Positions 1-64,000 of a DNA stretch of 64,000 nucleotides are shown piece after piece. The notes under the pieces were generated by a model. The model had not been told where the DNA came from, did no database searches, and was given only the letters and a program-made list of their open reading frames with translations. Origin of the DNA: Terriglobia bacterium. GTDB taxonomy: Bacteria > Acidobacteriota > Terriglobia > Terriglobales > Acidobacteriaceae. The stretch is taken from positions 186,001 through 250,000 of the forward strand of contig JAIQFP010000003.1 in the NCBI GenBank assembly GCA_020073165.1, read 5' to 3'. Position 1 is the stretch's first letter. Each line of letters opens with the position of its first letter. The translations under genes and the position numbers were made by a program.

Positions 1-966
1 GGCCACTACCGCCGCCGCACACAATCCCAGCGTCGCCAGCGCCCACACCACTCGCTCGCGGTGCCTTGGCTTGCTCACCAGTGGCGGGAACGCGCCAGCC
101 TGGGACCCGCCTGCCGCCATCCACTGCAACTCGCTCGCCAGATCACTCGCGCTTTGCCAGCGCTCCTCCGGATCCTTTGCCAAACATTTCTTGACGACCC
201 GCTCCAGAGCCGGGGGCGTCAAGGGTTGCAATTGCGCCATCGGAGGAGGATCGGTAGTCAAGATGGATGCGATCAGACTCGCCCGGCTCTTGCCGCTAAA
301 CGCCGGCTTCCCGGTCGCCATCTCATACAGAGCTTCGCCAAACGCAAAGATGTCGGTGCGTGAGTCCGCCTCTTTCCCTTCCAGTTGCTCCGGGGCCATG
401 TACTGGAACGTGCCCACCAGCATGCCTTCGCTGGTCAGCTTCGCGTGCTCTATCGTCATCTCAGTCAGGGCCGAGGCCAGCGGTGAGGGACCCGACTGCT
501 TGGCCAACCCGAAGTCCATCAGCTTGGCCCCGGATTTCGTCAGCATGATGTTCGACGGCTTCAAGTCACGATGGGTGATCCCCAGCTTGTGCGCCTTGGC
601 CAGGGCGTCGGCAATCTGTGCTCCATAGCGGATGGTCTGATCGGTTGGCAGCGGCCCTTTCAGCAGTCGCTGCTCCAGGGTCTCGCCCTCGATGAACTCC
701 ATGACTAGAAAATCGACGCCGTCCTGATGGCCGATGTCGTGCAAGGTGCAGATGTGGGGATGAGAGAGCTTGGAGACGGCTTTCGCCTCTCGCTCCAGGC
801 GTTGGCGCAAATTCGGATCGGCGGATAAGTTTGAGGGCAAGACTTTGATAGCGACGGTTCGCTCCAGGCGCGTGTCGTGCGCCTGGTACACCTCGCCCAT
901 GCCGCCCGCGCCAAGTGGCGATTGGATCTCATACGGCCCAAGCTTGGTGCCAGAGGCCAGGGTCAT
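1..966 (-). CDS. Serine/threonine protein kinase, N-terminal part (runs off the window)
   Basis: Translating the minus strand from the ATG at 966 gives 322 codons of open frame with no stop before the window edge. The product is a Hanks-type kinase: glycine loop GAGGMGEVY, catalytic lysine in VAIK, HRDLKPSN catalytic loop, DFG motif and a MAPEQ activation-segment end. A hydrophobic stretch that would be the membrane anchor begins just at the edge. It is a close paralogue of the gene upstream (963-3662), so the missing part is probably a TolB-like beta-propeller. Its ATG overlaps the upstream TGA as ATGA, implying translational coupling. The kinase call is certain; the propeller is inferred from the paralogue. 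Confidence 0.9.
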   Translation of the reverse strand, partial: MTLASGTKLGPYEIQSPLGAGGMGEVYQAHDTRLERTVAIKVLPSNLSADPNLRQRLEREAKAVSKLSHPHICTLHDIGHQDGVDFLVMEFIEGETLEQRLLKGPLPTDQTIRYGAQIADALAKAHKLGITHRDLKPSNIMLTKSGAKLMDFGLAKQSGPSPLASALTEMTIEHAKLTSEGMLVGTFQYMAPEQLEGKEADSRTDIFAFGEALYEMATGKPAFSGKSRASLIASILTTDPPPMAQLQPLTPPALERVVKKCLAKDPEERWQSASDLASELQWMAAGGSQAGAFPPLVSKPRHRERVVWALATLGLCAAAVVA

Positions 967-3662
967 TTCTTCAACTCCGCGTCCCAGTTGATGACCAGGT
1001 TGATGGGCTCGACCGGCGGCGCCTGGTCCATGGAATTCACCAGAAAGCGTTTCCCGTCGGGCGCCACGTCGAAAGCGGCTCCCTCCAGGTTGGCCGACTG
1101 GGCTGCGAGGCGCACGCTAAACAAGGTCTTTGGGGTGCCAATGCGAGGCACCGGGCCGTTCAGGTCGACATCCGCGGCCATCACGGTTGTGTTGTCTCGT
1201 GCCAGGAAAAAAATTTCTTTTCCATCGCCCCGCCAATGTGGGTAGCGGCCGCCTTCGACCGAGACTTGCCATTTTCCCGTCTTGCCGGGAAACGGCGTGA
1301 TGTAAACCTCTCGTTTGCCGGTTACGTACTCCGCGTACACCAACCATTTTCCATTCGGAGAAAACCTGGCTTCTGTGGGGTAGGTTCCTGCCTCGCCGCC
1401 GATGAATACCTTGGGCTTGCGGTCGCCGGACATGGGTAACAGCCAAATCGATCCCACCGAGAGGTTCGGCTCGTAAATGATAAATTGACCGTCCGGCGAC
1501 CAGTCATCGGGGCGGTCCTGGGTGCTCGAATCCAGCAGCAACTCGTCGCTGCCTTCTCCGTTCGCAGCTTTTTGGTACAACTGCGGAAATTGGTTCCTGC
1601 GCGAGGACCAATAGACAATGTGGCCAGCATCCGGCGACCACACAGGCTGGCTATTGATCGAAGAATCGAAGGTCAGCCGAGTCTTGCCTCCGTGTACCAG
1701 ATCGTAGATCCAGATATCCGATGTCGCCCGAGATGGGTCGATGAGGGCCACAGCCAGCTTTTTTCCGTCGGGTGAGAGGTGTGGGGTTGAGTATCCGCCC
1801 GGATCACCCACCAGGCCCAATTGTTTTCCGGTTCGATCCACCCAGCGCAATCGTGAGACCTGCACCGCGTCTCCGATACCCGCATACGCAAGGACCCCGT
1901 TCTCGGAAACCGAAACAACCGCCCGACTATAGGGCAGGTTCGCAAGGACTCCGTCGGCCAGGGGGGATGCGTCCCCATGAAGGCTCAGGTCCTTCACATC
2001 AAAGCGCTGCGCCATCAATGTGTTGTCGCGCACAAAAAGCAGATATCCGGGTGGCGCGTAAACCAGGTTCGACCGGTTGCGCAACAACTGCTCGCGCTCC
2101 TTGCGGTCGATCGAGCCTACATAAGTGCTGGCAACTTCCGCCGCCACGTTCCTGGCAAAGTAGAGGAAGTGGCGGCCGTCGGGCAAAAACTGGGGCCAGC
2201 GATGGCTGGTTTCTCCGGCTGGATCGAGTTCTGTCACCTGCACCGGCGTACCACCCTGGGCCGACACTTGAAACAGGGGGCCGGCGTAAGTGGGAGCGAA
2301 AACTATGATGTCCTCACGGTTCCAAGTCCCGCCACGGCCATCAATCGCGTCACAGAGCACCTGGGCGGGCCCGCCGCGGGCTTCAATCTTCTTAAGCTTG
2401 CCTTCGGCAAAGAAGCCGATGAAGCGGCTGTCTGCCGACCAGAAGGGGTAAGTTGCCCCCTCCGTGCCGCCCAGCGGCTGGCTGGCAGCCGACTCCAAGG
2501 GACGTACCCAGAGCAACTGCTTCCCCTCCCCATCGCGCGCCGCAAAGACCAACCGCGTGCCATCCGGCGAAACCACCAATGGTCCCGTCAGGTCACCCGA
2601 GAAAGCAAAGGTGGACTTCTCCGGCGCCGGGATGTACGCGTGGATCGCCTGCCTCTCGGCCTTGGTCTGTCCAAAGTGGATCGCCAGCAGCGCCCCACAC
2701 GCCACCAGCAGCAGGGCTGAGGCGGCCCACAGGATGCGCTCGCGGTTCTTCCGATGGACTGCCACCGGCGCCGGCACGCCTGCCTGGGATCCGCCTTCCA
2801 CGATCCATTTCAGTTGCAGCTTCACATCGTGAACGGTCTCGAACCGTTCGTCGGGATCCTTGGCCAGGCAGGTTTTCACTACCCGGTCGAGCGCTGGCGG
2901 AGACATGGGCCGGACGGAGGAAATCGGCTGTGGGTCGGAAGCCATAATCGCCGCGACCACACTCGCCGTCGTCTTCCCCGCGAACGCCCGCTTGCCCGTC
3001 GCCATCTCGTACAGCACCGCTCCCAAAGCGAAGATGTCGCTGCGTGCGTCGGCGTCTTTGCCTTCTACCTGCTCCGGCGACATGTACTGAAATGTACCCA
3101 CCACCGTGCCTTGCGCGGTCAGGGGATGACTGCCGCCGGGGGACATCAGCGTCGCGGTGAGGCCCGACGACGGCGGCTTCTCCGGCATCGCGGCCTTCGC
3201 CAGCCCGAAGTCCATCAGCTTGGCCCCGGTCTTGGTCAGCATCACGTTCCCCGGCTTCAGGTCACGATGCACCACACCGTTCTTGTGGGCCCGCTCCAGG
3301 CCTTCGCAAATTTCGATTCCGTACTTCAAAACCTGTTCGGGAGACAGCGCACCCTTGGCCAGGCGGTCAGCAAGAGTCTCGCCTTCCAGGTATTCCATCA
3401 CCAGGAAATCAATTCCGTCCTGGTGGCCCACGTCGTGCAGGGTGCAGATGTTGGGATGATTGAGAGAAGAGATGGCCCGCGCCTCGCGCTCGAAGCGCTG
3501 CTTTGCTTCTGGGCTTGACGAAAGATGCGAAGGCAGAATCTTGACGGCGACGGTGCGCTCGAGGCGGGTATCCCGCGCGCGATACACTTCTCCCATCCCA
3601 CCAGCGCCCAGCGGCGATTGGATCTCATACGGCCCGAGTTTGGTGCCAGAGGTAAGGGCCAC
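963..3662 (-). CDS. Membrane serine/threonine protein kinase with TolB-like beta-propeller
   Basis: The 899-residue product begins at a GTG. Residues about 12-280 form a Hanks-type kinase with GAGGMGEVY, Lys41, HRD at 132-134, DFG at 151-153 and MSPEQ. A single membrane segment follows near residues 315-335. The rest is WD40/TolB-like, with repeated SPDG or SPNG motifs, and is probably a periplasmic beta-propeller sensor. This architecture, cytoplasmic kinase plus external propeller, is common in Acidobacteriota. It is the first gene of a tandem pair coupled by an ATGA overlap. A perfect TATAAT lies 12 bases before the GTG and no Shine-Dalgarno is visible. The ligand and kinase targets cannot be read from sequence. 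Confidence 0.93.
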   Translation of the reverse strand: MALTSGTKLGPYEIQSPLGAGGMGEVYRARDTRLERTVAVKILPSHLSSSPEAKQRFEREARAISSLNHPNICTLHDVGHQDGIDFLVMEYLEGETLADRLAKGALSPEQVLKYGIEICEGLERAHKNGVVHRDLKPGNVMLTKTGAKLMDFGLAKAAMPEKPPSSGLTATLMSPGGSHPLTAQGTVVGTFQYMSPEQVEGKDADARSDIFALGAVLYEMATGKRAFAGKTTASVVAAIMASDPQPISSVRPMSPPALDRVVKTCLAKDPDERFETVHDVKLQLKWIVEGGSQAGVPAPVAVHRKNRERILWAASALLLVACGALLAIHFGQTKAERQAIHAYIPAPEKSTFAFSGDLTGPLVVSPDGTRLVFAARDGEGKQLLWVRPLESAASQPLGGTEGATYPFWSADSRFIGFFAEGKLKKIEARGGPAQVLCDAIDGRGGTWNREDIIVFAPTYAGPLFQVSAQGGTPVQVTELDPAGETSHRWPQFLPDGRHFLYFARNVAAEVASTYVGSIDRKEREQLLRNRSNLVYAPPGYLLFVRDNTLMAQRFDVKDLSLHGDASPLADGVLANLPYSRAVVSVSENGVLAYAGIGDAVQVSRLRWVDRTGKQLGLVGDPGGYSTPHLSPDGKKLAVALIDPSRATSDIWIYDLVHGGKTRLTFDSSINSQPVWSPDAGHIVYWSSRRNQFPQLYQKAANGEGSDELLLDSSTQDRPDDWSPDGQFIIYEPNLSVGSIWLLPMSGDRKPKVFIGGEAGTYPTEARFSPNGKWLVYAEYVTGKREVYITPFPGKTGKWQVSVEGGRYPHWRGDGKEIFFLARDNTTVMAADVDLNGPVPRIGTPKTLFSVRLAAQSANLEGAAFDVAPDGKRFLVNSMDQAPPVEPINLVINWDAELKK

Positions 3663-3673
3663 GGGTGGCGTGG

Positions 3674-3679
3674 ATTATA
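3674..3679 (-). promoter_or_regulatory. -10 box of the tandem kinase genes
   Basis: A perfect TATAAT on the minus strand ends 11 bases before the first base of the GTG start at 3662. Transcription would start around 3667, leaving a leader of only about five bases. No convincing -35 hexamer lies 17 bases upstream. Confidence 0.5.
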
Positions 3680-3700
3680 CCCCGTGTCTAGCAGGAACGC

Positions 3701-4660
3701 TTACTGGCGGAAGTGCTCCCAGCCCTGCGGGAGCAGCTCGTAGCCCACGCCTTTCTTGTTTCGCAGAAAGATCTTCCGGCGGCGGGTGATGTGGCCGATC
3801 TGGGTGATGGGAAGCCCGGCGAGGCGGGCGGGAATGCGCTTGCCCCGAGGCGCGGTGAACAGAAGTTCGTAGTCTTCTCCGCCGTGCAGCGCAAAGTGCA
3901 GGTCCACCTCGTGGGCCGGCCTCCCGATGCCGGCACGAGGGATCGCCTCTGCCTGGACTTCTGCGCCGACATCGCTCTCTTCGCAGATGTGGGCAAGGTC
4001 GGTCGAGAGGCCGTCGCTGGTATCAATCATGGCAGACGCCAAGCCTTTCTCCCGCAGGATGCGCCCCAGCTCCAGCCGAGGTTCGGGAAAGAAGTGCCGG
4101 GGAAAGTCCCGCGGCTTCAGTTTGCGCTTGATCTTCATCATGCGCTGCACGGTAGCGGCTGAGCCTCCGAACTCCCCGCTGATGTAGATACCATCGCCGG
4201 GCCGGGCGCCCGATCGCCGGATCGCCTTGCCTTTGGGCACCGAGCCTAGCACCACGATATCGGCCAAAACGCCATTCGGAGATTCGGCGGTATCGCCTCC
4301 GGCGAGGGTCACGCCGAACTTGCCGGCGAGAGTCAACAGGCCGCGCAGGAACGCATTCACCCAGCTCTGTGGCAGGTTGAAGGGCAGCGCCAGCGAGAGA
4401 AATGCTGCCAGCGGTTCGCCGCCCATAGCTGCAATGTCGCTGAGACCTCGCGTCAGGCAGCGATGGCCGACCGATTCGGCAGGGTGCCAGTCGCGGCGGA
4501 AGTGAATACCTTCCAGGGTGAAGTCGGTGGTGACCAGCGCTTCGTGACCCGGGGGAAGGCGGAGTACGGCGCAGTCGTCGCCGATACCGGCCATAACACT
4601 ACGTCCTTTCGGCGCCAAGCGGCGGATGCGGGCGATCAGGGCTTTTTCGGCAAGGGGCAC
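3701..4660 (-). CDS. thiL: Thiamine-monophosphate kinase
   Basis: ThiL phosphorylates thiamine monophosphate to the cofactor thiamine diphosphate, the last step of thiamine synthesis. The product of about 319 residues carries the family hallmarks: GIGDDCAV, VTTDFTLEGIHF, GGDTAES, AMIDTSDGLSTDL and HGGEDYELLF. The frame stays open to 4795, but the GTG at 4660 is preferred. It places the protein (PLAEKALIARI) at the usual family length near 325, and a TATATT box at 4671-4676 lies just upstream, matching other short-leader genes here. It is divergent from the M23 peptidase gene and separated from it by about 400 bases of repeat and leader sequence. Confidence 0.93.
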   Translation of the reverse strand: MPLAEKALIARIRRLAPKGRSVMAGIGDDCAVLRLPPGHEALVTTDFTLEGIHFRRDWHPAESVGHRCLTRGLSDIAAMGGEPLAAFLSLALPFNLPQSWVNAFLRGLLTLAGKFGVTLAGGDTAESPNGVLADIVVLGSVPKGKAIRRSGARPGDGIYISGEFGGSAATVQRMMKIKRKLKPRDFPRHFFPEPRLELGRILREKGLASAMIDTSDGLSTDLAHICEESDVGAEVQAEAIPRAGIGRPAHEVDLHFALHGGEDYELLFTAPRGKRIPARLAGLPITQIGHITRRRKIFLRNKKGVGYELLPQGWEHFRQ

Positions 4661-4787
4661 GGCGGAATCAAATATACAAGGAAGGAACTTTACTTGAGTC
4701 CGGGGCCCCAGGGGCGGGGCCGGCGGTGGCCTTGCCGTAACCTGTCCGTCACTCGTCCTGAAGGACGACGGCAGAATACCCGTCCTT

Positions 4788-4842
4788 GGTAACAAAGAAG
4801 TGTGCTCAGTGTCGTTGACAGGGGGGAACCTCCTTTGTTACC
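4788..4842. repeat. 55-base inverted repeat with nested hairpins
   Basis: A perfect 10-base inverted repeat (GGTAACAAAG at 4788-4797, CTTTGTTACC at 4833-4842) encloses a perfect small hairpin, TGTC-GTT-GACA at 4810-4820, and a G6/CCTCC stem at 4821-4832. The unit sits between the divergent thiL and M23 genes. It could be a cruciform, a small structured RNA or a mobile palindromic unit. No second copy was noticed in the window. Confidence 0.55.
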
Positions 4843-5067
4843 GTTGCGAAGCTGTTTCCAATACCTTTGGCCGAGCTAAGTGCTGCATTCGGTTTGGATT
4901 GCAGCATAAGCGTTGTTTTCAGGCCTAGCCTGGTTCCGGTAGGATACGGGCGCGTCGGGCCCATCCACAGATGGGGGCGCAGTCCGGGCTCAGGATGGAA
5001 CTGCGGGTCTTGTAACCGCAAGCCGCCCGCACGTGGTCCGGTCCTGAATACTAACGGAAGGAAAATA
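4843..5067 (+). other. Long structured 5' leader before the M23 peptidase
   Basis: About 225 bases precede the TTG start of the peptidase. They hold several short stems, for example GCCCATC/GATGGG near 4960-4978 and GCGG/CCGC near 5004-5020. The frame upstream of the TTG is open but does not resemble a protein. A cis-regulatory RNA is possible, and cell-wall hydrolase genes are known riboswitch targets in other phyla. I could not match the c-di-GMP or c-di-AMP riboswitch cores by eye, so no class is assigned. Confidence 0.3.
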
Positions 5068-5979
5068 TTGCGCAAACGCTTCTACATCCTTTTTGTCGCC
5101 CGCGGTGACGACGGACAACTCCGTAAGATCCCTATTCCTCTCCATTACCTGTACGTATTTGTGGTGGGAGCGGCGATCGGGGCCCTGAGCCTAACGGGGA
5201 TTGCCAGTTCGTACATGCGCATGCTGCTGAAGGTTTCGCGCTTCAACGAGCTCCGAACCGAGAAAGACGAGCTTAAGAACCGATACTCCAAGCTGGAGCA
5301 GGTGGCGAAGGAGAAGGATATCCAGGTGGCGTCGCTCGGATCGCTGGCCAGCGAGGTTTCCTCGTTATACGGCCTGAAGACCGAACCCATCCTGGTAGCA
5401 GCCTCATCGGAACACTTTCAGGACGCCCAAGTAACATCCTCCCTTGACCAGCTTTACGCCTTGAGGACCTCGGCGTTGAGTGGCGCGACCATGATTGGCA
5501 TTTCTCTCGGTCTCACTCGCAACGCCACCACGGCGGATTGGGTGCGGGCGAACTCGGCCCCCAATCTCTGGCCAGTGGAAGGTGCCATAACCGGGTCCTT
5601 TGGAGAGCGCATCGATCCCTTCAATGGCGAAGGTGCGTTCCACAGTGGGGTGGACATTGCTTCTTCCTACGGACAGCCGGTCATCGCGCCCGCGGATGGG
5701 GTGGTGGTCTTTGCCGACCTCCTGGGGGGCTACGGCAGGGCCATTGTCATGGACCACGGCCATGGCATTACCACCCGCTACGGGCATCTGGCGAATTTTG
5801 CCGTAGCAAGCGGACAGCATGTGCACCGTGGCGACACCATCGGGTACGTTGGCCTCAGCGGCCGCAGCACCGGTCCCCATCTGCATTACGAGGTCCGCAT
5901 CAACGACACCCCGGTCAATCCGCACAAGTACCTACGCATGACCTTGGCACGTGGTGGCGGATTTGCGGCAGGCAGCTAG
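5068..5979 (+). CDS. Membrane-anchored M23-family (LytM-type) metallopeptidase
   Basis: The start is the TTG at 5068, six bases after a good Shine-Dalgarno (GGAAGGAAAA); the open frame upstream is leader. The 303-residue product has a short basic N terminus, one membrane segment at about residues 27-50, a coiled coil of about 40 residues rich in Glu and Lys, and a C-terminal M23 domain. The zinc-site signatures HSGVD and GPHLHYE are both present, so the enzyme should be active. M23 enzymes cut peptide cross-bridges in peptidoglycan and act in the periplasm in cell division or envelope remodelling. The coiled-coil-M23 layout recalls EnvC and MepM-like proteins. Confidence 0.92.
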   Translation: MRKRFYILFVARGDDGQLRKIPIPLHYLYVFVVGAAIGALSLTGIASSYMRMLLKVSRFNELRTEKDELKNRYSKLEQVAKEKDIQVASLGSLASEVSSLYGLKTEPILVAASSEHFQDAQVTSSLDQLYALRTSALSGATMIGISLGLTRNATTADWVRANSAPNLWPVEGAITGSFGERIDPFNGEGAFHSGVDIASSYGQPVIAPADGVVVFADLLGGYGRAIVMDHGHGITTRYGHLANFAVASGQHVHRGDTIGYVGLSGRSTGPHLHYEVRINDTPVNPHKYLRMTLARGGGFAAGS

Positions 5980-5983
5980 GCCG

Positions 5984-6100
5984 GACCTCAGACTTCGGAG
6001 CTCAGACCTCGGCTTTCCGACTCCTCCACTCGCAACCTCAATACACAATCGCCCCGTCGCAAACACCTAGGGATTGAAGTCCGAGGGCTGGGGGCGAGGT
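5984..6100. repeat. Word-repeat spacer (CTCAGAC/GGTCTG type)
   Basis: The spacer between the convergent peptidase and DUF3592 genes contains the direct repeat CTCAGACTTCGGAG / CTCAGACCTCGG. Partial inverted copies (GAAGTCCGAGG, GAGGTCTGTCT) follow about 75 bases later. It belongs to the loose class of short-word intergenic repeats seen throughout this window. Confidence 0.4.
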
Positions 6101-6107
6101 CTGTCTC

Positions 6108-6494
6108 TTACTGCCTCAGCCCTATCCATCTCTCCGACACTACGATGGAGTTTCCCGGGTTTTGCGGGTCGTAGCGGACGGAGGTGGGCAAGCCGAGACG
6201 GCAGGAATGCAGATTAATGCGCTGGCGTAGGTAGGTCACGTCCTGCGAGGCCTCATACGACACACCGGCCACGTCGTACTGGTAGATGAGCATGGTGGCG
6301 GCGCGGTCGCTGGGCCGAATCTCCTGTACATCAATCACAGTGCCGTCGGTGATGCGGCCAATCCGGTCCAGCCAGGCGCGCCGTTCGCGCTCAATGTCTT
6401 CCGCAGTCCTAGGCTTGCGTCGCAGCAGGAGATAGGCAGCGAGCAGCACGCCCGAGCCACCGAGAACCAAAGTATAGAGGCGAAATGGAATCAT
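6108..6494 (-). CDS. Small membrane protein with DUF3592-like domain
   Basis: The product of about 128 residues from the ATG at 6494 starts with one hydrophobic segment (TLVLGGSGVLLAAYLLL). A small beta-rich domain follows that resembles DUF3592: a GTVIDVQE-type strand, a YQYDVAGVSYE core and RYDPQNPGNS near the end. Function is unknown for this family. The frame is open further upstream, but those residues are proline/cysteine-rich and unlike a signal peptide. It is the last gene before the peptidase on the opposite strand. Confidence 0.7.
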   Translation of the reverse strand: MIPFRLYTLVLGGSGVLLAAYLLLRRKPRTAEDIERERRAWLDRIGRITDGTVIDVQEIRPSDRAATMLIYQYDVAGVSYEASQDVTYLRQRINLHSCRLGLPTSVRYDPQNPGNSIVVSERWIGLRQ

Positions 6495-6599
6495 GACCTG
6501 CGGGATGGACAACCGCGGCGTAGAGCAGCAGCTTCCAGAAACAGGATAAGGCCTAACCGGGAATCGCGGAAGGGGCAAGAAAATTTAGCAATTTTCCTC

Positions 6600-6657
6600 A
6601 CATCGGGTTGCGGCTGCAAATTACACAATCACCCGATTACCAAATTACCAAATTCTT
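6600..6657. repeat. AT-rich word-repeat spacer
   Basis: Just beyond the stop of the FAH-family gene lie overlapping words: ATTACACAATCACCC, then GATTACC, AAATTACC and AAATTC. It is far more AT-rich than the flanking genes and resembles the spacers at 7463, 19511, 32758 and 54651. Confidence 0.45.
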
Positions 6658-7458
6658 TCACTCGTCCACCACGGGATTGCGCAACGTTCCCACGCCCTCG
6701 ACGCTGACTTCCACCACGTCTCCTGCCACCACCGGGCTCACGCCTTTGGGGGTTCCGGTCGCGATCAAGTCACCCGGGACAAGGGTCATTGCTTGGGAGA
6801 TGTAGCGAATAATGACGTCCAGGGGAAAGATGAAATCCCGGGTGTTGCCCTGCTGGCGGACCTCGCCGTTGACTCGGGTTTCCACGGCGACGCCGGCCCA
6901 GGGATCGATCTCATCGGTGACCAGCGGGCCCACCGGGCAAAAGGTGTCGAAACCCTTGGCGCGGGTCCATTGGCCGTCTTTGTTCTGCAGGTCGCGGGCG
7001 GTGAAATCGTTCACGGCGGTGTAACCGAGGATGTAGGAGCGAATGTCTTCCTCCGCGGACGGCTGGAAGCAAGTTTTGGCGATGACCACGCCCATTTCGC
7101 CCTCGTAGTCGGTGCGCTGTGCGATCCGGGGACGGCGGATGTTCTCTCCGCGGGCAAGAAGCGAAGATGGCGGTTTGAAGAAGATCAAGGGCTCGGCAGG
7201 GACTTCGTTACCCAACTCCTCCGCATGCTCGCGGTAATTGCGTCCAACACAAACGATTTTTGACGGGCGGACCGGTGCCAAGAGACTCGCCTCGGCCAGA
7301 GGGATATGGTCCATGCGTTTGGTCGCCAGGTCTTCCATGTCCCCGCCGGTCTCCTCCGGGGCGGTGAGCAGCAGGCGCGTGATCTCCTCTCGCCCGGCGA
7401 CGGATTCGACCAGACCGTAGTGGGATTGGCCGTCGAGTTGGAATCGGCAATATTTCAT
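6658..7458 (-). CDS. Fumarylacetoacetate hydrolase (FAH) family protein
   Basis: The 266-residue protein starts at an ATG. An N-terminal domain of about 70 residues precedes the FAH catalytic fold. The signatures are KIVCVGRNYREHAEE, the metal-binding acidic motifs DYEGEMGVVI and AVNDFTARDLQ, and the C-terminal TGTPKGVSP loop. FAH-family enzymes are Mg/Ca-dependent hydrolases, isomerases or decarboxylases of beta-diketo acids in aromatic or sugar-acid catabolism, such as HpcE-type isomerase or fumarylpyruvate hydrolase. Neighbouring genes give no pathway clue, so the substrate is left open. Confidence 0.92.
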   Translation of the reverse strand: MKYCRFQLDGQSHYGLVESVAGREEITRLLLTAPEETGGDMEDLATKRMDHIPLAEASLLAPVRPSKIVCVGRNYREHAEELGNEVPAEPLIFFKPPSSLLARGENIRRPRIAQRTDYEGEMGVVIAKTCFQPSAEEDIRSYILGYTAVNDFTARDLQNKDGQWTRAKGFDTFCPVGPLVTDEIDPWAGVAVETRVNGEVRQQGNTRDFIFPLDVIIRYISQAMTLVPGDLIATGTPKGVSPVVAGDVVEVSVEGVGTLRNPVVDE

Positions 7459-7462
7459 AACA

Positions 7463-7562
7463 ACTCAGCAATTAGCACTTAGCCCCTTACCGTCCTGCCT
7501 CATGACCGACCACGCCGCATTGCGGCTACATGCTCACTGCTAATTGCCAATTGCTAGTTGCC
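7463..7562. repeat. Inverted AT-rich word repeat between two genes
   Basis: CAGCAATTAGCACTTAGCC at 7467-7485 is mirrored by TGCTAATTGCCAATTGCTAG about 50 bases later, so the spacer can fold back on itself. It lies between the fibronectin lipoprotein gene (upstream) and the FAH gene (downstream). Confidence 0.45.
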
Positions 7563-7566
7563 GCCT

Positions 7567-8676
7567 TTATGGTACCGCTTCGCTGGCCTCCTCGGACCTC
7601 GCACTTTCGTTGTTGCGAAGATCTACGGCCGAGACGGAGTAGAAATAGCGGTGGCCTGAGACTACACTCGCGTCGCGAAACGCCGGGGTCTTTACCAGCT
7701 CGGAATTGATCTTTGCCGGTGGCTCGCTCTCTTCGTGGCGGTAGATGTTGTATCCAGCCAGGTCGGCATCCGTAACCGGAGCCCAGATCAGATCTATGAA
7801 CGGCGCTTGTCCCACTCCCGAGAACACCGCCTGCAGCCCGGACGGAACTGCCGGCGGGAAAGTGTCATGAGCGAAAATCTTCACCGCTGGTGTGTCATCG
7901 CCCTCGACCTGAAGTTCGGGTCCGCTGGCTTGAGCGATGACAGTCACCACCGTCGCCCGGTAATCGTAGGTCTTCTCCCACTCGAAACTGTGGTCCACAA
8001 GTTCTCCGAGCGGGGAGGTGCTGAGAGACACCTCGCCAGCGACCGCATCTGTCTTGCCGCCTTCCTGGTGGCGGTACACGCGATAGACATGACGCAGTTC
8101 CGGAGCCTCGTGTTCGTGCAGAATACCCGTCCAACTCAGAACGACTCCGTCGCGCGTGATCTGGGCCTTGAAATCGTCCGGCGGGGGCAGCGTGGGCGCT
8201 GCCGGCACCTTCACCTGGTTCGACAGTCCGGCGGTGCGATGGCTGGTGTTCAGGACCGAGACTGCGTAGGTAACCAGTTCCGCAGGATTCTTCGCTTGCA
8301 GCTCCAGGGGAAACGTGTCGGTGTACGAGGCTTGAATCTTGGCCGGCGGGTTGGCGGCTTTTTGCTTTCCGGCCGGGACTGGGAACTGGGATGCTGCGAC
8401 TTCTCCAACTGGAGTACCACAGGCGCTCATAGCGACTTCGAAGCTGCGGCAGACCTGGGTCGCACCCGGATGGCGGACGGTTGTGCTCTCGCTGGTTGCC
8501 GTGGGCACGCTCCAGGTCAGGTAAACCTTATCGCCCTTGCGGGTGGCGCGCAGATCGGTTGGAGGCTTCGCCAATTCCAGCGCTGGCGGTATGGGGGCGC
8601 CGACCTTGGCGCAGCCACAAAGAGTGGCCAGCGCGATGGCGCACAAGAGTCCCCCGAGATGACACGGACGTTGCAT
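7567..8676 (-). CDS. Lipoprotein with fibronectin type III domains
   Basis: The start is the ATG at 8676, giving about 369 residues. The first 25 residues form a lipoprotein signal ending in the lipobox LCGC, so the mature protein is lipid-anchored. Next come a proline-rich linker and two or three fibronectin type III-like repeats, recognised by the PPTDLRATRKGDKVYLTWSVP, RDGVVLSWTGI and FIDLIWAPVTDADLAGYNIYR patterns. Such domains bind polymers or proteins at the cell surface; no enzymatic motif is seen. It is transcribed toward the FAH-family gene but separated from it by a repeat. Confidence 0.88.
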   Translation of the reverse strand: MQRPCHLGGLLCAIALATLCGCAKVGAPIPPALELAKPPTDLRATRKGDKVYLTWSVPTATSESTTVRHPGATQVCRSFEVAMSACGTPVGEVAASQFPVPAGKQKAANPPAKIQASYTDTFPLELQAKNPAELVTYAVSVLNTSHRTAGLSNQVKVPAAPTLPPPDDFKAQITRDGVVLSWTGILHEHEAPELRHVYRVYRHQEGGKTDAVAGEVSLSTSPLGELVDHSFEWEKTYDYRATVVTVIAQASGPELQVEGDDTPAVKIFAHDTFPPAVPSGLQAVFSGVGQAPFIDLIWAPVTDADLAGYNIYRHEESEPPAKINSELVKTPAFRDASVVSGHRYFYSVSAVDLRNNESARSEEASEAVP

Positions 8677-8715
8677 GAACACAGCTCTTCAGCCTAACAC
8701 GGCGGGTGTGGGTTC

Positions 8716-10068
8716 TTATCCCACCAGTTCCTTCACGCCCTCACGGAACACGCGGGAATGGTGGTCTACGTCGTCCTTAGTCGTGCTTGGGGACATGAGC
8801 GCCATATTGTGAAAGGGCGTCAGCAGGATGCCGCGGTTCATGGCGTAAAGATGCATCAGGCGCTCCAGTTCAAAATCCATGGCTTCGTGCGCCTCGGTGC
8901 CGTTCTTGGGACGGTGCGGCGAGAATAGATATTCAGCGCGGCAGCCTAGCCGGGTCACGTGCCAGGGCACGCCGAACTCGGTGATGGTCTTCTCCACGCC
9001 GGCCGTCCAACGCTCCGCCAAGGGAATCATGTGGTCAAAGGCTTCTTTGGTCAGCACTTTGGACAAAGTGGCCCGCATGGCGGCGAGGGAGAGCGCGTTG
9101 CCAGCCAGTGTGCCGCCGATGCCACCGGTATCGCAGTCTTCCAGGCTGTGGCGGTCGGCAATGCATTGTGCGACCTGTTGGGTGAATCCGTAGGCGGCGC
9201 CGGGAATGCCTCCGCCAATCGCCTTGCCGAGAACAAAGAGGTCTGGTTCCAGATTTTCCGCCCGGGTGTAGCCGCCGGGCCCGGCACAAATGGTATGGGT
9301 CTCGTCCATGATCAGCAGCGTGCCGTGCTTGCGGGTGAGGTCGCGCATCGCCGGATGGAAGCCGGGTTCAGGATGCACGATACCGACGTTGGTCATGACG
9401 GGTTCGGCCAGCACGCAGGCGACATCGCCGGGCGCCAGCGCCTGCTCGAGCGCCGGTAGATCGTTGAACTCGACTACCTTCGTAGTGACGGTGGGATCGA
9501 CTGGGGGCCCGATGTTGCCGCGACGCGCCTGGGCCACGCCGTCTTTCAGCGTGATGAAACTTTCATCCACGGTGCCGTGGTAGCACCAATTGAAGACCAG
9601 TATCTTGGGACGGCTGGTGATCTGGCGAGCTAAGCGGATAGAAAAACGATTGGCGTCGGTGGCGGTGAGGGCAAATTGCCAGTAGGGCAATCCGAAGCGC
9701 TTCTGCAGCTCTTCGCCTACGAAGACGGCGTCCTCGCTGGGCAGCATCAGCGTGATGCCGCGCTTCAACTGGTCCTCGGCGGCCTTCACGGTGGCAAAGG
9801 GAGAGTGTCCGGTCATAGCGCCGGTGTCGCCCAGGCAGAAATCAACGTAACGATTGCCATCGACGTCGAAGAAGTGCGCGCCCTGCGCTTCGCGGACGAA
9901 TGGTGGGAACGCGCCGGCCCACTTCATCATCCAGTTCATGGGGACGCCCCCCAGCAGCGACTTGCCGGCGCGTTCAAACAGGGCTTTGGACTTGGGCCGG
10001 TCGTTCACGAAGCGCTGCTGCTCGCGCTCCATTAGGGACTTGAGGCGGGCGCGGTCGATGGTTGTCAT
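8716..10068 (-). CDS. PLP-dependent class III aminotransferase (GSAM/beta-transaminase-like)
   Basis: The product from the ATG at 10068 has about 450 residues. It has the fold-type I features of class III aminotransferases: CYHGTVDES, an AEPVMTN strand, MDETHT (PLP aspartate) and the Schiff-base lysine in FVLGKAIGGG. It resembles glutamate-1-semialdehyde aminomutase in overall pattern, but it lacks the aminomutase N-terminal signature present in the true hemL at 29517. The call is therefore an omega- or beta-amino acid transaminase of unknown substrate. No Shine-Dalgarno is obvious at the chosen start. Confidence 0.88.
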   Translation of the reverse strand: MTTIDRARLKSLMEREQQRFVNDRPKSKALFERAGKSLLGGVPMNWMMKWAGAFPPFVREAQGAHFFDVDGNRYVDFCLGDTGAMTGHSPFATVKAAEDQLKRGITLMLPSEDAVFVGEELQKRFGLPYWQFALTATDANRFSIRLARQITSRPKILVFNWCYHGTVDESFITLKDGVAQARRGNIGPPVDPTVTTKVVEFNDLPALEQALAPGDVACVLAEPVMTNVGIVHPEPGFHPAMRDLTRKHGTLLIMDETHTICAGPGGYTRAENLEPDLFVLGKAIGGGIPGAAYGFTQQVAQCIADRHSLEDCDTGGIGGTLAGNALSLAAMRATLSKVLTKEAFDHMIPLAERWTAGVEKTITEFGVPWHVTRLGCRAEYLFSPHRPKNGTEAHEAMDFELERLMHLYAMNRGILLTPFHNMALMSPSTTKDDVDHHSRVFREGVKELVG

Positions 10069-10136
10069 GAGGCTAGCCAATGGTCCGGGAATGAGTTTGG
10101 AGACGGAAAAGCTTAACAGAAGGATGAAGTGAGAGG

Positions 10137-10583
10137 CTACGGACGCGCGTTGGAATCGATCTTCGACACCATGTTCCAGAGCTCACTCTCGGAGTGTGGG
10201 TGACCAGCAGTTTTAAATCTCTCCTGGGCCTTTAGAACGTAGTCGTGAGCAAGGGATGCGTTGCCCGCGGACTTTTCCAAGAAAGCCAACCTCATGTAGG
10301 TGAGACCCTGATCGCTGATTGTGGGCCTATCGTTTCCCCACCACGGTAACTTCTGCATGCGTTGCGTGAAATCGAGAAAGCCCAGCAGGGCCTGACGGCC
10401 CCGCTCGGGGTCGGCTTCCTTGTACTGCCAAAACGCAGAGTTGGCATAGCCAGCTGTGGCGAGCATCCCGTTGAGGAATTTCTCGCTCAAGACAAGATTC
10501 TTGTACGACCAGGCGTAGCCCGCCGGCAGGCCAAGAATGAAGGCTGCCAGTGCTGTCAGAACGAAAGTCCGCACCTTCGGCAT
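10137..10583 (-). CDS. Small membrane-anchored protein, paralogue of the next gene upstream
   Basis: The ATG at 10583 follows GGAGAG and is preferred over the GTG at 10604 that overlaps the upstream stop. The product has about 148 residues. One N-terminal hydrophobic helix (FVLTALAAFILGLPAGYAW) is followed by an alpha-helical soluble domain. Its last third (LEKSAGNASLAHDYVLKAQERFKTAG...SESELWNMV) matches the corresponding part of the protein at 10605-11102, so the two are tandem duplicates. The helical pair pattern recalls a TPR-like repeat. I do not recognise a family or function. Confidence 0.72.
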   Translation of the reverse strand: MPKVRTFVLTALAAFILGLPAGYAWSYKNLVLSEKFLNGMLATAGYANSAFWQYKEADPERGRQALLGFLDFTQRMQKLPWWGNDRPTISDQGLTYMRLAFLEKSAGNASLAHDYVLKAQERFKTAGHPHSESELWNMVSKIDSNARP

Positions 10584-10604
10584 AGAATCTCTCCGGTCAA
10601 TCAC

Positions 10605-11102
10605 TCATAGCTTGCCGGGGCCGCCAAGCTGGGGCTGCATTATCGACCGGAGGTTGCTCTCGGAGTTGTCTCGCCATCCGGCTTGCTTCAGGTAATCCTG
10701 CGCTTTCGTTAGGTATTCCTGGGCAGCCTGCGATTTTCCGCCAGCTTCTTCGAGGAGAGCCAGGCGGAGACTAGCCATGCCCGCTTGAGCCTTGATCAGT
10801 GAATCTAATTCGGGAGGGTGATGCTGCAGCTGGGCCTCTGCGACCGACTGCAACTCCTCTAGGAGCATCTGGCGCCGCTCTTCCGTGGTCTTCTGGGGAT
10901 CTTCAAGGGCGGCCGTGGCGCGCTCGTCGGCCCACTTCAGACGCGTCATTAGTTGGAAAGTCTCGACGAACCTGCGATCCTCGGCAGAATACGAGGACAA
11001 GTCTTTCCGTTTTTCCTGAGAAAGCGGAACGACTACACCAACGCCAAAACCCAGACTTCCGGCTAGTAGAAAGCACGCAAAGAGCCAGAATACACGTCGC
11101 AC
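10605..11102 (-). CDS. Small membrane-anchored helical protein
   Basis: The GTG at 11102 is preceded by GGAGG at good spacing. The 165-residue product has an N-terminal membrane anchor (WLFACFLLAGSLGFGVGVVV) and a helical, Glu/Gln-rich external domain. It ends in LLEEAGGKSQAAQEYLTKAQDYLKQAG-type repeats that align with the downstream gene. The two genes overlap by the start region and form a two-gene operon. The function is unknown; a TPR-like protein-binding role is only a guess. Confidence 0.72.
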   Translation of the reverse strand: MRRVFWLFACFLLAGSLGFGVGVVVPLSQEKRKDLSSYSAEDRRFVETFQLMTRLKWADERATAALEDPQKTTEERRQMLLEELQSVAEAQLQHHPPELDSLIKAQAGMASLRLALLEEAGGKSQAAQEYLTKAQDYLKQAGWRDNSESNLRSIMQPQLGGPGKL

Positions 11103-11182
11103 TGAACGCCTCCGCTCAGAAAACGAGAGGATTATAAAGCTGACTAGTCATTGTACGTGCTGGGTAAAGAAGCAATCTGGTG

Positions 11183-11204
11183 GGACGGGCGAGGACGCCC
11201 GTCC
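11183..11204. repeat. GC-rich hairpin, GGACGGGC-GAGGAC-GCCCGTCC
   Basis: Perfect 8-base arms surround a GAGGAC loop, followed by TCCA. It lies just beyond the hslU stop and may terminate that operon. The same GAGGAC loop with a different stem occurs at 13947-13968. Confidence 0.6.
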
Positions 11205-11224
11205 TCCATCGTTGTAAAAAGGGG

Positions 11225-12637
11225 CTACAGGATGTAGCGCGACAAATCCTGGTCTTTCACAATATCCGCCAACATCTTGCGCACGTAGTCGGCGTCCACT
11301 TTGAACTGCTCGCCCTTCTTGTCGGGGGCTTCAAAGCTGATCTCATCCAGCACGCGTTCCATGATGGTGTGCAGACGGCGGGCGCCGATGTTTTCCGTGC
11401 CTTCGTTCACGCGGAAGGCGAAGCGGGCAACTTCTTCCAGGGCTTCCCGTGTGAACTCCAGTTTCACACCCTCGGTCTCCAGCAGCGCCGTGTACTGCTT
11501 CACCAGCGACGACTTGGGTTCGGTCAGAATGCGGATGAAGTCGTCCATGGTCAACGATTGCAGTTCGACGCGAATCGGGAACCGGCCTTGCAGCTCGGGA
11601 ATCAAGTCGCTGGGCTTGGAGACGTGGAATGCCCCCGCTGCGATGAACAGGATGTGGTCGGTGCGTACCATGCCGTAGCGCGTGTTGACCGTTGTGCCTT
11701 CGACGATGGGCAGGATGTCGCGCTGCACGCCTTCGCGGGAAACGTCGGGCCCGTGGCCGCTTTCGCGGCCGGCGATCTTGTCAATCTCGTCGAGAAAGAT
11801 GATGCCCGCGTCTTCCACCCGGTCAATCGAGATCCGCGTGACCTGGTCCATGTCGATCAAGCGCTGCTCCTCTTCCTGGATCAGGTACTCGAAGGCCTCG
11901 TTGACCTTCATCTTCCGCTTCTTGGTGCGCTGGCCGAAGATGTTGGGCAGCATGTCCTTGATGTTGACGTCCATCTCCTCCACGCCCTGGTTGGAGATGA
12001 TTTCGAAGGAGGGGAAATTCCGTTCGCGCACGTCGATCTCGACCATGCGCTCGTCGAGCTTGCCTTCACGCAGTTGCTGGCGCAGCTTCTCGCGGGTGCG
12101 CGAGTGTGATTCACCGGATGAAGTTGTCCCTTCGAGCACGAAACCGGCTTGTGGCTCCACCGGACGCGGCGCCGGTGTGGGCGGCAGCAGGATATCCAGC
12201 AGGCGCTCTTCGGCGTTCAGCTCGGCCTTGTCGGACACGTCTTCCAGCTTCTCTTCGCGCACCATGTCGATCGCGATCTCGACCAGATCACGAATCATGG
12301 ACTCCACATCGCGCCCAACGTAGCCGACTTCGGTGAACTTGGAAGCCTCCACCTTCAGGAAGGGGGAGTTGGCGAGCTTGGCCAGGCGGCGGGCGATCTC
12401 GGTCTTGCCCACGCCGGTGGGTCCGATCATGATGATGTTCTTGGGAATGATTTCTTCGGCCAGGTCAGGCGAGAGCTTCTGGCGGCGCATGCGATTGCGC
12501 AGAGCGATGGCGACCGCGCGTTTCGCGGCGTTCTGACCGATTACATGCTTGTCGAGCTCGGTCACTATCTCACGCGGTGTGAGTTCGTCCAGAGCGATCT
12601 GTTCTTCTTCGACGCTTCCGGGTAAGTAGATGGCCAT
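11225..12637 (-). CDS. hslU: HslU, ATPase subunit of the HslVU protease
   Basis: This AAA+ unfoldase caps the HslV peptidase and feeds it unfolded proteins in the cytoplasm. The 470-residue product shows the typical start [17 protein letters not shown], Walker [12 protein letters not shown], the pore motif TEVGYVGRD, Walker [12 protein letters not shown], the sensor region around GRFPIRVEL, and the C-terminal DLSRYIL tail that docks into HslV. Residues about 105-240 form the I domain, slightly long and variable as usual. It lies downstream of hslV, with a 94-base spacer of GTCGTTGG-type repeats between them. Confidence 0.97.
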
Positions 12638-12640
12638 AAG

Positions 12641-12731
12641 TCAGTCGCTAGTCGTTGGTCGCTAGTCGTTAGGCCCTGATCGCAAGGCTGGGGTCCTGGC
12701 CAACGACCAACGACTATCGGCCAAAGACCGG
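12641..12731. repeat. GTCGTTGGTCG-type word repeat between hslV and hslU
   Basis: Direct words CGCTAGTCGTTGG / TCGCTAGTCGTTAGG are followed by inverted copies CCAACGACCAACGAC, so the RNA could form a hairpin inside the hslVU transcript. The same word family recurs at 33586-33640 and 34396-34432. Confidence 0.55.
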
Positions 12732-13274
12732 TTACAGTTCCTCGATCGTCACTTTGTCATTGGTATAGATGCACATCTTGCCCGCAATCTTCATGGCTTC
12801 TTCCGCGATCTGGCGCGCGGAGAGCTGGGTGTGCTCGGCCAGCGCCTGCGCCGCCGCCTGGGCATACGGTCCGCCGCTGCCTATCGCCGCAATGCCTCCG
12901 TCGGGCTCAATTACATCGCCTTGGCCACTGAGCAGGAATGTCTGCTCTTTGTCGGAGACCAGCAGTAGCGCTTCCAGGTGGCGCAGGAACTTGTCGGTGC
13001 GCCAGTCCTTGGCCAGTTCCACCGCGCCCCGCCCGAGGTTTCCGTGATATTGCTCCAGCTTGGCCTCAAAGCGGCTGAACAGCGTAAACGCGTCGGCGGT
13101 AGAACCTGCGAATCCGGCCAGGATCTTGTCCTGATAAAGGCGCCGGATTTTCTTGGCGGAATGCTTGATGATGGCTTCCCCCAGCGTGACCTGGCCATCC
13201 CCGGCCATGACTACATTGCCGTTCCGGCGCACGCACAGAACAGTCGTCGATCGGACTAAACGCTTCCGGCTCAT
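12732..13274 (-). CDS. hslV: HslV, peptidase subunit of the HslVU protease
   Basis: This proteasome-like threonine peptidase is 180 residues long, with the conserved [24 protein letters not shown]-terminal block. In most HslV proteins the catalytic threonine follows the initiator Met directly. Here it would be Thr10, after a nine-residue leader (MSRKRLVRS) that must be removed to free the nucleophile. Other hallmarks are [23 protein letters not shown] and the C-terminal [12 protein letters not shown]. It is the promoter-proximal gene of hslVU. A TGCTATAAT extended -10 element lies 15 bases upstream, and no Shine-Dalgarno is visible. Confidence 0.96.
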
Positions 13275-13288
13275 GAGGTTAATTCTTG

Positions 13289-13297
13289 ATTATAGCA
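13289..13297 (-). promoter_or_regulatory. Extended -10 promoter of hslVU
   Basis: TGCTATAAT on the minus strand is a consensus extended -10 element. The start point would be near 13282, only about eight bases before the hslV ATG. There is no good -35 hexamer, as expected for an extended -10 promoter. Confidence 0.6.
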
Positions 13298-13329
13298 GCG
13301 GGAGAGAGATCGCTGGTGAACTCGCGCCC

Positions 13330-13373
13330 AGTGACCTATGTCACAGCCCGGTGTGCGAAGGTTGCCCTATACT
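13330..13373 (+). promoter_or_regulatory. CRP/FNR-type activator site with -10 box at class II spacing
   Basis: AGTGA-CCTATG-TCACA at 13330-13345 matches the CRP-family palindrome TGTGA-N6-TCACA at nine of ten bases. A TATACT box lies at 13368-13373, predicting a start near 13380 and putting the site centre at about -42, the class II activation position. No -35 hexamer is present, which fits activator dependence. It should drive the metal-binding-type protein gene at 13409. Confidence 0.6.
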
Positions 13374-13408
13374 GCAGCCAGTTCCGAAATGATGCGAAGG
13401 AGAGATTC

Positions 13409-13900
13409 ATGAAATCTGCCGTTGTCTGTCTCGTCGTAGTTCTGCTTTCCGCTTCCCTATGGGCGCAAGCCGCTCCCGCCGCAACCCCGGCTCCGCAAGC
13501 ACCGGCGGCAGCACCGGGTGCGCCCATGCATCATCACGAGCACGCGATGGGCGGCATGCGCGACCAGCACATGCAGGAGATGAAGGCGCAAGTCGAAAAA
13601 ATGCGCGCCACTCTGGAGCAGATGAAGACCAACCTAGCCAAGGTGAAAGATCCCGCCCTCAAGCAGCAGGCCCAGCTTGATGTGGACCTGTGGGAAGGCA
13701 TGGTCAAGCACATGGAAGGCATGGTCAGCATGATGTCCGGGCATGAAGGCATGGGGATGGGCATGATGCAGGGCGGCATGGAAGGCGGGATGCAGTGCTG
13801 CAAAGACATGAAGGAGGGCGGCGGTTGCTGTGGCGGCAACAAGTGCATGCAGGGCCCGCCCAAGCCGGCTGACGATAAGAGCGCGGCGCCATCTCTCTAG
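13409..13900 (+). CDS. Exported Met/His/Cys-rich protein, probable metal binder
   Basis: The ATG at 13409 follows GAAGGAGAG. The 163-residue product has a signal peptide (KSAVVCLVVVLLSASLWAQA), an Ala/Pro-rich linker and a MHHHEHAMGGM cluster. A central helix with KAQVEKMRATLEQMKTNL pattern follows, then a Met/Gly/His region (HEGMGMGMMQGGMEGGM) ending in CCKDMKEGGGCCGGNKCM. Such compositions typify periplasmic copper or other soft-metal binders. I do not recognise a named family. The upstream CRP/FNR-like site suggests control by redox, oxygen or a related signal. It is convergent with acnA, with a hairpin between the stops. Confidence 0.82.
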   Translation: MKSAVVCLVVVLLSASLWAQAAPAATPAPQAPAAAPGAPMHHHEHAMGGMRDQHMQEMKAQVEKMRATLEQMKTNLAKVKDPALKQQAQLDVDLWEGMVKHMEGMVSMMSGHEGMGMGMMQGGMEGGMQCCKDMKEGGGCCGGNKCMQGPPKPADDKSAAPSL

Positions 13901-13946
13901 CGAAAGCGATGCCTGATACGAATCGCACGTTTGTAGGCAGCCGGCC

Positions 13947-13968
13947 GGGCAGGTGAGGACACCTGCCC
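13947..13968. repeat. GC-rich hairpin GGGCAGGT-GAGGAC-ACCTGCCC between convergent genes
   Basis: Perfect 8-base arms carry the GAGGAC loop also found at 11183-11204 and are followed by CTTAC. It ends one base before the acnA stop codon region. It sits where a bidirectional terminator would be useful, though no U-tract follows. Confidence 0.6.
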
Positions 13969-13969
13969 C

Positions 13970-16666
<2,697 letters not shown>

Positions 16667-16762
16667 GAATGGTGTGCCTTCCTGACTATATAGATTCGTG
16701 GCGCAGGCCACTCGCTCCACGATGCCAAAACTATAGTTTAGCCCTCTCCTGCCAAATCGTGT

Positions 16763-16780
16763 AGGCGAGAGCTCTCGCCT
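16763..16780. repeat. Perfect 18-base palindrome upstream of acnA
   Basis: AGGCGAGAG CTCTCGCCT is a perfect palindrome in the spacer between the uspA stop and acnA. It may be a hairpin of the GC-rich family, with no loop, or a protein-binding site. The rest of the 157-base spacer shows nothing recognisable. Confidence 0.45.
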
Positions 16781-16823
16781 GAATCCGGCTTTGTGGGTTG
16801 TGGATGGGTGTGCAGTCGAACGT

Positions 16824-17240
16824 CTATTTCGCCCGAAGCAGCAGCACGGGCGCGCTGATACTGTGTCGCACCCGAGTGGCGGTGGTGCCAAGAAACACAT
16901 CAGCAAGGAAGCGGTGTCCATGGGTGCTCATGGCCACCAGGTCGCACCCCTTCTGCCGGACCCATTTGATGATCTCGTCCGCCGGCTCGCCATACGCCAG
17001 TTCCGCCTGTGCGGGAACGCCTACGGATTCGAACTCGGCCCGGACTTTTTCCAGATAGGCAGTGTCTTCGGCAATTTCAGGGCTCACCGCGTCCGGGCCG
17101 TAGGTTCTGGCTGCCCATCCGTCGGCCACATGCAGCAACACCAAACGGCTGTGCGCGAGTTTGGCGAGCTGTTTGATGTGTTCGATGATCGCCCGGTCGG
17201 TCGGTGTGCCGTCCAACGTCACGAGAATGGTTTCGTACAT
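16824..17240 (-). CDS. Universal stress protein (UspA family)
   Basis: The 138-residue single-domain Usp begins [18 protein letters not shown] and ends [10 protein letters not shown], as is standard. In the ATP-binding loop the usual G-2x-G-9x-G(S/T) pattern is degenerate: [20 protein letters not shown] has Phe where the second glycine should be. ATP binding is therefore uncertain. An AGGACC motif precedes the ATG. It lies 25 bases downstream of mntH and probably shares its transcript, linking it to the manganese/stress response. Confidence 0.9.
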
Positions 17241-17265
17241 GGTGGTCCTGTTTTTTTCGTGCCGA

Positions 17266-18717
17266 TCATCCGCCGATGACGACCTGCCAAGCGGCTTTAA
17301 GCGACTCTGGCAGGCCGTAGATGTCCATGGCCGTGATCAGAATAGCACTGGCCCAACCCGCAGCCATCAGCAACCAACCGTTCCTCCAGGTTCCCATTCG
17401 CTTGCGCGAACTGGTGAAATGCAGGAGCGGAAACATGGCGAATGGCAGTTGCAGCGCCAGCACCACTTGGCTCAGGGTCAGCAGGTCGGTAACACTGCTG
17501 TCGCCTCGCAGGCCAATGATGAAAACTGCCGGCAGAATGGCCAGCGTGCGCGTAATGAGCCGCCGAACCCACGGCTTAATCCGCCAATGCATGAAGCCTT
17601 CCATCACAACTTGCCCGGCGAGCGTTCCCGTGATGGTGCTGCTCTGGCCGCTTGCCAGGAGCGCCACTGCAAACAGTGTGCTCGCAACCGCGGTGCCCAA
17701 TAATGGCGCCAGGGTCAGGTAAGCGACGCGGATCCAGTCGCTGTCGGGGCCGAACGTGACCACCTGCCCACCCGGCACCAGGATGCTGTGCTTTCCGAAG
17801 AACACCATCGCCGCCAGCACCAGAATGGCGGCGTTGACGAAGAAGGCGACGGTCAGGGCCGCGATGGAGTCGATGGTATTGAAGCGAAGCGCGCTGCGAA
17901 TCGACGGCTCGTCTTTTTGCAGTCTGCGGCTCTGTACCAGGGCCGAATGCAGGTACAGGTTGTGAGGCATCACGGTGGCGCCGATGATGCCGATGGCGAT
18001 GTATAACATTCCCGCTTGCCGAAAGTGCGGCGTGATCAGGGCCCGCCCCATTTCCAGGAAGCCAGGCTGGGTCTCGGGAAGGATGAAAATCTCTATGAAG
18101 TAGCACACCGCGATGGTCGCGATCAGCAGCAGAACCACGGCCTCGATGGTGCGCATGCCAAACCGTTGCAAGGCCAGGAGCAGCAGTACGTCCAAACCGG
18201 TGATGATCACCGCCCAAAGCAGCGGGATGTGGAAGAGCAAGTTGAGGGCGACAGCGCTGCCGAGCACCTCTGCCAGGTCGCAGGCGCCAATGGCCATTTC
18301 GCTAAGCAGCCAGTTGGGCCAGCGCGTCCACTTGGGATACCAGTCGCGGCAGCATTGGGCAAGGTCTTTGCCGGTTACCACGCCCAGGCGAGCGGAGATC
18401 ACCTGCATGAAGATGGCCATCAGGCTGGCCAGGCCGACGACCCAAAGAAGTCCGTACTTGAACTGAGCGCCGCCTTGGAGGTCGGTCCCCCAGTTGCCGG
18501 GGTCCATGTAGCCGACGCTGACCAGAATCGCGGGGCCCACGAAGGCCCGCCACTGCTCCCAAAATCCCGCCTGGTGGTGCGGCACCTCGACGGAACTATG
18601 CACTCCCTCCAATGACAAGTGGTTGGCGCCCTGAACATCGGCGGGGCTGCTGCCGGCGGCGGACGCGCGCGAGTCCCCCAGCCCGTCGGCGTTCATTTGC
18701 CCGTCTTCCTTTCTCAT
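17266..18717 (-). CDS. mntH: NRAMP-family manganese/divalent metal transporter
   Basis: A proton-coupled importer of Mn(II) or Fe(II) with about 11 membrane helices. The 483-residue protein has a hydrophilic N terminus of about 50 residues. The two metal-site motifs are DPGNWGTDL in helix 1 and MPHNLYLHS in helix 6. The ATG at 18717 and an in-frame ATG at 18696 both have GGAAG-type Shine-Dalgarno sequences, so the exact start is unsettled. A DtxR/MntR-type operator overlapping a TATAAT box lies 50-70 bases upstream, and its putative regulator is the adjacent upstream gene. Mn is the more likely physiological substrate. Confidence 0.95.
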   Translation of the reverse strand: MRKEDGQMNADGLGDSRASAAGSSPADVQGANHLSLEGVHSSVEVPHHQAGFWEQWRAFVGPAILVSVGYMDPGNWGTDLQGGAQFKYGLLWVVGLASLMAIFMQVISARLGVVTGKDLAQCCRDWYPKWTRWPNWLLSEMAIGACDLAEVLGSAVALNLLFHIPLLWAVIITGLDVLLLLALQRFGMRTIEAVVLLLIATIAVCYFIEIFILPETQPGFLEMGRALITPHFRQAGMLYIAIGIIGATVMPHNLYLHSALVQSRRLQKDEPSIRSALRFNTIDSIAALTVAFFVNAAILVLAAMVFFGKHSILVPGGQVVTFGPDSDWIRVAYLTLAPLLGTAVASTLFAVALLASGQSSTITGTLAGQVVMEGFMHWRIKPWVRRLITRTLAILPAVFIIGLRGDSSVTDLLTLSQVVLALQLPFAMFPLLHFTSSRKRMGTWRNGWLLMAAGWASAILITAMDIYGLPESLKAAWQVVIGG

Positions 18718-18766
18718 CTTGTGCGCTTCCGGGACAGGAGCAAGTCAACTGGCATACACGGCCTGA

Positions 18767-18787
18767 AATTAACTATGGTTAATTATA
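18767..18787 (-). promoter_or_regulatory. mntH promoter with MntR-type operator
   Basis: AATTAAC-TATG-GTTAATT at 18767-18784 is a 7-4-7 perfect inverted repeat. It overlaps a TATAAT box (minus strand, 18782-18787) and the predicted start near 18775. TTCCCA at 18805-18810 could be the -35. The mntR stop codon lies inside the element. A near-identical site precedes mntR (19473-19488). Confidence 0.7.
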
Positions 18788-19451
18788 CCGAGCGGGAGGG
18801 CAGGTGGGAAACCCAAATCTTGTCGGATGCGGATCGGCCTAAAACCACAGTAACCGAGGCTGTCTGGAGAGACAGCGTCTTGTCGTAGTTGCACTCCACC
18901 AGGCGGAGTTCTGCTCCCGGCCGAATACCGCGTGCTTCCAGAAATTCGAGGAGGTTCCGGTCCCGCTCGTAGATCCCGCTCACCCGGTAGCGCTGTCCGG
19001 CCTCAGCTTCGGAAAGCAGCATCAGGCCACGTCTACGGCGACTCCCGGGACTCTCCATTTCGCTCAGATTGCCGTGGGGACAGGCGCCTCCACGGCCGAG
19101 TTTGGCCAGCAGCTTGGCCTCGAAGTCGGGCGAAACGGCGTGCTCCAGGCGCTCTGCCTCGTCATGCACCTTGTACCATTCCATGCCGAACATCTCGGAT
19201 AGCATGCGCTCGATGAGGTGATGACGCAGCGTAAGCTTGCGCGCGATCTTGCGCCCAGCCGGGGTGAGCCCAACCTGGCCGTCTGTCTGCACCCGCACTA
19301 GGCCATCCTTTTTCAACCGGCGCAGGGCCATGGTGACGGCCGGCGGTGAAACCGAAAGCCAGTGCGCCAGGGTCGCGGAAATGACGGTCTCCCCTTCGCT
19401 CTCAGCTTCCAGGATCGCCTTCAGGTAGTCTTCTTTGGAGACGGTAATCAT
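18783..19451 (-). CDS. mntR: DtxR/MntR-family metal-dependent repressor
   Basis: The 222-residue product has an N-terminal winged helix (VSPPAVTMALRRLKKDGLV), a dimerisation/metal domain (HHLIERMLSEMFG...KVHDEAERLEHAVS) and a C-terminal FeoA/SH3-like domain from about residue 155. Asp8 matches the MntR site. Glu occupies the position of DtxR Cys102 (DEAERLEH), which in characterised relatives favours Mn over Fe. With Mn bound it should repress itself and mntH through the two matching operators. The mRNA is predicted leaderless: TATAAT ends 9 bases before the ATG and there is no Shine-Dalgarno. Confidence 0.94.
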   Translation of the reverse strand: MITVSKEDYLKAILEAESEGETVISATLAHWLSVSPPAVTMALRRLKKDGLVRVQTDGQVGLTPAGRKIARKLTLRHHLIERMLSEMFGMEWYKVHDEAERLEHAVSPDFEAKLLAKLGRGGACPHGNLSEMESPGSRRRRGLMLLSEAEAGQRYRVSGIYERDRNLLEFLEARGIRPGAELRLVECNYDKTLSLQTASVTVVLGRSASDKIWVSHLPSRSV

Positions 19452-19459
19452 CTGGGGAG

Positions 19460-19488
19460 ATTATACGGCGGGATTAAGCATGGTTAAT
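19460..19488 (-). promoter_or_regulatory. mntR promoter and autoregulatory operator
   Basis: A perfect TATAAT lies at 19460-19465 on the minus strand. The operator ATTAAGCATGGTTAAT at 19473-19488 covers the spacer and the -35 position. It shares the core ATTAA-N6-TTAAT and ATGGTTAAT with the mntH operator. The start point near 19453 implies essentially no leader before the ATG at 19451. Confidence 0.68.
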
Positions 19489-19510
19489 GGGAATCGGCTG
19501 GGGGACGTCA

Positions 19511-19594
19511 GGAATTGAAGATTGCCGATTCCCAATTGCCAATCTGAAACCGGCCGCTGTTCAATTGGCAATTGAAATCGGTAATTGCCAATCC
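19511..19594. repeat. AT-rich word repeat (ATTGCCAATTG type) between mntR and purD
   Basis: Overlapping words GAAGATTGCCGATTCCCAAT and TTGCCAATC are followed by the inverted CAATTGGCAATTGAAAT and CGGTAATTGCCAATCC, so the spacer is self-complementary. It lies upstream of the purD promoter and belongs to the AT-rich spacer class. Confidence 0.5.
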
Positions 19595-19599
19595 GGGGT

Positions 19600-19628
19600 T
19601 TGACATCGTCCCCGTCGCCCCCTAACCT
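19600..19628 (+). promoter_or_regulatory. Sigma-70-type promoter of purD
   Basis: A perfect TTGACA (19600-19605), 17-base spacer and TAACCT (19623-19628) predict a start near 19635. That is about nine bases before the purD ATG; no Shine-Dalgarno is visible. Confidence 0.6.
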
Positions 19629-19643
19629 TGTTTATCCCGAGCT

Positions 19644-20915
19644 ATGAAGATCCTGGTCATTGGCAGCGGCGGACGCGAGCACGCGCTGGTGTGGAAACTG
19701 CGTCAGTCTTCGCGTGTGTCGAAGGTGTATTGCGCGCCGGGCAACGGCGGCATTGCGGACGATGCCGAGTGCCTTCCCGCCGACATGAAGAACCTGGAAT
19801 CGCTGCTGGCGCTGGCCCACCAGGTCCAGCCCGACCTGACTATCGTGGGGCCCGAGTTGCCTTTGACCTTGGGCGTAGTGGACGAGTTCACCCGGCGCGG
19901 CTTGCGTATTTTCGGTCCGACCAAAGCGGCGGCGCGGCTGGAGTCGAGCAAGAGCTTCGCCAAGGAATTCCTGCAGCGGCATCGCATTCCCACCGCACAC
20001 TACGCCATCTGCAATTCGCTGGACGAGATCCATCACGCCCTGCCGCATTTCCACATGCCGGTTGTGGTCAAGGCCGACGGGCTGGCTGCGGGTAAGGGCG
20101 TGGTCATCTGCAAGAGCAAGGACGAGGCCTCCTCGGTCGCGTCGGAAATGTTGAGTGGGAAGATGCTGGGCGAGGCCGGCTCGCGCGTGGTCCTGGAAGA
20201 GTGCCTGCAGGGCGACGAACTTTCTTTCCTGGTGGTCAGTGACGGCGAGCGAATTGCCCCGCTGGTCGCGGCCCAGGATCATAAGCGCATCGGCGACGGC
20301 GATACCGGTCCGAATACCGGCGGTATGGGTGCTTATTCCACTCAGACGATTGTGGACGATCAGATGACGAACTGGCTGGTGCAGCACGTCGCGCGGCCGG
20401 TCGTGGAGGGGATGAAGGCCGAGGGCGCTGAATACAAGGGCGTGCTGTACTGCGGGTTGATGATGACCGCGCGCGGGCCCATGGTGCTGGAATTCAATTG
20501 CCGATTTGGCGATCCCGAGACCCAGCCCATCCTGATGCGGCTGGAGAGCGACCTGGTGGAGGCGCTGGAGGCTTCGATTGACGGGCGAGTCAGCGATGGC
20601 GATTTCCGCTGGTCGGCGGATGCTTCCGTATGCGTGGTGATGTCGTCGGGCGGTTATCCGGGCGCGTTCGAGGTGGGCAAGAAGGTGATGGGTCTGGAAG
20701 AAGCCGCAAAGGTGGAGGGCGTGAAGGTTTTCCATGCCGGCACGAACAGGCGCGATGGCGCCTACTACACCGCAGGCGGGCGGGTGCTGGGCGTAACCGC
20801 GCGGTCCGCCGAGCTGGCGACCGCGGTGCACCGGGCGTATGAGGCCGCCTCCAAGATTGGGTTTGAAGGCGCGCATTACCGCAAGGACATTGCGGCAAGA
20901 GCGCTGAAGAAGTAG
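19644..20915 (+). CDS. purD: Phosphoribosylamine-glycine ligase (GAR synthetase)
   Basis: PurD joins glycine to 5-phosphoribosylamine with ATP, step two of purine synthesis. The 423-residue ATP-grasp protein starts MKILVIGSGGREHAL. It has the expected FGPTKAAARLESSK, VVKADGLAAGKGVV, GPNTGGMGAYS and LEFNCRFGDPETQ motifs, and length is standard. It is followed 30 bases later by purE and is probably cotranscribed with it from the promoter at 19600. Confidence 0.97.
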   Translation: MKILVIGSGGREHALVWKLRQSSRVSKVYCAPGNGGIADDAECLPADMKNLESLLALAHQVQPDLTIVGPELPLTLGVVDEFTRRGLRIFGPTKAAARLESSKSFAKEFLQRHRIPTAHYAICNSLDEIHHALPHFHMPVVVKADGLAAGKGVVICKSKDEASSVASEMLSGKMLGEAGSRVVLEECLQGDELSFLVVSDGERIAPLVAAQDHKRIGDGDTGPNTGGMGAYSTQTIVDDQMTNWLVQHVARPVVEGMKAEGAEYKGVLYCGLMMTARGPMVLEFNCRFGDPETQPILMRLESDLVEALEASIDGRVSDGDFRWSADASVCVVMSSGGYPGAFEVGKKVMGLEEAAKVEGVKVFHAGTNRRDGAYYTAGGRVLGVTARSAELATAVHRAYEAASKIGFEGAHYRKDIAARALKK

Positions 20916-20945
20916 ACCTTGGACCTCAAACTACACGGGAGATCC

Positions 20946-21452
20946 ATGAGCAAACCACAGGTTTCCATTGTGATGGGTAGCGACTCCGACCTCGAGATCA
21001 TGCAGGAGGCCGGCAAAGCGCTGGAGCAGTTCGGCATTCATTACGAGATGGATGTGACCTCGGCGCACCGCTCTCCGGAGCGGACGGCGGAGTATGCGCG
21101 CAAGGCGGCGAGCCGCGGCATTCGCGTGATCATCGCCGGGGCCGGCGGCGCGGCCCACCTGGCAGGTGTGATCGCGGCGCATACCACGCTGCCGGTCATC
21201 GGTGTCCCGATCCCATCTACGTCCCTGAACGGCCTTGACTCGCTGCTGGCGACGGTGCAGATGCCAGCGGGGATCCCGGTCGCCACCGTGGCCATCGGCA
21301 AGCCTGGTGCGACCAACGCGGGGATTCTGGCGGCGCAGATCCTCGGGCTCTCGAGTGAGAGCCTGGGGAAGAAACTCAGTGCGCACAAAGATCAGCTAGC
21401 TAACAGCGTGGAAGAGAAGTCGAAGAAGCTGAAGATGACGCTGGGGAGCTAA
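20946..21452 (+). CDS. purE: N5-carboxyaminoimidazole ribonucleotide mutase
   Basis: Class I PurE moves the carboxyl group of N5-CAIR to give CAIR in purine synthesis. The 168-residue product, from the ATG at 20946 that follows GGGAG, contains [11 protein letters not shown], the catalytic SAHRSPERT loop and [14 protein letters not shown] short Lys/Ser-rich C-terminal tail is added. No purK follows in this window, so its partner must be encoded elsewhere. It is downstream of purD, with an intact spacing of 30 bases. Confidence 0.96.
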
Positions 21453-21566
21453 CCATTGCAGATTCTTGATTGCCAAACCGACTCCGGCAGTGTGCCGCTG
21501 CACGCCAGATCCTTCGCCCTGCCGGGCTCAGGATGACGCCGGGAACGCAGGAATTTTACGTGATGG

Positions 21567-22448
21567 CTACAGCTTCAGGCTCTTCAGATACTGCCGCAGT
21601 GGTTCTCCCAGGTCGGGGCGCTTGAGGGCAAATTCCACCGTCGCCTTGAGGAAGCCCAGCTTGTCGCCGGTGTCGTGGCGCTTGCCCTCGAACACGTAAC
21701 CGTACACTTTTTCCTTCTTGAGCAAGGCTCGCAATCCGTCGGTCAGTTGCAGTTCACCGCCCACGCCGGCCTTGATCTGGGACAGGGTCTCGAACACTGC
21801 AGGCGTCAGGATGTAACGGCCGATCACCGCGATATTGGAAGGCGCGTCTGCCGGTTTCGGCTTTTCCACCATGTCTTCGATTTCGTAGAGCCGCCCGTCA
21901 AAGCGTTTATCCGCGGGTTTCACCTTGAGCACGCCGTACGCAGAAATGGCAGCGCCTTCGATCATCTGCGCGGCCAGCACCGAGCACTGGGTTTGCTCGA
22001 AGACATCCATCATCTGCTTCAGGCAGGGGGTTTCCGCATCAATGACGTCATCAGCCAGCAGCACGGCAAACGGCTCGTTGCCCACCAGCTCCCGCGCCAT
22101 GAGCACGGCGTGGCCCAGCCCCAGTGCCTCTTTCTGGCGGACGTAGGCGACGTGGATCATGTCCGAGATGTCGCGCACGATGTTGAGCAGCTCGGTCTTG
22201 CCGCGCTCTTCGAGCATCCTCTCCAGTTCGTAACTCACGTCGAAGTGATCTTCGATGGCTTGCTTGCCCCGGCCGGTGATGATGATGATCTGGTCGCAGC
22301 CAGCAGCCAGCGCCTCTTCGACGCCGTACTGGATGATGGGCTTGTCCACCAGGGGAAGCATCTCCTTGGGTTGGGCCTTGGTGGCGGGCAGGAAGCGCGT
22401 GCCCAGGCCGGCAGCGGGAAAAACCGCTTTGCGAACTTTCATCGCCAT
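21567..22448 (-). CDS. galU: UTP-glucose-1-phosphate uridylyltransferase
   Basis: This enzyme makes UDP-glucose for glycans and cell-surface polymers. The 293-residue nucleotidyltransferase begins MAMKVRKAVFPAAGLGTRFLPATKAQPKEMLPLVDKP, the standard family start, and has the FAVLLADDVID metal motif, VEKP and the C-terminal GDKLGF region. It is convergent with purE and followed upstream (in its own orientation) by a spacer of about 200 bases before mfd. Confidence 0.96.
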   Translation of the reverse strand: MAMKVRKAVFPAAGLGTRFLPATKAQPKEMLPLVDKPIIQYGVEEALAAGCDQIIIITGRGKQAIEDHFDVSYELERMLEERGKTELLNIVRDISDMIHVAYVRQKEALGLGHAVLMARELVGNEPFAVLLADDVIDAETPCLKQMMDVFEQTQCSVLAAQMIEGAAISAYGVLKVKPADKRFDGRLYEIEDMVEKPKPADAPSNIAVIGRYILTPAVFETLSQIKAGVGGELQLTDGLRALLKKEKVYGYVFEGKRHDTGDKLGFLKATVEFALKRPDLGEPLRQYLKSLKL

Positions 22449-22600
22449 GGTCCAGTTTCTCTTTCGGCACCAGAGTGAACCGGGGAATCGTGCCGCAGGC
22501 GGGCACCTACATCGCCCTTAACAATAACAGGAGTGGGAGTGGGGAGGCGAGGAGTGGTTGGGCGCGGCGGGGTTGGGACGATGGCCAGAGAAGTACATGT

Positions 22601-22656
22601 GGCCCTGCGGGCCTGACCGGGTCAGAGAACCCGGTCCCACACAAGCCGGCGCTACT
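22601..22656. repeat. GC hairpin cluster in the galU-mfd spacer
   Basis: GGCCC-TGC-GGGCC at 22601-22613 is followed by GACCGGGT-CAGAGA-ACCCGGTC at 22615-22636 and the flank CCACACA. GCCGGCGCTAC at 22646-22656 also occurs in the hairpin before rfaE1. The other bases of the 22449-22651 spacer show nothing recognisable. Confidence 0.55.
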
Positions 22657-25600
22657 TCGGGCTTACGGCTTCGTGGGCGGCCAGCTCTTCCAGGAGATCA
22701 TGCAGGGTTTGCAGGACTGCGTCGGCTCCGGCGGCTTTTATGCCGAACTTCAGGGTCCCGTCGGGGGTGAATTGCGAGCCGCGTTGCGAAGCCACGAAGC
22801 GGGCCAGTTTGCCCGCGTCAATCGCCGCGTTCTGCCGGAACTTGATGCTGACGAGGTCGCGCTTGCGCTCGATGCCCGTCACGCCCACACGCACGGCGAG
22901 CAGTTTGAGCGTCGCGTATTCGAGCAGATTGCGCACCGCGCCCGGCGGGTCGCCGTAACGGTCTTTCAGCTCGGCGCGGACGTCTTTGAGCTGCGACTCG
23001 TTTTCTACGCCAGCCACACGCTTGTACATGCGCAGGCGCTGGTTCTCCTCGCGAATGTAGTCCACCGGGATACGGATATTGAGGCCGAGGTTGAGCTGAG
23101 TTTCGGCTTCTTCGGGTGCGGCTTCGCCCTTCATCTCGCGGACGGCGCGGTCGAGCATCTGGGTGTAGAGCTCGAAGCCGACGGCCTCGATGTGGCCGCT
23201 CTGCTCGCCTCCCAGCAAATTTCCGGCTCCGCGCAGTTCGAGATCGAGAGCTGCGATCTTGAAGCCCGCGCCCAGGTCGGAAAATTCCTTCAGGGCGGCC
23301 AGGCGGCGACGCGCGATTGGTGTGAGCTCGATTTCCGCGGGCAGCAGCAGATAAGCGTAGGCGCGGCGGTTCGACCGTCCCACGCGGCCGCGGAGTTGGT
23401 AGAGTTCGGAGAGGCCGAAGCGCTCGGCGCGGTTCATGAGGATGGTATTGCAGAGCGGGATGTCGAGGCCGTTTTCAATGATGGTGGTGGCCACCAGAAT
23501 GTCGGCTTCGTGATGCATGAATTTGAGCATCACTTTTTCGAGCTCACCCTGGGACATCTGTCCGTGACCGACAATGATGCGGGCGCGCGGAACCAGGGTT
23601 TGCAGCTTGGCGGCAATCTCCCAGATGGTGTCCACGCGATTGTGCAGGAAGTACACCTGGCCGCCGCGATCAAGCTCCTGCTCGAGAGCAGACTGGATCA
23701 GCTTGTCGTCCCAGCTGGCCACCACCGTCTGAATGGCGATGCGGTCTTTGGGCGGCGTCTCAATCACGCTCATGTCGCGCAGCCCGACGAGCGACATGTG
23801 CAGGGTGCGCGGAATTGGCGTGGCTGACATGGTGAGCACGTCCACCTGCTTGCGCATCTGCTTCAGCCGTTCCTTGTGGCGAACACCAAACCGCTGCTCT
23901 TCGTCCACCACCAGCAGGCCCAGATCCGCGAACTTCACATCTTTGGACAGCAGGCGATGGGTGCCGATCAGGATGTCCACCTTGCCGGCTTCCACCCTCT
24001 GCAAGATTTCCTTTTGCTGCTTCGCGGTGCGGAAGCGGCTGAGCATCTCAACCGTGACCGGGAAGGCGGCGAAGCGCTGCTTGAAAGTCTCGAAGTGCTG
24101 GAAGGCAAGCACGGTGGTCGGTGCCAGCACTGTGACCTGCTTGTTGTCGCTGATGGCCTTGAAAGCGGCGCGCATGGCGACTTCTGTCTTGCCGTAGCCG
24201 ACGTCGCCGCAGAGCAGGCGGTCCATGGGCTGGGAGGACTCCATGTCGCGTTTGACGTCCACGATGGCAAGTTCCTGGTCTTCGGTCTCGCTGAATTCGA
24301 AGGCGTCTTCGAACTCGCGAATCCATTCGTTGTCGGCCGAGAAGGCATGGCCCTGGGCGGCCTTGCGCTCGGCATAGAGTTTGAGAAGTTCGTCGGCCAT
24401 GTCCTTCATGGCCTTGCGCACGCGGGCCTTGGTCTTGATCCAGGCGGCCGTGCCCAGGTGATTCAGCGGAGGCTTGGCGCCTTCGGATGACCGGTACTTC
24501 TGTACCAGGTCGAGACGGGTCAGGGGCACGTAGAGGCGCGCGGCCTCGGCGTATTCCAGCAGCATGAACTCGGCGTTGCCATCGCCCTGGTTGATTTCCT
24601 TCAGGCCCTGGTACTGGCCGATTCCGTGTTCAACGTGGACGACGTAGTCGCCGACCTGCAGGTCGCGAAAGTCGGAAAGAAAGGCGGAGACCTTGGATTT
24701 CTGGCGCTGTGGTTGCGCCGCCACCGCCTCGGACTCATCGAACAAGTCGCGCGAGCCAAAGATGGTGAGACCGGCCGCGGGCAGCACCACGCCGTCGGGA
24801 ACGTAGGCTTTCGCCAGCGTCGTGGTGAGGACCTCTCCGGCGAAGTATGCCGTCTCGTCGGCATAGCTCTCGCCGCCGCGGGTACGGCTGCCCAAGCGGA
24901 AAGAGACCGCGTACTCGCTGAAAATGTCCGCCAGGCGCTCGACCTCGCCGGTGTGGGGCACCGCCAGCAGTACCCGTTTGCCCTCGGCGATCTGCTTCTT
25001 GACTTCCTCCAGCATGGCCGGGACGGAGCCGTGGAAGCGGGGCGTGGGCTGGGAGTGGAACGTCGCGGACGACTCGTTCTGTTCCCCGCGCTCGATGCCG
25101 AGGTGTTCGATCTCCGCGCCGGGAATGGTCGCCAGCTTCTTCCACCAATTTTCCGGAGGGAAGTAGAGATCGGTGGGGCGGACCAGGTTGCCGACTTCGC
25201 TGCGTTCGTGGGCCTCTTCAATGCGCGCCCACATGCGGTCGAATTCCTGCCGGAGGCTGTCAGGCTCGTCAGCCAGCACCACAGCGTTGGGAAGCAAATC
25301 GAACAGGCTGCGATCGCCCCCGGCCACCGGTGCGTAAAACTCCCAGCCGGGAAACACCGTGACTCCGCCGGAGCGCACTGCCTGCTCGATTACCTCCTCG
25401 GAGCCGGTAATGCGCTTTCCGGAAAGGCGGGCGTGAATTGCGCCCAAGAGATCCTCGCTGACCGGAGTCTCAGTAAGGGGCAGCAGCAGGGCTTCGTCCA
25501 CGGGATTCGAGGAGCGTTGCGTTCCGGGATCGAACTTGCGGATGGACTCCACCTCGTCGCCGAAGAACTCGATGCGCAGCGGGCGGTCGGCCTCAGGTGA

Positions 25601-26185
25601 GTACACATCGAGAATGCCGCCGCGCAAAGCATACTCTCCGGGCATCTCGACCACGTCGGTCGAGTTGTAGCCCACGGTGTTGAGGTGGCGCAGCAGCAGG
25701 TCGGTGTCGAGGCTATCGCTACGCCGGACAATCCGTGCCAGATCGGCGTAATACTCGGCGGCACGCAGGCGGAGGGCGGTGGCGGTGATCGGCGACACCA
25801 CGATGGAGGCGGCACCGGTGGCGATTTTCCAGAGCGCGACCGCGCGCTCTTCCTGGATTTTCGGGTGGGGAGAGAGGTTCTGGAAGGGAAGCACATCGCG
25901 AGTGGGCAGCGAGACGATGGATTCGGGCTCGCTGCCTCCGCTCAGCTCCGAGAACGCCCGCAGTACGGGAATCAATTCTTCCGCGGTGTGGTTGTCGGGG
26001 ACGACCAGGATGAGTGGCCGGCCGGCAGCCTTATGCAGCAGAACCAGAAGCAGCGCCTTGGCGGTGGGGGTGAGCCCGCAGACACGAATCCGCCCCGTGC
26101 CCTCTTTCAGGTGGGAGGCCACACGCGCAAAGGCGGGTAACTTTTCCGCATCCGCGAAGAGATCGCGGACGAAGGGGAGAACCAT
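22652..26185 (-). CDS. mfd: Transcription-repair coupling factor
   Basis: Mfd removes RNA polymerase stalled at DNA lesions and recruits UvrAB. The 1177-residue product has the UvrB-homology modules at the N terminus (LPTRDVLPFQNLSPH), the RNA polymerase-interacting domain around VGDYVVHVEHGIGQYQGL, and a RecG-like translocase. The translocase carries LLCGDVGYGKTEVAMRA (Walker A), VVDEEQRFGV (motif II), TMSATPIPRTLHMS and the TRG motif region (RGRVGRSNRRAYAYLL). Length is normal. A TAGAAT box ends nine bases before the ATG with no Shine-Dalgarno, predicting a nearly leaderless message. Confidence 0.97.
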   Translation of the reverse strand: MVLPFVRDLFADAEKLPAFARVASHLKEGTGRIRVCGLTPTAKALLLVLLHKAAGRPLILVVPDNHTAEELIPVLRAFSELSGGSEPESIVSLPTRDVLPFQNLSPHPKIQEERAVALWKIATGAASIVVSPITATALRLRAAEYYADLARIVRRSDSLDTDLLLRHLNTVGYNSTDVVEMPGEYALRGGILDVYSPEADRPLRIEFFGDEVESIRKFDPGTQRSSNPVDEALLLPLTETPVSEDLLGAIHARLSGKRITGSEEVIEQAVRSGGVTVFPGWEFYAPVAGGDRSLFDLLPNAVVLADEPDSLRQEFDRMWARIEEAHERSEVGNLVRPTDLYFPPENWWKKLATIPGAEIEHLGIERGEQNESSATFHSQPTPRFHGSVPAMLEEVKKQIAEGKRVLLAVPHTGEVERLADIFSEYAVSFRLGSRTRGGESYADETAYFAGEVLTTTLAKAYVPDGVVLPAAGLTIFGSRDLFDESEAVAAQPQRQKSKVSAFLSDFRDLQVGDYVVHVEHGIGQYQGLKEINQGDGNAEFMLLEYAEAARLYVPLTRLDLVQKYRSSEGAKPPLNHLGTAAWIKTKARVRKAMKDMADELLKLYAERKAAQGHAFSADNEWIREFEDAFEFSETEDQELAIVDVKRDMESSQPMDRLLCGDVGYGKTEVAMRAAFKAISDNKQVTVLAPTTVLAFQHFETFKQRFAAFPVTVEMLSRFRTAKQQKEILQRVEAGKVDILIGTHRLLSKDVKFADLGLLVVDEEQRFGVRHKERLKQMRKQVDVLTMSATPIPRTLHMSLVGLRDMSVIETPPKDRIAIQTVVASWDDKLIQSALEQELDRGGQVYFLHNRVDTIWEIAAKLQTLVPRARIIVGHGQMSQGELEKVMLKFMHHEADILVATTIIENGLDIPLCNTILMNRAERFGLSELYQLRGRVGRSNRRAYAYLLLPAEIELTPIARRRLAALKEFSDLGAGFKIAALDLELRGAGNLLGGEQSGHIEAVGFELYTQMLDRAVREMKGEAAPEEAETQLNLGLNIRIPVDYIREENQRLRMYKRVAGVENESQLKDVRAELKDRYGDPPGAVRNLLEYATLKLLAVRVGVTGIERKRDLVSIKFRQNAAIDAGKLARFVASQRGSQFTPDGTLKFGIKAAGADAVLQTLHDLLEELAAHEAVSPK

Positions 26186-26194
26186 GCGGCTTCT

Positions 26195-26200
26195 ATTCTA
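26195..26200 (-). promoter_or_regulatory. -10 box of mfd
   Basis: TAGAAT on the minus strand places transcription start near 26188, about two bases before the mfd ATG at 26185. No -35 match is present. Confidence 0.45.
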
Positions 26201-26206
26201 ACAGGG

Positions 26207-26911
26207 TCAGCGGTGCAGCCCGGGATACATGCTGAAGTAGATCAGCAGCAGGTCGACGGTGTCCTGCACGCCGTGGGCAACGATGGGAACCCACAGGTTG
26301 CAGCCTGTGCCCAGAAACATCAGTCCCAGCAATACTCCCATCAGGCCTTCATCAATGATGCCGGTGATGCCCTGATAGGAGTGGGCGTATCCAAACCCCA
26401 TGTTGACTACGATCAAACTTACGAACCACGCCAGCCGCGTGCGCTTGCCCAGGTCGGCCACGCGATTCATCAGGTAGCCTCGCCACACCATTTCCTCGCC
26501 AAACGCCGCGAGAGTCCAGATGAATAGGAAGCCGAGAGCAGCTAGCTTGAAGTTTCCGGGGAGGTCCTGGAAGTCGGACAAGTCCGGTTGCTTGCCGGTG
26601 AGACGCGTCAGCAGCGGCTGGCTGACGAACAGTTCGAAGGTTTCCATCAGGAGTCCGGCTGCGATGCCGAGGGCCAACGTGAGTTTCCAACTGCGGTTCT
26701 TGGTGAGACCCACGTCCCGCCAGCGGAGGCCGCGGAGGCGCAAGGAAATCCAGCCGAGCATCAGGAGGAACGGAGTCTTACTGACGGGAATGAAGTGTCT
26801 CTCGTCGGCGAAAAAGATCAAGGCAACCAGAGCGAACTCCGCGAGCGCGAGCCATTTGCTCTGGCGCCAGGCGGCTGGCGTGTTGTCGGGCGCGGCGGTG
26901 GGATCATTCAT
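26207..26911 (-). CDS. CPBP-family intramembrane metalloprotease
   Basis: The 234-residue protein has about six membrane helices and the CPBP (Abi) active-site motifs EEMVWRGYL, FGYAHSYQG and HGVQD. In eukaryotes the family includes Rce1, which trims prenylated proteins; bacterial members are involved in bacteriocin immunity or unknown processing. It is the third gene of a padR-HAAS-CPBP operon, with AAGGGAAATATC before its ATG, so its expression should follow the PadR signal. Confidence 0.88.
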   Translation of the reverse strand: MNDPTAAPDNTPAAWRQSKWLALAEFALVALIFFADERHFIPVSKTPFLLMLGWISLRLRGLRWRDVGLTKNRSWKLTLALGIAAGLLMETFELFVSQPLLTRLTGKQPDLSDFQDLPGNFKLAALGFLFIWTLAAFGEEMVWRGYLMNRVADLGKRTRLAWFVSLIVVNMGFGYAHSYQGITGIIDEGLMGVLLGLMFLGTGCNLWVPIVAHGVQDTVDLLLIYFSMYPGLHR

Positions 26912-26927
26912 GATATTTCCCTTAACC

Positions 26928-27545
26928 TCACCGCCCTGCCACGGACCGACGGCGCCAGAAGGTGCGAATACACCACAGTCCGAAATGGAGGTTGACCAGA
27001 ACCATGCCCATGGCGAGGATCAAGCCCAGCGGGATGATCCACCAACCGAGCAGCTCTCTGCCGTTGACCGGCACGGGGCCGAATCCGAGCCGCAAGCTGA
27101 GCACGGTATCGGTTGAATTAGGAATCAACCAGAGTCCGGCGGTCGTGGGGTGAATGGGCTTCAGCAGCGCGCAAAGCGAGAGTGAGCCGGCGATGAAATA
27201 TCCGATGAGTGAGATCATCAGGATCCAAAATCCCGCAAAGCTCAGGCTGGCCCAGCGAAACAGACTTTGCAGGACGAGCCACGGGGAACGGTTCACCTGG
27301 GCCCGCTTCAGCAGGTCGTCGGTCAGGTATTGGCTGGCGAGGTTTTCGGGACTTCCGAGGGCGGCGAGCGCCTGGGTGACGGCTGCCGGTGTGACTTCTC
27401 CGGAAGGGGCCGCGCGATCGAGGATGTGGCTGCGCAGTTCCTCAACGATGTCACGCGCGTCGGCGTCGTTCATGCCGCGCAGCAACCGGCGCAGGGTGTT
27501 GAGGTAGGCGTCAATTTCTTGCTTTGATTCTGCAGAAACGTTCAT
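26928..27545 (-). CDS. HAAS-domain membrane protein
   Basis: From the ATG at 27545 (GGAAAG upstream) the product has about 205 residues. The N-terminal 75 residues form a HAAS-type helical module: EIDAYLNTLRRLLRGMNDADARDIVEELRSHI...AALGSPENLASQYL. This module is known to occur beside PadR regulators and is thought to couple them to membrane proteins. Three or four membrane helices follow. The start overlaps the padR stop region within TGAGTGATG, so translation is coupled. It probably acts as an anti-regulator or sensor, by analogy. Confidence 0.82.
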   Translation of the reverse strand: MNVSAESKQEIDAYLNTLRRLLRGMNDADARDIVEELRSHILDRAAPSGEVTPAAVTQALAALGSPENLASQYLTDDLLKRAQVNRSPWLVLQSLFRWASLSFAGFWILMISLIGYFIAGSLSLCALLKPIHPTTAGLWLIPNSTDTVLSLRLGFGPVPVNGRELLGWWIIPLGLILAMGMVLVNLHFGLWCIRTFWRRRSVAGR

Positions 27546-27548
27546 CAC

Positions 27549-27920
27549 TCACTTTCCTTTCCCGAGCGGCGCCAGCATCTTGCTCATGCTGGAGGAAAAT
27601 CGCGCCCACAGGCGCGCCATCTCAAGAGCGCGGCGCCGGCCGGCCGATGTAAGCAAGTAGTACTTGCGCGGATGTCCGGCGTCAGACTCGACCCATTCGG
27701 AGTCGAGCAGTCCCAGTGCCTTCAAGCGGCTCAGTAACGGGTACACCGTGCCTTCGACAACGATCAGATCGGAGTCGCTCTCCAGCCGGCGAATGATTTC
27801 GAGGCCGTAAAGGCGGCCATCCCAGAGCGCGGCCAGGATGGCCAATTCCAGGGATCCTTTGCGCAGCTGGACTTCCCACTTCTCGGCCGCGTCGGGTTCG
27901 TGGTTGCTTTGCTGTGCCAC
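27549..27920 (-). CDS. PadR-family transcriptional repressor
   Basis: The 123-residue winged-helix protein starts at a GTG. The PadR pattern is clear: LRKGSLELAILAALWDGRLYGLEIIRRLE, then VVEGTVYPLLSRLKALGLLDSEWVESDAGHPRKYYLLTSAGRRRAL. It is the first gene of a three-gene operon and sits directly behind a perfect palindrome overlapping its promoter, so it is very likely autorepressing. The predicted start point is at or one base before the GTG, so the mRNA would be leaderless. Confidence 0.92.
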   Translation of the reverse strand: MAQQSNHEPDAAEKWEVQLRKGSLELAILAALWDGRLYGLEIIRRLESDSDLIVVEGTVYPLLSRLKALGLLDSEWVESDAGHPRKYYLLTSAGRRRALEMARLWARFSSSMSKMLAPLGKGK

Positions 27921-27925
27921 GCACT

Positions 27926-27956
27926 ATACTATGCATCACATAGTATGTCCTGTCAA
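27926..27956 (-). promoter_or_regulatory. padR operon promoter with perfect operator
   Basis: On the minus strand a perfect TTGACA (27951-27956) is followed after 17 bases by CATAGT (27928-27933). The palindrome ATACTATG-N5-CATAGTAT (27926-27946), with perfect 8-base arms, covers the spacer and the -10. Bound repressor would exclude RNA polymerase. Start point about 27920-27921. Confidence 0.75.
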
Positions 27957-28005
27957 GGTGAAAATCGGGCCCTTTTGGGTGCGGGGATCGGCGCTTTGGG
28001 AGAGG

Positions 28006-28854
28006 TCAACTACGGAGCAGAGGCCGCGTCAGGCAGGTGGGGCCGCCGGAGCCGTTGATGCACAGCTCGGAACCGGGGAAAGCGCGGACGTCGAAGCCTG
28101 CCTTTCGCAGACGGTCATTTGTCTTCGAGTTCTCCTCCAAGGCGAGGAGGCGTTTGCGGCCGAGAGAGAGCACGTTGCAGGCGAGCGAGTCGCGTTCCGA
28201 GGCGTCAATTTCGATGAAGCGATAGCCGCGGGCTTTGAGCAGTTCGACGGTTTCGACGGCCAGCCAAGACAGATCAACCAGCGCGGTCTCGTCATCCAGC
28301 AGGCTCACTAGCGACATCAGGTGCAGGCAGGCCGCAGGCCCGGGCCCGTAGGGAAGCGGAGCGGAGAGGACTTCGACTCCCTTCGAGGCAAGCAAGGCAC
28401 GCATCTGGGCGATACCAGCGGCGTTGGTGCGATAGCCGTGGCCGATGAGCAGGGTTTGGGAATCGAGCCAGACCATGTCTCCAGCTTCGGTGGTGGCGGG
28501 AGGCCTGATCTCGCCCAGCACCGGGATACCGAGACCCTGGCAGAATTCGCGGTGATGCCGCGCCTCCGGCACCCGGTTGGGCTTGCCGGGATTCATCAGG
28601 ATGAGGCCGAAGTCGGTGGCGAGGGATGGGTCGTGGGTGTAGACCGCGTCGAGGGTAAGTTCGGCCGCCGGCCGCAAGTGAACTACTTCCGCTCCGGCAG
28701 ACTCCAGTTGATGGCACAGAGCATCGTGTTGGCTCTGGGCGATCTTGAAGTCCGGTTGGTGGTGAAAGCCGAGGTCGCGCCAACCCCCGGCACGCTCGGC
28801 CCATCCCGCCGAGCGGGGGGAGCACACCATTACGCGGTGCAATTGGCCGACCAT
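28006..28854 (-). CDS. Amidinotransferase-superfamily hydrolase (arginine deiminase/DDAH-like)
   Basis: The protein has about 282 residues from the ATG at 28854; a TTG 33 bases upstream is the alternative start. It belongs to the guanidino-modifying superfamily: an RVMVCSPRSAGW first strand, YTHDPSL, EAGDMVWLD with the substrate-binding acids, GHGYRTN with the catalytic histidine region, and the nucleophile cysteine in GGPTCLTRPL. Likely reactions are hydrolysis of methylarginines, citrulline formation or related guanidino chemistry. The exact substrate cannot be read from sequence. It is divergent from the DUF427 gene, with starts about 75 bases apart. Confidence 0.87.
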   Translation of the reverse strand: MVGQLHRVMVCSPRSAGWAERAGGWRDLGFHHQPDFKIAQSQHDALCHQLESAGAEVVHLRPAAELTLDAVYTHDPSLATDFGLILMNPGKPNRVPEARHHREFCQGLGIPVLGEIRPPATTEAGDMVWLDSQTLLIGHGYRTNAAGIAQMRALLASKGVEVLSAPLPYGPGPAACLHLMSLVSLLDDETALVDLSWLAVETVELLKARGYRFIEIDASERDSLACNVLSLGRKRLLALEENSKTNDRLRKAGFDVRAFPGSELCINGSGGPTCLTRPLLRS

Positions 28855-28929
28855 GGAATGACCGTTGTAGTGTTCCGAACTCGGCAAAGTTTGTGGCCGC
28901 CTTCCCGCTCAGCAATCTATTATGAGCGT

Positions 28930-29214
28930 ATGGCAAAAGCAATGTGGGAAGGCGCTGTGCTCGCCGAGAGCAACCAGACGATTGAGGTCGAAGGCAACCA
29001 GTACTTTCCGCCGGACGCGATCAGGAAGGAATACTTCAAGCCGAGCCCGCAAAATAGCGTGTGTCCGTGGAAGGGCACGGCCAGCTATTACGACGTCGAA
29101 GTGAATGGAAAGCGCAATGCAGGCGCGGCCTGGTACTATCTGGAGCCCAAATCCGCGGCGAAGCAGATTGCGGGATACGTGGCGTTCTGGAAGGGCGTGA
29201 AGGTGGAGAAGTAG
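28930..29214 (+). CDS. DUF427 family protein
   Basis: The 94-residue product starts MAKAMWEGAVLAES and contains the family core: QYFPPDAIRKEYF, CPWKGTASYYDV and AAWYYLEPKSAAKQI, ending AFWKGVKVEK. The family is a small beta-sandwich of unknown biochemical role, common in soil bacteria. A TATTAT box at 28918-28923 ends seven bases before the ATG, predicting a leaderless mRNA; there is no Shine-Dalgarno. It is followed by a GC hairpin and a spacer of about 300 bases. Confidence 0.88.
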   Translation: MAKAMWEGAVLAESNQTIEVEGNQYFPPDAIRKEYFKPSPQNSVCPWKGTASYYDVEVNGKRNAGAAWYYLEPKSAAKQIAGYVAFWKGVKVEK

Positions 29215-29234
29215 GAGACCTCGCTTCGCTCGGT

Positions 29235-29255
29235 GGACGGGCGAGGCGCCCGTCC
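29235..29255. repeat. GC-rich hairpin GGACGGGC-GAGGC-GCCCGTCC
   Basis: Perfect 8-base arms, the same stem sequence as at 11183-11204, with loop GAGGC as at 44605-44625. The flank CCACACA follows. It lies 20 bases past the DUF427 stop and may terminate that gene. Confidence 0.6.
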
Positions 29256-29278
29256 CCACACACTCACCCGCAGTAATG

Positions 29279-29312
29279 AAAAAGGACAGCCCGGAGCCCC
29301 CCGAGGCTGTCC
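29279..29312 (-). terminator. Intrinsic terminator on the minus strand
   Basis: The minus strand reads GGACAGCC, a 13-base loop, GGCTGTCC and then TTTTT, a classical intrinsic terminator. No recognised minus-strand gene ends here, so it points to a short transcript entering from 29320-29450. The stem sequence is the same as in the hairpin at 44605-44625. Confidence 0.55.
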
Positions 29313-29326
29313 CACATCCCTCCCGG

Positions 29327-29389
29327 TTAGAAGGGCGTGTACTGGAGCAAGAGTAGCGGGAACGTGTTGCAGGAGTATGTCGGCATCAT
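29327..29389 (-). CDS. Possible 20-residue microprotein or small RNA
   Basis: A tandem ATG-ATG at 29384-29389 opens a 20-codon frame that is hydrophobic in its second half (NTFPLLLLQYTPF). CCGGAAATTC lies upstream, and the stop at 29327 is followed 15 bases later by the terminator. It could equally be a noncoding small RNA. Otherwise the 302-base spacer 29215-29516 holds only hairpins and the hemL upstream region. Confidence is low. Confidence 0.25.
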   Translation of the reverse strand: MMPTYSCNTFPLLLLQYTPF

Positions 29390-29516
29390 GAATTTCCGGT
29401 GAATTTCCCCAGTGCCCAATGCTCCGTATCACGCCTTCCTGTGACTGGGCTCGCAGCAGCCTGTCAGGCCGCTGCTATAGTTGACTTCGGGGGCAACACT
29501 CCCGGCAGGAGGACCC

Positions 29517-30839
<1,323 letters not shown>

Positions 30840-30882
30840 CAAACATCACGACCGTTTAGGGTTAGATGTTCACTAGCCGATG

Positions 30883-31947
30883 CTATTCGCGCTTCAAACG
30901 GCACTTGAACTTGCCATCAGCATCTATGGCTCCATAGCCTGAACTGTCCGAAACGGCCGCAACGCCATCTGTAAATTCGGTACCCCAGTTCAGGCCCGGC
31001 GGAACCACCATATCGCCTTTCACGTTTATGTATCCGAGTTTCCTGTTCTTGACGATGATGGCCATGCCGCCGCGGAACACGCCTATTTCCTCCCCTTCGA
31101 ACTTAGGCAATATGACCATTTGCCCACTCTTGTTGATCCAACCCCATCGCCCCGCAACTCTTACTGCAGCCAGCCCCTCCGAGAAATCCATTGCGGTCTC
31201 AAAGCGAGGAGCGATCACGAATTGACCTGTCTTATCGATGTAGCCCCAGGTTCCGTCTTTTCCGGTGACCGCCGCAAGTCCTTCATGGAAGTCGTCGCCT
31301 GCGGCAAAGGAATGGGGGATAACCCACTTTCCGCTGTGGTCAATGTACCCCCATGTGCTCGGACCGACGCTGCCGTCCGGATGTTTTGGTCGCATCGAAA
31401 CTCTCGCCAGTCCTTCCGAGAATCCCACCAGGAACTCTATCTCCATGCCCGCCTCATTCAGCCGTATCACGTAGTTCCCAGACTTGTCGACATACCCTAA
31501 GGGAACATTCAGGATGCCGTTCTTCTCGCCATATCCTTCGACCAGCCCTTCAGAGAACCAGAGCGGCATTCCGAACTTAGGCTTAATTACGACTTCGCCC
31601 GTTTTGTCTATGAAGCCCCACAACGGGCTGTGCTCATCCAGCCGGACGCTGGCCAGTCCATCGGAGAAATGAACCGCCCCTGCGAACATGGCGGGGATCA
31701 CGACCGTCCCGGTTTGGTCGATGTAACCCCATTTTTGACCGATCTTGACGGCAGCCAGGCCATCCGTAAAGTCGAACGCCCCGGAATATTGCGCCGGAAT
31801 CACCATTTGGCAGTTGGAATCCATGAATCCGTGCTTGTCGTTACGGCTGATCAGGAATGGAAGGTCGAAGTGCTGAGATTGTGCCGACGTCGAGATCGCT
31901 GCACAAAAGACAACCGCCGCCACACAAAGGGTGCGAAGTCGGTTCAT
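30883..31947 (-). CDS. Secreted WG-repeat protein
   Basis: The 354-residue protein has a signal peptide (LCVAAVVFCAAISTSAQ). About eight WG-type beta repeats follow, such as WGYIDQTGTVVIPAMF, WGFIDKTGEVVIKPKF and WGWINKSGQMVILPKF, alternating with F(S/T)DGLAxV units. WG repeats are thought to form beta-propeller-like or solenoid surfaces for binding; no catalytic motif is seen. AGGA precedes the ATG and TCTAAT lies about 15 bases further up. It is convergent with hemL. Confidence 0.9.
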   Translation of the reverse strand: MNRLRTLCVAAVVFCAAISTSAQSQHFDLPFLISRNDKHGFMDSNCQMVIPAQYSGAFDFTDGLAAVKIGQKWGYIDQTGTVVIPAMFAGAVHFSDGLASVRLDEHSPLWGFIDKTGEVVIKPKFGMPLWFSEGLVEGYGEKNGILNVPLGYVDKSGNYVIRLNEAGMEIEFLVGFSEGLARVSMRPKHPDGSVGPSTWGYIDHSGKWVIPHSFAAGDDFHEGLAAVTGKDGTWGYIDKTGQFVIAPRFETAMDFSEGLAAVRVAGRWGWINKSGQMVILPKFEGEEIGVFRGGMAIIVKNRKLGYINVKGDMVVPPGLNWGTEFTDGVAAVSDSSGYGAIDADGKFKCRLKRE

Positions 31948-31999
31948 TCCTGCACTCCAAGGTGATTAGACACCGCTCGACTCGAGGCACGCACCGAAA

Positions 32000-32746
32000 T
32001 CAGTGCAAGGGGCCGACAACCGACGACTGATAACTGACGACCGTGCGTCCCATCATCCTCGGGACCGTCACAAACTCATAGCCACCCGCCTTGTAGCGGG
32101 AAATGAGCCGATCAGTTGCCGTGACCGTGTATGCACGGTCAGCCCCGAACGCCAGGTGTCCGCCGTCATGCAGCAGGATCACGTCGCCTCCGCGGACCTG
32201 CCTTGTGACCTTGCGTTCGATGTGTTCGGCCGACGGCGCGTTCCAATCATATCCGGTCACGTTCCACATCACGGGCTCGAGGCCAAGCACGCGCGCGATG
32301 CGCATCACCGCCGGCCGGCGTCCTCCAAACGGAGGCCGGAACAGCTTGGAGTGTTCGCCCACCGCGTCGGTCAAGGCGCGCTCACAGTCCACCAGCTGGG
32401 TCCTGATGGTGGTAGCGGGTTGAAAAATCAGCAGAGCGTGGGAAAAGGTATGGTTGCCTACAACATGTCCGGCCTTCACCAGTTCGCGGACGATGTCGGG
32501 CCGCTGCTGCACGTAGCGGCCTATGAGGAAGAACGTGGCCCGGACATCGTGCTTCGCCAGGACCTCCAGCAAGCGCAGCGTGTGTGGATCGTTGGGGCCG
32601 TCATCGTATGTGAGCGCTAACTGCCTCGATCCGCGCCCCAGGCCGGTAAACGTCTTGCCATACCATTGCCCGGTCGGTGCCATGGTCTGGTAGCCGGCGG
32701 CAGAGGTCGCAGCGGCAGCGACGGCGGTGAGGGCGAGGCCGAGCAT
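32000..32746 (-). CDS. Polysaccharide deacetylase family protein
   Basis: This NodB-domain carbohydrate esterase (family 4) has 248 residues and removes N-acetyl groups from chitin, peptidoglycan or related glycans. A membrane or signal helix is at residues 1-20. Metal and catalytic motifs are LTYDDGPN, NHTFSHALL, RPPFGG and ILLHDGG, so the enzyme should be active. The last residues (VVSYQSSVVGPLH) come from a repeat-word spacer (CAGTTATCAGTCGTCGGTTG on the minus strand). A TAGAAT box ends exactly seven bases before the ATG, predicting a leaderless mRNA. Confidence 0.92.
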   Translation of the reverse strand: MLGLALTAVAAAATSAAGYQTMAPTGQWYGKTFTGLGRGSRQLALTYDDGPNDPHTLRLLEVLAKHDVRATFFLIGRYVQQRPDIVRELVKAGHVVGNHTFSHALLIFQPATTIRTQLVDCERALTDAVGEHSKLFRPPFGGRRPAVMRIARVLGLEPVMWNVTGYDWNAPSAEHIERKVTRQVRGGDVILLHDGGHLAFGADRAYTVTATDRLISRYKAGGYEFVTVPRMMGRTVVSYQSSVVGPLH

Positions 32747-32752
32747 AGGACA

Positions 32753-32758
32753 ATTCTA
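32753..32758 (-). promoter_or_regulatory. -10 box of the deacetylase gene
   Basis: TAGAAT on the minus strand puts the start point at 32746, the A of the ATG. No Shine-Dalgarno is possible in this arrangement. Confidence 0.5.
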
Positions 32759-32850
32759 TATTGCTGATTGTTGATTTCTGATTGTCGGTTGCCAAAGGGG
32801 CGGGCTGAGGCGGCTTTCCATTCAACAATCAAAGATCAACAATCCAAATT
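32758..32850. repeat. AT-rich inverted word repeat
   Basis: TATTGCTGATTGTTGATTTC and TGATTGTCGG are mirrored 50 bases later by TTCAACAATCAAAGATCAAC and AACAATCCAAATT, so the spacer can fold into a long imperfect hairpin. It separates the deacetylase gene from the divergent deoxynucleoside kinase gene. Confidence 0.5.
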
Positions 32851-32870
32851 GGGGTTAACTCTTCCCGCAA

Positions 32871-32899
32871 TTGCCTCCTGGCCGGTTCCGAGCTATGCT
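32871..32899 (+). promoter_or_regulatory. Promoter of the deoxynucleoside kinase gene
   Basis: TTGCCT (32871-32876), a 17-base spacer and TATGCT (32894-32899) predict a start near 32906, about 14 bases before the ATG. No Shine-Dalgarno follows. Confidence 0.45.
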
Positions 32900-32919
32900 G
32901 CCACTGTCCCCTCGAACCC

Positions 32920-33585
32920 ATGGCCAATCTTTTCGAGCTGCCCCGCTACATTGCAGTGGAAGGTCCCATACGAGTCGGCAAGACCACGCTGGCGCGCATC
33001 CTGGCCGAACGGCTGAATGCGCAGCGGGTCATGGAGCCGGAGGACAATCCCTTTCTGGATGCGTTCTACGAGGGCGAGCGGGGCGCCGCGTTCCAGGCGC
33101 AGTTCGCCTTTCTGATTCGCCGCTTTGAGCAGCTCCGCGCCCTCGACCTGGGACCGCGCTCGCAGAAGACCGTGGTCGCGGATTTCATCATCGAGAAGGA
33201 CAAGCTGTTTGCCTGCCTGAATCTCACCGACCACGAGCTCGACACCTACAACCGCTACTACAATTACTTTCGCGAACAGCTACCCACTCCTGACCTGGTC
33301 ATCTATCTGCAGGCCACGCCCGAGGTGCTGAAAAAGCGTCTGAAGAAAAAGAATGCTGCCGGAGAAAAAGCGATCAACGAAGACTACCTGCAGGAAGTGA
33401 TCAAGGCGTACGAACACTTCTTTTTTCACTACACTTCTTCTGACCTGCTGATTGTGAACACCTCGGACATTGACTTCGTAGAGCGCAACGAAGATCTGCA
33501 GGAGTTGCTGCGCAAGGTCTCGGCGCCCATCAAGGGGACGCAGTACTTCTTGCCGCTGGGGAGCACGGAAGCAGCCAGCGCGTAG
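32920..33585 (+). CDS. Deoxynucleoside kinase family protein
   Basis: The 221-residue P-loop kinase phosphorylates deoxynucleosides in nucleotide salvage. P-loop: VEGPIRVGKTTLA. The substrate motif MEPEDNPFLDAFYE, then VVADFIIEKDKLFA with the catalytic-type acid, and a lid rich in Lys/Arg (LKKRLKKKNAAGEKAI) match bacterial dGK/dAK-type enzymes. The exact base preference is not clear. A promoter of its own lies directly upstream. A GTCGTTGG-type repeat follows the stop. Confidence 0.9.
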   Translation: MANLFELPRYIAVEGPIRVGKTTLARILAERLNAQRVMEPEDNPFLDAFYEGERGAAFQAQFAFLIRRFEQLRALDLGPRSQKTVVADFIIEKDKLFACLNLTDHELDTYNRYYNYFREQLPTPDLVIYLQATPEVLKKRLKKKNAAGEKAINEDYLQEVIKAYEHFFFHYTSSDLLIVNTSDIDFVERNEDLQELLRKVSAPIKGTQYFLPLGSTEAASA

Positions 33586-33640
33586 AGGCGGTCGTTGGCC
33601 GGTAGTCGCTGGTCGTTGGGCCGTTCCTAAGCTCCCGGCA
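33586..33640. repeat. GTCGTTGG-type word repeat
   Basis: Words GGTCGTTGGCC, GGTAGTCGC and TGGTCGTTGGGCC lie between the kinase stop and the convergent vapC stop. They match the repeat between hslV and hslU (12641-12731). Confidence 0.5.
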
Positions 33641-33646
33641 TGGCCA

Positions 33647-34090
33647 TCACTTCTCATACCGTGGCAGCGAGTACACCGACAGTCCCTTCCCGACTTTGGC
33701 AAACTCCGGATCAGCGGTGACTAGCCACGCGTGGCGTTCGATAGCAAGTTCGGCGGCAAAGGCGTCAGCGTAGCCCAGGGCATGTTTTTCCTTCAGGGCC
33801 CCCGCGCGCGTGGCACGCTCCCGGTCCACAGCGATGACTGCAATCGGCAGCTCCTGCAACCTCGCCTCGGCCTCGCGGGCCTTCGCTTCGCCGTGGCGTC
33901 TCCACGCGATATAGAAGACTTCACCCCAATTCACCGCCGACATCAAAAGCGGGACATCCTGCCGCAGGGTCTCCACGACCAGATGACGAACCTTGTCCGC
34001 GACGCCAGGACGGCCTTCGAAGAAGCCGATCAGGGCGTTGGCATCGAGCACGTATCGGCGCATGCTGCCACGAGAGATGCCATGTCTCAT
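33647..34090 (-). CDS. vapC: VapC-type PIN-domain toxin
   Basis: This 147-residue PIN-domain endoribonuclease is the toxin of a type II toxin-antitoxin pair. Acidic active-site residues are visible in YVLDANALIGFFEG (first Asp), NWGEVFY (Glu), and GYADAFAAELA plus WLVTADPEF (later Asp residues). Its ATG overlaps the antitoxin stop as TAATG, so translation is coupled. An in-frame ATG nine codons further on would give the more usual short PIN start MRRYVLDAN. Targets are probably tRNA or rRNA, by family. Confidence 0.92.
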   Translation of the reverse strand: MRHGISRGSMRRYVLDANALIGFFEGRPGVADKVRHLVVETLRQDVPLLMSAVNWGEVFYIAWRRHGEAKAREAEARLQELPIAVIAVDRERATRAGALKEKHALGYADAFAAELAIERHAWLVTADPEFAKVGKGLSVYSLPRYEK

Positions 34091-34341
34091 TACTTTTCCC
34101 GCTTGCGCTCGCGTTCGCGCTCCGCGAATAGCTCGTCAAACATGGATGGTTCCCCCGGCGCCGGCTTCAGGAAACCCATGATCTCGTTGATCCGCCGCTC
34201 AGTGATGGGCGTCAGTACCAGCCTGCCCTGCTCTTCGCTCCAGGTAGCCGGCGTGCCTTTCTCCAGCCCGAGCTGCTCCCGCAATTCCGCGGGGATAACC
34301 ACCTGGCCCTTGGAGCTGATGGTGGTGCGGTAAGACGTCAT
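34090..34341 (-). CDS. vapB: AbrB/SpoVT-type antitoxin (VapB)
   Basis: The 83-residue product has an N-terminal AbrB swapped-hairpin DNA-binding domain (TTISSKGQVVIPAELREQLGLEKGT). The C terminus is highly charged (ELFAERERERKREK) and would wrap the toxin. It precedes vapC in the usual antitoxin-toxin order. TTGACG-N18-TAAGAT and a GTAAG inverted repeat upstream provide an autoregulated promoter, and the mRNA would be leaderless. Confidence 0.9.
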   Translation of the reverse strand: MTSYRTTISSKGQVVIPAELREQLGLEKGTPATWSEEQGRLVLTPITERRINEIMGFLKPAPGEPSMFDELFAERERERKREK

Positions 34342-34348
34342 GTATCAT

Positions 34349-34378
34349 ATCTTACTACTAGGTAAGACTAATCGTCAA
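34349..34378 (-). promoter_or_regulatory. vapBC promoter and operator
   Basis: On the minus strand TTGACG (34373-34378), 18 bases and TAAGAT (34349-34354) form the promoter. CTTAC-N6-GTAAG at 34351-34366 sits between and over these elements. GGTAAGAC recurs at 34329-34336 and 34361-34368, 32 bases or three helical turns apart, as expected for cooperative antitoxin binding. Confidence 0.6.
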
Positions 34379-34395
34379 ATCGCCTTACGGAGCGG

Positions 34396-34432
34396 CATCC
34401 AACGACAAACACCCATCGACCAACGACCGTTT
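34396..34432. repeat. CAACGACCAACG-type word repeat
   Basis: CATCCAACGACAAACACCC and ATCGACCAACGACCG are inverted copies of the GTCGTTGG words at 12641 and 33586. It lies between vapB and panB, upstream of a TACAAT box at 34439-34444. Confidence 0.45.
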
Positions 34433-34511
34433 TGCGGCTACAATACCCCTAGCAATACCTAAGATGCGTACAGGCTCTATCCGCCACGGCGGAGGGGCAC
34501 TGGAGGACATC

Positions 34512-35402
34512 GTGAGTCTCACACCGATTGGCGAACCTCGCCACAAGATTACGGTCGCTTCCCTTCGAGAAAAGAAACTTCAGCACGAACCCATTACCTG
34601 CCTGACTGCCTACGACTACGCAAGTGCGCGGCTGGTGGATGAGGCGGGGATCGATATTGTTCTGGTCGGCGACTCGCTGGCCATGACCATGCTCGGCTAC
34701 GAGAATACGCTTACGGTCACGGTCGACGAGATGCTGCACCATACCCGGGCGGTGCGCCGGGGCGTGAAGAACGCGTTTCTGGTCGCGGACATGCCTTTTG
34801 GCTCCTATCACCTCGGCGTGGACGAGTCGGTGCGCAACGCTGCGCGTTTTGTGAAAGAGGCCGGTGCCGAGGCGGTGAAGATCGAAGGCGGCGAGAAGCG
34901 GGCGGACCTGATCCGCTCCATTATCGACGCCGAGATTCCGGTCACCGGGCACATCGGCCTGACGCCGCAGTCGGTCAACGTCATGGGCGGCTTCAAAGTC
35001 CAGGGTAAGACGCTGCCTGCGGTCGAGCAGCTCATGCGTGATGCGGTGGCTCTCGATCGTGCGGGCGTGGCCTGCATTTACCTGGAAGGCATTCCGCGGG
35101 AAGTCGCGGCCATGATCACGGCCGAGGTGCAGACGCCGACCATCGGCATCGGCGCCGGGCCGGACTGCGATGGCCAGGTGCTGGTGTTCCACGATATCCT
35201 CAACCTGACTTTCGGACCGGCAGCCAAGTTCGTACGGCGGTATGCGGATGCCGCGGCGCTCATCAGCGAGGCAGTGCAGGCGTTCCGGGCAGATGTGGTT
35301 TCGCGGCAGTATCCGTCAGATCAGGAGTCGTACCACCTGCCGAAAGACACGCAGGCTGCGCTGGAGACGGTGCTGGAACGCAAGCATGCCATGCGGAGGT
35401 AG
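34512..35402 (+). CDS. panB: 3-methyl-2-oxobutanoate hydroxymethyltransferase
   Basis: PanB makes ketopantoate for pantothenate and CoA. The start is the GTG at 34512, directly after GGAGG-ACATC, giving 296 residues. The open frame upstream is not conserved sequence. Motifs are ITCLTAYDYASARLVDEAG, VGDSLAMTMLGY, GHIGLTPQSVN, YLEGIPRE and the catalytic-site IGIGAGPDCDGQVLV. It is followed by a small lipoprotein gene and panC, an evident pan operon interrupted by one extra gene. Confidence 0.95.
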   Translation: MSLTPIGEPRHKITVASLREKKLQHEPITCLTAYDYASARLVDEAGIDIVLVGDSLAMTMLGYENTLTVTVDEMLHHTRAVRRGVKNAFLVADMPFGSYHLGVDESVRNAARFVKEAGAEAVKIEGGEKRADLIRSIIDAEIPVTGHIGLTPQSVNVMGGFKVQGKTLPAVEQLMRDAVALDRAGVACIYLEGIPREVAAMITAEVQTPTIGIGAGPDCDGQVLVFHDILNLTFGPAAKFVRRYADAAALISEAVQAFRADVVSRQYPSDQESYHLPKDTQAALETVLERKHAMRR

Positions 35403-35411
35403 GATTCGTCC

Positions 35412-35855
35412 TTGAAGACGCGCTCGTGGCTCATGGTTGCGGTGTTGATCCCGCTGGCTTTTGTGTCCTGCACCTCGAAGAAAGTTGATCCAGCGGCGTT
35501 GGAAGCGGATGCTGCGGCGCGAATCCAGGCGATCCCTGCCGCTGAAGCTCAGAAGTATCACGACGTGCGGGAATCCAAGGCCTGGCGGAATCCTTACCTG
35601 ATTGTGAAACCGGATGGAGTAGCCCTGCTCGACGTCAGCAATAACGAAGAGCGTTACATCAACCCCGACGAATTGACGCAGGTGCTGGCGCAATTGCCGC
35701 CAACGGCATGGCCTTACGGACGCGTGGTAGCGGTGGCCGAGAGTGGTGTTGCCAGCTCCGACGACGATAAGGCCCGGGTTCGCAGGAACCGGGCGATCGT
35801 AGCGGGAACGCTGGAGAGCGTGCACGTCGCGATCAATTGGATTCCGTCCGCCTGA
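35412..35855 (+). CDS. Small lipoprotein inserted between panB and panC
   Basis: The TTG start at 35412 lies 10 bases after the panB stop, with GGAGGTAGGA as Shine-Dalgarno. The 147-residue product has a lipoprotein signal with lipobox FVSC followed by TSKK. The mature domain (YHDVRESKAWRNPYLIVKPDGVALLDV...PDELTQVLAQLPPTAWPYGRVVAVAE) is not one I recognise by name. Its place inside the panB-panC operon may be chance. Base composition is like its neighbours. Confidence 0.75.
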   Translation: MKTRSWLMVAVLIPLAFVSCTSKKVDPAALEADAAARIQAIPAAEAQKYHDVRESKAWRNPYLIVKPDGVALLDVSNNEERYINPDELTQVLAQLPPTAWPYGRVVAVAESGVASSDDDKARVRRNRAIVAGTLESVHVAINWIPSA

Positions 35856-35860
35856 AGCCC

Positions 35861-36727
35861 ATGGCAACACACCTACAGACAATGAAACTCTGCAGCACGG
35901 TGGCGGCAATGCGAGCTGCTTGCCGGGCGGTGCGGGGCCAGGGCAAGCGCCTGGGCTTCGTCCCCACCATGGGGGCGCTGCATGAGGGACATCTTTCGCT
36001 GGTGCGAGCGGCGAAGGCGCGGTGCGACGCGGTTGCCGTCTCCATTTTCGTGAATCCCACCCAGTTCGGACCGAAGGAAGACCTGGCCAAGTATCCGCGG
36101 CCCTTCGAGCGCGACCACGAGTTGCTGGAGCAGGAAGGCGTGGAACTGCTGTTCGCGCCGCCGGTGGAGGAGATGTATCCCGCTGGTGCAGTCACCTACG
36201 TCACGGTCGAGGGGCTGAGCGAAAAGCTTTGCGGGAGATCGCGACCCGGCCACTTCCGGGGAGTCACGACGGTGGTGGCGAAGCTGTTTCACATCATCGA
36301 GCCGGACGCGGCCTTCTTCGGACAGAAAGATGCGGCCCAGGCCACCATCATCCGCCGCATGGTGCGCGACCTGAATCTGCCGGTTGAGATCGTGGTGTGC
36401 CCCATCGTGCGCGAACCGGACGGCCTGGCCATGAGTTCGCGCAACGCATATCTGGATGCACAACAGCGGAAATCGGCGCTGGTGCTATCGCGTTCCCTGA
36501 AAGAGGTACAGAACCTCTTTGATCGCGGTGAGCGGAAGGCAAGCCGGCTGATCGAAGCGGGCAAGCAGGTTTTCGCGCAGGAACCTTCGGTGCGGCTGGA
36601 TTACTTCGAGATTGTGGACCCGGATACGCTGGAGGCGATCAGCGAAGTGCATGGTCCTGCGCTGGTGGCGGTGGCTGGGTTTGTGGGGAATACCAGGCTG
36701 ATCGACAATATTGTCTTGCAGGGTTAG
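35861..36727 (+). CDS. panC: Pantothenate synthetase
   Basis: PanC condenses pantoate and beta-alanine with ATP. From the ATG at 35861 the product is 288 residues; an in-frame ATG at 35882 is an alternative. Signatures are FVPTMGALHEGHLSLV (HIGH-type), VSIFVNPTQFGPKEDLAKYPR, GVTTVVAKLF, FGQKDAAQATIIRRMV and the KMSKS-like AMSSRN. It starts six bases after the lipoprotein stop, so the three genes are cotranscribed. No panD is seen here. Confidence 0.95.
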   Translation: MATHLQTMKLCSTVAAMRAACRAVRGQGKRLGFVPTMGALHEGHLSLVRAAKARCDAVAVSIFVNPTQFGPKEDLAKYPRPFERDHELLEQEGVELLFAPPVEEMYPAGAVTYVTVEGLSEKLCGRSRPGHFRGVTTVVAKLFHIIEPDAAFFGQKDAAQATIIRRMVRDLNLPVEIVVCPIVREPDGLAMSSRNAYLDAQQRKSALVLSRSLKEVQNLFDRGERKASRLIEAGKQVFAQEPSVRLDYFEIVDPDTLEAISEVHGPALVAVAGFVGNTRLIDNIVLQG

Positions 36728-36808
36728 CGATTTGAAAGAAGTGGTTTCGCCCACAGGTTAGAGATATCCGCTCCGAATATATCAGTCTCCGAGGAGCCAG
36801 TCAGCGGT

Positions 36809-38959
36809 CTAGGGTCTCTGCCAATCGAGCGCGTATATCTCCTGGCTGCTGGTATCGCGCACCAGCAGAAACGAATCATCCGGCGTCAACCCCGTCCACG
36901 GGCCCAAATCTCCCCAAAGGCGATGGACGCCTTTCAGACTTGCCAAGCGCTCCAACTTGCGATCGGAAATCCGGACTCGGAAGAGCGCCGGCTCATCGGT
37001 GAAGGTGGTGTCGAAATATATGTACTGTGAATCATGGGACCAGCTGGGATATCCGAATGGCATGGCGGCCAGCAGCTCTGACCAACGCTGAGTTGAGCAA
37101 TCGAGCAGCATAAGTCTCCCCGAATCATCGGTGAGCGCCGCGATGTACTTCCCATCGGGCGACCAGCGGGGAGAGAAGAGTTGCTGGCCGCCAGGTATCG
37201 GAAAGGTCTTCTGGGTCTTCACATCAAATATCGCGATGCCGGGACCTTCAATGTTGAGGCCTGGCGCGCCGGCATCGTTGAGTGTCAGCACGATGGATTT
37301 CCCATCCGGGGACCAGCCGGGATCAAAGCCGGCTTCGGCCCCTGGGATCAGTTCACGCACCGCACCGCCGTTGGAGGAGACCAGGTAGGCGCGCCAATTT
37401 TTGTTCATGGTGCGTCCCATGAAGGCGATCTGTTGTTTGTCCGGGGACCAGCGTGGCACGGCAGCCTGCATCGATTCTTCGGTAAGCTGAAGCTTCTGGC
37501 TGCCATCCACTTTGCTCCGCCAGAGGGTGCGTTCCGGCACGGACAGATAGGCAACCCACTCTCCGTCGGAAGAGAAAGCCAGGTCGGTCGCTGACACACC
37601 TCCCCAGTACGCCGCGAAGCCGGACTTGGCGTCGTAGCGCACGAGTTCGCCGCGCGGCTGCGCCCCAAAGGCATAAATCTTTTTCCCGTCCCTGCTGGGT
37701 ACCGGTAAGGTGAAGGCGAGAGGCCCGTTGGTCAACTGCACTGGGGCGGGACGCGCCGCCAACCAATGGGCCCGCTCTGGTAGGACCCACACGCTGTCTC
37801 TTCCATTGCGGAAATTCTGAAACAGGTAATACTTTCCGTCAGGCGTCCAGTTGCCACAACATTCCTGGGGAGGGGTGTTCCAGCCAGGCAGCAGAGGATG
37901 CAGGCCAGTGCCATCGTGATTCATTTCCCACAATGCGCTGGAGCCGTTCCTGGTATCGACGACGTCAAACCGAAGCCGGCGACCGTCTGGGGAGAAGCGT
38001 GGATTCGAAGCTGTTCCGCTTAGGGTCGCGAGTTTCTTCGGTTCACTCCCGTTGCTCTTCGCCACGTAGAGATCAGACCCACTGGCAGAAACCAGCTCAC
38101 TTCCATCCGGTGACCAGGTGCCACCGTAAGCCAGCAAGTCGCCCAGCCGGCGGGGCGACCCGGTCGGCAAGGGCAGCGACCAAATCGGAGATCCCTTAGC
38201 GGTGTCTTCGAAGCTGGCGATCAAGAGCGCGGATCCGTCAGGGGCGATATCTCCGATTCCAACATTCTTGAAAGGCGTCTCCAGGATAGAAGTCTCCCCA
38301 CCTGTCACCGCGACCTGGGCGATCACAAAATGATCGCCCTGCAATTCCTGGAAATAGAGCCGCTCGCCATCCGTAACAATGCCACCCTTGAACGCACCGT
38401 CATGCGTAATCTGCGTGTATCCGGTTACCTGAGGAAGCGGCGAGGGTCTTGTCCACACAAATAGTGCGGCGGCCACCGCCAGCAAACCGAGAATGGCCCA
38501 GGGCAGTGCTCGCAGGTGCTTTCCCCGGTGCGCAGTAGGGCTTGGCTTCACTGAAGCCGGCAAGGACGACGATGTTGCGGGAGCCCTGACGGATTCGACT
38601 GCTGGCGTCGGTCCGTGGATTTGTCCGATGAACCGGTATCCGCGCCGATACAACGTCTCGATGAAGCGGGGGTTTTCTGAATCGTCCCCCAAAGTCTGGC
38701 GCAGCTTCTTGACCGCACTGTTGAGGCTCAGGTCAAAATCGACAAAGGTATCCTCCGGCCAGAGCCGCTTTTGCAAATCCTCCCGGGTGATGATTTCTCC
38801 AGGCCGCTCCAGCAACATGGCAAGGATCTGAAACGGCTGCTCCTGTAGCTTGAGCCTGACTCCAGACTTGCGCAGCTCCGCCGCTCGCAGATCGAGTTCG
38901 AAAACCCCAAACCGAACCACGTTTTGCTCGGCTCTCGGATTAATTGCTGGTTCCGACAT
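36809..38959 (-). CDS. Winged-helix (OmpR/CadC-type) transmembrane regulator with TolB-like propeller
   Basis: From the ATG at 38959 the product is about 716 residues; two in-frame upstream starts are possible. Residues 15-112 are an OmpR-type DNA-binding winged helix (FELDLRAAELRK, LEVLxxRPGE-like region, WPEDTFVDFDLSLNSAVKKLRQ, ETLYRRGYRFIG). One membrane helix lies at about 151-170, then a TolB-like beta-propeller with SPDG repeats. The propeller is clearly homologous to that of the kinase at 57327-59978: GYTQITHDG at the start, RDTSSQEIYALDW at the end. It is probably a ToxR/CadC-style one-component sensor that binds DNA from the membrane. Confidence 0.9.
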   Translation of the reverse strand: MSEPAINPRAEQNVVRFGVFELDLRAAELRKSGVRLKLQEQPFQILAMLLERPGEIITREDLQKRLWPEDTFVDFDLSLNSAVKKLRQTLGDDSENPRFIETLYRRGYRFIGQIHGPTPAVESVRAPATSSSLPASVKPSPTAHRGKHLRALPWAILGLLAVAAALFVWTRPSPLPQVTGYTQITHDGAFKGGIVTDGERLYFQELQGDHFVIAQVAVTGGETSILETPFKNVGIGDIAPDGSALLIASFEDTAKGSPIWSLPLPTGSPRRLGDLLAYGGTWSPDGSELVSASGSDLYVAKSNGSEPKKLATLSGTASNPRFSPDGRRLRFDVVDTRNGSSALWEMNHDGTGLHPLLPGWNTPPQECCGNWTPDGKYYLFQNFRNGRDSVWVLPERAHWLAARPAPVQLTNGPLAFTLPVPSRDGKKIYAFGAQPRGELVRYDAKSGFAAYWGGVSATDLAFSSDGEWVAYLSVPERTLWRSKVDGSQKLQLTEESMQAAVPRWSPDKQQIAFMGRTMNKNWRAYLVSSNGGAVRELIPGAEAGFDPGWSPDGKSIVLTLNDAGAPGLNIEGPGIAIFDVKTQKTFPIPGGQQLFSPRWSPDGKYIAALTDDSGRLMLLDCSTQRWSELLAAMPFGYPSWSHDSQYIYFDTTFTDEPALFRVRISDRKLERLASLKGVHRLWGDLGPWTGLTPDDSFLLVRDTSSQEIYALDWQRP

Positions 38960-39224
38960 ACAGATTGGCGCTAACGACTTGAGATCACCCCTATGATGGG
39001 GAGAGTCTATCACCATTCCCAGCAAGAAATGGCCTCCTGACTTGGGTTCACATTTGCTTCTTGATCTACTGTTTTCAACCGGTTAGCCGGCCACATTCGT
39101 TTCCCGCCAAGATCACTGTCCAGCCATTGTTCTGCCCCCTCGTTCCGGGCAAAGTGCGCCCATGCCGCAGCCGACGTGGGGCGGTTCCAGGGCGACTCGG
39201 CAAAACAAATCAGGAGAAACGACG

Positions 39225-39650
39225 ATGAAAAAGCAGACGCTGTTGCTCGCAACCCTTTGCCTTTCGCTCGGATTCGCTGCGGTGCCGGCCCAAGCCCAGA
39301 CTGGTGGCGTGAAGGTAAAGGTTCCCTTCAACTTCGTAGTAGCCGACAGGACCCTTCCCGAGGGGGAATACCTGATTGCTTCGGCCAAGGACAAGGTATT
39401 CGTTCAGAACGCACATGGCAAGACACTTGCCATGGTCTTGTCGAACGCGGTCTCCGGGCGTGCGGTCGCTAGGACTGGCCAAGTCGTTTTCCAATGCTAT
39501 GACCAGCATTGCTTCTTGGCCGAGCTGTGGAGTCCGACTCAAGATGCCGGGCGGCAATTGCTCAAATGCCAGTGGGAAAAGGAAGTGGCGAAGAGGGAGA
39601 CCGCAAAATACTTTGCCCTTATCGGGGCAGCGGATAACCATCAGCGATGA
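39225..39650 (+). CDS. Small secreted protein of unknown function
   Basis: The ATG at 39225 follows CAGGAGAAACG. The 141-residue product has a signal peptide (LLLATLCLSLGFAAVPAQAQ). A beta-rich domain follows: VKVPFNFVVADRTLPEGEYLIAS, then QNAHGKTLAMVLSNAV and VFQCYDQHCFLAELW. Proteins of this pattern are frequent in Acidobacteriota, but I know of no assigned function. It is divergent from the winged-helix regulator gene; the 265-base spacer between them shows no clear operator. Confidence 0.75.
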   Translation: MKKQTLLLATLCLSLGFAAVPAQAQTGGVKVKVPFNFVVADRTLPEGEYLIASAKDKVFVQNAHGKTLAMVLSNAVSGRAVARTGQVVFQCYDQHCFLAELWSPTQDAGRQLLKCQWEKEVAKRETAKYFALIGAADNHQR

Positions 39651-39769
39651 CTTGTCCTAAGGACGGGTGGCGGGTTTCATTGACCGAAGACCGCTGCCCG
39701 CTCCGCCGCGCCGGTGCTCCTCACTACTGACGGCTAGTCTTGCGGCCCTTCTCGTATTGAAACGAAGTT

Positions 39770-41350
39770 CTACTTTCTCACCGTCGGATACTGAATCCCC
39801 AGTTGCTCCATGTAGGTCTTGTATTTCGTCGGATCGTAATAGTACTTCCGCATCTCCGGCAGAAACTTCTCCATCTTCTCCTTGTTCAGTTCAATTGCGG
39901 GCTGATCTTCCGGGGCGATCAGCGGCGTGTACTTCAAGTCCTTGGTCTGGACGTTATTGAAGTAGTCCCAGGCCTGTTTGACCAAATCCGGGGAGAGCAG
40001 GAAATCCAGCGCGGTGGTGGCCTGCGCCTTGGCGCCGGCGGTCGAGCCTTTGTGGGCGATGGGGGTTGCCATGGAGACGCCATTCGCCCAGCTATGGCCG
40101 GGCAACTTGGGGATGTTGGCGGGATAGCGCAAGTAAACCGTGGGCGCCACCCAGGAAATGTCGGCGATGTCGTCGGATCCACCCTGTTCGGTTGCCGGGG
40201 AGGGCGGCTTGAGCGGGTCAACCTGGGTCTTCAGGCCTTCCACCGGGGCGCCAATTTCCTTCTGCAGCGCCTTAGCCAGTGTCTGGTCGGCATCGCTCCA
40301 TGTGGGCATGCCGATGCGCTCGATGTTTTTCTGCTGCGCTTCCGCTACGACTTTGCTGAAGTGCGGCGGCCAGGCCGAGCCCACAAGACGCCGCGTCACG
40401 GTGGTTCCCGTCATCATGGTGGCGGCTTGCGCCATGGTGTTGCCCAAATCGTAGTTCTCGCGGATGTGGGAATAGTCCATCTCACGGAAGAAATACCAGA
40501 CGGCGGCTTCCGAGGGCACAACATTGGGTTGGTCGCCGCCGTTGATGATGACGTAATGCGAGCGCTGCTCGAGCCGCAGGTGTTCGCGCCGGAAGTTCCA
40601 GCCCGTGTCCATCAGTTCGACGGCGTCGAGGGCGCTGCGGCCCTCCCACGGCGCGCCCGCGGCATGGGCGGCTTTACCGTGAAAGAAGTACTGCACCGAT
40701 ACCAGACCCTGCGGCGCAAAACTCTGGCCGTACTCGGTGCCAAAGGAGTCATCCACGTGGGCGCCGAGCACGATGTCGGCATCTTTGAACAGGCCGGCCC
40801 GAACGTAGAATGCCTTGGTGGCGACCAGTTCCTCGGCGACTCCGGGGAAAATCTTCAACGTGCCGGCGAGCTTGTATTTCTCCATCAGTTCGCGCAGTAC
40901 CAGGGCGGCGGTGACATTCACTGCTTGACCGGCGTTGTGGCCTTCACCGTGACCGGGCGCGCCTTCGATGATGGGATCGTGATAAGCGACGCCGGGCTTC
41001 TGCGAGGCGCGCGGAATACAGTCAATGTCGGCCATGAAGTCAATCACCGGCTTGCCTGATCCGTAGGTAGCAACCCACGCGGTCGGAATGCCCGCAATAC
41101 CGCGCTCCACCTTGAATCCATTCTTTTCCAGGATGCCAGTCACGTAGCGCGACGTCTCGAACTCCTGGAATCCCAGCTCGGCGTAGCTGAAGATCTGGTC
41201 CACCATCTGCTGGGTGAAGACCTGGCGGCGGTCGATTTCCTGGATGGCTTCATTCTTCAGGTCTTCCAGCGCAGGCCTCTGCTGAGACCAAGCCGGTGCG
41301 ATAAGCAGGACAAGGGAGGACAGCACAACAAGCATCTTGCAGTGGCGCAT
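39770..41350 (-). CDS. Secreted M20D-family amidohydrolase (AbgB-like)
   Basis: The 526-residue protein has a signal peptide (MLVVLSSLVLLIAPAWSQ) and an M20 peptidase domain with the AbgB/hippurate-hydrolase pattern: SYAELGFQEFETSRYV, FMADIDCIPRAS, GAPGHGEGHNAG, GVAEELVATKAFYV and a lid domain from FFHGKAAHAAGAPWEGRSALDAVELM. The usual metal-bridging Cys of M20D enzymes (GHxCGH) is Glu here (GHGEGH), which could change metal use. Substrates may be p-aminobenzoyl-glutamate or N-acyl amino acids. AGGAG precedes the ATG. Confidence 0.9.
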   Translation of the reverse strand: MRHCKMLVVLSSLVLLIAPAWSQQRPALEDLKNEAIQEIDRRQVFTQQMVDQIFSYAELGFQEFETSRYVTGILEKNGFKVERGIAGIPTAWVATYGSGKPVIDFMADIDCIPRASQKPGVAYHDPIIEGAPGHGEGHNAGQAVNVTAALVLRELMEKYKLAGTLKIFPGVAEELVATKAFYVRAGLFKDADIVLGAHVDDSFGTEYGQSFAPQGLVSVQYFFHGKAAHAAGAPWEGRSALDAVELMDTGWNFRREHLRLEQRSHYVIINGGDQPNVVPSEAAVWYFFREMDYSHIRENYDLGNTMAQAATMMTGTTVTRRLVGSAWPPHFSKVVAEAQQKNIERIGMPTWSDADQTLAKALQKEIGAPVEGLKTQVDPLKPPSPATEQGGSDDIADISWVAPTVYLRYPANIPKLPGHSWANGVSMATPIAHKGSTAGAKAQATTALDFLLSPDLVKQAWDYFNNVQTKDLKYTPLIAPEDQPAIELNKEKMEKFLPEMRKYYYDPTKYKTYMEQLGIQYPTVRK

Positions 41351-41437
41351 TGCGGGCTCCTGGGGAACAAGTGGATGCGGAACAGGAAAGATAAACCACG
41401 AAGGGTACTTACGGCGATAAAGATAAGGTTCGCCCGG

Positions 41438-42058
41438 CTATGGCCGCATCTTCGGTCCGGATACGAACTCGTTGCCTGCGATCAGGTAACGCAGGGGCCG
41501 CTCGGTGGCTTTGGTGATGCCGATGCGTTTGGTCACCTGCACCCGTGGCCGAGGGTACCCGTCGTCGGCGAGCCAGAGGTCCGAACGGAGGCTGGTCAGG
41601 TCTTTGCCGTTGTCCCGTTGCCGCGTAATCCCAAACGCCTGTGCCAGGCGTCCGGGGCCGCTGGTCAGGTTGCGCAGGTCACGCTGGCCATGGATTGAGA
41701 TGCCCCGTGCACGAGCTATTTCCGCGATCCCGGCGAGCGGTTGCAGGGCGCGAAACAGAATTCCTCCCGCCGTTCCGTCGGGCAGGCAGGAGACGTTGAG
41801 GCAATAGTGATTGCCGTATATGAAGTAGATGTACGCGTAGCCGGGCGGGCCGAATAATACGGCATTGCGGGCAGTGCGTCCGGCAGCGGCGTGGGCGGCG
41901 GGGTCACCTGTGCCTAAGTACGCTTCGACCTCCACGATGCGGGCGGCGAGCAGTTTCCGGCCCTCTCGCCGCACCAGCACCTTGCCCAGCAGGTCGCGGG
42001 CGACGCGGCGCGGGCCCCGATCGAAGAATGCCGCCGGTAACCGTTGGCTAAAGTCCAC
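41438..42058 (-). CDS. 3-methyladenine (alkyladenine) DNA glycosylase
   Basis: This Mpg/AAG-family base-excision enzyme removes alkylated purines. The GTG at 42058, with AAGG upstream, gives about 206 residues, the typical length; the open frame beyond it is not conserved. Motifs are FFDRGPRRVARDLLGKVLVR, the catalytic Glu in RIVEVEAYLG, DPAAHA, GPPGYAYIYFIYGNHYCLNV and NLTSGPGRLAQAFGI. Single gene, divergent from the glycine-zipper protein gene. Confidence 0.94.
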   Translation of the reverse strand: MDFSQRLPAAFFDRGPRRVARDLLGKVLVRREGRKLLAARIVEVEAYLGTGDPAAHAAAGRTARNAVLFGPPGYAYIYFIYGNHYCLNVSCLPDGTAGGILFRALQPLAGIAEIARARGISIHGQRDLRNLTSGPGRLAQAFGITRQRDNGKDLTSLRSDLWLADDGYPRPRVQVTKRIGITKATERPLRYLIAGNEFVSGPKMRP

Positions 42059-42180
42059 TGTGACCTTCGGACAAGCGTCTCCTTGCCCCTTTGTGCGGAG
42101 CCTTCCAGGGTAGGTTCTGCTATTTTGGTGGCTATCGTCTCGCCACTCGAGTGTACTGCACCACATTCTAAGGAGGACTC

Positions 42181-42744
42181 ATGCTCGGGAGACTGCTAAA
42201 GATCGCTCCGCTGCTTCTGCTGCTGACCGTGGCAGCCGCACAAACCATCCCGTCGGGAACCAAGCTGACGGTGCGCATGGGACAGCAGATCAATTCGGGA
42301 AGCGCTACCGCAGGCGAAAAATTCAATGCCACGCTGGCGCGGGATCTGGTGGCGAACGGCAAGACCATCGCAAAAGCGGGTGCGCCGGTACGGGGCAAGG
42401 TTACCTACGCCAAGTCCAGTGGACGGCTGCACGCACCGGGCGAGCTTACGCTGCGCCTGACCTCCGTCGAAGCGAATGGCAAGATGGTTCCCATCTCCAG
42501 CAGTGCGTATCACGCTAAGGGCAAAAGCCATACCAAGAGCAATGTAACCAAGGTCGGCGGTGGAGCGGCTGCCGGAGCGCTGATCGGCGGACTGGCCGGC
42601 GGAGGCAAAGGCGCCCTGATAGGGACAGCGGTCGGCGCTGGAGCCGGAACCGGAGTAGCCGCAGCCACGGGGAAGGAAGAAGCCGTAGTCCATGCCGAGA
42701 CAGCGATTACCTTCACCACCACCAGTACGGCACACGCAAAGTAG
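42181..42744 (+). CDS. Secreted glycine-zipper protein
   Basis: A strong Shine-Dalgarno (AAGGAGG) precedes the ATG. The 187-residue product has a signal peptide (LLKIAPLLLLLTVAAA). A beta-rich domain follows (IPSGTKLTVRMGQQINSGSATAGEKFNATLARDL...GAPVRGKVTYAKSSGR), then a glycine-zipper segment (GGGAAAGALIGGLAGGGKGALIGTAVGAGAGTGVAAATG). The zipper suggests membrane association or oligomerisation. The function is unknown. A GC hairpin with perfect 9-base arms follows the stop. Confidence 0.78.
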   Translation: MLGRLLKIAPLLLLLTVAAAQTIPSGTKLTVRMGQQINSGSATAGEKFNATLARDLVANGKTIAKAGAPVRGKVTYAKSSGRLHAPGELTLRLTSVEANGKMVPISSSAYHAKGKSHTKSNVTKVGGGAAAGALIGGLAGGGKGALIGTAVGAGAGTGVAAATGKEEAVVHAETAITFTTTSTAHAK

Positions 42745-42751
42745 ATAAAGT

Positions 42752-42772
42752 GGGCGGGTCCAAGACCCGCCC
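42752..42772. repeat. GC-rich hairpin GGGCGGGTC-CAA-GACCCGCCC
   Basis: Perfect 9-base arms, loop CAA, flank ACACA. It lies between the convergent glycine-zipper and peroxiredoxin genes and could terminate both. Confidence 0.65.
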
Positions 42773-42782
42773 CACACGGTTC

Positions 42783-43244
42783 TCAGGCCACACTCTTCAG
42801 GTATTCCAGCACTTCTGCGGCGTGCCCGTCCGCCTTCACGTTGTTGAAGACGTGCTTAATCTTGCCGTCGGGCCCGATCACAAAGGTAGTCCGCGCGATC
42901 CCCTTCACTTTCTTGCCATACATGTTTTTCTCTTTGATCACGCCGAAGGCCTCGCAGACTTTCCTGTCGGCATCTGACAGAAGAGTGAAAGGCAGGCTGT
43001 ATTTCTCCTGAAATTTCTTCTGTGCTTGTGGCGGGTCGGCAGACATGCCCAGGATCACGGCGCCTGCGTTCTGCAACTTCTTGTATGCGTCACGGAACCC
43101 GGACGCCTCTATGGTTCAGCCGGGAGTGTCGGCTTTGGGAAAGAAGAACAGCACCACCGTCTTGCCCCGAAAGTCCTTGAGCGACACGTTTTTGCCATTC
43201 TCATCGGGTAAAGTGAAGTCGGGAGCTTTATCATTGATATCCAT
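42783..43244 (-). CDS. bcp: Bcp-family peroxiredoxin with predicted selenocysteine at the active site
   Basis: Thioredoxin-dependent peroxidases of this family reduce hydroperoxides. The minus strand reads continuously from the ATG at 43244 (GGAGA upstream) to 42783, 153 residues, interrupted only by a TGA at codon 43 (43116-43118). The sequence around it is VVLFFFPKADTPG-TGA-TIEASGFRDAYKKL, so the TGA replaces the peroxidatic Cys of the TPxC motif. The second Cys of the E. coli pattern is Ser. Downstream sequence (VILGMSADPP, LPFTLLSDADRKVCEAFGV, RTTFVIGPDGKI) is intact. A SECIS-like hairpin follows at 43087-43106. Read-through as selenocysteine is the best explanation; a nonsense pseudogene is the alternative. 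Its start overlaps the divergent gene at 43243. Confidence 0.87.
43087..43106 (-). promoter_or_regulatory. Candidate bacterial SECIS element
   Basis: Starting nine bases after the TGA, the RNA can form GCGUC-CGG / GUU / CCG-U-GACGC. This is an eight-pair stem with one bulged U and an apical loop beginning with G. The loop lies 18-20 bases after the UGA; in E. coli fdhF the GGUC loop begins 19 bases after its UGA. The stem lies inside coding sequence (EASGFRDA), as bacterial SECIS elements do. Confidence 0.75.
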
Positions 43245-44556
43245 GAGGTTGTCTCCGTTACGCCAACCGTTATACCGCAGTGCGGGGCGGGCCGTCATCT
43301 TCGCCGGCCTGGCCTTGGTCCTGGCGCAAATTGGGGCCGCGCAGCTTGCCCGTAAACCCACCGCGAGCAAGGGGCCCCGCGCTCTAGCCCTGGTCGAACT
43401 GGCCCCGAATGGCAAGGCCCGCCTGATCCCGATCACCATCCTGTACGACGGCCAGTTCTATGACGCCAGCGCGTACAAAGCTTCACCGGTGCCGATGGCG
43501 CTGGAGTCGGGCACGGTCTATGAGGGGGAACGCACCGGGGTCTCGCAAGGCTTTTTCACCGTGGCGGGCGCGCTCCAGTTGAAGAAAACATGGATTGGCG
43601 AGGGAACGTGGCGAGCTGCAGGTGAAGCGCCCGCAAAGAAAACCATCGTATCCGCCAAGGCAGTGGAAGATGACATCGACGCGCCGCCCAAGCTGAGGCG
43701 CAGTCCAGAAAAGCCAGCGGGGCCAGAGTTGCCGGCTCCACAACCAACCGTCCCCGAGGCTCCGCCAGCGCCCTCGGCGAGCACTGCCACAGCCGCGCCG
43801 CCTGCAAGCGCTGCGGCTGCGCCTTCGCCCGCTCCGGAGGAAGATCGCGACCGCCCGGTACTTCGCCGAGGCCAGCAGACGCATCTGCCGGAGCCGTCCA
43901 CGAAAGCCTCGCAATCACAGGCCAAGGGAGCGCCCCAGGGGCTGAAGCAGCCTGCCAAGGCGACATCCAGCCCGTCGCAAGTCTTCCCCGCAATTTCCGA
44001 TGCTGGCGGCCCCGATCCGATGCCGTTCACCTACGACCTGAAGCCGGAAGAGGAGCAGCAGTTCCGCGCGAAGATGTTGGCGCTGGCCGCAGCTGAGGTG
44101 CTGGCACGCGTCAAGCAGTTGGCCTCGGAAGCGATCAGTCCGGTGCCGCCATCGCCCAGGGGAAGCAAAGCGACCAAGCCCGTTCAGCCCAGCTTTGACG
44201 ACGTCCAGTTCCGGATCTTTGACCTCGCGAGCAACAACGAGCCGGTGCTGGTACTGACTGCAAAAGCGCGCATGCCGCAGCGGCCGAACGCCACTGGAAC
44301 CGAGTTGCAGTACCTGGTAACTCTGGTGGCTCGGAACGACATTTACGCCGAATTGCACAAGGTACTGACCAATGTGACCGACACTCAACACCTGGATGTG
44401 ATTCCGCGAATGGAATTGATTGACGCGGTGGATGCCGATGGGGACGGCCGCGGAGACCTGCTGTTCCGCCAGACCTCCGATGCAGGCAGCGCATTTGTGA
44501 TTGACCGCGTGGTGGGCGACCGAGTGTACACGCTGTTTGAGGGGACGCCGGAATAG
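43243..44556 (+). CDS. Secreted proline/alanine-rich protein
   Basis: The ATG at 43243 gives 437 residues and a good signal peptide (RSAGRAVIFAGLALVLAQIGAAQ). The frame is open further upstream, but there it only antisenses the peroxiredoxin gene. A first domain (ALALVELAPNGKARLIPITILYDGQFYDASAYKASPVPMALESGTVYE) is followed by a long Pro/Ala/Ser linker (about residues 145-265). The C-terminal domain has an EF-hand-like AVDADGDGRGDLLF loop and may bind calcium. Its ATG and that of the divergent peroxiredoxin share CATG. No Shine-Dalgarno. The function is unknown. Confidence 0.78.
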   Translation: MRLSPLRQPLYRSAGRAVIFAGLALVLAQIGAAQLARKPTASKGPRALALVELAPNGKARLIPITILYDGQFYDASAYKASPVPMALESGTVYEGERTGVSQGFFTVAGALQLKKTWIGEGTWRAAGEAPAKKTIVSAKAVEDDIDAPPKLRRSPEKPAGPELPAPQPTVPEAPPAPSASTATAAPPASAAAAPSPAPEEDRDRPVLRRGQQTHLPEPSTKASQSQAKGAPQGLKQPAKATSSPSQVFPAISDAGGPDPMPFTYDLKPEEEQQFRAKMLALAAAEVLARVKQLASEAISPVPPSPRGSKATKPVQPSFDDVQFRIFDLASNNEPVLVLTAKARMPQRPNATGTELQYLVTLVARNDIYAELHKVLTNVTDTQHLDVIPRMELIDAVDADGDGRGDLLFRQTSDAGSAFVIDRVVGDRVYTLFEGTPE

Positions 44557-44604
44557 CGCAGCCCTTGGTGGCCCGGGAAAGCCTTGCCGAGCTGGCGTTC
44601 GACT

Positions 44605-44625
44605 GGACAGCCGAGGCGGCTGTCC
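44605..44625. repeat. GC-rich hairpin GGACAGCC-GAGGC-GGCTGTCC
   Basis: Perfect 8-base arms and loop GAGGC, followed by CTACG, between two convergent genes. The loop matches 29235-29255 and the stem matches the terminator at 29279-29312. Confidence 0.62.
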
Positions 44626-44640
44626 CTACGTGGTTCTTGC

Positions 44641-45261
44641 CTATTTCTGCGTCATCACCAGTTCGCCGTTTTCGATCTTGATGCCGCCGACGTTGTCGGG
44701 TAACTTCAGGCGATCGCGCTGTTCGGCGAGCTTCTTCCGCAGGGCATCGTTCACCAGGGACACGGGAATGCTCAAATCGCCGACCTTGAACTCAGTTGGA
44801 TCGAACGTGGCGTAGCCGTCCTTCGATCCCAAGTGACCTGCAAGCGTGATGTAAACGGTCTTTCCGCCGATCTCGGCTACGAACTGGCCGCGGGCGATGT
44901 CGCCATCGAAGTTCACCTGATAGTCCTTGATGTCAGGTTGTCCCGGCGCGACTATGGCATCGGGCGACGACAAAGAAGTATCGCCTGCCGGCTGCCCGGC
45001 GATGGCAGCGGGAAGCGCTCCGGCTGCCTGCGCAATCGCTGCACTGACCTCGTCGGAGGTAATATGAACCTCCGCCGGGGGTTGCCCCTCGGCTCTCGGC
45101 TGATCGAGCTGTTGCACCTTTTCCTGGAAAGATTGGGCGTTGACGGCTGCCGCAGCTGGGGGCTGGGGCGTTGCTACCGGCTGCGGCCTCTTCAAGACGA
45201 GCACAATGGCGATCACAGAAGCGCCGAGCGTGGCGATGCTGATGATGCGGTCAATCTTCAT
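44641..45261 (-). CDS. Membrane-anchored protein of unknown function
   Basis: The 206-residue product has one N-terminal membrane helix (IISIATLGASVIAIVLVL), a Pro/Ala-rich linker and an external domain. That domain includes VHITSDEVSAAIAQAAG, DYQVNFDGDIARGQFVAEIGGKTVYITLAGHLGSKDGYATF and DNVGGIKIENGELVMTQ. This beta-rich pattern with repeated GD/GK turns recalls lipid- or ligand-binding barrels, but no family name is assigned. A clean ATG start is used. It lies convergent with the secreted protein gene. Confidence 0.75.
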   Translation of the reverse strand: MKIDRIISIATLGASVIAIVLVLKRPQPVATPQPPAAAAVNAQSFQEKVQQLDQPRAEGQPPAEVHITSDEVSAAIAQAAGALPAAIAGQPAGDTSLSSPDAIVAPGQPDIKDYQVNFDGDIARGQFVAEIGGKTVYITLAGHLGSKDGYATFDPTEFKVGDLSIPVSLVNDALRKKLAEQRDRLKLPDNVGGIKIENGELVMTQK

Positions 45262-45357
45262 GGGCCGACCTCGCGGCAGCGCCGGGGACGCGCATTGTCT
45301 ATGTTACCGGCCTCGGAATCCCGCCTCACATGACGGAAGTTGCTGGCCAGTGGGAGA

Positions 45358-45872
45358 TTACTCTGGGCTATCTGGGGCTATGCTGCGCTCCCGCACCTGC
45401 TCGGAAGTCAGCCCGTACAGTGGCGGCGTGGGGATGTCTAGGATGGCGAGGTAAGTGTAGATCTGGCCGCGATGGTGGATCTCATGCTCCACCATGGCCC
45501 GGAGCCATTTCCAAACGGTGATCGAGGCACCGTCAGGCGTGGCGCACTTGCGGTTCAGGTCTGCGGCGCTCAGGCGGGAGATGATCTCGACCGACTCGCG
45601 ATGCAACCGCTCCATGCACATCACGACTTCTTCGTAGCCATCGGCCAGCCCCTTGCCGCAGCCGGCGTAGCGGCTCGGCCTGTTCTGGATGGTTTCAGCA
45701 AACATGTAGCGCTCGATGGCTGCCATGTGGCGAACCAAGTCTCCCAGCGTGAACTTGCCTTCGCGATAAGACCAGTCCAGCTTGTCGGGAGGGATGCACG
45801 AACAACCCGCATGGTCCGCTGATGGACCTTGTCTAGATAGTCGAGGAAGAGGTCGAGATTCTGGATCTGCAC
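45358..45872 (-). pseudogene. DinB-family protein gene with a single-base frameshift
   Basis: A GTG at 45872 opens QIQNLDLFLDYLDKVHQRTMRVV. The continuation (CIPPDKLDWSYREGKFTLGDLVRHMAAIERYMF) lies in the next frame, so one base is missing near 45797-45803. Adding it back gives a product of about 171 residues. DinB-fold metal ligands are present: His in LVRHMAAIE and the pair in VEHEIHHRGQIY. DinB-superfamily proteins are four-helix metalloenzymes such as mycothiol- or bacillithiol-dependent transferases. Since the rest is fully conserved, a recent mutation or an assembly error are the likeliest causes. It starts 23 bases after the gatB stop. Confidence 0.82.
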
Positions 45873-45895
45873 GTTGATGAGTGAAAGTGATCTGC

Positions 45896-47371
45896 CTAAG
45901 ACTCCAGCTTCTTCGCGAGCAGTTCATTCACCAGCTGCGGGTTCGCCTGCCCCCTGGAAGCTTTCATTACCTGTCCGACAAAAAATCCGATCACGGTTTT
46001 CTTGCCGCCGCGATACTGTTCGAGCTGCTTGGGATTGGCGGCGATAACTTCATTAATGATTTTCTCGATCGCTGAGGTGTCAGTGATCTGCTGCGGCTTT
46101 TCTTTCTCGTAGACTGCCGGAAAATCCTGGCCGCGCTCGAAGCAGAGGTCGTAGAGATCCTTCAGCATCTTGCCCGAGATCGCACCGCTTTCGACCAGAT
46201 CGGCCGACATAGCTACACCCTTCATCGAGATCGGCGACTGCTCGATCTCCAGGCCCCTGGCCTTCAGACGGCCCATCAGTTCGCTCTGCACCAGGTTGGC
46301 CACGCGCTTCGGGTTCTTCGCTGCTTTGGCGGCGGCTTCGAACTGGTCGGCTAGCGCCTGAGTTGAGGTCAGCACCTGGACATCGTATTCGGTGATACCG
46401 TAATCCGCCACCATGCGCTTGCGGCGGGCTTCGGGCAGTTCCGGTAACATGCGCCGGATCTCCGCCTGCCACTTTTCATCCACCACCAGCGGCAGCAGGT
46501 CGGGCTCAGGGAAATAGCGGTAATCGTGCGCCTGTTCTTTCGAGCGCATGCCGTAGGTCTTGCCTTCGTTCGCGTTGTAGAGGCGGGTCTCCTGGGTGAT
46601 CTTGCCGCCGGATTCGATCACCCCGATGTGGCGCTCGATCTCGTATTCCAGCGCCTCGCGGATAAAGCGGAAGGAATTCACGTTCTTGACTTCGGTCTTG
46701 GTGCCGAATTCCTTCTGCCCGCGCGGGCGTACGCTGACGTTGGCGTCGCAGCGCAGCGAGCCTTCTTCCATGTTGCAGTCGCTCACCCCGGTGTAAAGGA
46801 TGATTTCCTTCAAGCGGGTCAGGTATTCGTAGGCTTCATCGGGCGAGGCGATGTCGGGTTCGCTCACGATCTCGATCAGCGGCACGCCGCTGCGGTTCAG
46901 ATCAATTGCGGTCGTCTGGTCGGAATCCGGAAAGCCTTCGTGCAGGCTCTTGCCCGCGTCCTCCTCGAGGTGCAGACGCGTGATCCCGATCTTCTTTCTT
47001 CCCGTGCCGGTCGTAATCTCAATCCAGCCGAACTCGGCCAGCGGCTTGTCGTACTGCGAGATCTGGTAGCCCTTGGGCAGGTCGGGGTAAAAATAGTTCT
47101 TGCGGGCGAAGATCGAGGTCTCGTTAACGCGGCAATTCAGCGCCATGGCAGCCCGCACCGCGAACTCCACTGCCTTGCGGTTCAGCACCGGAAGCGCGCC
47201 CGGCAATCCCAGGCAAACGGGGCAGACGTTGGTATTGGGCGGATCCCCAAAGCGAGTGGAGCAGGAACAGAAAATCTTGGACGCGGTCAGGAGCTGGACG
47301 TGCACCTCCAGCCCGATGACGGGTTCGTACCTGGCGCGGGCCGCTAAGGAGGTGTCGGGCGTCGTGGCCAT
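45896..47371 (-). CDS. gatB: Aspartyl/glutamyl-tRNA amidotransferase subunit B
   Basis: GatB, with GatA and GatC, converts Glu-tRNA(Gln) and/or Asp-tRNA(Asn) to the amide forms. The 491-residue product opens YEPVIGLEVHVQLLTASKIFC with the zinc cysteines (CSCSTRFG...CPVCLGLPG). It contains DLPKGYQISQYDKPL, LEEDAGKSLH, DLNRSGVPLIEIVSEPD and the C-terminal YqeY-like tail. gatA and gatC are not in the window. A TATAAT box ends nine bases before the ATG and no Shine-Dalgarno is visible, so a nearly leaderless mRNA is predicted. Confidence 0.97.
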   Translation of the reverse strand: MATTPDTSLAARARYEPVIGLEVHVQLLTASKIFCSCSTRFGDPPNTNVCPVCLGLPGALPVLNRKAVEFAVRAAMALNCRVNETSIFARKNYFYPDLPKGYQISQYDKPLAEFGWIEITTGTGRKKIGITRLHLEEDAGKSLHEGFPDSDQTTAIDLNRSGVPLIEIVSEPDIASPDEAYEYLTRLKEIILYTGVSDCNMEEGSLRCDANVSVRPRGQKEFGTKTEVKNVNSFRFIREALEYEIERHIGVIESGGKITQETRLYNANEGKTYGMRSKEQAHDYRYFPEPDLLPLVVDEKWQAEIRRMLPELPEARRKRMVADYGITEYDVQVLTSTQALADQFEAAAKAAKNPKRVANLVQSELMGRLKARGLEIEQSPISMKGVAMSADLVESGAISGKMLKDLYDLCFERGQDFPAVYEKEKPQQITDTSAIEKIINEVIAANPKQLEQYRGGKKTVIGFFVGQVMKASRGQANPQLVNELLAKKLES

Positions 47372-47379
47372 AAACAGTG

Positions 47380-47385
47380 ATTATA
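47380..47385 (-). promoter_or_regulatory. -10 box of gatB
   Basis: A perfect TATAAT on the minus strand predicts a start near 47373, two bases before the gatB ATG. No -35 hexamer is seen. Confidence 0.55.
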
Positions 47386-47450
47386 GTCGGGGTGGGGTGG
47401 CTGATGGCCTGGAGCCTGACCGTGCTTGCGGCTTGGAACTCGCCGAGAGT

Positions 47451-48122
47451 TCAGTTCGGCCTGGACGGCGCGCTCAGGTATTTCTCCAGCGGAATCTCGA
47501 AATACATCAGCTCATTCCCTTTGGCGTCGCGCGCACCTGTAAGGTAGAAGTTCGCGCCGGCCAGGGGGGTGGAAATTCCCGATACGTCAAAGAACATGAA
47601 GCCGGACTGGGTGCTGTGGGGCTCCACTGCACGGGCGCCGAATTGGGCGTTCTGAATTTCGTCCTGGGCTTGCTTGCTCACTGTGCCTTTGACCTTCTTG
47701 GTGGGAAGCGGGATGGGGAGTGTCCGGCCGGTGCTGGCCGAAGGATGCGCCAGCCGACGGTAGATATCGTCCGGGGTAGCAGGCGGAATCTTACTGTGGT
47801 CCGCCGTAATCAGCTTCACCGTTATGTCGGTGAGCGAGACGGCTTGATCGCCGTCGTTGGTGACAATCACAAAGAACGGGACAAAGCCCAGGTCGCTGTA
47901 ATGGACAGAAAAGATGTTAGCCTTGTCGGCCATGTCGTAGGGATCCACGGCAACGGTCACCTTTTCCAGGGGATGCTCGTCGTTCGCCGGATAGGTCTTG
48001 GCCGGCTGCGCTACCGGCATGACGAACTCCTTGGACGCCAGAACTGGCACCGAAGCCAGAACCAGCGCAGCCGCCAGGGCAAAGATCCTTTTCGCGAACA
48101 GCGCGGAAGGTTGGGTAGGCAT
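47451..48122 (-). CDS. Secreted protein of unknown function
   Basis: From the ATG at 48122 the 223-residue product has a signal peptide (RIFALAAALVLASVPVLA). A beta-rich domain follows: KVTVAVDPYDMADKANIFSVHYSDLGFVPFFVIVTNDGDQAVSLTDITVKLI, then SGFMFFDVSGISTPLAGANFYLTGARDAKGNELMYFEIPLEKYL. The layout suggests an immunoglobulin-like accessory fold. The frame is open 30 codons upstream, but a TATAAT at 48130-48135 falls inside that extension and supports the ATG as the true, leaderless start. Divergent from waaA. Confidence 0.78.
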   Translation of the reverse strand: MPTQPSALFAKRIFALAAALVLASVPVLASKEFVMPVAQPAKTYPANDEHPLEKVTVAVDPYDMADKANIFSVHYSDLGFVPFFVIVTNDGDQAVSLTDITVKLITADHSKIPPATPDDIYRRLAHPSASTGRTLPIPLPTKKVKGTVSKQAQDEIQNAQFGARAVEPHSTQSGFMFFDVSGISTPLAGANFYLTGARDAKGNELMYFEIPLEKYLSAPSRPN

Positions 48123-48129
48123 GATCTCG

Positions 48130-48135
48130 ATTATA
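48130..48135 (-). promoter_or_regulatory. -10 box of the secreted protein gene at 48122
   Basis: A perfect TATAAT on the minus strand ends eight bases before the ATG, so transcription should begin at or one base before the A of the start codon. Confidence 0.55.
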
Positions 48136-48210
48136 AGATGCAGGCTGCGCGGGCGGCGGTGCCCGAGGTGCGGGTTGCGGCGAACAAACGGGTAGAATGT
48201 CCCTTCCCTC

Positions 48211-49509
48211 ATGTACTGGGTTTATAGCGCGCTGCTGGCGTTGTGGCTGCTGGTGAGCCTTCCCTACTGGGTGATGCAGATGATGCGCCACGGCAAGTAC
48301 CGCTCCGGGTTGGGTGAGCGATTCGGGAGAGTGCCGGCGAGATTGGGGCAACGACCGACAGGGGCCACGATCTGGGTCCACGCGGTGTCGGTGGGTGAGG
48401 TGCTTGCGGTGAGCGGGCTGATTGGGGAGATCCAGCGGCGCTTTCCGCAGCATCATGTGGTGGTTTCCACGACGACGGACACCGGGCAGCAACTCGCCCG
48501 CAAGCGCTTCGGAGAAGAAAACGTCTTTTACTTTCCCCTGGATTTTGCCTTTGCCATACGGCCATATCTGGAGAGCTTACGCCCACAACTGATCGTGATT
48601 GCGGAAACCGAGTTTTGGCCGAATTTCCTGCGTCTGGCACACCATAGCCGGGCGCGGGTTGCGGTGGTCAACGCCCGCATCTCGGATCGCTCGTTGCCGG
48701 GGTACCGGAGGGCGCGCTGGCTGTTGAGCCGAGTCTTGCAACACGTGGACCTTTTCCTGGGGCAGACCGAGGCAGACCGCCAGCGTTTGGCCGACATCGG
48801 AGCGCCCGGCGAGCGGGTAGAGGTTAGCGGCAACCTCAAGTTTGATGTGGCACCCCCAGCTCCGCCACCCATTGTCTCCAGCCTGCGAAGTGGGCTGGAG
48901 AAAGCCGGGGCCGGCCCGGTCATCGTGTGTGGCAGTACAGTGGATGACGAGGAACCATTGCTACTGCGTGCTTTCGAGAATGTCCTGGCCAGCCATCCGC
49001 GAGCGGTGATGATCCTGGCGCCGCGTCATCCCGAGCGTTTTGTGGAAGTCGCGAAGTTGCTGGAACAGCTCAGCGTGCGATTCTGGCGGCGTTCGTTGTG
49101 GAGCGGCGACCCGATCAGCGGCGGAGTCTTGCTGCTCGATAGTATTGGCGAACTGGCTTCGCTGTATGCTCTGGCGGACATCGCTTTTGTCGGGGGGAGC
49201 CTGGTTCCGCGGGGCGGGCACAACATCATTGAACCCGCCCAATACGGAGTGCCCATTATCGTCGGAGACCATACGGAAAACTTTCGCGACATTGTGGGAT
49301 TGTTTGAGAGCTGCCAAGCGGTGCGCGTGGTGGGTCCGGCGGAGCTTCCCCTGGTGTTTATGGAGCTGATTTCCAACGAAGCGCAGCGGGAGGCGCTGGG
49401 CCGGCGGGCCGCCGAGACGCTACGTGAACAGAAGGGGGCAACCAGCAGGACGGTGGCCGCGCTGTTGAAACTGCTTGATCAGGGCCATGTCACAGAAGCA
49501 GGTCTCTGA
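48211..49509 (+). CDS. waaA: 3-deoxy-D-manno-octulosonic acid (Kdo) transferase
   Basis: WaaA adds Kdo to lipid IVA, starting the LPS core at the inner membrane. The 432-residue GT-B glycosyltransferase has an N-terminal membrane helix, the catalytic HAVSVGEVLA motif, STTTDTGQQLA, AETEFWPNFLR, ISDRSLPGYRR and the GGSLVPRGGHNIIEPAQYGVP donor-site block. A TAGAAT box at 48193-48198 ends 13 bases before the ATG, with no Shine-Dalgarno. It is the first gene of a lipid A/inner-core cluster running to about 53741. Confidence 0.95.
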   Translation: MYWVYSALLALWLLVSLPYWVMQMMRHGKYRSGLGERFGRVPARLGQRPTGATIWVHAVSVGEVLAVSGLIGEIQRRFPQHHVVVSTTTDTGQQLARKRFGEENVFYFPLDFAFAIRPYLESLRPQLIVIAETEFWPNFLRLAHHSRARVAVVNARISDRSLPGYRRARWLLSRVLQHVDLFLGQTEADRQRLADIGAPGERVEVSGNLKFDVAPPAPPPIVSSLRSGLEKAGAGPVIVCGSTVDDEEPLLLRAFENVLASHPRAVMILAPRHPERFVEVAKLLEQLSVRFWRRSLWSGDPISGGVLLLDSIGELASLYALADIAFVGGSLVPRGGHNIIEPAQYGVPIIVGDHTENFRDIVGLFESCQAVRVVGPAELPLVFMELISNEAQREALGRRAAETLREQKGATSRTVAALLKLLDQGHVTEAGL

Positions 49510-49516
49510 CCCGGGC

Positions 49517-49539
49517 GGGACGGGTCAAAGACCCGTCCC
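49517..49539. repeat. GC-rich hairpin GGGACGGGTC-AAA-GACCCGTCCC
   Basis: Perfect 10-base arms with loop AAA and flank ATACAG, inside the waaA-lpxK spacer, so it lies within an operon rather than at its end. Confidence 0.65.
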
Positions 49540-49588
49540 ATACAGGACTAGCTTCACACAATCGCCACCACACGGAACCACTGTGCAG

Positions 49589-50533
49589 ATGAATCCCCTG
49601 GCTTCGATGTTTGGCCTTGGCGTGCGGGCGCGGAATGTGCTCTACGACCGCGGCATCCTGCCGAACAAGAGGCTGGAGGGGCCTGTCATCAGCGTGGGCA
49701 ACCTCTCGGTGGGCGGCTCGGGCAAGACACCGTTCGTGATCCTGTTGGGGGAGCTGCTGAAAGCTCGTGGTGTGAAGTTCGATATTCTCTCCCGCGGGTA
49801 TGGGCGCCAGACGCAAGGCGTAATGCTCGTGGATGCAGGAGGCTCGGCCCGCGATTTCGGCGATGAGCCGCTGCTCATGGCACGACGGCTGGGGGTTCCA
49901 GTGGTGGTAGGTGAAGATCGTTATGAGGCAGGCCGTATGGCTGAGGCGAAATTCGGTCCGCAGTTGCACCTGCTGGACGACGGCTTTCAGCATCGCGCGC
50001 TGGCACGGGATTTCGATGTCGTGCTAACCACTCCTGAGGATGCCCGTGACCACCTGTTGCCGGCCGGGCGACTGCGCGAACCGCTGACTGCGTTGCGCCG
50101 GGCTGACGCTGTGGTGCTCACCAGCGGCGCTTCCCCGGATCCTTTTCCGCTGGATGGCAAACTAGTGTGGCGGGTGCGCCGCGGCATTCTGCCGAGCAAC
50201 GTCCCCGCGAACCCGGTTGTGTTCTGCGGGATTGCCCGGCCGCAGAATTTCCTGCTGCAACTGCGCACGGCGGGGATTGAACCGATCGCGGAAGCACGCT
50301 TCGCGGACCATCATGCCTACACCGAGCAGGACATTCGTGAATTGTTAAAGTTGCGCCAGCAGAGCGAAGGCGGTGGGTTCGTTACCACGGAGAAGGACGC
50401 CATCAACCTGGGCGGATACCTTTCCGCGCTGGCGCCCCTGGCCGTGGTTCCGGTCAAGATGGAACTGGCGGACGCACCTAACGCTCTGGATACAATGATG
50501 CGGGTGATTGACGGGCGCAGGCGCAAAGCGTGA
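49589..50533 (+). CDS. lpxK: Tetraacyldisaccharide 4'-kinase
   Basis: LpxK phosphorylates the 4' position of the lipid A disaccharide. The ATG at 49589 gives 314 residues; the open frame upstream runs through a palindromic repeat and is discarded. Motifs are the N-terminal MFGLGVRARNVLYDRGIL helix, GNLSVGGSGKTPFVI (P-loop), LSRGYGRQTQG, DEPLLMARR, LLDDGFQHRALARDFD and the C-terminal FVTTEKDAINL. Second gene of the lipid A cluster. Confidence 0.95.
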   Translation: MNPLASMFGLGVRARNVLYDRGILPNKRLEGPVISVGNLSVGGSGKTPFVILLGELLKARGVKFDILSRGYGRQTQGVMLVDAGGSARDFGDEPLLMARRLGVPVVVGEDRYEAGRMAEAKFGPQLHLLDDGFQHRALARDFDVVLTTPEDARDHLLPAGRLREPLTALRRADAVVLTSGASPDPFPLDGKLVWRVRRGILPSNVPANPVVFCGIARPQNFLLQLRTAGIEPIAEARFADHHAYTEQDIRELLKLRQQSEGGGFVTTEKDAINLGGYLSALAPLAVVPVKMELADAPNALDTMMRVIDGRRRKA

Positions 50534-50553
50534 GAGAATCTTGAGTTCCTGTG

Positions 50554-50570
50554 GCCGGTGGGACGCCGGC
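50554..50570. repeat. Short GC palindrome GCCGG-N7-CCGGC before rfaE1
   Basis: GTGGCCGGTGGGACGCCGGC followed by GCTAC lies 10 bases before the ATG. In frame it would encode AGGTPALRL, a tell-tale repeat-derived extension. GCCGGCGCTAC is shared with 22646-22656. Confidence 0.5.
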
Positions 50571-50580
50571 GCTACGACTG

Positions 50581-51615
50581 ATGACCAAGCATCCCAAAGA
50601 AGGCGAGCGGCTGAGAAAGATCGTCGAATCGTTTCCGAAGGTCACGGTCACGGTGATCGGGGATCTCGTGGCCGACGAATTCGTCTTCGGCGAGATTTCG
50701 CGGGTGTCGCGGGAAGCGCCGGTACTGATTCTCAAGCACCGGGAGCGCACGGTGGTCCCCGGCGGCGGAGCCAATGCAATCAACAATCTTGCTGACCTGG
50801 GCGTGAACGTGCTTCCGGTAGGCGTGGTGGGCGACGACGAACCCGGGCGCCTGCTGCTCAAGACTTTTCGCCACAAACACATTCCCATCAGTGGCGTCCT
50901 GAAGGACAAGAACTACACTACGGTGACGAAGACCCGTATCCTCGCCGGGATGACGCACACGGCGCGGCAACAGGTAGTGCGCGTGGACCGCGAGCCGGAA
51001 AGCGAGCCCAATAGCCACCTCAAGCGCGAACTGGTGCTGGCAGCGCGGGAGTATGCGCGCGCCTCTGACGCGCTGCTGGTTTCCGATTACGGTTACGGCG
51101 CCGCAACCCCCGCCATCCTGAACGCGATTCGGGATCGAGGACGGTTGGAGCGCCTGCCCGTGATCGTGGATTCGCGTTACCGCTTGCTGCAGTACTCTGG
51201 AGTGACGGCGGCCACACCCAATGAGCCCGAGGTGGAAGAAGCCATGGGCATCCGCATTGGGCAGGACTGGTCGCGGGTGTGTGCTGCGGGTGAGCAGATC
51301 ATGGCGCAAATGAAGCTGCAATCGCTGGTGATCACGCGCGGACGCGACGGCATGGTGGCCTTTGCCGCCAAGCACAAGCCGGTGGACATCCCGATTTTCG
51401 GCTCTGACGAAGTGGCGGACGTGACCGGGGCCGGCGACACGGTCATCGCCACCTTCACCGCAGCTCTGGCGGCCGGGGCCAGCGCCGAGGAGGCTGCCCA
51501 ACTGTCCAATTACGCCGGGGGAATCGTGGTGATGAAGCGCGGCACCGCCACCGTCAGCCGGCAGGAGCTGTTGGACGCGCTGGAGAAGGCTCCCCCGGCG
51601 ACTAGATCCCATTGA
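50581..51615 (+). CDS. rfaE1: D-glycero-beta-D-manno-heptose-7-phosphate kinase
   Basis: This PfkB/ribokinase-family enzyme phosphorylates heptose 7-phosphate at C1 in ADP-heptose synthesis. The ATG at 50581 gives 344 residues; a frame 10 codons longer runs through a palindromic repeat (AGGTPALR) and is rejected. Motifs are [48 protein letters not shown] and the catalytic [13 protein letters not shown]. In E. coli kinase and adenylyltransferase are fused as HldE; here they are separate, overlapping genes. TTGA links this stop and the next start. Confidence 0.94.
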
Positions 51616-52094
51616 GCACGCGAAAAATTCTGCGTCGCGAAGAACTGCAGCAGCGCGCGGCCGAGTGGCGGCGCGCGGGCGAGCGCATCACTCTGGCCAA
51701 TGGATGCTTTGATCTGCTGCATGTGGGGCACGTGCGTTATCTGCACGCGGCCAAGGCCCTGGGTGGCCATCTGATTGTCGCGATCAACTCCGATGAATCG
51801 GTACGCGCGCTGAAAGGCGCCGGCCGTCCGCTGATGCCGGCTGAGGAGCGCGCAGAGGTCCTGGCGGCGCTGGCCGACGTGGACGCAGTGGTGATTTTCT
51901 CCGAGCCGGATGTGCGTACCCTGATCCGTGAAATTCGCCCGGACGTGCACGCCAAGGGCACCGACTACACCGCCGACACTGTGCCCGAGCGCGATGTCGT
52001 GCGCGAATGCGGAGGCCGGGTGGAGATCGTCGGCGATCCCAAGGACCATTCGGCCAGCGCCATCATCCGTTCGCGGCTGGAACGGCGTTCGTGA
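51612..52094 (+). CDS. rfaE2: Heptose-1-phosphate adenylyltransferase
   Basis: This nucleotidyltransferase makes ADP-heptose. The TTG start overlaps the rfaE1 stop by four bases (TTGA). The 160-residue product has [21 protein letters not shown] (the HxGH active site), [14 protein letters not shown] and the C-terminal [16 protein letters not shown] block, which corresponds to the ISTT(A/S) motif region. It is stand-alone, equal to the C-terminal half of E. coli HldE. The next gene again overlaps by four bases (GTGA). Confidence 0.95.
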
Positions 52095-53203
52095 GCATGG
52101 CATCGCAGACCAGAGACACGCCCGCAACGATCACTGCGTCGGGAGACATCCAGCGATTGCTGATTGTGCGGCTCGGTTCCATGGGCGACATCATTCACAC
52201 ATTGCCCGCAGCGACCGCACTACGCCAAGTCTTTCCCCAAGCCACCATCGGATGGATCGTGGAGGAGCGCTGGGCAGAATTGTTGTGCACGCTGCCCACC
52301 CCGCGTAGCGGCCCGCGCTCGCCACAACGGCCGCTGGCAGACCGAATTCATACCGTCAGCACGGCCAAGTGGCGAGCTGCGCCACTGTCAAACCAGACCT
52401 GGGAGCAGATCGCAGCCGGATTGAGCGAACTGCGTGCCGCACGATACCAGGTTGCAGCCGACTTCCAGGGCGCGGCGCGCTCTGCCCTCCTGGCCCGCTG
52501 GTCCGGCACGCCGGTGATCTTCGGAGTGGCGCAGCCCCGGGAAAACGTCGCCAGCATGTTCTACACGCGCCAGGTGATTGCCCGTGGCACGCACATTGTG
52601 GAACAGAATTTTTCACTTGCGGAAGCCATTGCTGGGCGCTCGCTGGAAATGCCGAGGGTCGAGTTTCCCCACGATGAGTCTGCCGAGCAGGAATGCGACC
52701 GCCGCCTACGAATTCTCGATATCCATGATTTCGTGTTGCTCAATCCGGGCGCCGGGTGGGGCGCCAAACAGTGGCCGCCCGAAAGATATGGAGAGGTGGC
52801 CAGGCATCTGGCAGAGGATGGTCTGCGGTCGCTGGTCAACTTTGGTCCCGGCGAAGAAGGGCTGGTGCAGGCCGTCGAAGCAGCCAGCGGGGGCACGGCT
52901 AAAGGAACTGTCCTGTCGCTGACCGAGTTGACTGCGCTCACCCGGCGCGCGCGGCTGTTCATCGGGGGGGATACCGGCCCCATGCATCTGGCCGCCGCTC
53001 TGGGCATTCCTGTGGTCAGTATTTTTGGACCCACCGACCCCGCGCGCAACGGGCCTTTCGGCACCCGCAGCATCGTACTGCGCAACCCGGAGAGCCCCAC
53101 CACCCACACCCGACGCGCGCAGCCGGACGAGGGCCTGTTGGAAATCAGTTCCGAAGAAGTAGTCGTGGCCGCCCGGAGATTGCTGAGGAGTTGCCGTGGC
53201 TAG
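52091..53203 (+). CDS. Heptosyltransferase-like glycosyltransferase (family 9)
   Basis: This GT9 protein transfers heptose from ADP-heptose to Kdo-lipid A or to heptose, as WaaC or WaaF do. The GTG at 52091 overlaps the rfaE2 stop as GTGA; an ATG lies two codons on. The product of about 370 residues has [24 protein letters not shown] at the N terminus and [14 protein letters not shown] plus [34 protein letters not shown] in the donor domain. Which core linkage it makes is not determined. Operon context fixes the pathway. Confidence 0.93.
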
Positions 53204-53741
53204 CTGGTCGCGCATTGCACGCCGCATCCGAGTGCCGCTGGGATTTGCCCTCGCCGCGCTCTACCTCTGGCTGGCGAAGCCGACTCTGATGTCGCTTCTC
53301 ATCGGTCTGGCCCTTGTCGTCCCTGGGATCGTGGTGCGCGCTCTGGCTTCGGGCCACGTGCAAAAGAACGAACAGCTCACCACCAGCGGGCCTTATGCCT
53401 ATACGCGCAATCCGCTTTATCTGGGTTCGCTGATCCTGGCCACCGGATTTGCACTCGCCGCGCGAAGCTGGTGGATGGCGGCGGCCATGGCTGTCTTTTT
53501 CCTCGCGATCTACCTGCCAGTAATCCGATCGGAGGAGACATTCCTGCGAGAGCGCTTTGCCGAGTTTGCAGAATATGCTCGCCACGTGCCGCGCCTGCTG
53601 CCTCGCCTCACTCCCTTTGGCAACGGTAAGAGCGAGTTTTCCAGGGATTTGTATCGCCAGCACCGCGAGTACAATGCCATAATCGGTGCGGTTGCGATGG
53701 TGGCAGCTTTGGTGGCGAAGCTGCTCTGGATTTCGAATTAG
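53196..53741 (+). CDS. Isoprenylcysteine carboxyl methyltransferase (ICMT)-family membrane protein
   Basis: The GTG at 53196 overlaps the heptosyltransferase stop by eight bases. The 181-residue protein has four or five membrane helices and the ICMT/PEMT-type signature (TTSGPYAYTRNPLYLGSLILATGFAL, then RSEETFLRERFAEFAEYARHVPRLLP), which binds S-adenosylmethionine at the membrane. Bacterial members methylate lipids or unknown substrates. Its place at the end of the lipid A cluster suggests an envelope lipid, but this is inference. Confidence 0.88.
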   Translation: MASWSRIARRIRVPLGFALAALYLWLAKPTLMSLLIGLALVVPGIVVRALASGHVQKNEQLTTSGPYAYTRNPLYLGSLILATGFALAARSWWMAAAMAVFFLAIYLPVIRSEETFLRERFAEFAEYARHVPRLLPRLTPFGNGKSEFSRDLYRQHREYNAIIGAVAMVAALVAKLLWISN

Positions 53742-53819
53742 CCGGGCGGGGGAACAAGCATCTCGCGACCCGGTTGTCAGCGTCTCACCATATTCTCAAC
53801 TCGTTCGTCTAAACAACAC

Positions 53820-54650
53820 ATGCGCAACTTCGTGATATCCGGCCTGGCACTACTCCTGTGTGGGATGCTGGCCGTTTCCCTGTCGCCGGGGCAGACCGGC
53901 GCCCCATCCCAGCCGCAGGGCTCTCCAAGCGCAACGGTGAGTGCGGCTCCTGCGTCGCAGATCATTCCTCCGCCCCCGAACTATCATTTTCCGAACGGCC
54001 AGACTTATGTGTATACCGTGGAGTGGCACCTGTTCACCGCTGGCAACGCTACGGTGAAGCTGGAATCCGCCGGGACGGACGAGCGCGTGTCTGCAACCGC
54101 CGATTCTAGCGGCGTGGTCAATGCCCTCTACAAAGTGCACGACCGCTTTGAAGCTCTATTCAGCGCGCACACTTTCTGTTCCCAGCGGGTTACCAAGCAC
54201 ACCGAGGAGGGATCTCATCAGCGCGACACCGTAATCGTCTTTGACTATGCGCGCGGCAAGAGCGTCCTGGACGAAAAGAACCTCAAGACCGGGGAATCGA
54301 AGCACGTCGGGAACGATATCCCCGCATGCGTCACCGACGTGGTCAGCGGGTTCTACTACCTGGCCTCGCTGCCCCTGGAAACGGGGGATAGCTATACGTT
54401 CTCGCTGAACGACGGCGGCAAGACAGTGGAGGTAACGGCACGGGTCGAGGCACGCGAACGGGTGAAGGTTCCCCTCGGCACTTTTCAGACCATCCGCGTC
54501 AAAGCAGAAGCCACGTCCGGCCCGATGAAGGGCAAGGGCAGCGTTTTTGTATGGTTCACCGACGATCCCAACCGCACTCCGGTGCAGATGCGCTCCAAGC
54601 TGGGATGGGGAACGCTGCTGTTCCGCATGCAGAGGCTGGAAAAGCAATAA
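53820..54650 (+). CDS. DUF3108-family secreted protein
   Basis: The 276-residue product has a signal peptide (FVISGLALLLCGMLAVSLSPG) and a Pro/Ser-rich linker. The DUF3108 domain follows: YHFPNGQTYVYTVEWHLFTAGNATVKLES, then ALYKVHDRFEALFS and a C-terminal GKGSVFVWFTDDPNRTPVQMRSKL. DUF3108 proteins are envelope-associated beta proteins, often found with lipoprotein- or LPS-related genes. It follows the LPS cluster after a 78-base gap and may be cotranscribed. Confidence 0.85.
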   Translation: MRNFVISGLALLLCGMLAVSLSPGQTGAPSQPQGSPSATVSAAPASQIIPPPPNYHFPNGQTYVYTVEWHLFTAGNATVKLESAGTDERVSATADSSGVVNALYKVHDRFEALFSAHTFCSQRVTKHTEEGSHQRDTVIVFDYARGKSVLDEKNLKTGESKHVGNDIPACVTDVVSGFYYLASLPLETGDSYTFSLNDGGKTVEVTARVEARERVKVPLGTFQTIRVKAEATSGPMKGKGSVFVWFTDDPNRTPVQMRSKLGWGTLLFRMQRLEKQ

Positions 54651-54704
54651 AGAAATCTCAGATCTCAGATTTCAGATTTCAGATTTTCAATTGTTGATTG
54701 TCAA
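54651..54704. repeat. CAGATTT-type word repeat
   Basis: AAATCTCAGAT, CTCAGATTT and CAGATTTCAGATTTTCAAT, then TTGTTGATTGTC. It fills the space between two convergent stops. The ATTGTTGATTG word is also in the 32758-32850 repeat. Confidence 0.5.
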
Positions 54705-54710
54705 GACTGG

Positions 54711-56318
54711 TTACTTCTGCGCCAGCAGCGACCGGGCGTGTGCGAGTTCCGGCCGGTCCGAGTTGGAGCCGTCACAGGTTTTCACCAGCCGGGCATAGTA
54801 GGTGTTGGCTTCCTGGGTCTTCCCGGCCATTTCCGCGGCGTGCGCGGCTCCATACAGTCCGTTAAAACGGTTGGGATTGAACTTCAAGTCGGCTTCGTAC
54901 TCGGCCAGCGCCTGCTCCGGACGCTTCATCTCGAGCAGCATGTCGGCCAGCATTTCCCGCGCGGGGAACACCCCGGTTTCTTCGCCTTCGGCTTCCTCCT
55001 GCTCCGCGATGGAGCGCAGCGTCAGCACGGCTGAATCGCCCTTCCCCTGCGTGAAGTCCAGCCACGCCTGGGCTTCTTTCCGTTCCTGCTCAACATCATA
55101 GGCGAAGCCCTTTTTCTTTTCTGAGACCAGGGCCTTGCGGATGGACTCCATCTCCTCAGTGTCCTTGGCGGCCTGAGCCGGATTGCCGCTGCGGGAAGCG
55201 CCGATGGCTCGGGCCCAGTAGACGACCGCATTCATTCCCGTCTGTGCGTCCGGCATTGGAGAGAGCGCAGCCGCTTCCTGCCAATGATGCAATTCGATGG
55301 CGTTTCTTGCGGAAAACTCTGCTAACGCCCAGATCCGTGGATCGCCCATGCCGTACATGTCTGGCTGCGGCGGCATCGCTCTTATTTCGTCAACCAGCTT
55401 CTGTGCGTCGGCTTCCCGCCCGATCTGCAGGTAGGCATAGTCGAGAAAATCCATTGCGTGAAACTGATGCGACTCGCCACCCATGTGCATGGCGGCGGTC
55501 TTGCGGGTCGCGGCGACGGACGCCAGATTGGAATCAATGTCTTCCTGCCACAATCCCAGCCGCGAAAAAATGTGCGAAGGCATGTGCAGCGCGTGCGGGG
55601 ATGCCGGCGCAATCTGTGCGTAGCGCCGCGCCGCCGGCAATCCCAGCTCCGCCAGTTGCGGTTTGTCGTAGCTGTGGATCAGGTAATGCGCCACGCCGGG
55701 ATGGTTGGGCTCCTCGGCGAACAGCTTCTCCAGGACCGTGGCCGCCTGCTTCCGGTTGGCGAACGTGGTGTCGTGGTCGGGCTCGGAAGCCAGCAGCGAC
55801 AGCGCATAAAACGCCGCCGCCTCGCGGTCCGCGGGATAGCGCTGGTACATCCGCTCCATCGCCTTGGAGTAGGCGATCGCTCTCTCCTGGTGATCCTTCT
55901 TGGAATCTTCATAGAAAGCCCCGATGGCCGCGATGTAATCCCGCTCCCGGTCGGTCTTGGCATGCAGCCCCTTGGCTTTCTTCACCTCGGCCGCGCCTTG
56001 CGCGAGAGTGTCAGCCTTCGGCGTATCCCAAAGCTGATGCCAGAGGCTCATAGCCACGCCCCAGTGCGCCATCGCACACCGGGAATCATCTTTGGCAATT
56101 TGCTCGAACTCCTTTTGTGCTTCCTCGTACCAGAAGGAGTGCAGCAGCGCCACCCCGCGCTCGAACGGCTTCTGTACAGAGGCAGCGCAGGATACCGGGA
56201 AGTGGACCGTGCCCAACTGGTCGGGAGTGAGATCTTCGTGGTGATGGCCTTCGTCGGCCAGGAGCGGCAGCGCGCAGCACAGGAACATGACGGCTAGCAA
56301 TAAGGCAAAGCGCTTCAT
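54711..56318 (-). CDS. Secreted tetratricopeptide-repeat protein
   Basis: The 535-residue product has a signal peptide (FALLLAVMFLCCALPLLADEG) and a His cluster (GHHHED). About ten TPR-like helical pairs follow, for example GVALLHSFWYEEAQKEFEQIAKDD, ARRYAQIAPASPHALHMPSHIFSRLGLWQEDIDSN and EMLLEMKRPEQALAEYEADLKFNPNRFNGLYGAAHAAEMAG. The HMPSHIF motif with histidines is shared by a family of such proteins in soil bacteria. TPRs mediate protein-protein contacts; no catalytic site is evident. Confidence 0.9.
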   Translation of the reverse strand: MKRFALLLAVMFLCCALPLLADEGHHHEDLTPDQLGTVHFPVSCAASVQKPFERGVALLHSFWYEEAQKEFEQIAKDDSRCAMAHWGVAMSLWHQLWDTPKADTLAQGAAEVKKAKGLHAKTDRERDYIAAIGAFYEDSKKDHQERAIAYSKAMERMYQRYPADREAAAFYALSLLASEPDHDTTFANRKQAATVLEKLFAEEPNHPGVAHYLIHSYDKPQLAELGLPAARRYAQIAPASPHALHMPSHIFSRLGLWQEDIDSNLASVAATRKTAAMHMGGESHQFHAMDFLDYAYLQIGREADAQKLVDEIRAMPPQPDMYGMGDPRIWALAEFSARNAIELHHWQEAAALSPMPDAQTGMNAVVYWARAIGASRSGNPAQAAKDTEEMESIRKALVSEKKKGFAYDVEQERKEAQAWLDFTQGKGDSAVLTLRSIAEQEEAEGEETGVFPAREMLADMLLEMKRPEQALAEYEADLKFNPNRFNGLYGAAHAAEMAGKTQEANTYYARLVKTCDGSNSDRPELAHARSLLAQK

Positions 56319-56679
56319 GGCATACCCCGTGCGAGGAGTCTAGTCCCGCGAGTCGGAGACGGTCAACGCGGGGATGGGTCGGACCGAGTTTCCTGAACCC
56401 AATGGATTTCAACGCGAGCCGTTGGTTGGCATGGCAGTTCCTCCACCAGCAGGCTGCCGAAAGAACTTGGGATTCAACCGCCGATTTGAAAGGGCGCGCC
56501 TTCAGGCGCGCCGCAAATTACCGGCAATCAAGGCGGCTTCAGCCGCTGAGGTTCGCTGCCGGGCACCAGAAAGCGTCTCTCCGCAACCGACTCGAGCGAA
56601 ATGGCGCTCTTCTCCGAGTGCATCTGGTCGACGCGCTCGAAGCGCAAGAGATAAAGGAGACCGGCAGGAGTCCGCAAGA
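56319..56679. other. 361-base spacer without a supported gene
   Basis: This gap lies upstream of the TPR gene and downstream of the lipocalin-like gene. Open frames are present, but none has a credible start or family match. Its main content is the hairpin pair at 56493-56546. Confidence 0.5.
56493..56546. repeat. Two hairpins with TTCA loops
   Basis: GGCGCGCC-TTCA-GGCGCGCC (56493-56512) is followed 20 bases later by GCGGC-TTCA-GCCGC (56533-56546). The stems differ but the loops are the same, as in the other hairpins of this window. Confidence 0.6.
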
Positions 56680-57105
56680 TCAGCGCACCCGTTCCAGCAC
56701 ACGCCGCCAAGTCTTGCCATCCCCGATCTCCAGCCGGTCGCCTGCCAGTTTGAAGGGACGCGGCTGGTCAGTGTCGGTGAAATCCGGCGCAAGGCTGCCC
56801 TCGACATGATGGGTCACCACGCGTTTCTCCGCGTCTACGGTGTAGGTGCCGAAGTATGCGACATAGGCGGCGTAAGCGGCGAGGGCATGCTCGGGTGTGG
56901 GCAACTTGCCGTCTTTGAGCTTCGCTTCCGGAAATGGCGCCAGGGGCGGAACCTTCATGATCTGAATGTGCACGTGCCCGGCTGCGTCGTAAACGAAGTA
57001 TCCCCGTGGACGCTCACCGAACCGATACTGCCACTTGCCATCCTTGTCGAGATCGGCAAACTCCACCACTCGCCATGTGCCCATCAGCGCGTGAGCCATT
57101 TCCAT
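56680..57105 (-). CDS. Lipocalin-like domain protein
   Basis: From the ATG at 57105 the product has 141 residues: ALMGTWRVVEFADLDKDGKWQYRFGERPRGYFVYDAAGHVHIQIM, then YVAYFGTYTVDAEKRVVTHHVEGSLAPDFTDTDQPRPFKLAGDRLEI. This is the small lipocalin-like domain that begins with a GTW(R/K)-type strand. There is no signal peptide. Ligand unknown. GAGG lies upstream of the start, and a TAGAAT about 40 bases away gives it a normal leader. Confidence 0.82.
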   Translation of the reverse strand: MEMAHALMGTWRVVEFADLDKDGKWQYRFGERPRGYFVYDAAGHVHIQIMKVPPLAPFPEAKLKDGKLPTPEHALAAYAAYVAYFGTYTVDAEKRVVTHHVEGSLAPDFTDTDQPRPFKLAGDRLEIGDGKTWRRVLERVR

Positions 57106-57286
57106 TTCGGGGCCTCGAAGAAGTGGTGACCGTTCACGCCCGATTCTAAGGGATAAGGGACCGTTGGCATAAACTGACCTTAGCACCAGCTTGCGCCGTT
57201 TGTTCGCGGGAGTCCCGGTTAATGAGTGTCATGGCGAGGCTACGCACCGGCTATTCTCTTGGACACCGTCAACTACTCCGCTTTCA

Positions 57287-57315
57287 TTGACTTGTCCCCG
57301 CATCCCGCCTAACAT
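57287..57315 (+). promoter_or_regulatory. Promoter of the kinase gene at 57327
   Basis: TTGACT (57287-57292), a 17-base spacer and TAACAT (57310-57315) predict a start near 57322, about five bases before the ATG; no Shine-Dalgarno is present. Confidence 0.55.
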
Positions 57316-57326
57316 GGCCCGATTCC

Positions 57327-59978
57327 ATGATCGGCCAAACTGTCTCGCATTACCGCATCCTCCAGAAGCTAGGCGGCGGCGGCATGGGCGTGGTTTATGA
57401 GGCCGAGGATACGACGCTGGGACGCCGCGTCGCCTTGAAGTTTCTTCCCCCGGAGCTCAGCTCCGACACCGCGGCATTAGAGCGTTTCCAGCGGGAGGCC
57501 CGCGCTGCCTCGGCGCTCAATCATCCCAATATCTGCACCATCCACGAGATCGACCAGCAAGAACAACAGTGCTTCATTGTCATGGAGTTGCTGGAGGGCC
57601 AAACTCTGCGAGATCAGATTGTAGGCCGGGCGCTGCCCACCCAGCGATTGCTTGAGCTGGCAGTTGAAATCGCCGATGGCCTTGATGCGGCCCACAGCAA
57701 GGGCATCATCCACCGGGACATCAAACCCGCCAACATTTTCGTCACCCAGCGCGGACACGCCAAGATTTTGGATTTCGGTCTGGCCAAAGTCGCTCCCGAC
57801 CGGTTGCATTCTCCGCAATCCCTCGGGGCGGCCCCGACCGTCATGCGCGAGGCCAACCTGACCAGTCCGGGCACAGCGCTGGGGACCATTGCCTACATGT
57901 CGCCCGAGCAGGCCGCCGGTGAAGACCTCGACGCCCGCACAGACTTGTTTTCCTTCGGCGCCGTTCTGTACGAGATGTCCACCGGACTTCCCGCTTTCTC
58001 GGGAAACACCTCGGCCATGGTCTTCGATGCCATCCTTCACAAGGCGCCAACTTCGCCGGTTCGTCTCAACCCCGCGCTTCCTCCGGAACTGGAGAACATC
58101 GTCAACAAGGCGCTGGAGAAGGACCGCAGGCTGCGCTACCAGAGTGCCGCCGAGATTGGCGTCGACTTGAAACGCTTGCGGCGCGAACTCGACTCGGGCC
58201 GCACCGGTGCAGTCTCGACCTATACCTCCGCCGTGCCTGCTGCCGCTCTAACTCCTCAGCCGCCGCCTCAGCCACGCTCCCGGCGCAAGTGGCTTGCAGT
58301 AGGCGCGCTCGCCGCTGTCATCCTTGTGCCCGCGGCCTACCTGCTCCGGCCAACTCTGCCACCCCCTCGGATTACTGGCTACACCCAGATCACGCACGAC
58401 GGCCAGCAGAAATCCTTTGCCGGCCAGGTTGTCGACTCCGTGCTCACCGATGGACCGCGCCTTTATATCCAGGAGAACGTGGACGGTCGCTTTGTCGTCG
58501 CGCAAGTGTCGGCGTCCGGCGGAGAAACGATTCCGATCCCCACGCCGTTCCCCAATGTTTCACTCCTGGATATTTCCCCCGACAAGTCGGAATTGCTGGT
58601 CGGCAGTTTCACTGGGGCCGAGAGCGACCAACCGATTTGGGCGTTGCCGGTGCTGGGCGGATCTCCCCGCCGCATCGGCGACTTTGTGGCCTCCGACGGA
58701 ACCTGGATGCCCAATGGGAACCTGCTCATCGCGCAGAACAACGATCTGGTTGAGGTCACACCCAATGGTCCCCGGAAGTTCGCCCCACTTCCCGACTATT
58801 CCTACCGGTTCCGCTGGTCGCCGGACGGGCGAGTCCTTCGGTTTACCGTGGCTCCCGAACAGGGCTGGAACTTTCTCGCTGAAATTGCAAGCGATGGCAG
58901 CCATTACCACCGTGCATTGCCACAATGGACGGACTTTCATGCCCTGGGCACATGGACGCCGGACGGAAAATACTACGTGTTCGAGCGAATCCAAGGGAAC
59001 CATGTCAACCTTTGGGCCATGCGCATGAAGGGCGACCTTGTCCATAAGGCCAACCCGCAGCCCGTGCAACTGACGGCCGGCCCCCTGGACTTCTCTTCCC
59101 CCCAGCTCAGTACCGACGGAAAGAAGATCTATGGAGTGGGGACGCAACCACGCTCCGAGTTGGTTCGCTACGACGCCAGAGCCGGGGCGTTTATCCCTTA
59201 TCTTGGCGGTCCCTCCACCACTGAAGTTAGCTTTTCGCCGGACGGACAGTGGGTGGCTTATGCCACATTTCCGGACTCTACCCTTTGGCGCAGCCGGATC
59301 GACGGGACCGAGAAACTGCAGCTGACCTCGGCTCCCATGATTGCGGCTTGGCCGCGCTGGTCGCCGGACGGAAAGCAGATCGCCTTTGCCGAGGGAGACT
59401 GGGTTTTCCCACCCCGCCTCTACGTGATCCCAGCCGACGGGGGTACCGCCCGTCTTCTCCCGGGTACCTACCGTACCGCCATTCGTCCAAGCTGGGCCAA
59501 GGGAGGAAGTTCCATTGCGTTCTCCGATAGCGTGGGAGGTGAGATCAGGGAAATCAAGATCGCCGACCTGGCAACCTCGAAGGTAGCGGCGGTCCCCGAT
59601 TCCAGGAATCTGGAGTTCCCGGTTTGCTCGCCCGACGGCCGTTATATTGCCGCTACCGACCGGGATGGACGGAAGCTCAAGCTCTTCGATCTCACGACCC
59701 AGAAATGGTCGGAACTGATCCAGATGAACGTGGGCCTCGCGGAATGGTCGGCCGACGGCAGGTACTTGTATTTCGACACGGGATTGAGCAACGATCCAGC
59801 CATATATCGCCTGCGCCTCAGCGATCGAAAACTGGAACGCCTTGCGAGCCTGAAGGGACTCCGCCGCCAGATTTTCTCCTACTTCCCATGGAACGGGGTC
59901 GCCCCCGATGGTTCGCCCCTGCTGCTGCGCGACACAAGCAGCCAGGAAGTTTATGCCCTCGACTTCGATTCCCCCTGA
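57327..59978 (+). CDS. Membrane serine/threonine protein kinase with TolB-like propeller
   Basis: The 883-residue product has a Hanks kinase at residues 8-280: [14 protein letters not shown], Lys38, HRD at 129-131, DFG at 149-151 and [10 protein letters not shown] Pro-rich linker and one membrane helix (about 313-335) follow, then an external propeller from GYTQITHDG to [13 protein letters not shown]. The propeller is closer to that of the winged-helix regulator at 36809-38959 than to those of the tandem kinases at the left edge. It probably senses the same kind of signal as that regulator. A near-leaderless promoter lies directly upstream. Confidence 0.93.
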
Positions 59979-60171
59979 GGGAGACTCCTCCCGGATCCTT
60001 GTCCGAGGCCAACAATCAGCCCAGAACTGGCGACGCGTCAAAAGCTCTCGGAGGTGCCAACGAAGGACTTCCCAATTTGTGAAGAGCGTGTCCCCCAAGA
60101 TCACGGCCTCGCGGACGATGATCAACATAACGCCCAGTGCGCCGTCCTTCCAAGCGTATATGCATCCTGGC

Positions 60172-60462
60172 TTACTGCAGGCGGAAGCGCTCGTTCATCA
60201 AGCGCTGCAAGCGGGGTTTGTAGAGGATGTCGTAGGTGAACTCTTTGTCAGGGAACATGGCCAGGGCGGCGCGCTTGGCGCCCGCCACCAGTTCGGAAGC
60301 TTCTTCCACGGTGAGGTTGGGGTCCTGGCTGATGACCGACATCACCATGCTGATCATCAATTGCAGGCGCCGGATTTTTCGGGCTTCCTCCTGGGTCTCG
60401 GTTACGCTTCCGGAATTCTTGCCTGAGTTTCCCGCCTGCTTGTTCGTTTCCAGACCATCCAT
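60172..60462 (-). CDS. Small conserved protein of unknown function
   Basis: The ATG at 60462 gives about 96 residues: a disordered N terminus (Thr/Gly/Asn-rich) and a helical C-terminal domain. The latter is EEARKIRRLQLMISMVMSVISQDPNLTVEEASELVAGAKRAALAMFPDKEFTYDILYKPRLQRLMNERF in pattern. No signal peptide or membrane helix. I do not recognise a named family. It is convergent with the kinase gene. The upstream sequence lacks a clear Shine-Dalgarno. Confidence 0.7.
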   Translation of the reverse strand: MDGLETNKQAGNSGKNSGSVTETQEEARKIRRLQLMISMVMSVISQDPNLTVEEASELVAGAKRAALAMFPDKEFTYDILYKPRLQRLMNERFRLQ

Positions 60463-60783
60463 GGGGCCCCCAATTCGGATGCGGCGGCGTGGTTCCCGAG
60501 CACCCGCGTCACATCCAGTACGCCAATTAGATGTACCGCTGGCGGGGTACGTTGCGCCCACCCCTCTTGGCCCGATTTTGCGGCGAATGGTGACAAAATG
60601 CAATCGCCCAATGGTCTGAGAGAATTACCGAAGTGTTTGCGGGCTCGGCAACTCCCTGCAAATACGCGGCTTGCCAGGTCTTTGTTCAGACTCCCCCACA
60701 GCGTCGCGCCGGGGTTAGAATCAAACCGTGCAGTCCGGGAGCCGTGCCAGCCTTCCGCAGGTGCAGCCCCGATCGGAGGAACG
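60463..60783. other. 321-base divergent spacer without a gene
   Basis: It separates the divergent genes at 60172-60462 and 60784. A GTACC-N7-GGTAC hairpin lies near 60532-60550. TAGAAT at 60716-60721 is the likely -10 of the rightward gene, which then has a leader of about 55 bases and a true Shine-Dalgarno. Nothing else is recognised. Confidence 0.45.
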
Positions 60784-61101
60784 ATGGAAACCCGTCCCGG
60801 CTCCACCGACGACATCGCAGAACGTCCCAACCCCAATGAGAAGCTGGTGCGCGTGTTCGACACCGAACAGGAGTCGGAGGCCTTGGTGGTGCGCGGCCTG
60901 CTGGAGTCGGCCGGCATTGATGCCGACATGACTTCCCTGGACGCGCAGCAGGACATCCTTCCCGGGGTTGGGGGCACCATCATCCTGGTGCGCGAGGAAG
61001 ATGCCGAGGAAGCCCGCCGCGTGATTGAGGAATACCGGCAAGCCCCAGGGGATGAAACCGCCGAGGTCGACGTCAGCGAAGAGCCGCCAGCCGAGGGGTA
61101 A
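60784..61101 (+). CDS. DUF2007-type small regulatory protein
   Basis: The ATG at 60784 follows CGGAGGAACG. The 105-residue product has KLVRVFDTEQESEALVVRGLLESAGIDADM and GTIILVREEDAEEARRVIEEYRQ, the pattern of DUF2007, a ferredoxin-like fold annotated as putative signal-transducing protein. An acidic tail (DVSEEPPAEG) follows. The 3' end overlaps the 3' end of the convergent comEC by 29 bases. Confidence 0.85.
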   Translation: METRPGSTDDIAERPNPNEKLVRVFDTEQESEALVVRGLLESAGIDADMTSLDAQQDILPGVGGTIILVREEDAEEARRVIEEYRQAPGDETAEVDVSEEPPAEG

Positions 61102-63736
61102 CCGCCGTGCCGTCGAGGTAGAACGTGACCGCACCATCCAAGTCTGTGCGGTAGGTGGCCACGCCGGATTCTGCCAGCCGGGACAGGACTTGTTCGCGCG
61201 GGTGACCGTAGGTGTTCCGCGCTCCCACCGAGATGACCGCGAACCTCGGCCGCACAGCCGACAACAATTCCGGAACGGTCGAACCTGCGCTGCCATGGTG
61301 AGCAACCTTCAGGAGATCTGCCCGCGGTTGTTCCTCCGCAATCCTTCTTTCAGCTTGCCCTTCCGCATCGCCTTCGAGCAGCGCAGAGGTGGCGCCGTAC
61401 GTAATCTTCATAACCATCGAATCGTCATTCGGACGCCACGCACTGCTGTCGGGATCGGGCGCAGGGGCCAGAATGCGGACCTGAGTTCCTCCCAGCTGGA
61501 ATGTGTCCCCTGCCTTCCGGGGGACCACAGCTACGCCCAGGTCCTTTGCTTCGCGGAGCAGTCGATCGAGGTCGGAGTTGGGCGTGTCCACTCCCAGCCA
61601 TAGCTCATTGGGTCGAAAGTTGGCCAACACGGCTGCCATTCCACCGATGTGGTCGGCGTGGGCGTGGGTAACCACCACCGCATCCAGCCGGCGGATGCCG
61701 CGCCACCACAGATAGGGCGAGACCACGTTTTCGCCCACATCGAAATCCGAGTGCATCCAGTGGGGCAAGCCTCCGGCATCGACCAGCAGGGTTTGCCCCT
61801 GCGGAAGAACCAGCAGAATGGCGTCTCCTTGTCCGACATCGATTGCGGTCAGTTCCAGCACTCCAGGGCGAACCTGTGGGTGCGATGGGCCAACCGCAAT
61901 CCAGAAAGCACTGCACACCAGCACCGCCAATCCGGAAGCGACGAGCAGGCGACGGCGGTGTGCCAGCAACATGGCGACTGCAAGCGCGACCATAGCAAGA
62001 AGAATGACGGCGAATTCGGGGGTGGGGACGCGGGCGTCGGCCACTCGCAAGCCTCCCAGGCTGCGTACGGTGCCGCTGATGCCATCCAGCGCAAGGCCCG
62101 CGATCAGTGCGGGAACCTTGGCCAGAGCGGGCGAAACGTAGCCGAGCGCGACCGCCAGTACCGCGGTTGGCATGAGAATGCCCGTCAGCGGGACCACGAC
62201 GATGTTTGCCGGCAAGCCGACGACCGTCGCGCGATGAAAGTAATACGCCATGGGCAACGCGAGCCCGACTTGCATGAGAGCGGAAACAACCAGTATTTCC
62301 GTCGCGCCCAGGAGCGTACGCGCAAGGCCCGCGAGCCCTGGGAGCGGAATGGCCTTTCCCAGAAAGCGCTGCAGGCGGCCAGCAATCATCCGCAGGTCAA
62401 GCCGGAATTGCGCCACGCGCGGCGGCAGCGAAACTTCGTAGGTGGTGGAATCCAGATAGCGCAGACCGCGAGAGAAGGGCTGGGTGGTCCGCTCCAGAAT
62501 GGGCACCGCTACCGCGGCGATCAGCAGGACCGATAAGAACGTGAGTTGGAAACTGGCGCCGAATAACACCCGCGGGTCGGCGATCAGCAGGCCCAACGCC
62601 GCCGCTCCGATGGCGTTGAGCATGGACCTCTCTCGATAAAGCAGCCGCGCCCCCAGGTAAAGCGTAAGCATCAGGGTCGCGCGCCAGATAGGGGGGCCGA
62701 CATCGGTGAGAAAGGCGTAGGCGACGGCCATGAGCACGGTGACCACGCTGGCCACTACATTGCTGATGTAGAACCTCCGCAACACCCAAAAGATCACAAA
62801 GGCGAGGATGCTGACATTCATCCCCGAAACCACCAGGATGTGATAAGTGCCGGAGCGCTGGAAATCCGTGCGGGTGTCGCGGCCGATGAAAGCATCCTCG
62901 CCGATGACCATGGCATCGACCAGCGCGGCTTGCGGCGTCGGCCATAGAGAATGGATCTTCTCGATGATGCTGCGGTGGATGCGGGTGCGCCAAAGCTCCC
63001 TGCGCGAGCCTGAAAAGCCAGGGAGCACTTCCACGTCGATGGCTTTGGCTGAGCCCAGCGCGGCGATTTCATGGTCGGCCAGGTAGCCTCGGTAATCGAA
63101 CGCCCCAGGATTGCGGAAGTTTCGCGGCGGAGAGAGCTTGGCCGGAAAGCGCAGACGCTCGCCGTAGCGGAACAAGCGCGGGGGAGCAGCGCTGGCAGCG
63201 TCCTGGCTGTCGGTGGTGACTTGCCTGGTGTAGAAACTAACGCGCAGGCCGGAGTGGATGGCAAAGGTCTGAACGTCGGTGCTGACATCTTCGGTGTCAA
63301 CGTCAAGCACTTGCCGACTTCCGCCCGAGCCCGCCTGGCGCAGGCTCCCGTCGTTGGTGACGTGGGCGGTGATGGTGACTTCCTGACCGTCGGCGAACCG
63401 GAGAATGCCGGAACTAGGGGCGTCGCCCAGAGGCCGCAGTTCGATGGCGAGTGCCCCCGCAACGAACATTGCGCCCAGTCCGAGCAGCGCGGCTGCCCGC
63501 GGCCGCCGGCGAAGGAAGAAAATCGCGAACACGAGACAGGCGACGGCCGCCGCCAGCCACCACAACGGCGGTCGCCAAGCGCACAAGCCCGCGACGATAC
63601 CGCCGCCAAACGCTAGTGCTGCCCAGAGCAGAGGCTGGCGTCCGCCGCAGCAAGGGTGCCCCACCCTTGTCTCTGCGCCTTTTGCAGAGACAGGGGGGGG
63701 ATTTTGCACACCCGTCGCGCTGAATTGTGAACTCAT
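61073..63736 (-). CDS. comEC: ComEC/Rec2 DNA-uptake channel protein
   Basis: ComEC carries transforming DNA across the inner membrane. The 887-residue protein has N-terminal membrane helices and an extracellular OB-like region (ITAHVTNDGSL...GERLRFPAKLSPPRNFRNPGAFDYRGYL). The competence domain follows with many helices (HILVVSGMNVSILAFVIF, GPPIWRATLMLTLY). A C-terminal metallo-beta-lactamase domain has AIDVGQGDAILL, VVTHAHADHIGGMA and VAHHGSAGS. Residues 15-29 (PVSAKGAETRVGHPC) are encoded by the repeat at 63651-63692, so the start is uncertain; translation may begin after the repeat. Confidence 0.93.
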   Translation of the reverse strand: MSSQFSATGVQNPPPVSAKGAETRVGHPCCGGRQPLLWAALAFGGGIVAGLCAWRPPLWWLAAAVACLVFAIFFLRRRPRAAALLGLGAMFVAGALAIELRPLGDAPSSGILRFADGQEVTITAHVTNDGSLRQAGSGGSRQVLDVDTEDVSTDVQTFAIHSGLRVSFYTRQVTTDSQDAASAAPPRLFRYGERLRFPAKLSPPRNFRNPGAFDYRGYLADHEIAALGSAKAIDVEVLPGFSGSRRELWRTRIHRSIIEKIHSLWPTPQAALVDAMVIGEDAFIGRDTRTDFQRSGTYHILVVSGMNVSILAFVIFWVLRRFYISNVVASVVTVLMAVAYAFLTDVGPPIWRATLMLTLYLGARLLYRERSMLNAIGAAALGLLIADPRVLFGASFQLTFLSVLLIAAVAVPILERTTQPFSRGLRYLDSTTYEVSLPPRVAQFRLDLRMIAGRLQRFLGKAIPLPGLAGLARTLLGATEILVVSALMQVGLALPMAYYFHRATVVGLPANIVVVPLTGILMPTAVLAVALGYVSPALAKVPALIAGLALDGISGTVRSLGGLRVADARVPTPEFAVILLAMVALAVAMLLAHRRRLLVASGLAVLVCSAFWIAVGPSHPQVRPGVLELTAIDVGQGDAILLVLPQGQTLLVDAGGLPHWMHSDFDVGENVVSPYLWWRGIRRLDAVVVTHAHADHIGGMAAVLANFRPNELWLGVDTPNSDLDRLLREAKDLGVAVVPRKAGDTFQLGGTQVRILAPAPDPDSSAWRPNDDSMVMKITYGATSALLEGDAEGQAERRIAEEQPRADLLKVAHHGSAGSTVPELLSAVRPRFAVISVGARNTYGHPREQVLSRLAESGVATYRTDLDGAVTFYLDGTAVTPRLAALR
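63651..63692. repeat. Double hairpin inside the comEC N-terminal coding region
   Basis: CAAGGGTG-CCC-CACCCTTG (63651-63669) is joined to TGTCTCTGC-N7-GCAGAGACA (63668-63692), giving perfect 8- and 9-base arms. It is in frame with comEC and resembles the other intergenic hairpins, so it is probably an inserted repeat unit. Confidence 0.6.
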
Positions 63737-63755
63737 TCCCTCTCACGGATGAAGG

Positions 63756-64000
63756 CTAGCGCACCAGATGAAAGACGCTTTCCATGTGGTAGGTCTGGGG
63801 GAACAGATCGACCAAGTGCGCCTGCTCCACTCGATATCCGGAGTTCAGCAGGCGGCCCAGGTCGCGGGAGAGGGTAGCCGGATCGCACGAGACATAAGTC
63901 ATGCGCGGCGCTCCCAGGGAGACCAGGGCGTGGATTACGCTTTCACCCAGCCCGCTCCGCGGTGGATCCACCACCACCAGATCGGGCTGCAACTTGCCGG
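63756..64000 (-). CDS. 23S rRNA (uracil-5-)-methyltransferase family protein, C-terminal part
   Basis: The frame enters from beyond the right edge and ends at 63756. The visible 81 residues include the TrmA/RlmD signature: PDLVVVDPPRSGLGESV, the catalytic Cys in TYVSCDPATLSRDLG, and the final VDLFPQTYHMESVFHLV. The family methylates U at C5 in 23S rRNA or tRNA. Which of RlmC, RlmD or TrmA it is cannot be decided from this fragment. Confidence 0.92.
   Translation of the reverse strand, partial: GKLQPDLVVVDPPRSGLGESVIHALVSLGAPRMTYVSCDPATLSRDLGRLLNSGYRVEQAHLVDLFPQTYHMESVFHLVR

Follow-up and report, generated by a model that had tools for sequence, protein, structure and literature searches.

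The 64,000-nt stretch of DNA analyzed here (the window) almost certainly encodes a BCP/PrxQ-type peroxiredoxin with selenocysteine (Sec) as its peroxidatic residue, inserted by way of a SECIS element and SelB; this reading comes from sequence comparison. The locus is real and correctly read, the family of Sec peroxiredoxins is already known, and the evolutionary pattern is of some interest. Its less expected feature concerns residue 48, where Cys is nearly fixed in the Cys forms of the enzyme and often lost in the Sec forms. A Sec peroxiredoxin had already been proposed in a sequence-only reading of this DNA, and the sel genes of the genome, relatives with UGA or Cys at the same codon, and the coupling of SECIS-type sequence to UGA all support that proposal.

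A peroxiredoxin gene with UGA at codon 43

The gene lies on the minus strand at 43244–42783 and consists of 153 codons (152 sense codons and one UGA) followed by a terminal TGA. A GGAG resembling a ribosome-binding site, read directly from the sequence, is located 8 nt before the ATG (43253–43256, minus strand). The sole internal stop is the UGA at codon 43 (43118–43116, minus strand). Translated with TGA as U, the product has 153 residues, MDINDKAPDFTLP...PKADTPGUTIEASGFRD..., and the active site PxxxTxxC/U is present as PKADTPGU, with the UGA residue in place of the peroxidatic Cys of TPGC. The sequence-only reading had described a frame of 153 codons with one TGA on the peroxidatic Cys of a TPxC-type site; this stands, except that the minus strand had been omitted. 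The plus strand of 42783–43244 was tried as well and gives no sensible protein. As that reading also stated, ordinary ORF calling splits the gene, which appears in the ORF list as two fragments (43439–43116 and 43076–42783), and for this reason the enzyme is probably missing from many Acidobacteriota annotations.

Assignment to the family is based on profile and structure matches. The protein scores 173 bits against the model for thioredoxin-dependent thiol peroxidase (NF006960; curated cut-off 140, E = 3.8e-51) and matches AhpC-TSA at E = 1.8e-43, while the PrxQ model NF053650 gives 163 bits, below its cut-off of 260. Membership in PrxU (NF040737), which takes its name from the Sec peroxiredoxin of Eubacterium acidaminophilum, was rejected at 58.7 bits vs. 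a cut-off of 270; the likeness is that of the peroxiredoxin family. An AlphaFold2 model built from 28 aligned sequences has a mean pLDDT of 95.3, and its best PDB match is BCP 9a4d_B (TM 0.97); Burkholderia ambifaria 5enu and Xanthomonas campestris PrxQ are also among the best. Among the matches listed, the X. campestris PrxQ/BCP and 5enu entries have query TM values of 0.83–0.93 and 38–44% identity; unlike the present Sec form, both are Cys enzymes. In the model the UGA residue is near the start of helix 41–59, which also contains Ser48.

We compared codon 43 across relatives using 198 loci, which gave 174 distinct aligned genes once identical genes had been dropped before counting. The loci were chosen rather than drawn at random: the 30 best matches in family genomes, the 80 best matches among named relatives, 40 from the family listing (37 flagged for TGA, 36 of them with TGA at codon 43, plus 3 others), 28 from one further search and 20 chosen from another; duplicate copies of the same genome occur among them. 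Codon 43 is TGA in 65 of these genes and TGC or TGT in 109, so that all 174 have either UGA or Cys, an alignment result for which the sequence-only reading had called. That reading had also named scattered stops elsewhere in the gene as evidence that would speak against it, and the aligned stretch of the 65 UGA genes contains no further stop. The comparison decides how the UGA of codon 43 is to be read, since 65 distinct genes have a stop at this codon and no other. By dN/dS, codons 55–153, 3′ of the UGA, are under purifying selection, with values of 0.04–0.11 in seven of eight pairs (seven UGA–UGA, one UGA–Cys) and saturation in the remaining one.

A match at E ≤ 0.001 was obtained in every one of the 150 genomes sampled from the family (142 reach 5e-36 or better), and in 53 of them the best match has UGA at codon 43, a codon read in each case. 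One gene per genome, the best match, was judged; for non-UGA genomes the absence of TGA was taken from the listing flag, and codon 43 was read in those that were fetched. A best match is listed for 142 genomes, and five of the eight unlisted ones have selA. The selA gene exceeds its cut-off in 52 of the 53 UGA genomes vs. 34 of the 89 others listed (Fisher p = 2e-14, ignoring kinship), or vs. 39 of 97 if the eight unlisted genomes are counted as non-UGA. The one UGA genome without selA (G119) has selB at 380 bits, and its selA is therefore probably missing from the assembly.

These data bear on the possibility that the UGA is a nonsense change in a normal Cys-type BCP gene, produced by pseudogene formation or sequencing error. 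Such a change would fit the split in the ORF list, and TGC and TGA are one base apart. Yet the same codon is UGA in 65 distinct genes with no other stop, selection continues past it, a SECIS-type sequence accompanies it (see below), and the genomes that have it are associated with selA. The explanation is thus refuted, and we assign it a probability close to nil.

The nearest named relative among the best 80 listed is “Terriglobia bacterium isolate SRVP_17,” with 92% identity. Records of named relatives carry titles such as Acidobacteriaceae or Terriglobia; most are metagenome assemblies, and many appear from their sample names to be soil organisms. Outside the family, UGA at codon 43 occurs together with selA in four genomes (G339, G324, G458, and G332) that belong to f29, a distant family of the same phylum. 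The f29 loci L202, L203, L204, and L205 carry UGA-type bcp genes with a similar hairpin sequence, for which inheritance and transfer are both possible. Four loci flagged for TGA have Cys at codon 43 instead (L171 in G077, L206 in G510, L207 in G405, and L208 in G323). In L171 (G077:C72), a Cys-type bcp, two stops occur in the aligned frame shortly upstream of the active site; a frameshift, an assembly error or decay are the alternatives. In a phage search, 30 records contained stretches resembling BCP, none of them reaching 60% identity.

Sec machinery and the stem-loop after the UGA

The genome (4.6 Mb, 35 contigs, completeness 100) contains selA, selB, selD, and selC, the set for which the sequence-only reading had recommended a search, and each match is above its curated cut-off. 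The scores are 535 bits for selA (joined; contig C7), 370.7 for selB (contig C11), 341.5 for selD (joined; contig C2), and 70.3 for tRNA-Sec (contig C4), although 5 of 14 control genomes also give a match above the cut-off of this tRNA model; ARAGORN agrees on the tRNA and gives the anticodon tca. None of the four genes lies inside the 64,000-nt window, which contains no tRNA gene.

Two other genes of this genome have in-frame UGA codons. One is selD itself (L020, G000:C2:127687-128697), with UGA in AAG*ASKL, so SelD is predicted to be a selenoprotein. The other is an fdhA-like gene (L223, G000:C13:57951-59825, minus strand), with UGA in SCNRT*HAPSV, which is predicted to encode the third selenoprotein of the genome. 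Both motifs lie where these proteins usually have Sec. With 653 bits the fdhA-like gene is slightly below the Fdh-alpha cut-off of 666, and the first 47 model positions are unmatched there. Positions 1–52 of the same model match C13:55020-55175, about 2.8 kb from the gene.

The SECIS candidate begins 9 nt past the UGA and occupies 43087–43106 (minus strand). Folding bears out the structure described in the sequence-only reading, a stem of eight pairs with one bulged U and an apical loop that starts with G at nt 18–20 after the UGA. The loop is GUU (43096–43098, minus strand), and 62 of the 65 UGA genes and 18 of the 109 Cys genes have GTT here. The bulged U (43092, minus strand) belongs to the 3′ strand of the stem, at the third base of the Arg51 codon CGT. 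In the SECIS of E. coli fdhF it is the 5′ strand that carries the bulged U, a difference that counts against the SECIS reading. A search of Rfam over 42600–43500 gave only two matches, both far below the gathering score.

By published constraints, bacterial SECIS elements have a loop of 3–9 nt with G in the first two loop bases, a stem of 4–16 bp, a spacing of 16–37 nt and a minimum free energy (MFE) of −7.5 kcal/mol or lower (PMC13188914). The element here falls within these constraints, with a 3-nt loop beginning GU, a spacing of 17 nt, an MFE of −10.2 kcal/mol over the 20 nt of the stem-loop, and a stem of 8 bp if counted across the bulge (the upper stem, up to the bulge, is 3 bp). Over 40 nt the MFE is −11.6 kcal/mol. 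Shuffled sequences fold equally well in 19 of 200 cases over 40 nt and in 3 of 200 if only the 22-nt hairpin is taken, and among 2000 synonymous recodings 254 reach the stability of the native stem. In this single gene, stem stability alone is not remarkable.

It is across genes that SECIS-type sequence can be seen to accompany UGA. The constraint scan is passed by 55 of the 65 UGA genes vs. 8 of the 109 Cys genes. Codon 49 (Gly) is GGG in 56 of 65 UGA genes vs. 7 of 109 Cys genes, although at the other Gly positions GGG has a share of only 17% and 12%, respectively, and codon 47 is GCG in 49 of 65 vs. 9 of 109. The mean MFE of codons 46–54 is −10.4 kcal/mol for UGA genes vs. −6.5 for Cys genes, in the first 137 distinct genes (61 UGA, 76 Cys). 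The counts over all genes take no account of kinship; in independent pairs on the tree, GGG at codon 49 goes with Sec at a median p of 0.03 and GCG at codon 47 at 0.125. The ten UGA genes that fail the scan (L062, L067, L087, L160, L161, L162, L164, L165, L168, and L169) include two with Arg48, five with Ser48 and GAG at codon 49, and three with Cys48 and CUU at the loop place; in these genes the hairpin may be a variant or absent.

The same evidence speaks to whether suppression or a changed code might place another amino acid, such as Cys or Trp, at the UGA. Cys would restore a normal enzyme, and some Cys misincorporation may occur under selenium shortage. Against this stands the use of UGA as the terminal stop in 13 of the 65 UGA genes, the present one included, so UGA still means stop; moreover, tRNA-Sec (tca) and the four sel genes are present and a SECIS follows the codon. 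We regard such decoding as very improbable. Under Sec insertion, SelA, SelD, and tRNA-Sec would provide Sec-tRNA, and SelB, acting on the stem-loop behind codon 43, would deliver Sec at the UGA, as the parts present imply; the ribosome would then read past this codon to give the 153-residue enzyme.

Residue 48 and the resolving step

In E. coli-type BCP the Cys five residues after the peroxidatic Cys is the resolving Cys. Here that place is Ser48 (TCC; 43101–43103, minus strand), as the sequence-only reading had noted, and the codon lies inside the SECIS stem. The Cys at +5 of the E. coli-like 2-Cys subgroup is thus replaced by Ser, but a +5 resolving Cys does not define the BCP/PrxQ family as a whole, some members of which have none or have it elsewhere. 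In the 174-gene alignment, Cys48 is present in 108 of the 109 Cys forms, whereas the 65 Sec forms have Cys in 38, Ser in 15 (the present gene included), and Arg in 12. With independent pairs, the Sec form had lost Cys48 in about 4.4 pairs and the reverse held in 0.5 (median p = 0.22), a result no more than suggestive of a preferential loss of Cys48 in Sec forms.

The selenolate would attack the hydroperoxide to give a selenenic acid, which would most likely be reduced by an external thiol, either thioredoxin or a small thiol. We infer external resolution because Ser48 is unable to form an internal bond and 9 of the 15 Sec/Ser48 forms have no Cys97. Cys97 (42954–42956, minus strand) is the sole cysteine remaining in the protein, and it might take over the resolving role of Cys48. 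Its distribution argues otherwise: it occurs in 71 of the 109 Cys forms, where Cys48 is nearly always present as well, and in 12 of 38 Sec/Cys48, 6 of 15 Sec/Ser48, and 2 of 12 Sec/Arg48 forms (absent, that is, from 10 of the last 12). Cys97 is therefore no general substitute for Cys48 and would be the less likely partner; we consider this role for it unlikely.

Two known Cys enzymes are useful for comparison. PDB entries for X. campestris PrxQ name the mutants C48S and C84S, and Cys84 is presumably the resolving Cys of that protein; at the matching place (residue 79) none of the 174 genes has Cys. M. tuberculosis AhpE, titled a 1-Cys peroxiredoxin and by that title without a resolving Cys in its chain, resembles the query in fold, with query TM 0.81–0.85; it differs in being a Cys enzyme of another subfamily, with about 30% identity.

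Since codon 48 is in the stem, Ser48 and Arg48 might be driven by the SECIS RNA rather than by a relaxed need for a resolving Cys. In favor of this, the Ser forms fold in a shifted register that puts the bulge on the third position of codon 51, and codon 51 is CGT in 10 of the 15 Sec/Ser48 genes (and 7 of the 109 Cys genes) but in none of the 50 other UGA genes, all of which have CGC (38 of 38 Sec/Cys48 and 12 of 12 Sec/Arg48). The near-fixation of Cys48 in the Cys forms points the other way, and the RNA does not require the loss of Cys48, as 38 of the 65 Sec genes retain it. An RNA origin of the change is plausible but somewhat improbable, and RNA pressure and a relaxed need for the resolving Cys may both act on residue 48.

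Sec and Cys forms in Acidobacteriota

A tree was built from DNA with codons 43–54 omitted. The Sec/Cys label changes 13 times on it, at least 9 times on well-supported branches, compared to a mean of 52 for shuffled labels; gain, loss, and transfer look alike here because the tree is unrooted, quick, and made from one gene. As judged from this tree, Sec and Cys have been interchanged repeatedly in the Acidobacteriota bcp family, at least 9 times. Within the family, most genes with UGA have the SECIS and most genes with Cys lack it.

One Cys gene, L216 (G138:C132), is the only Cys form without Cys48, having Cys43 and Ser48. From codon 43 onward it is identical to its UGA relative L077 at 44 of 45 bases, with the one mismatch at the third position of codon 43, and it passes the SECIS scan. 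The simplest account of this sequence would be a recent change from Sec to Cys, with the SECIS left behind as a fossil and the resolving Cys missing. Other genomes of the same genus as L216 include G114, with UGA/Ser, and G063, with Cys/Cys. Two further Cys genes adjoin UGA genes on the tree: L174, next to L039 (support 91), passes the SECIS scan, and L066, next to L067 (support 99), fails it and keeps much of the SECIS sequence.

The fuller explanation, to which we give slightly less than an even chance, is that the Acidobacteriota peroxiredoxin has moved between Sec and Cys many times; that with Sec the resolving Cys would be dispensable, making the enzyme a one-selenium peroxidase served by an external thiol; that codon 48 would then be free to serve the SECIS hairpin in its Ser and Arg registers; and that L216 would be an intermediate state, just back at Cys.

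Sec peroxiredoxins have been counted in several surveys. One of them (PMC9312934) has an entry for “Peroxiredoxin (Prx), COG1225 (Bcp), TxxU” among its selenoprotein families, and a Sargasso Sea set has 43 sequences under COG1225 with TXXU (PMC1088965); the statement of the sequence-only reading that selenoprotein peroxiredoxins are known in other bacteria is thus correct, and the present gene joins an existing Sec family. It has the same COG and motif, and it differs in having Ser at +5 and in coming from Acidobacteriota. PMC9312934 cites a Eubacterium acidaminophilum paper for this family, so the COG1225 label may extend beyond strict BCP/PrxQ. Other counts are 12 Prx selenoproteins with five Cys-to-Sec events (PMC1794560) and 91 Sec peroxiredoxins in 78 organisms (PMC5029168), figures that the available parts of both sources give with no subfamily named. 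For Acidobacteria, three selenoprotein families and four selenoproteins are reported (PMC1794560), and for Occallatibacter riparius three known selenoprotein genes (PMC12013277). The table of PMC1794560 lists no Sec-to-Cys events for Prx, in contrast to the evidence of such a change with a fossil SECIS in Acidobacteriota bcp. Among the hits listed in a literature search that covered few subscription journals, we noticed no paper dealing with a Sec-BCP that has lost its resolving Cys or with a peroxiredoxin gene that retains a fossil SECIS.

This group of Acidobacteriota shows unusually clearly how a gene can switch between selenium and sulfur. Close Sec/Cys gene pairs allow direct tests of the benefit of selenium and of the role of the resolving Cys, and among such pairs are the three Cys genes that retain SECIS-like sequence (L216, L174, and L066).
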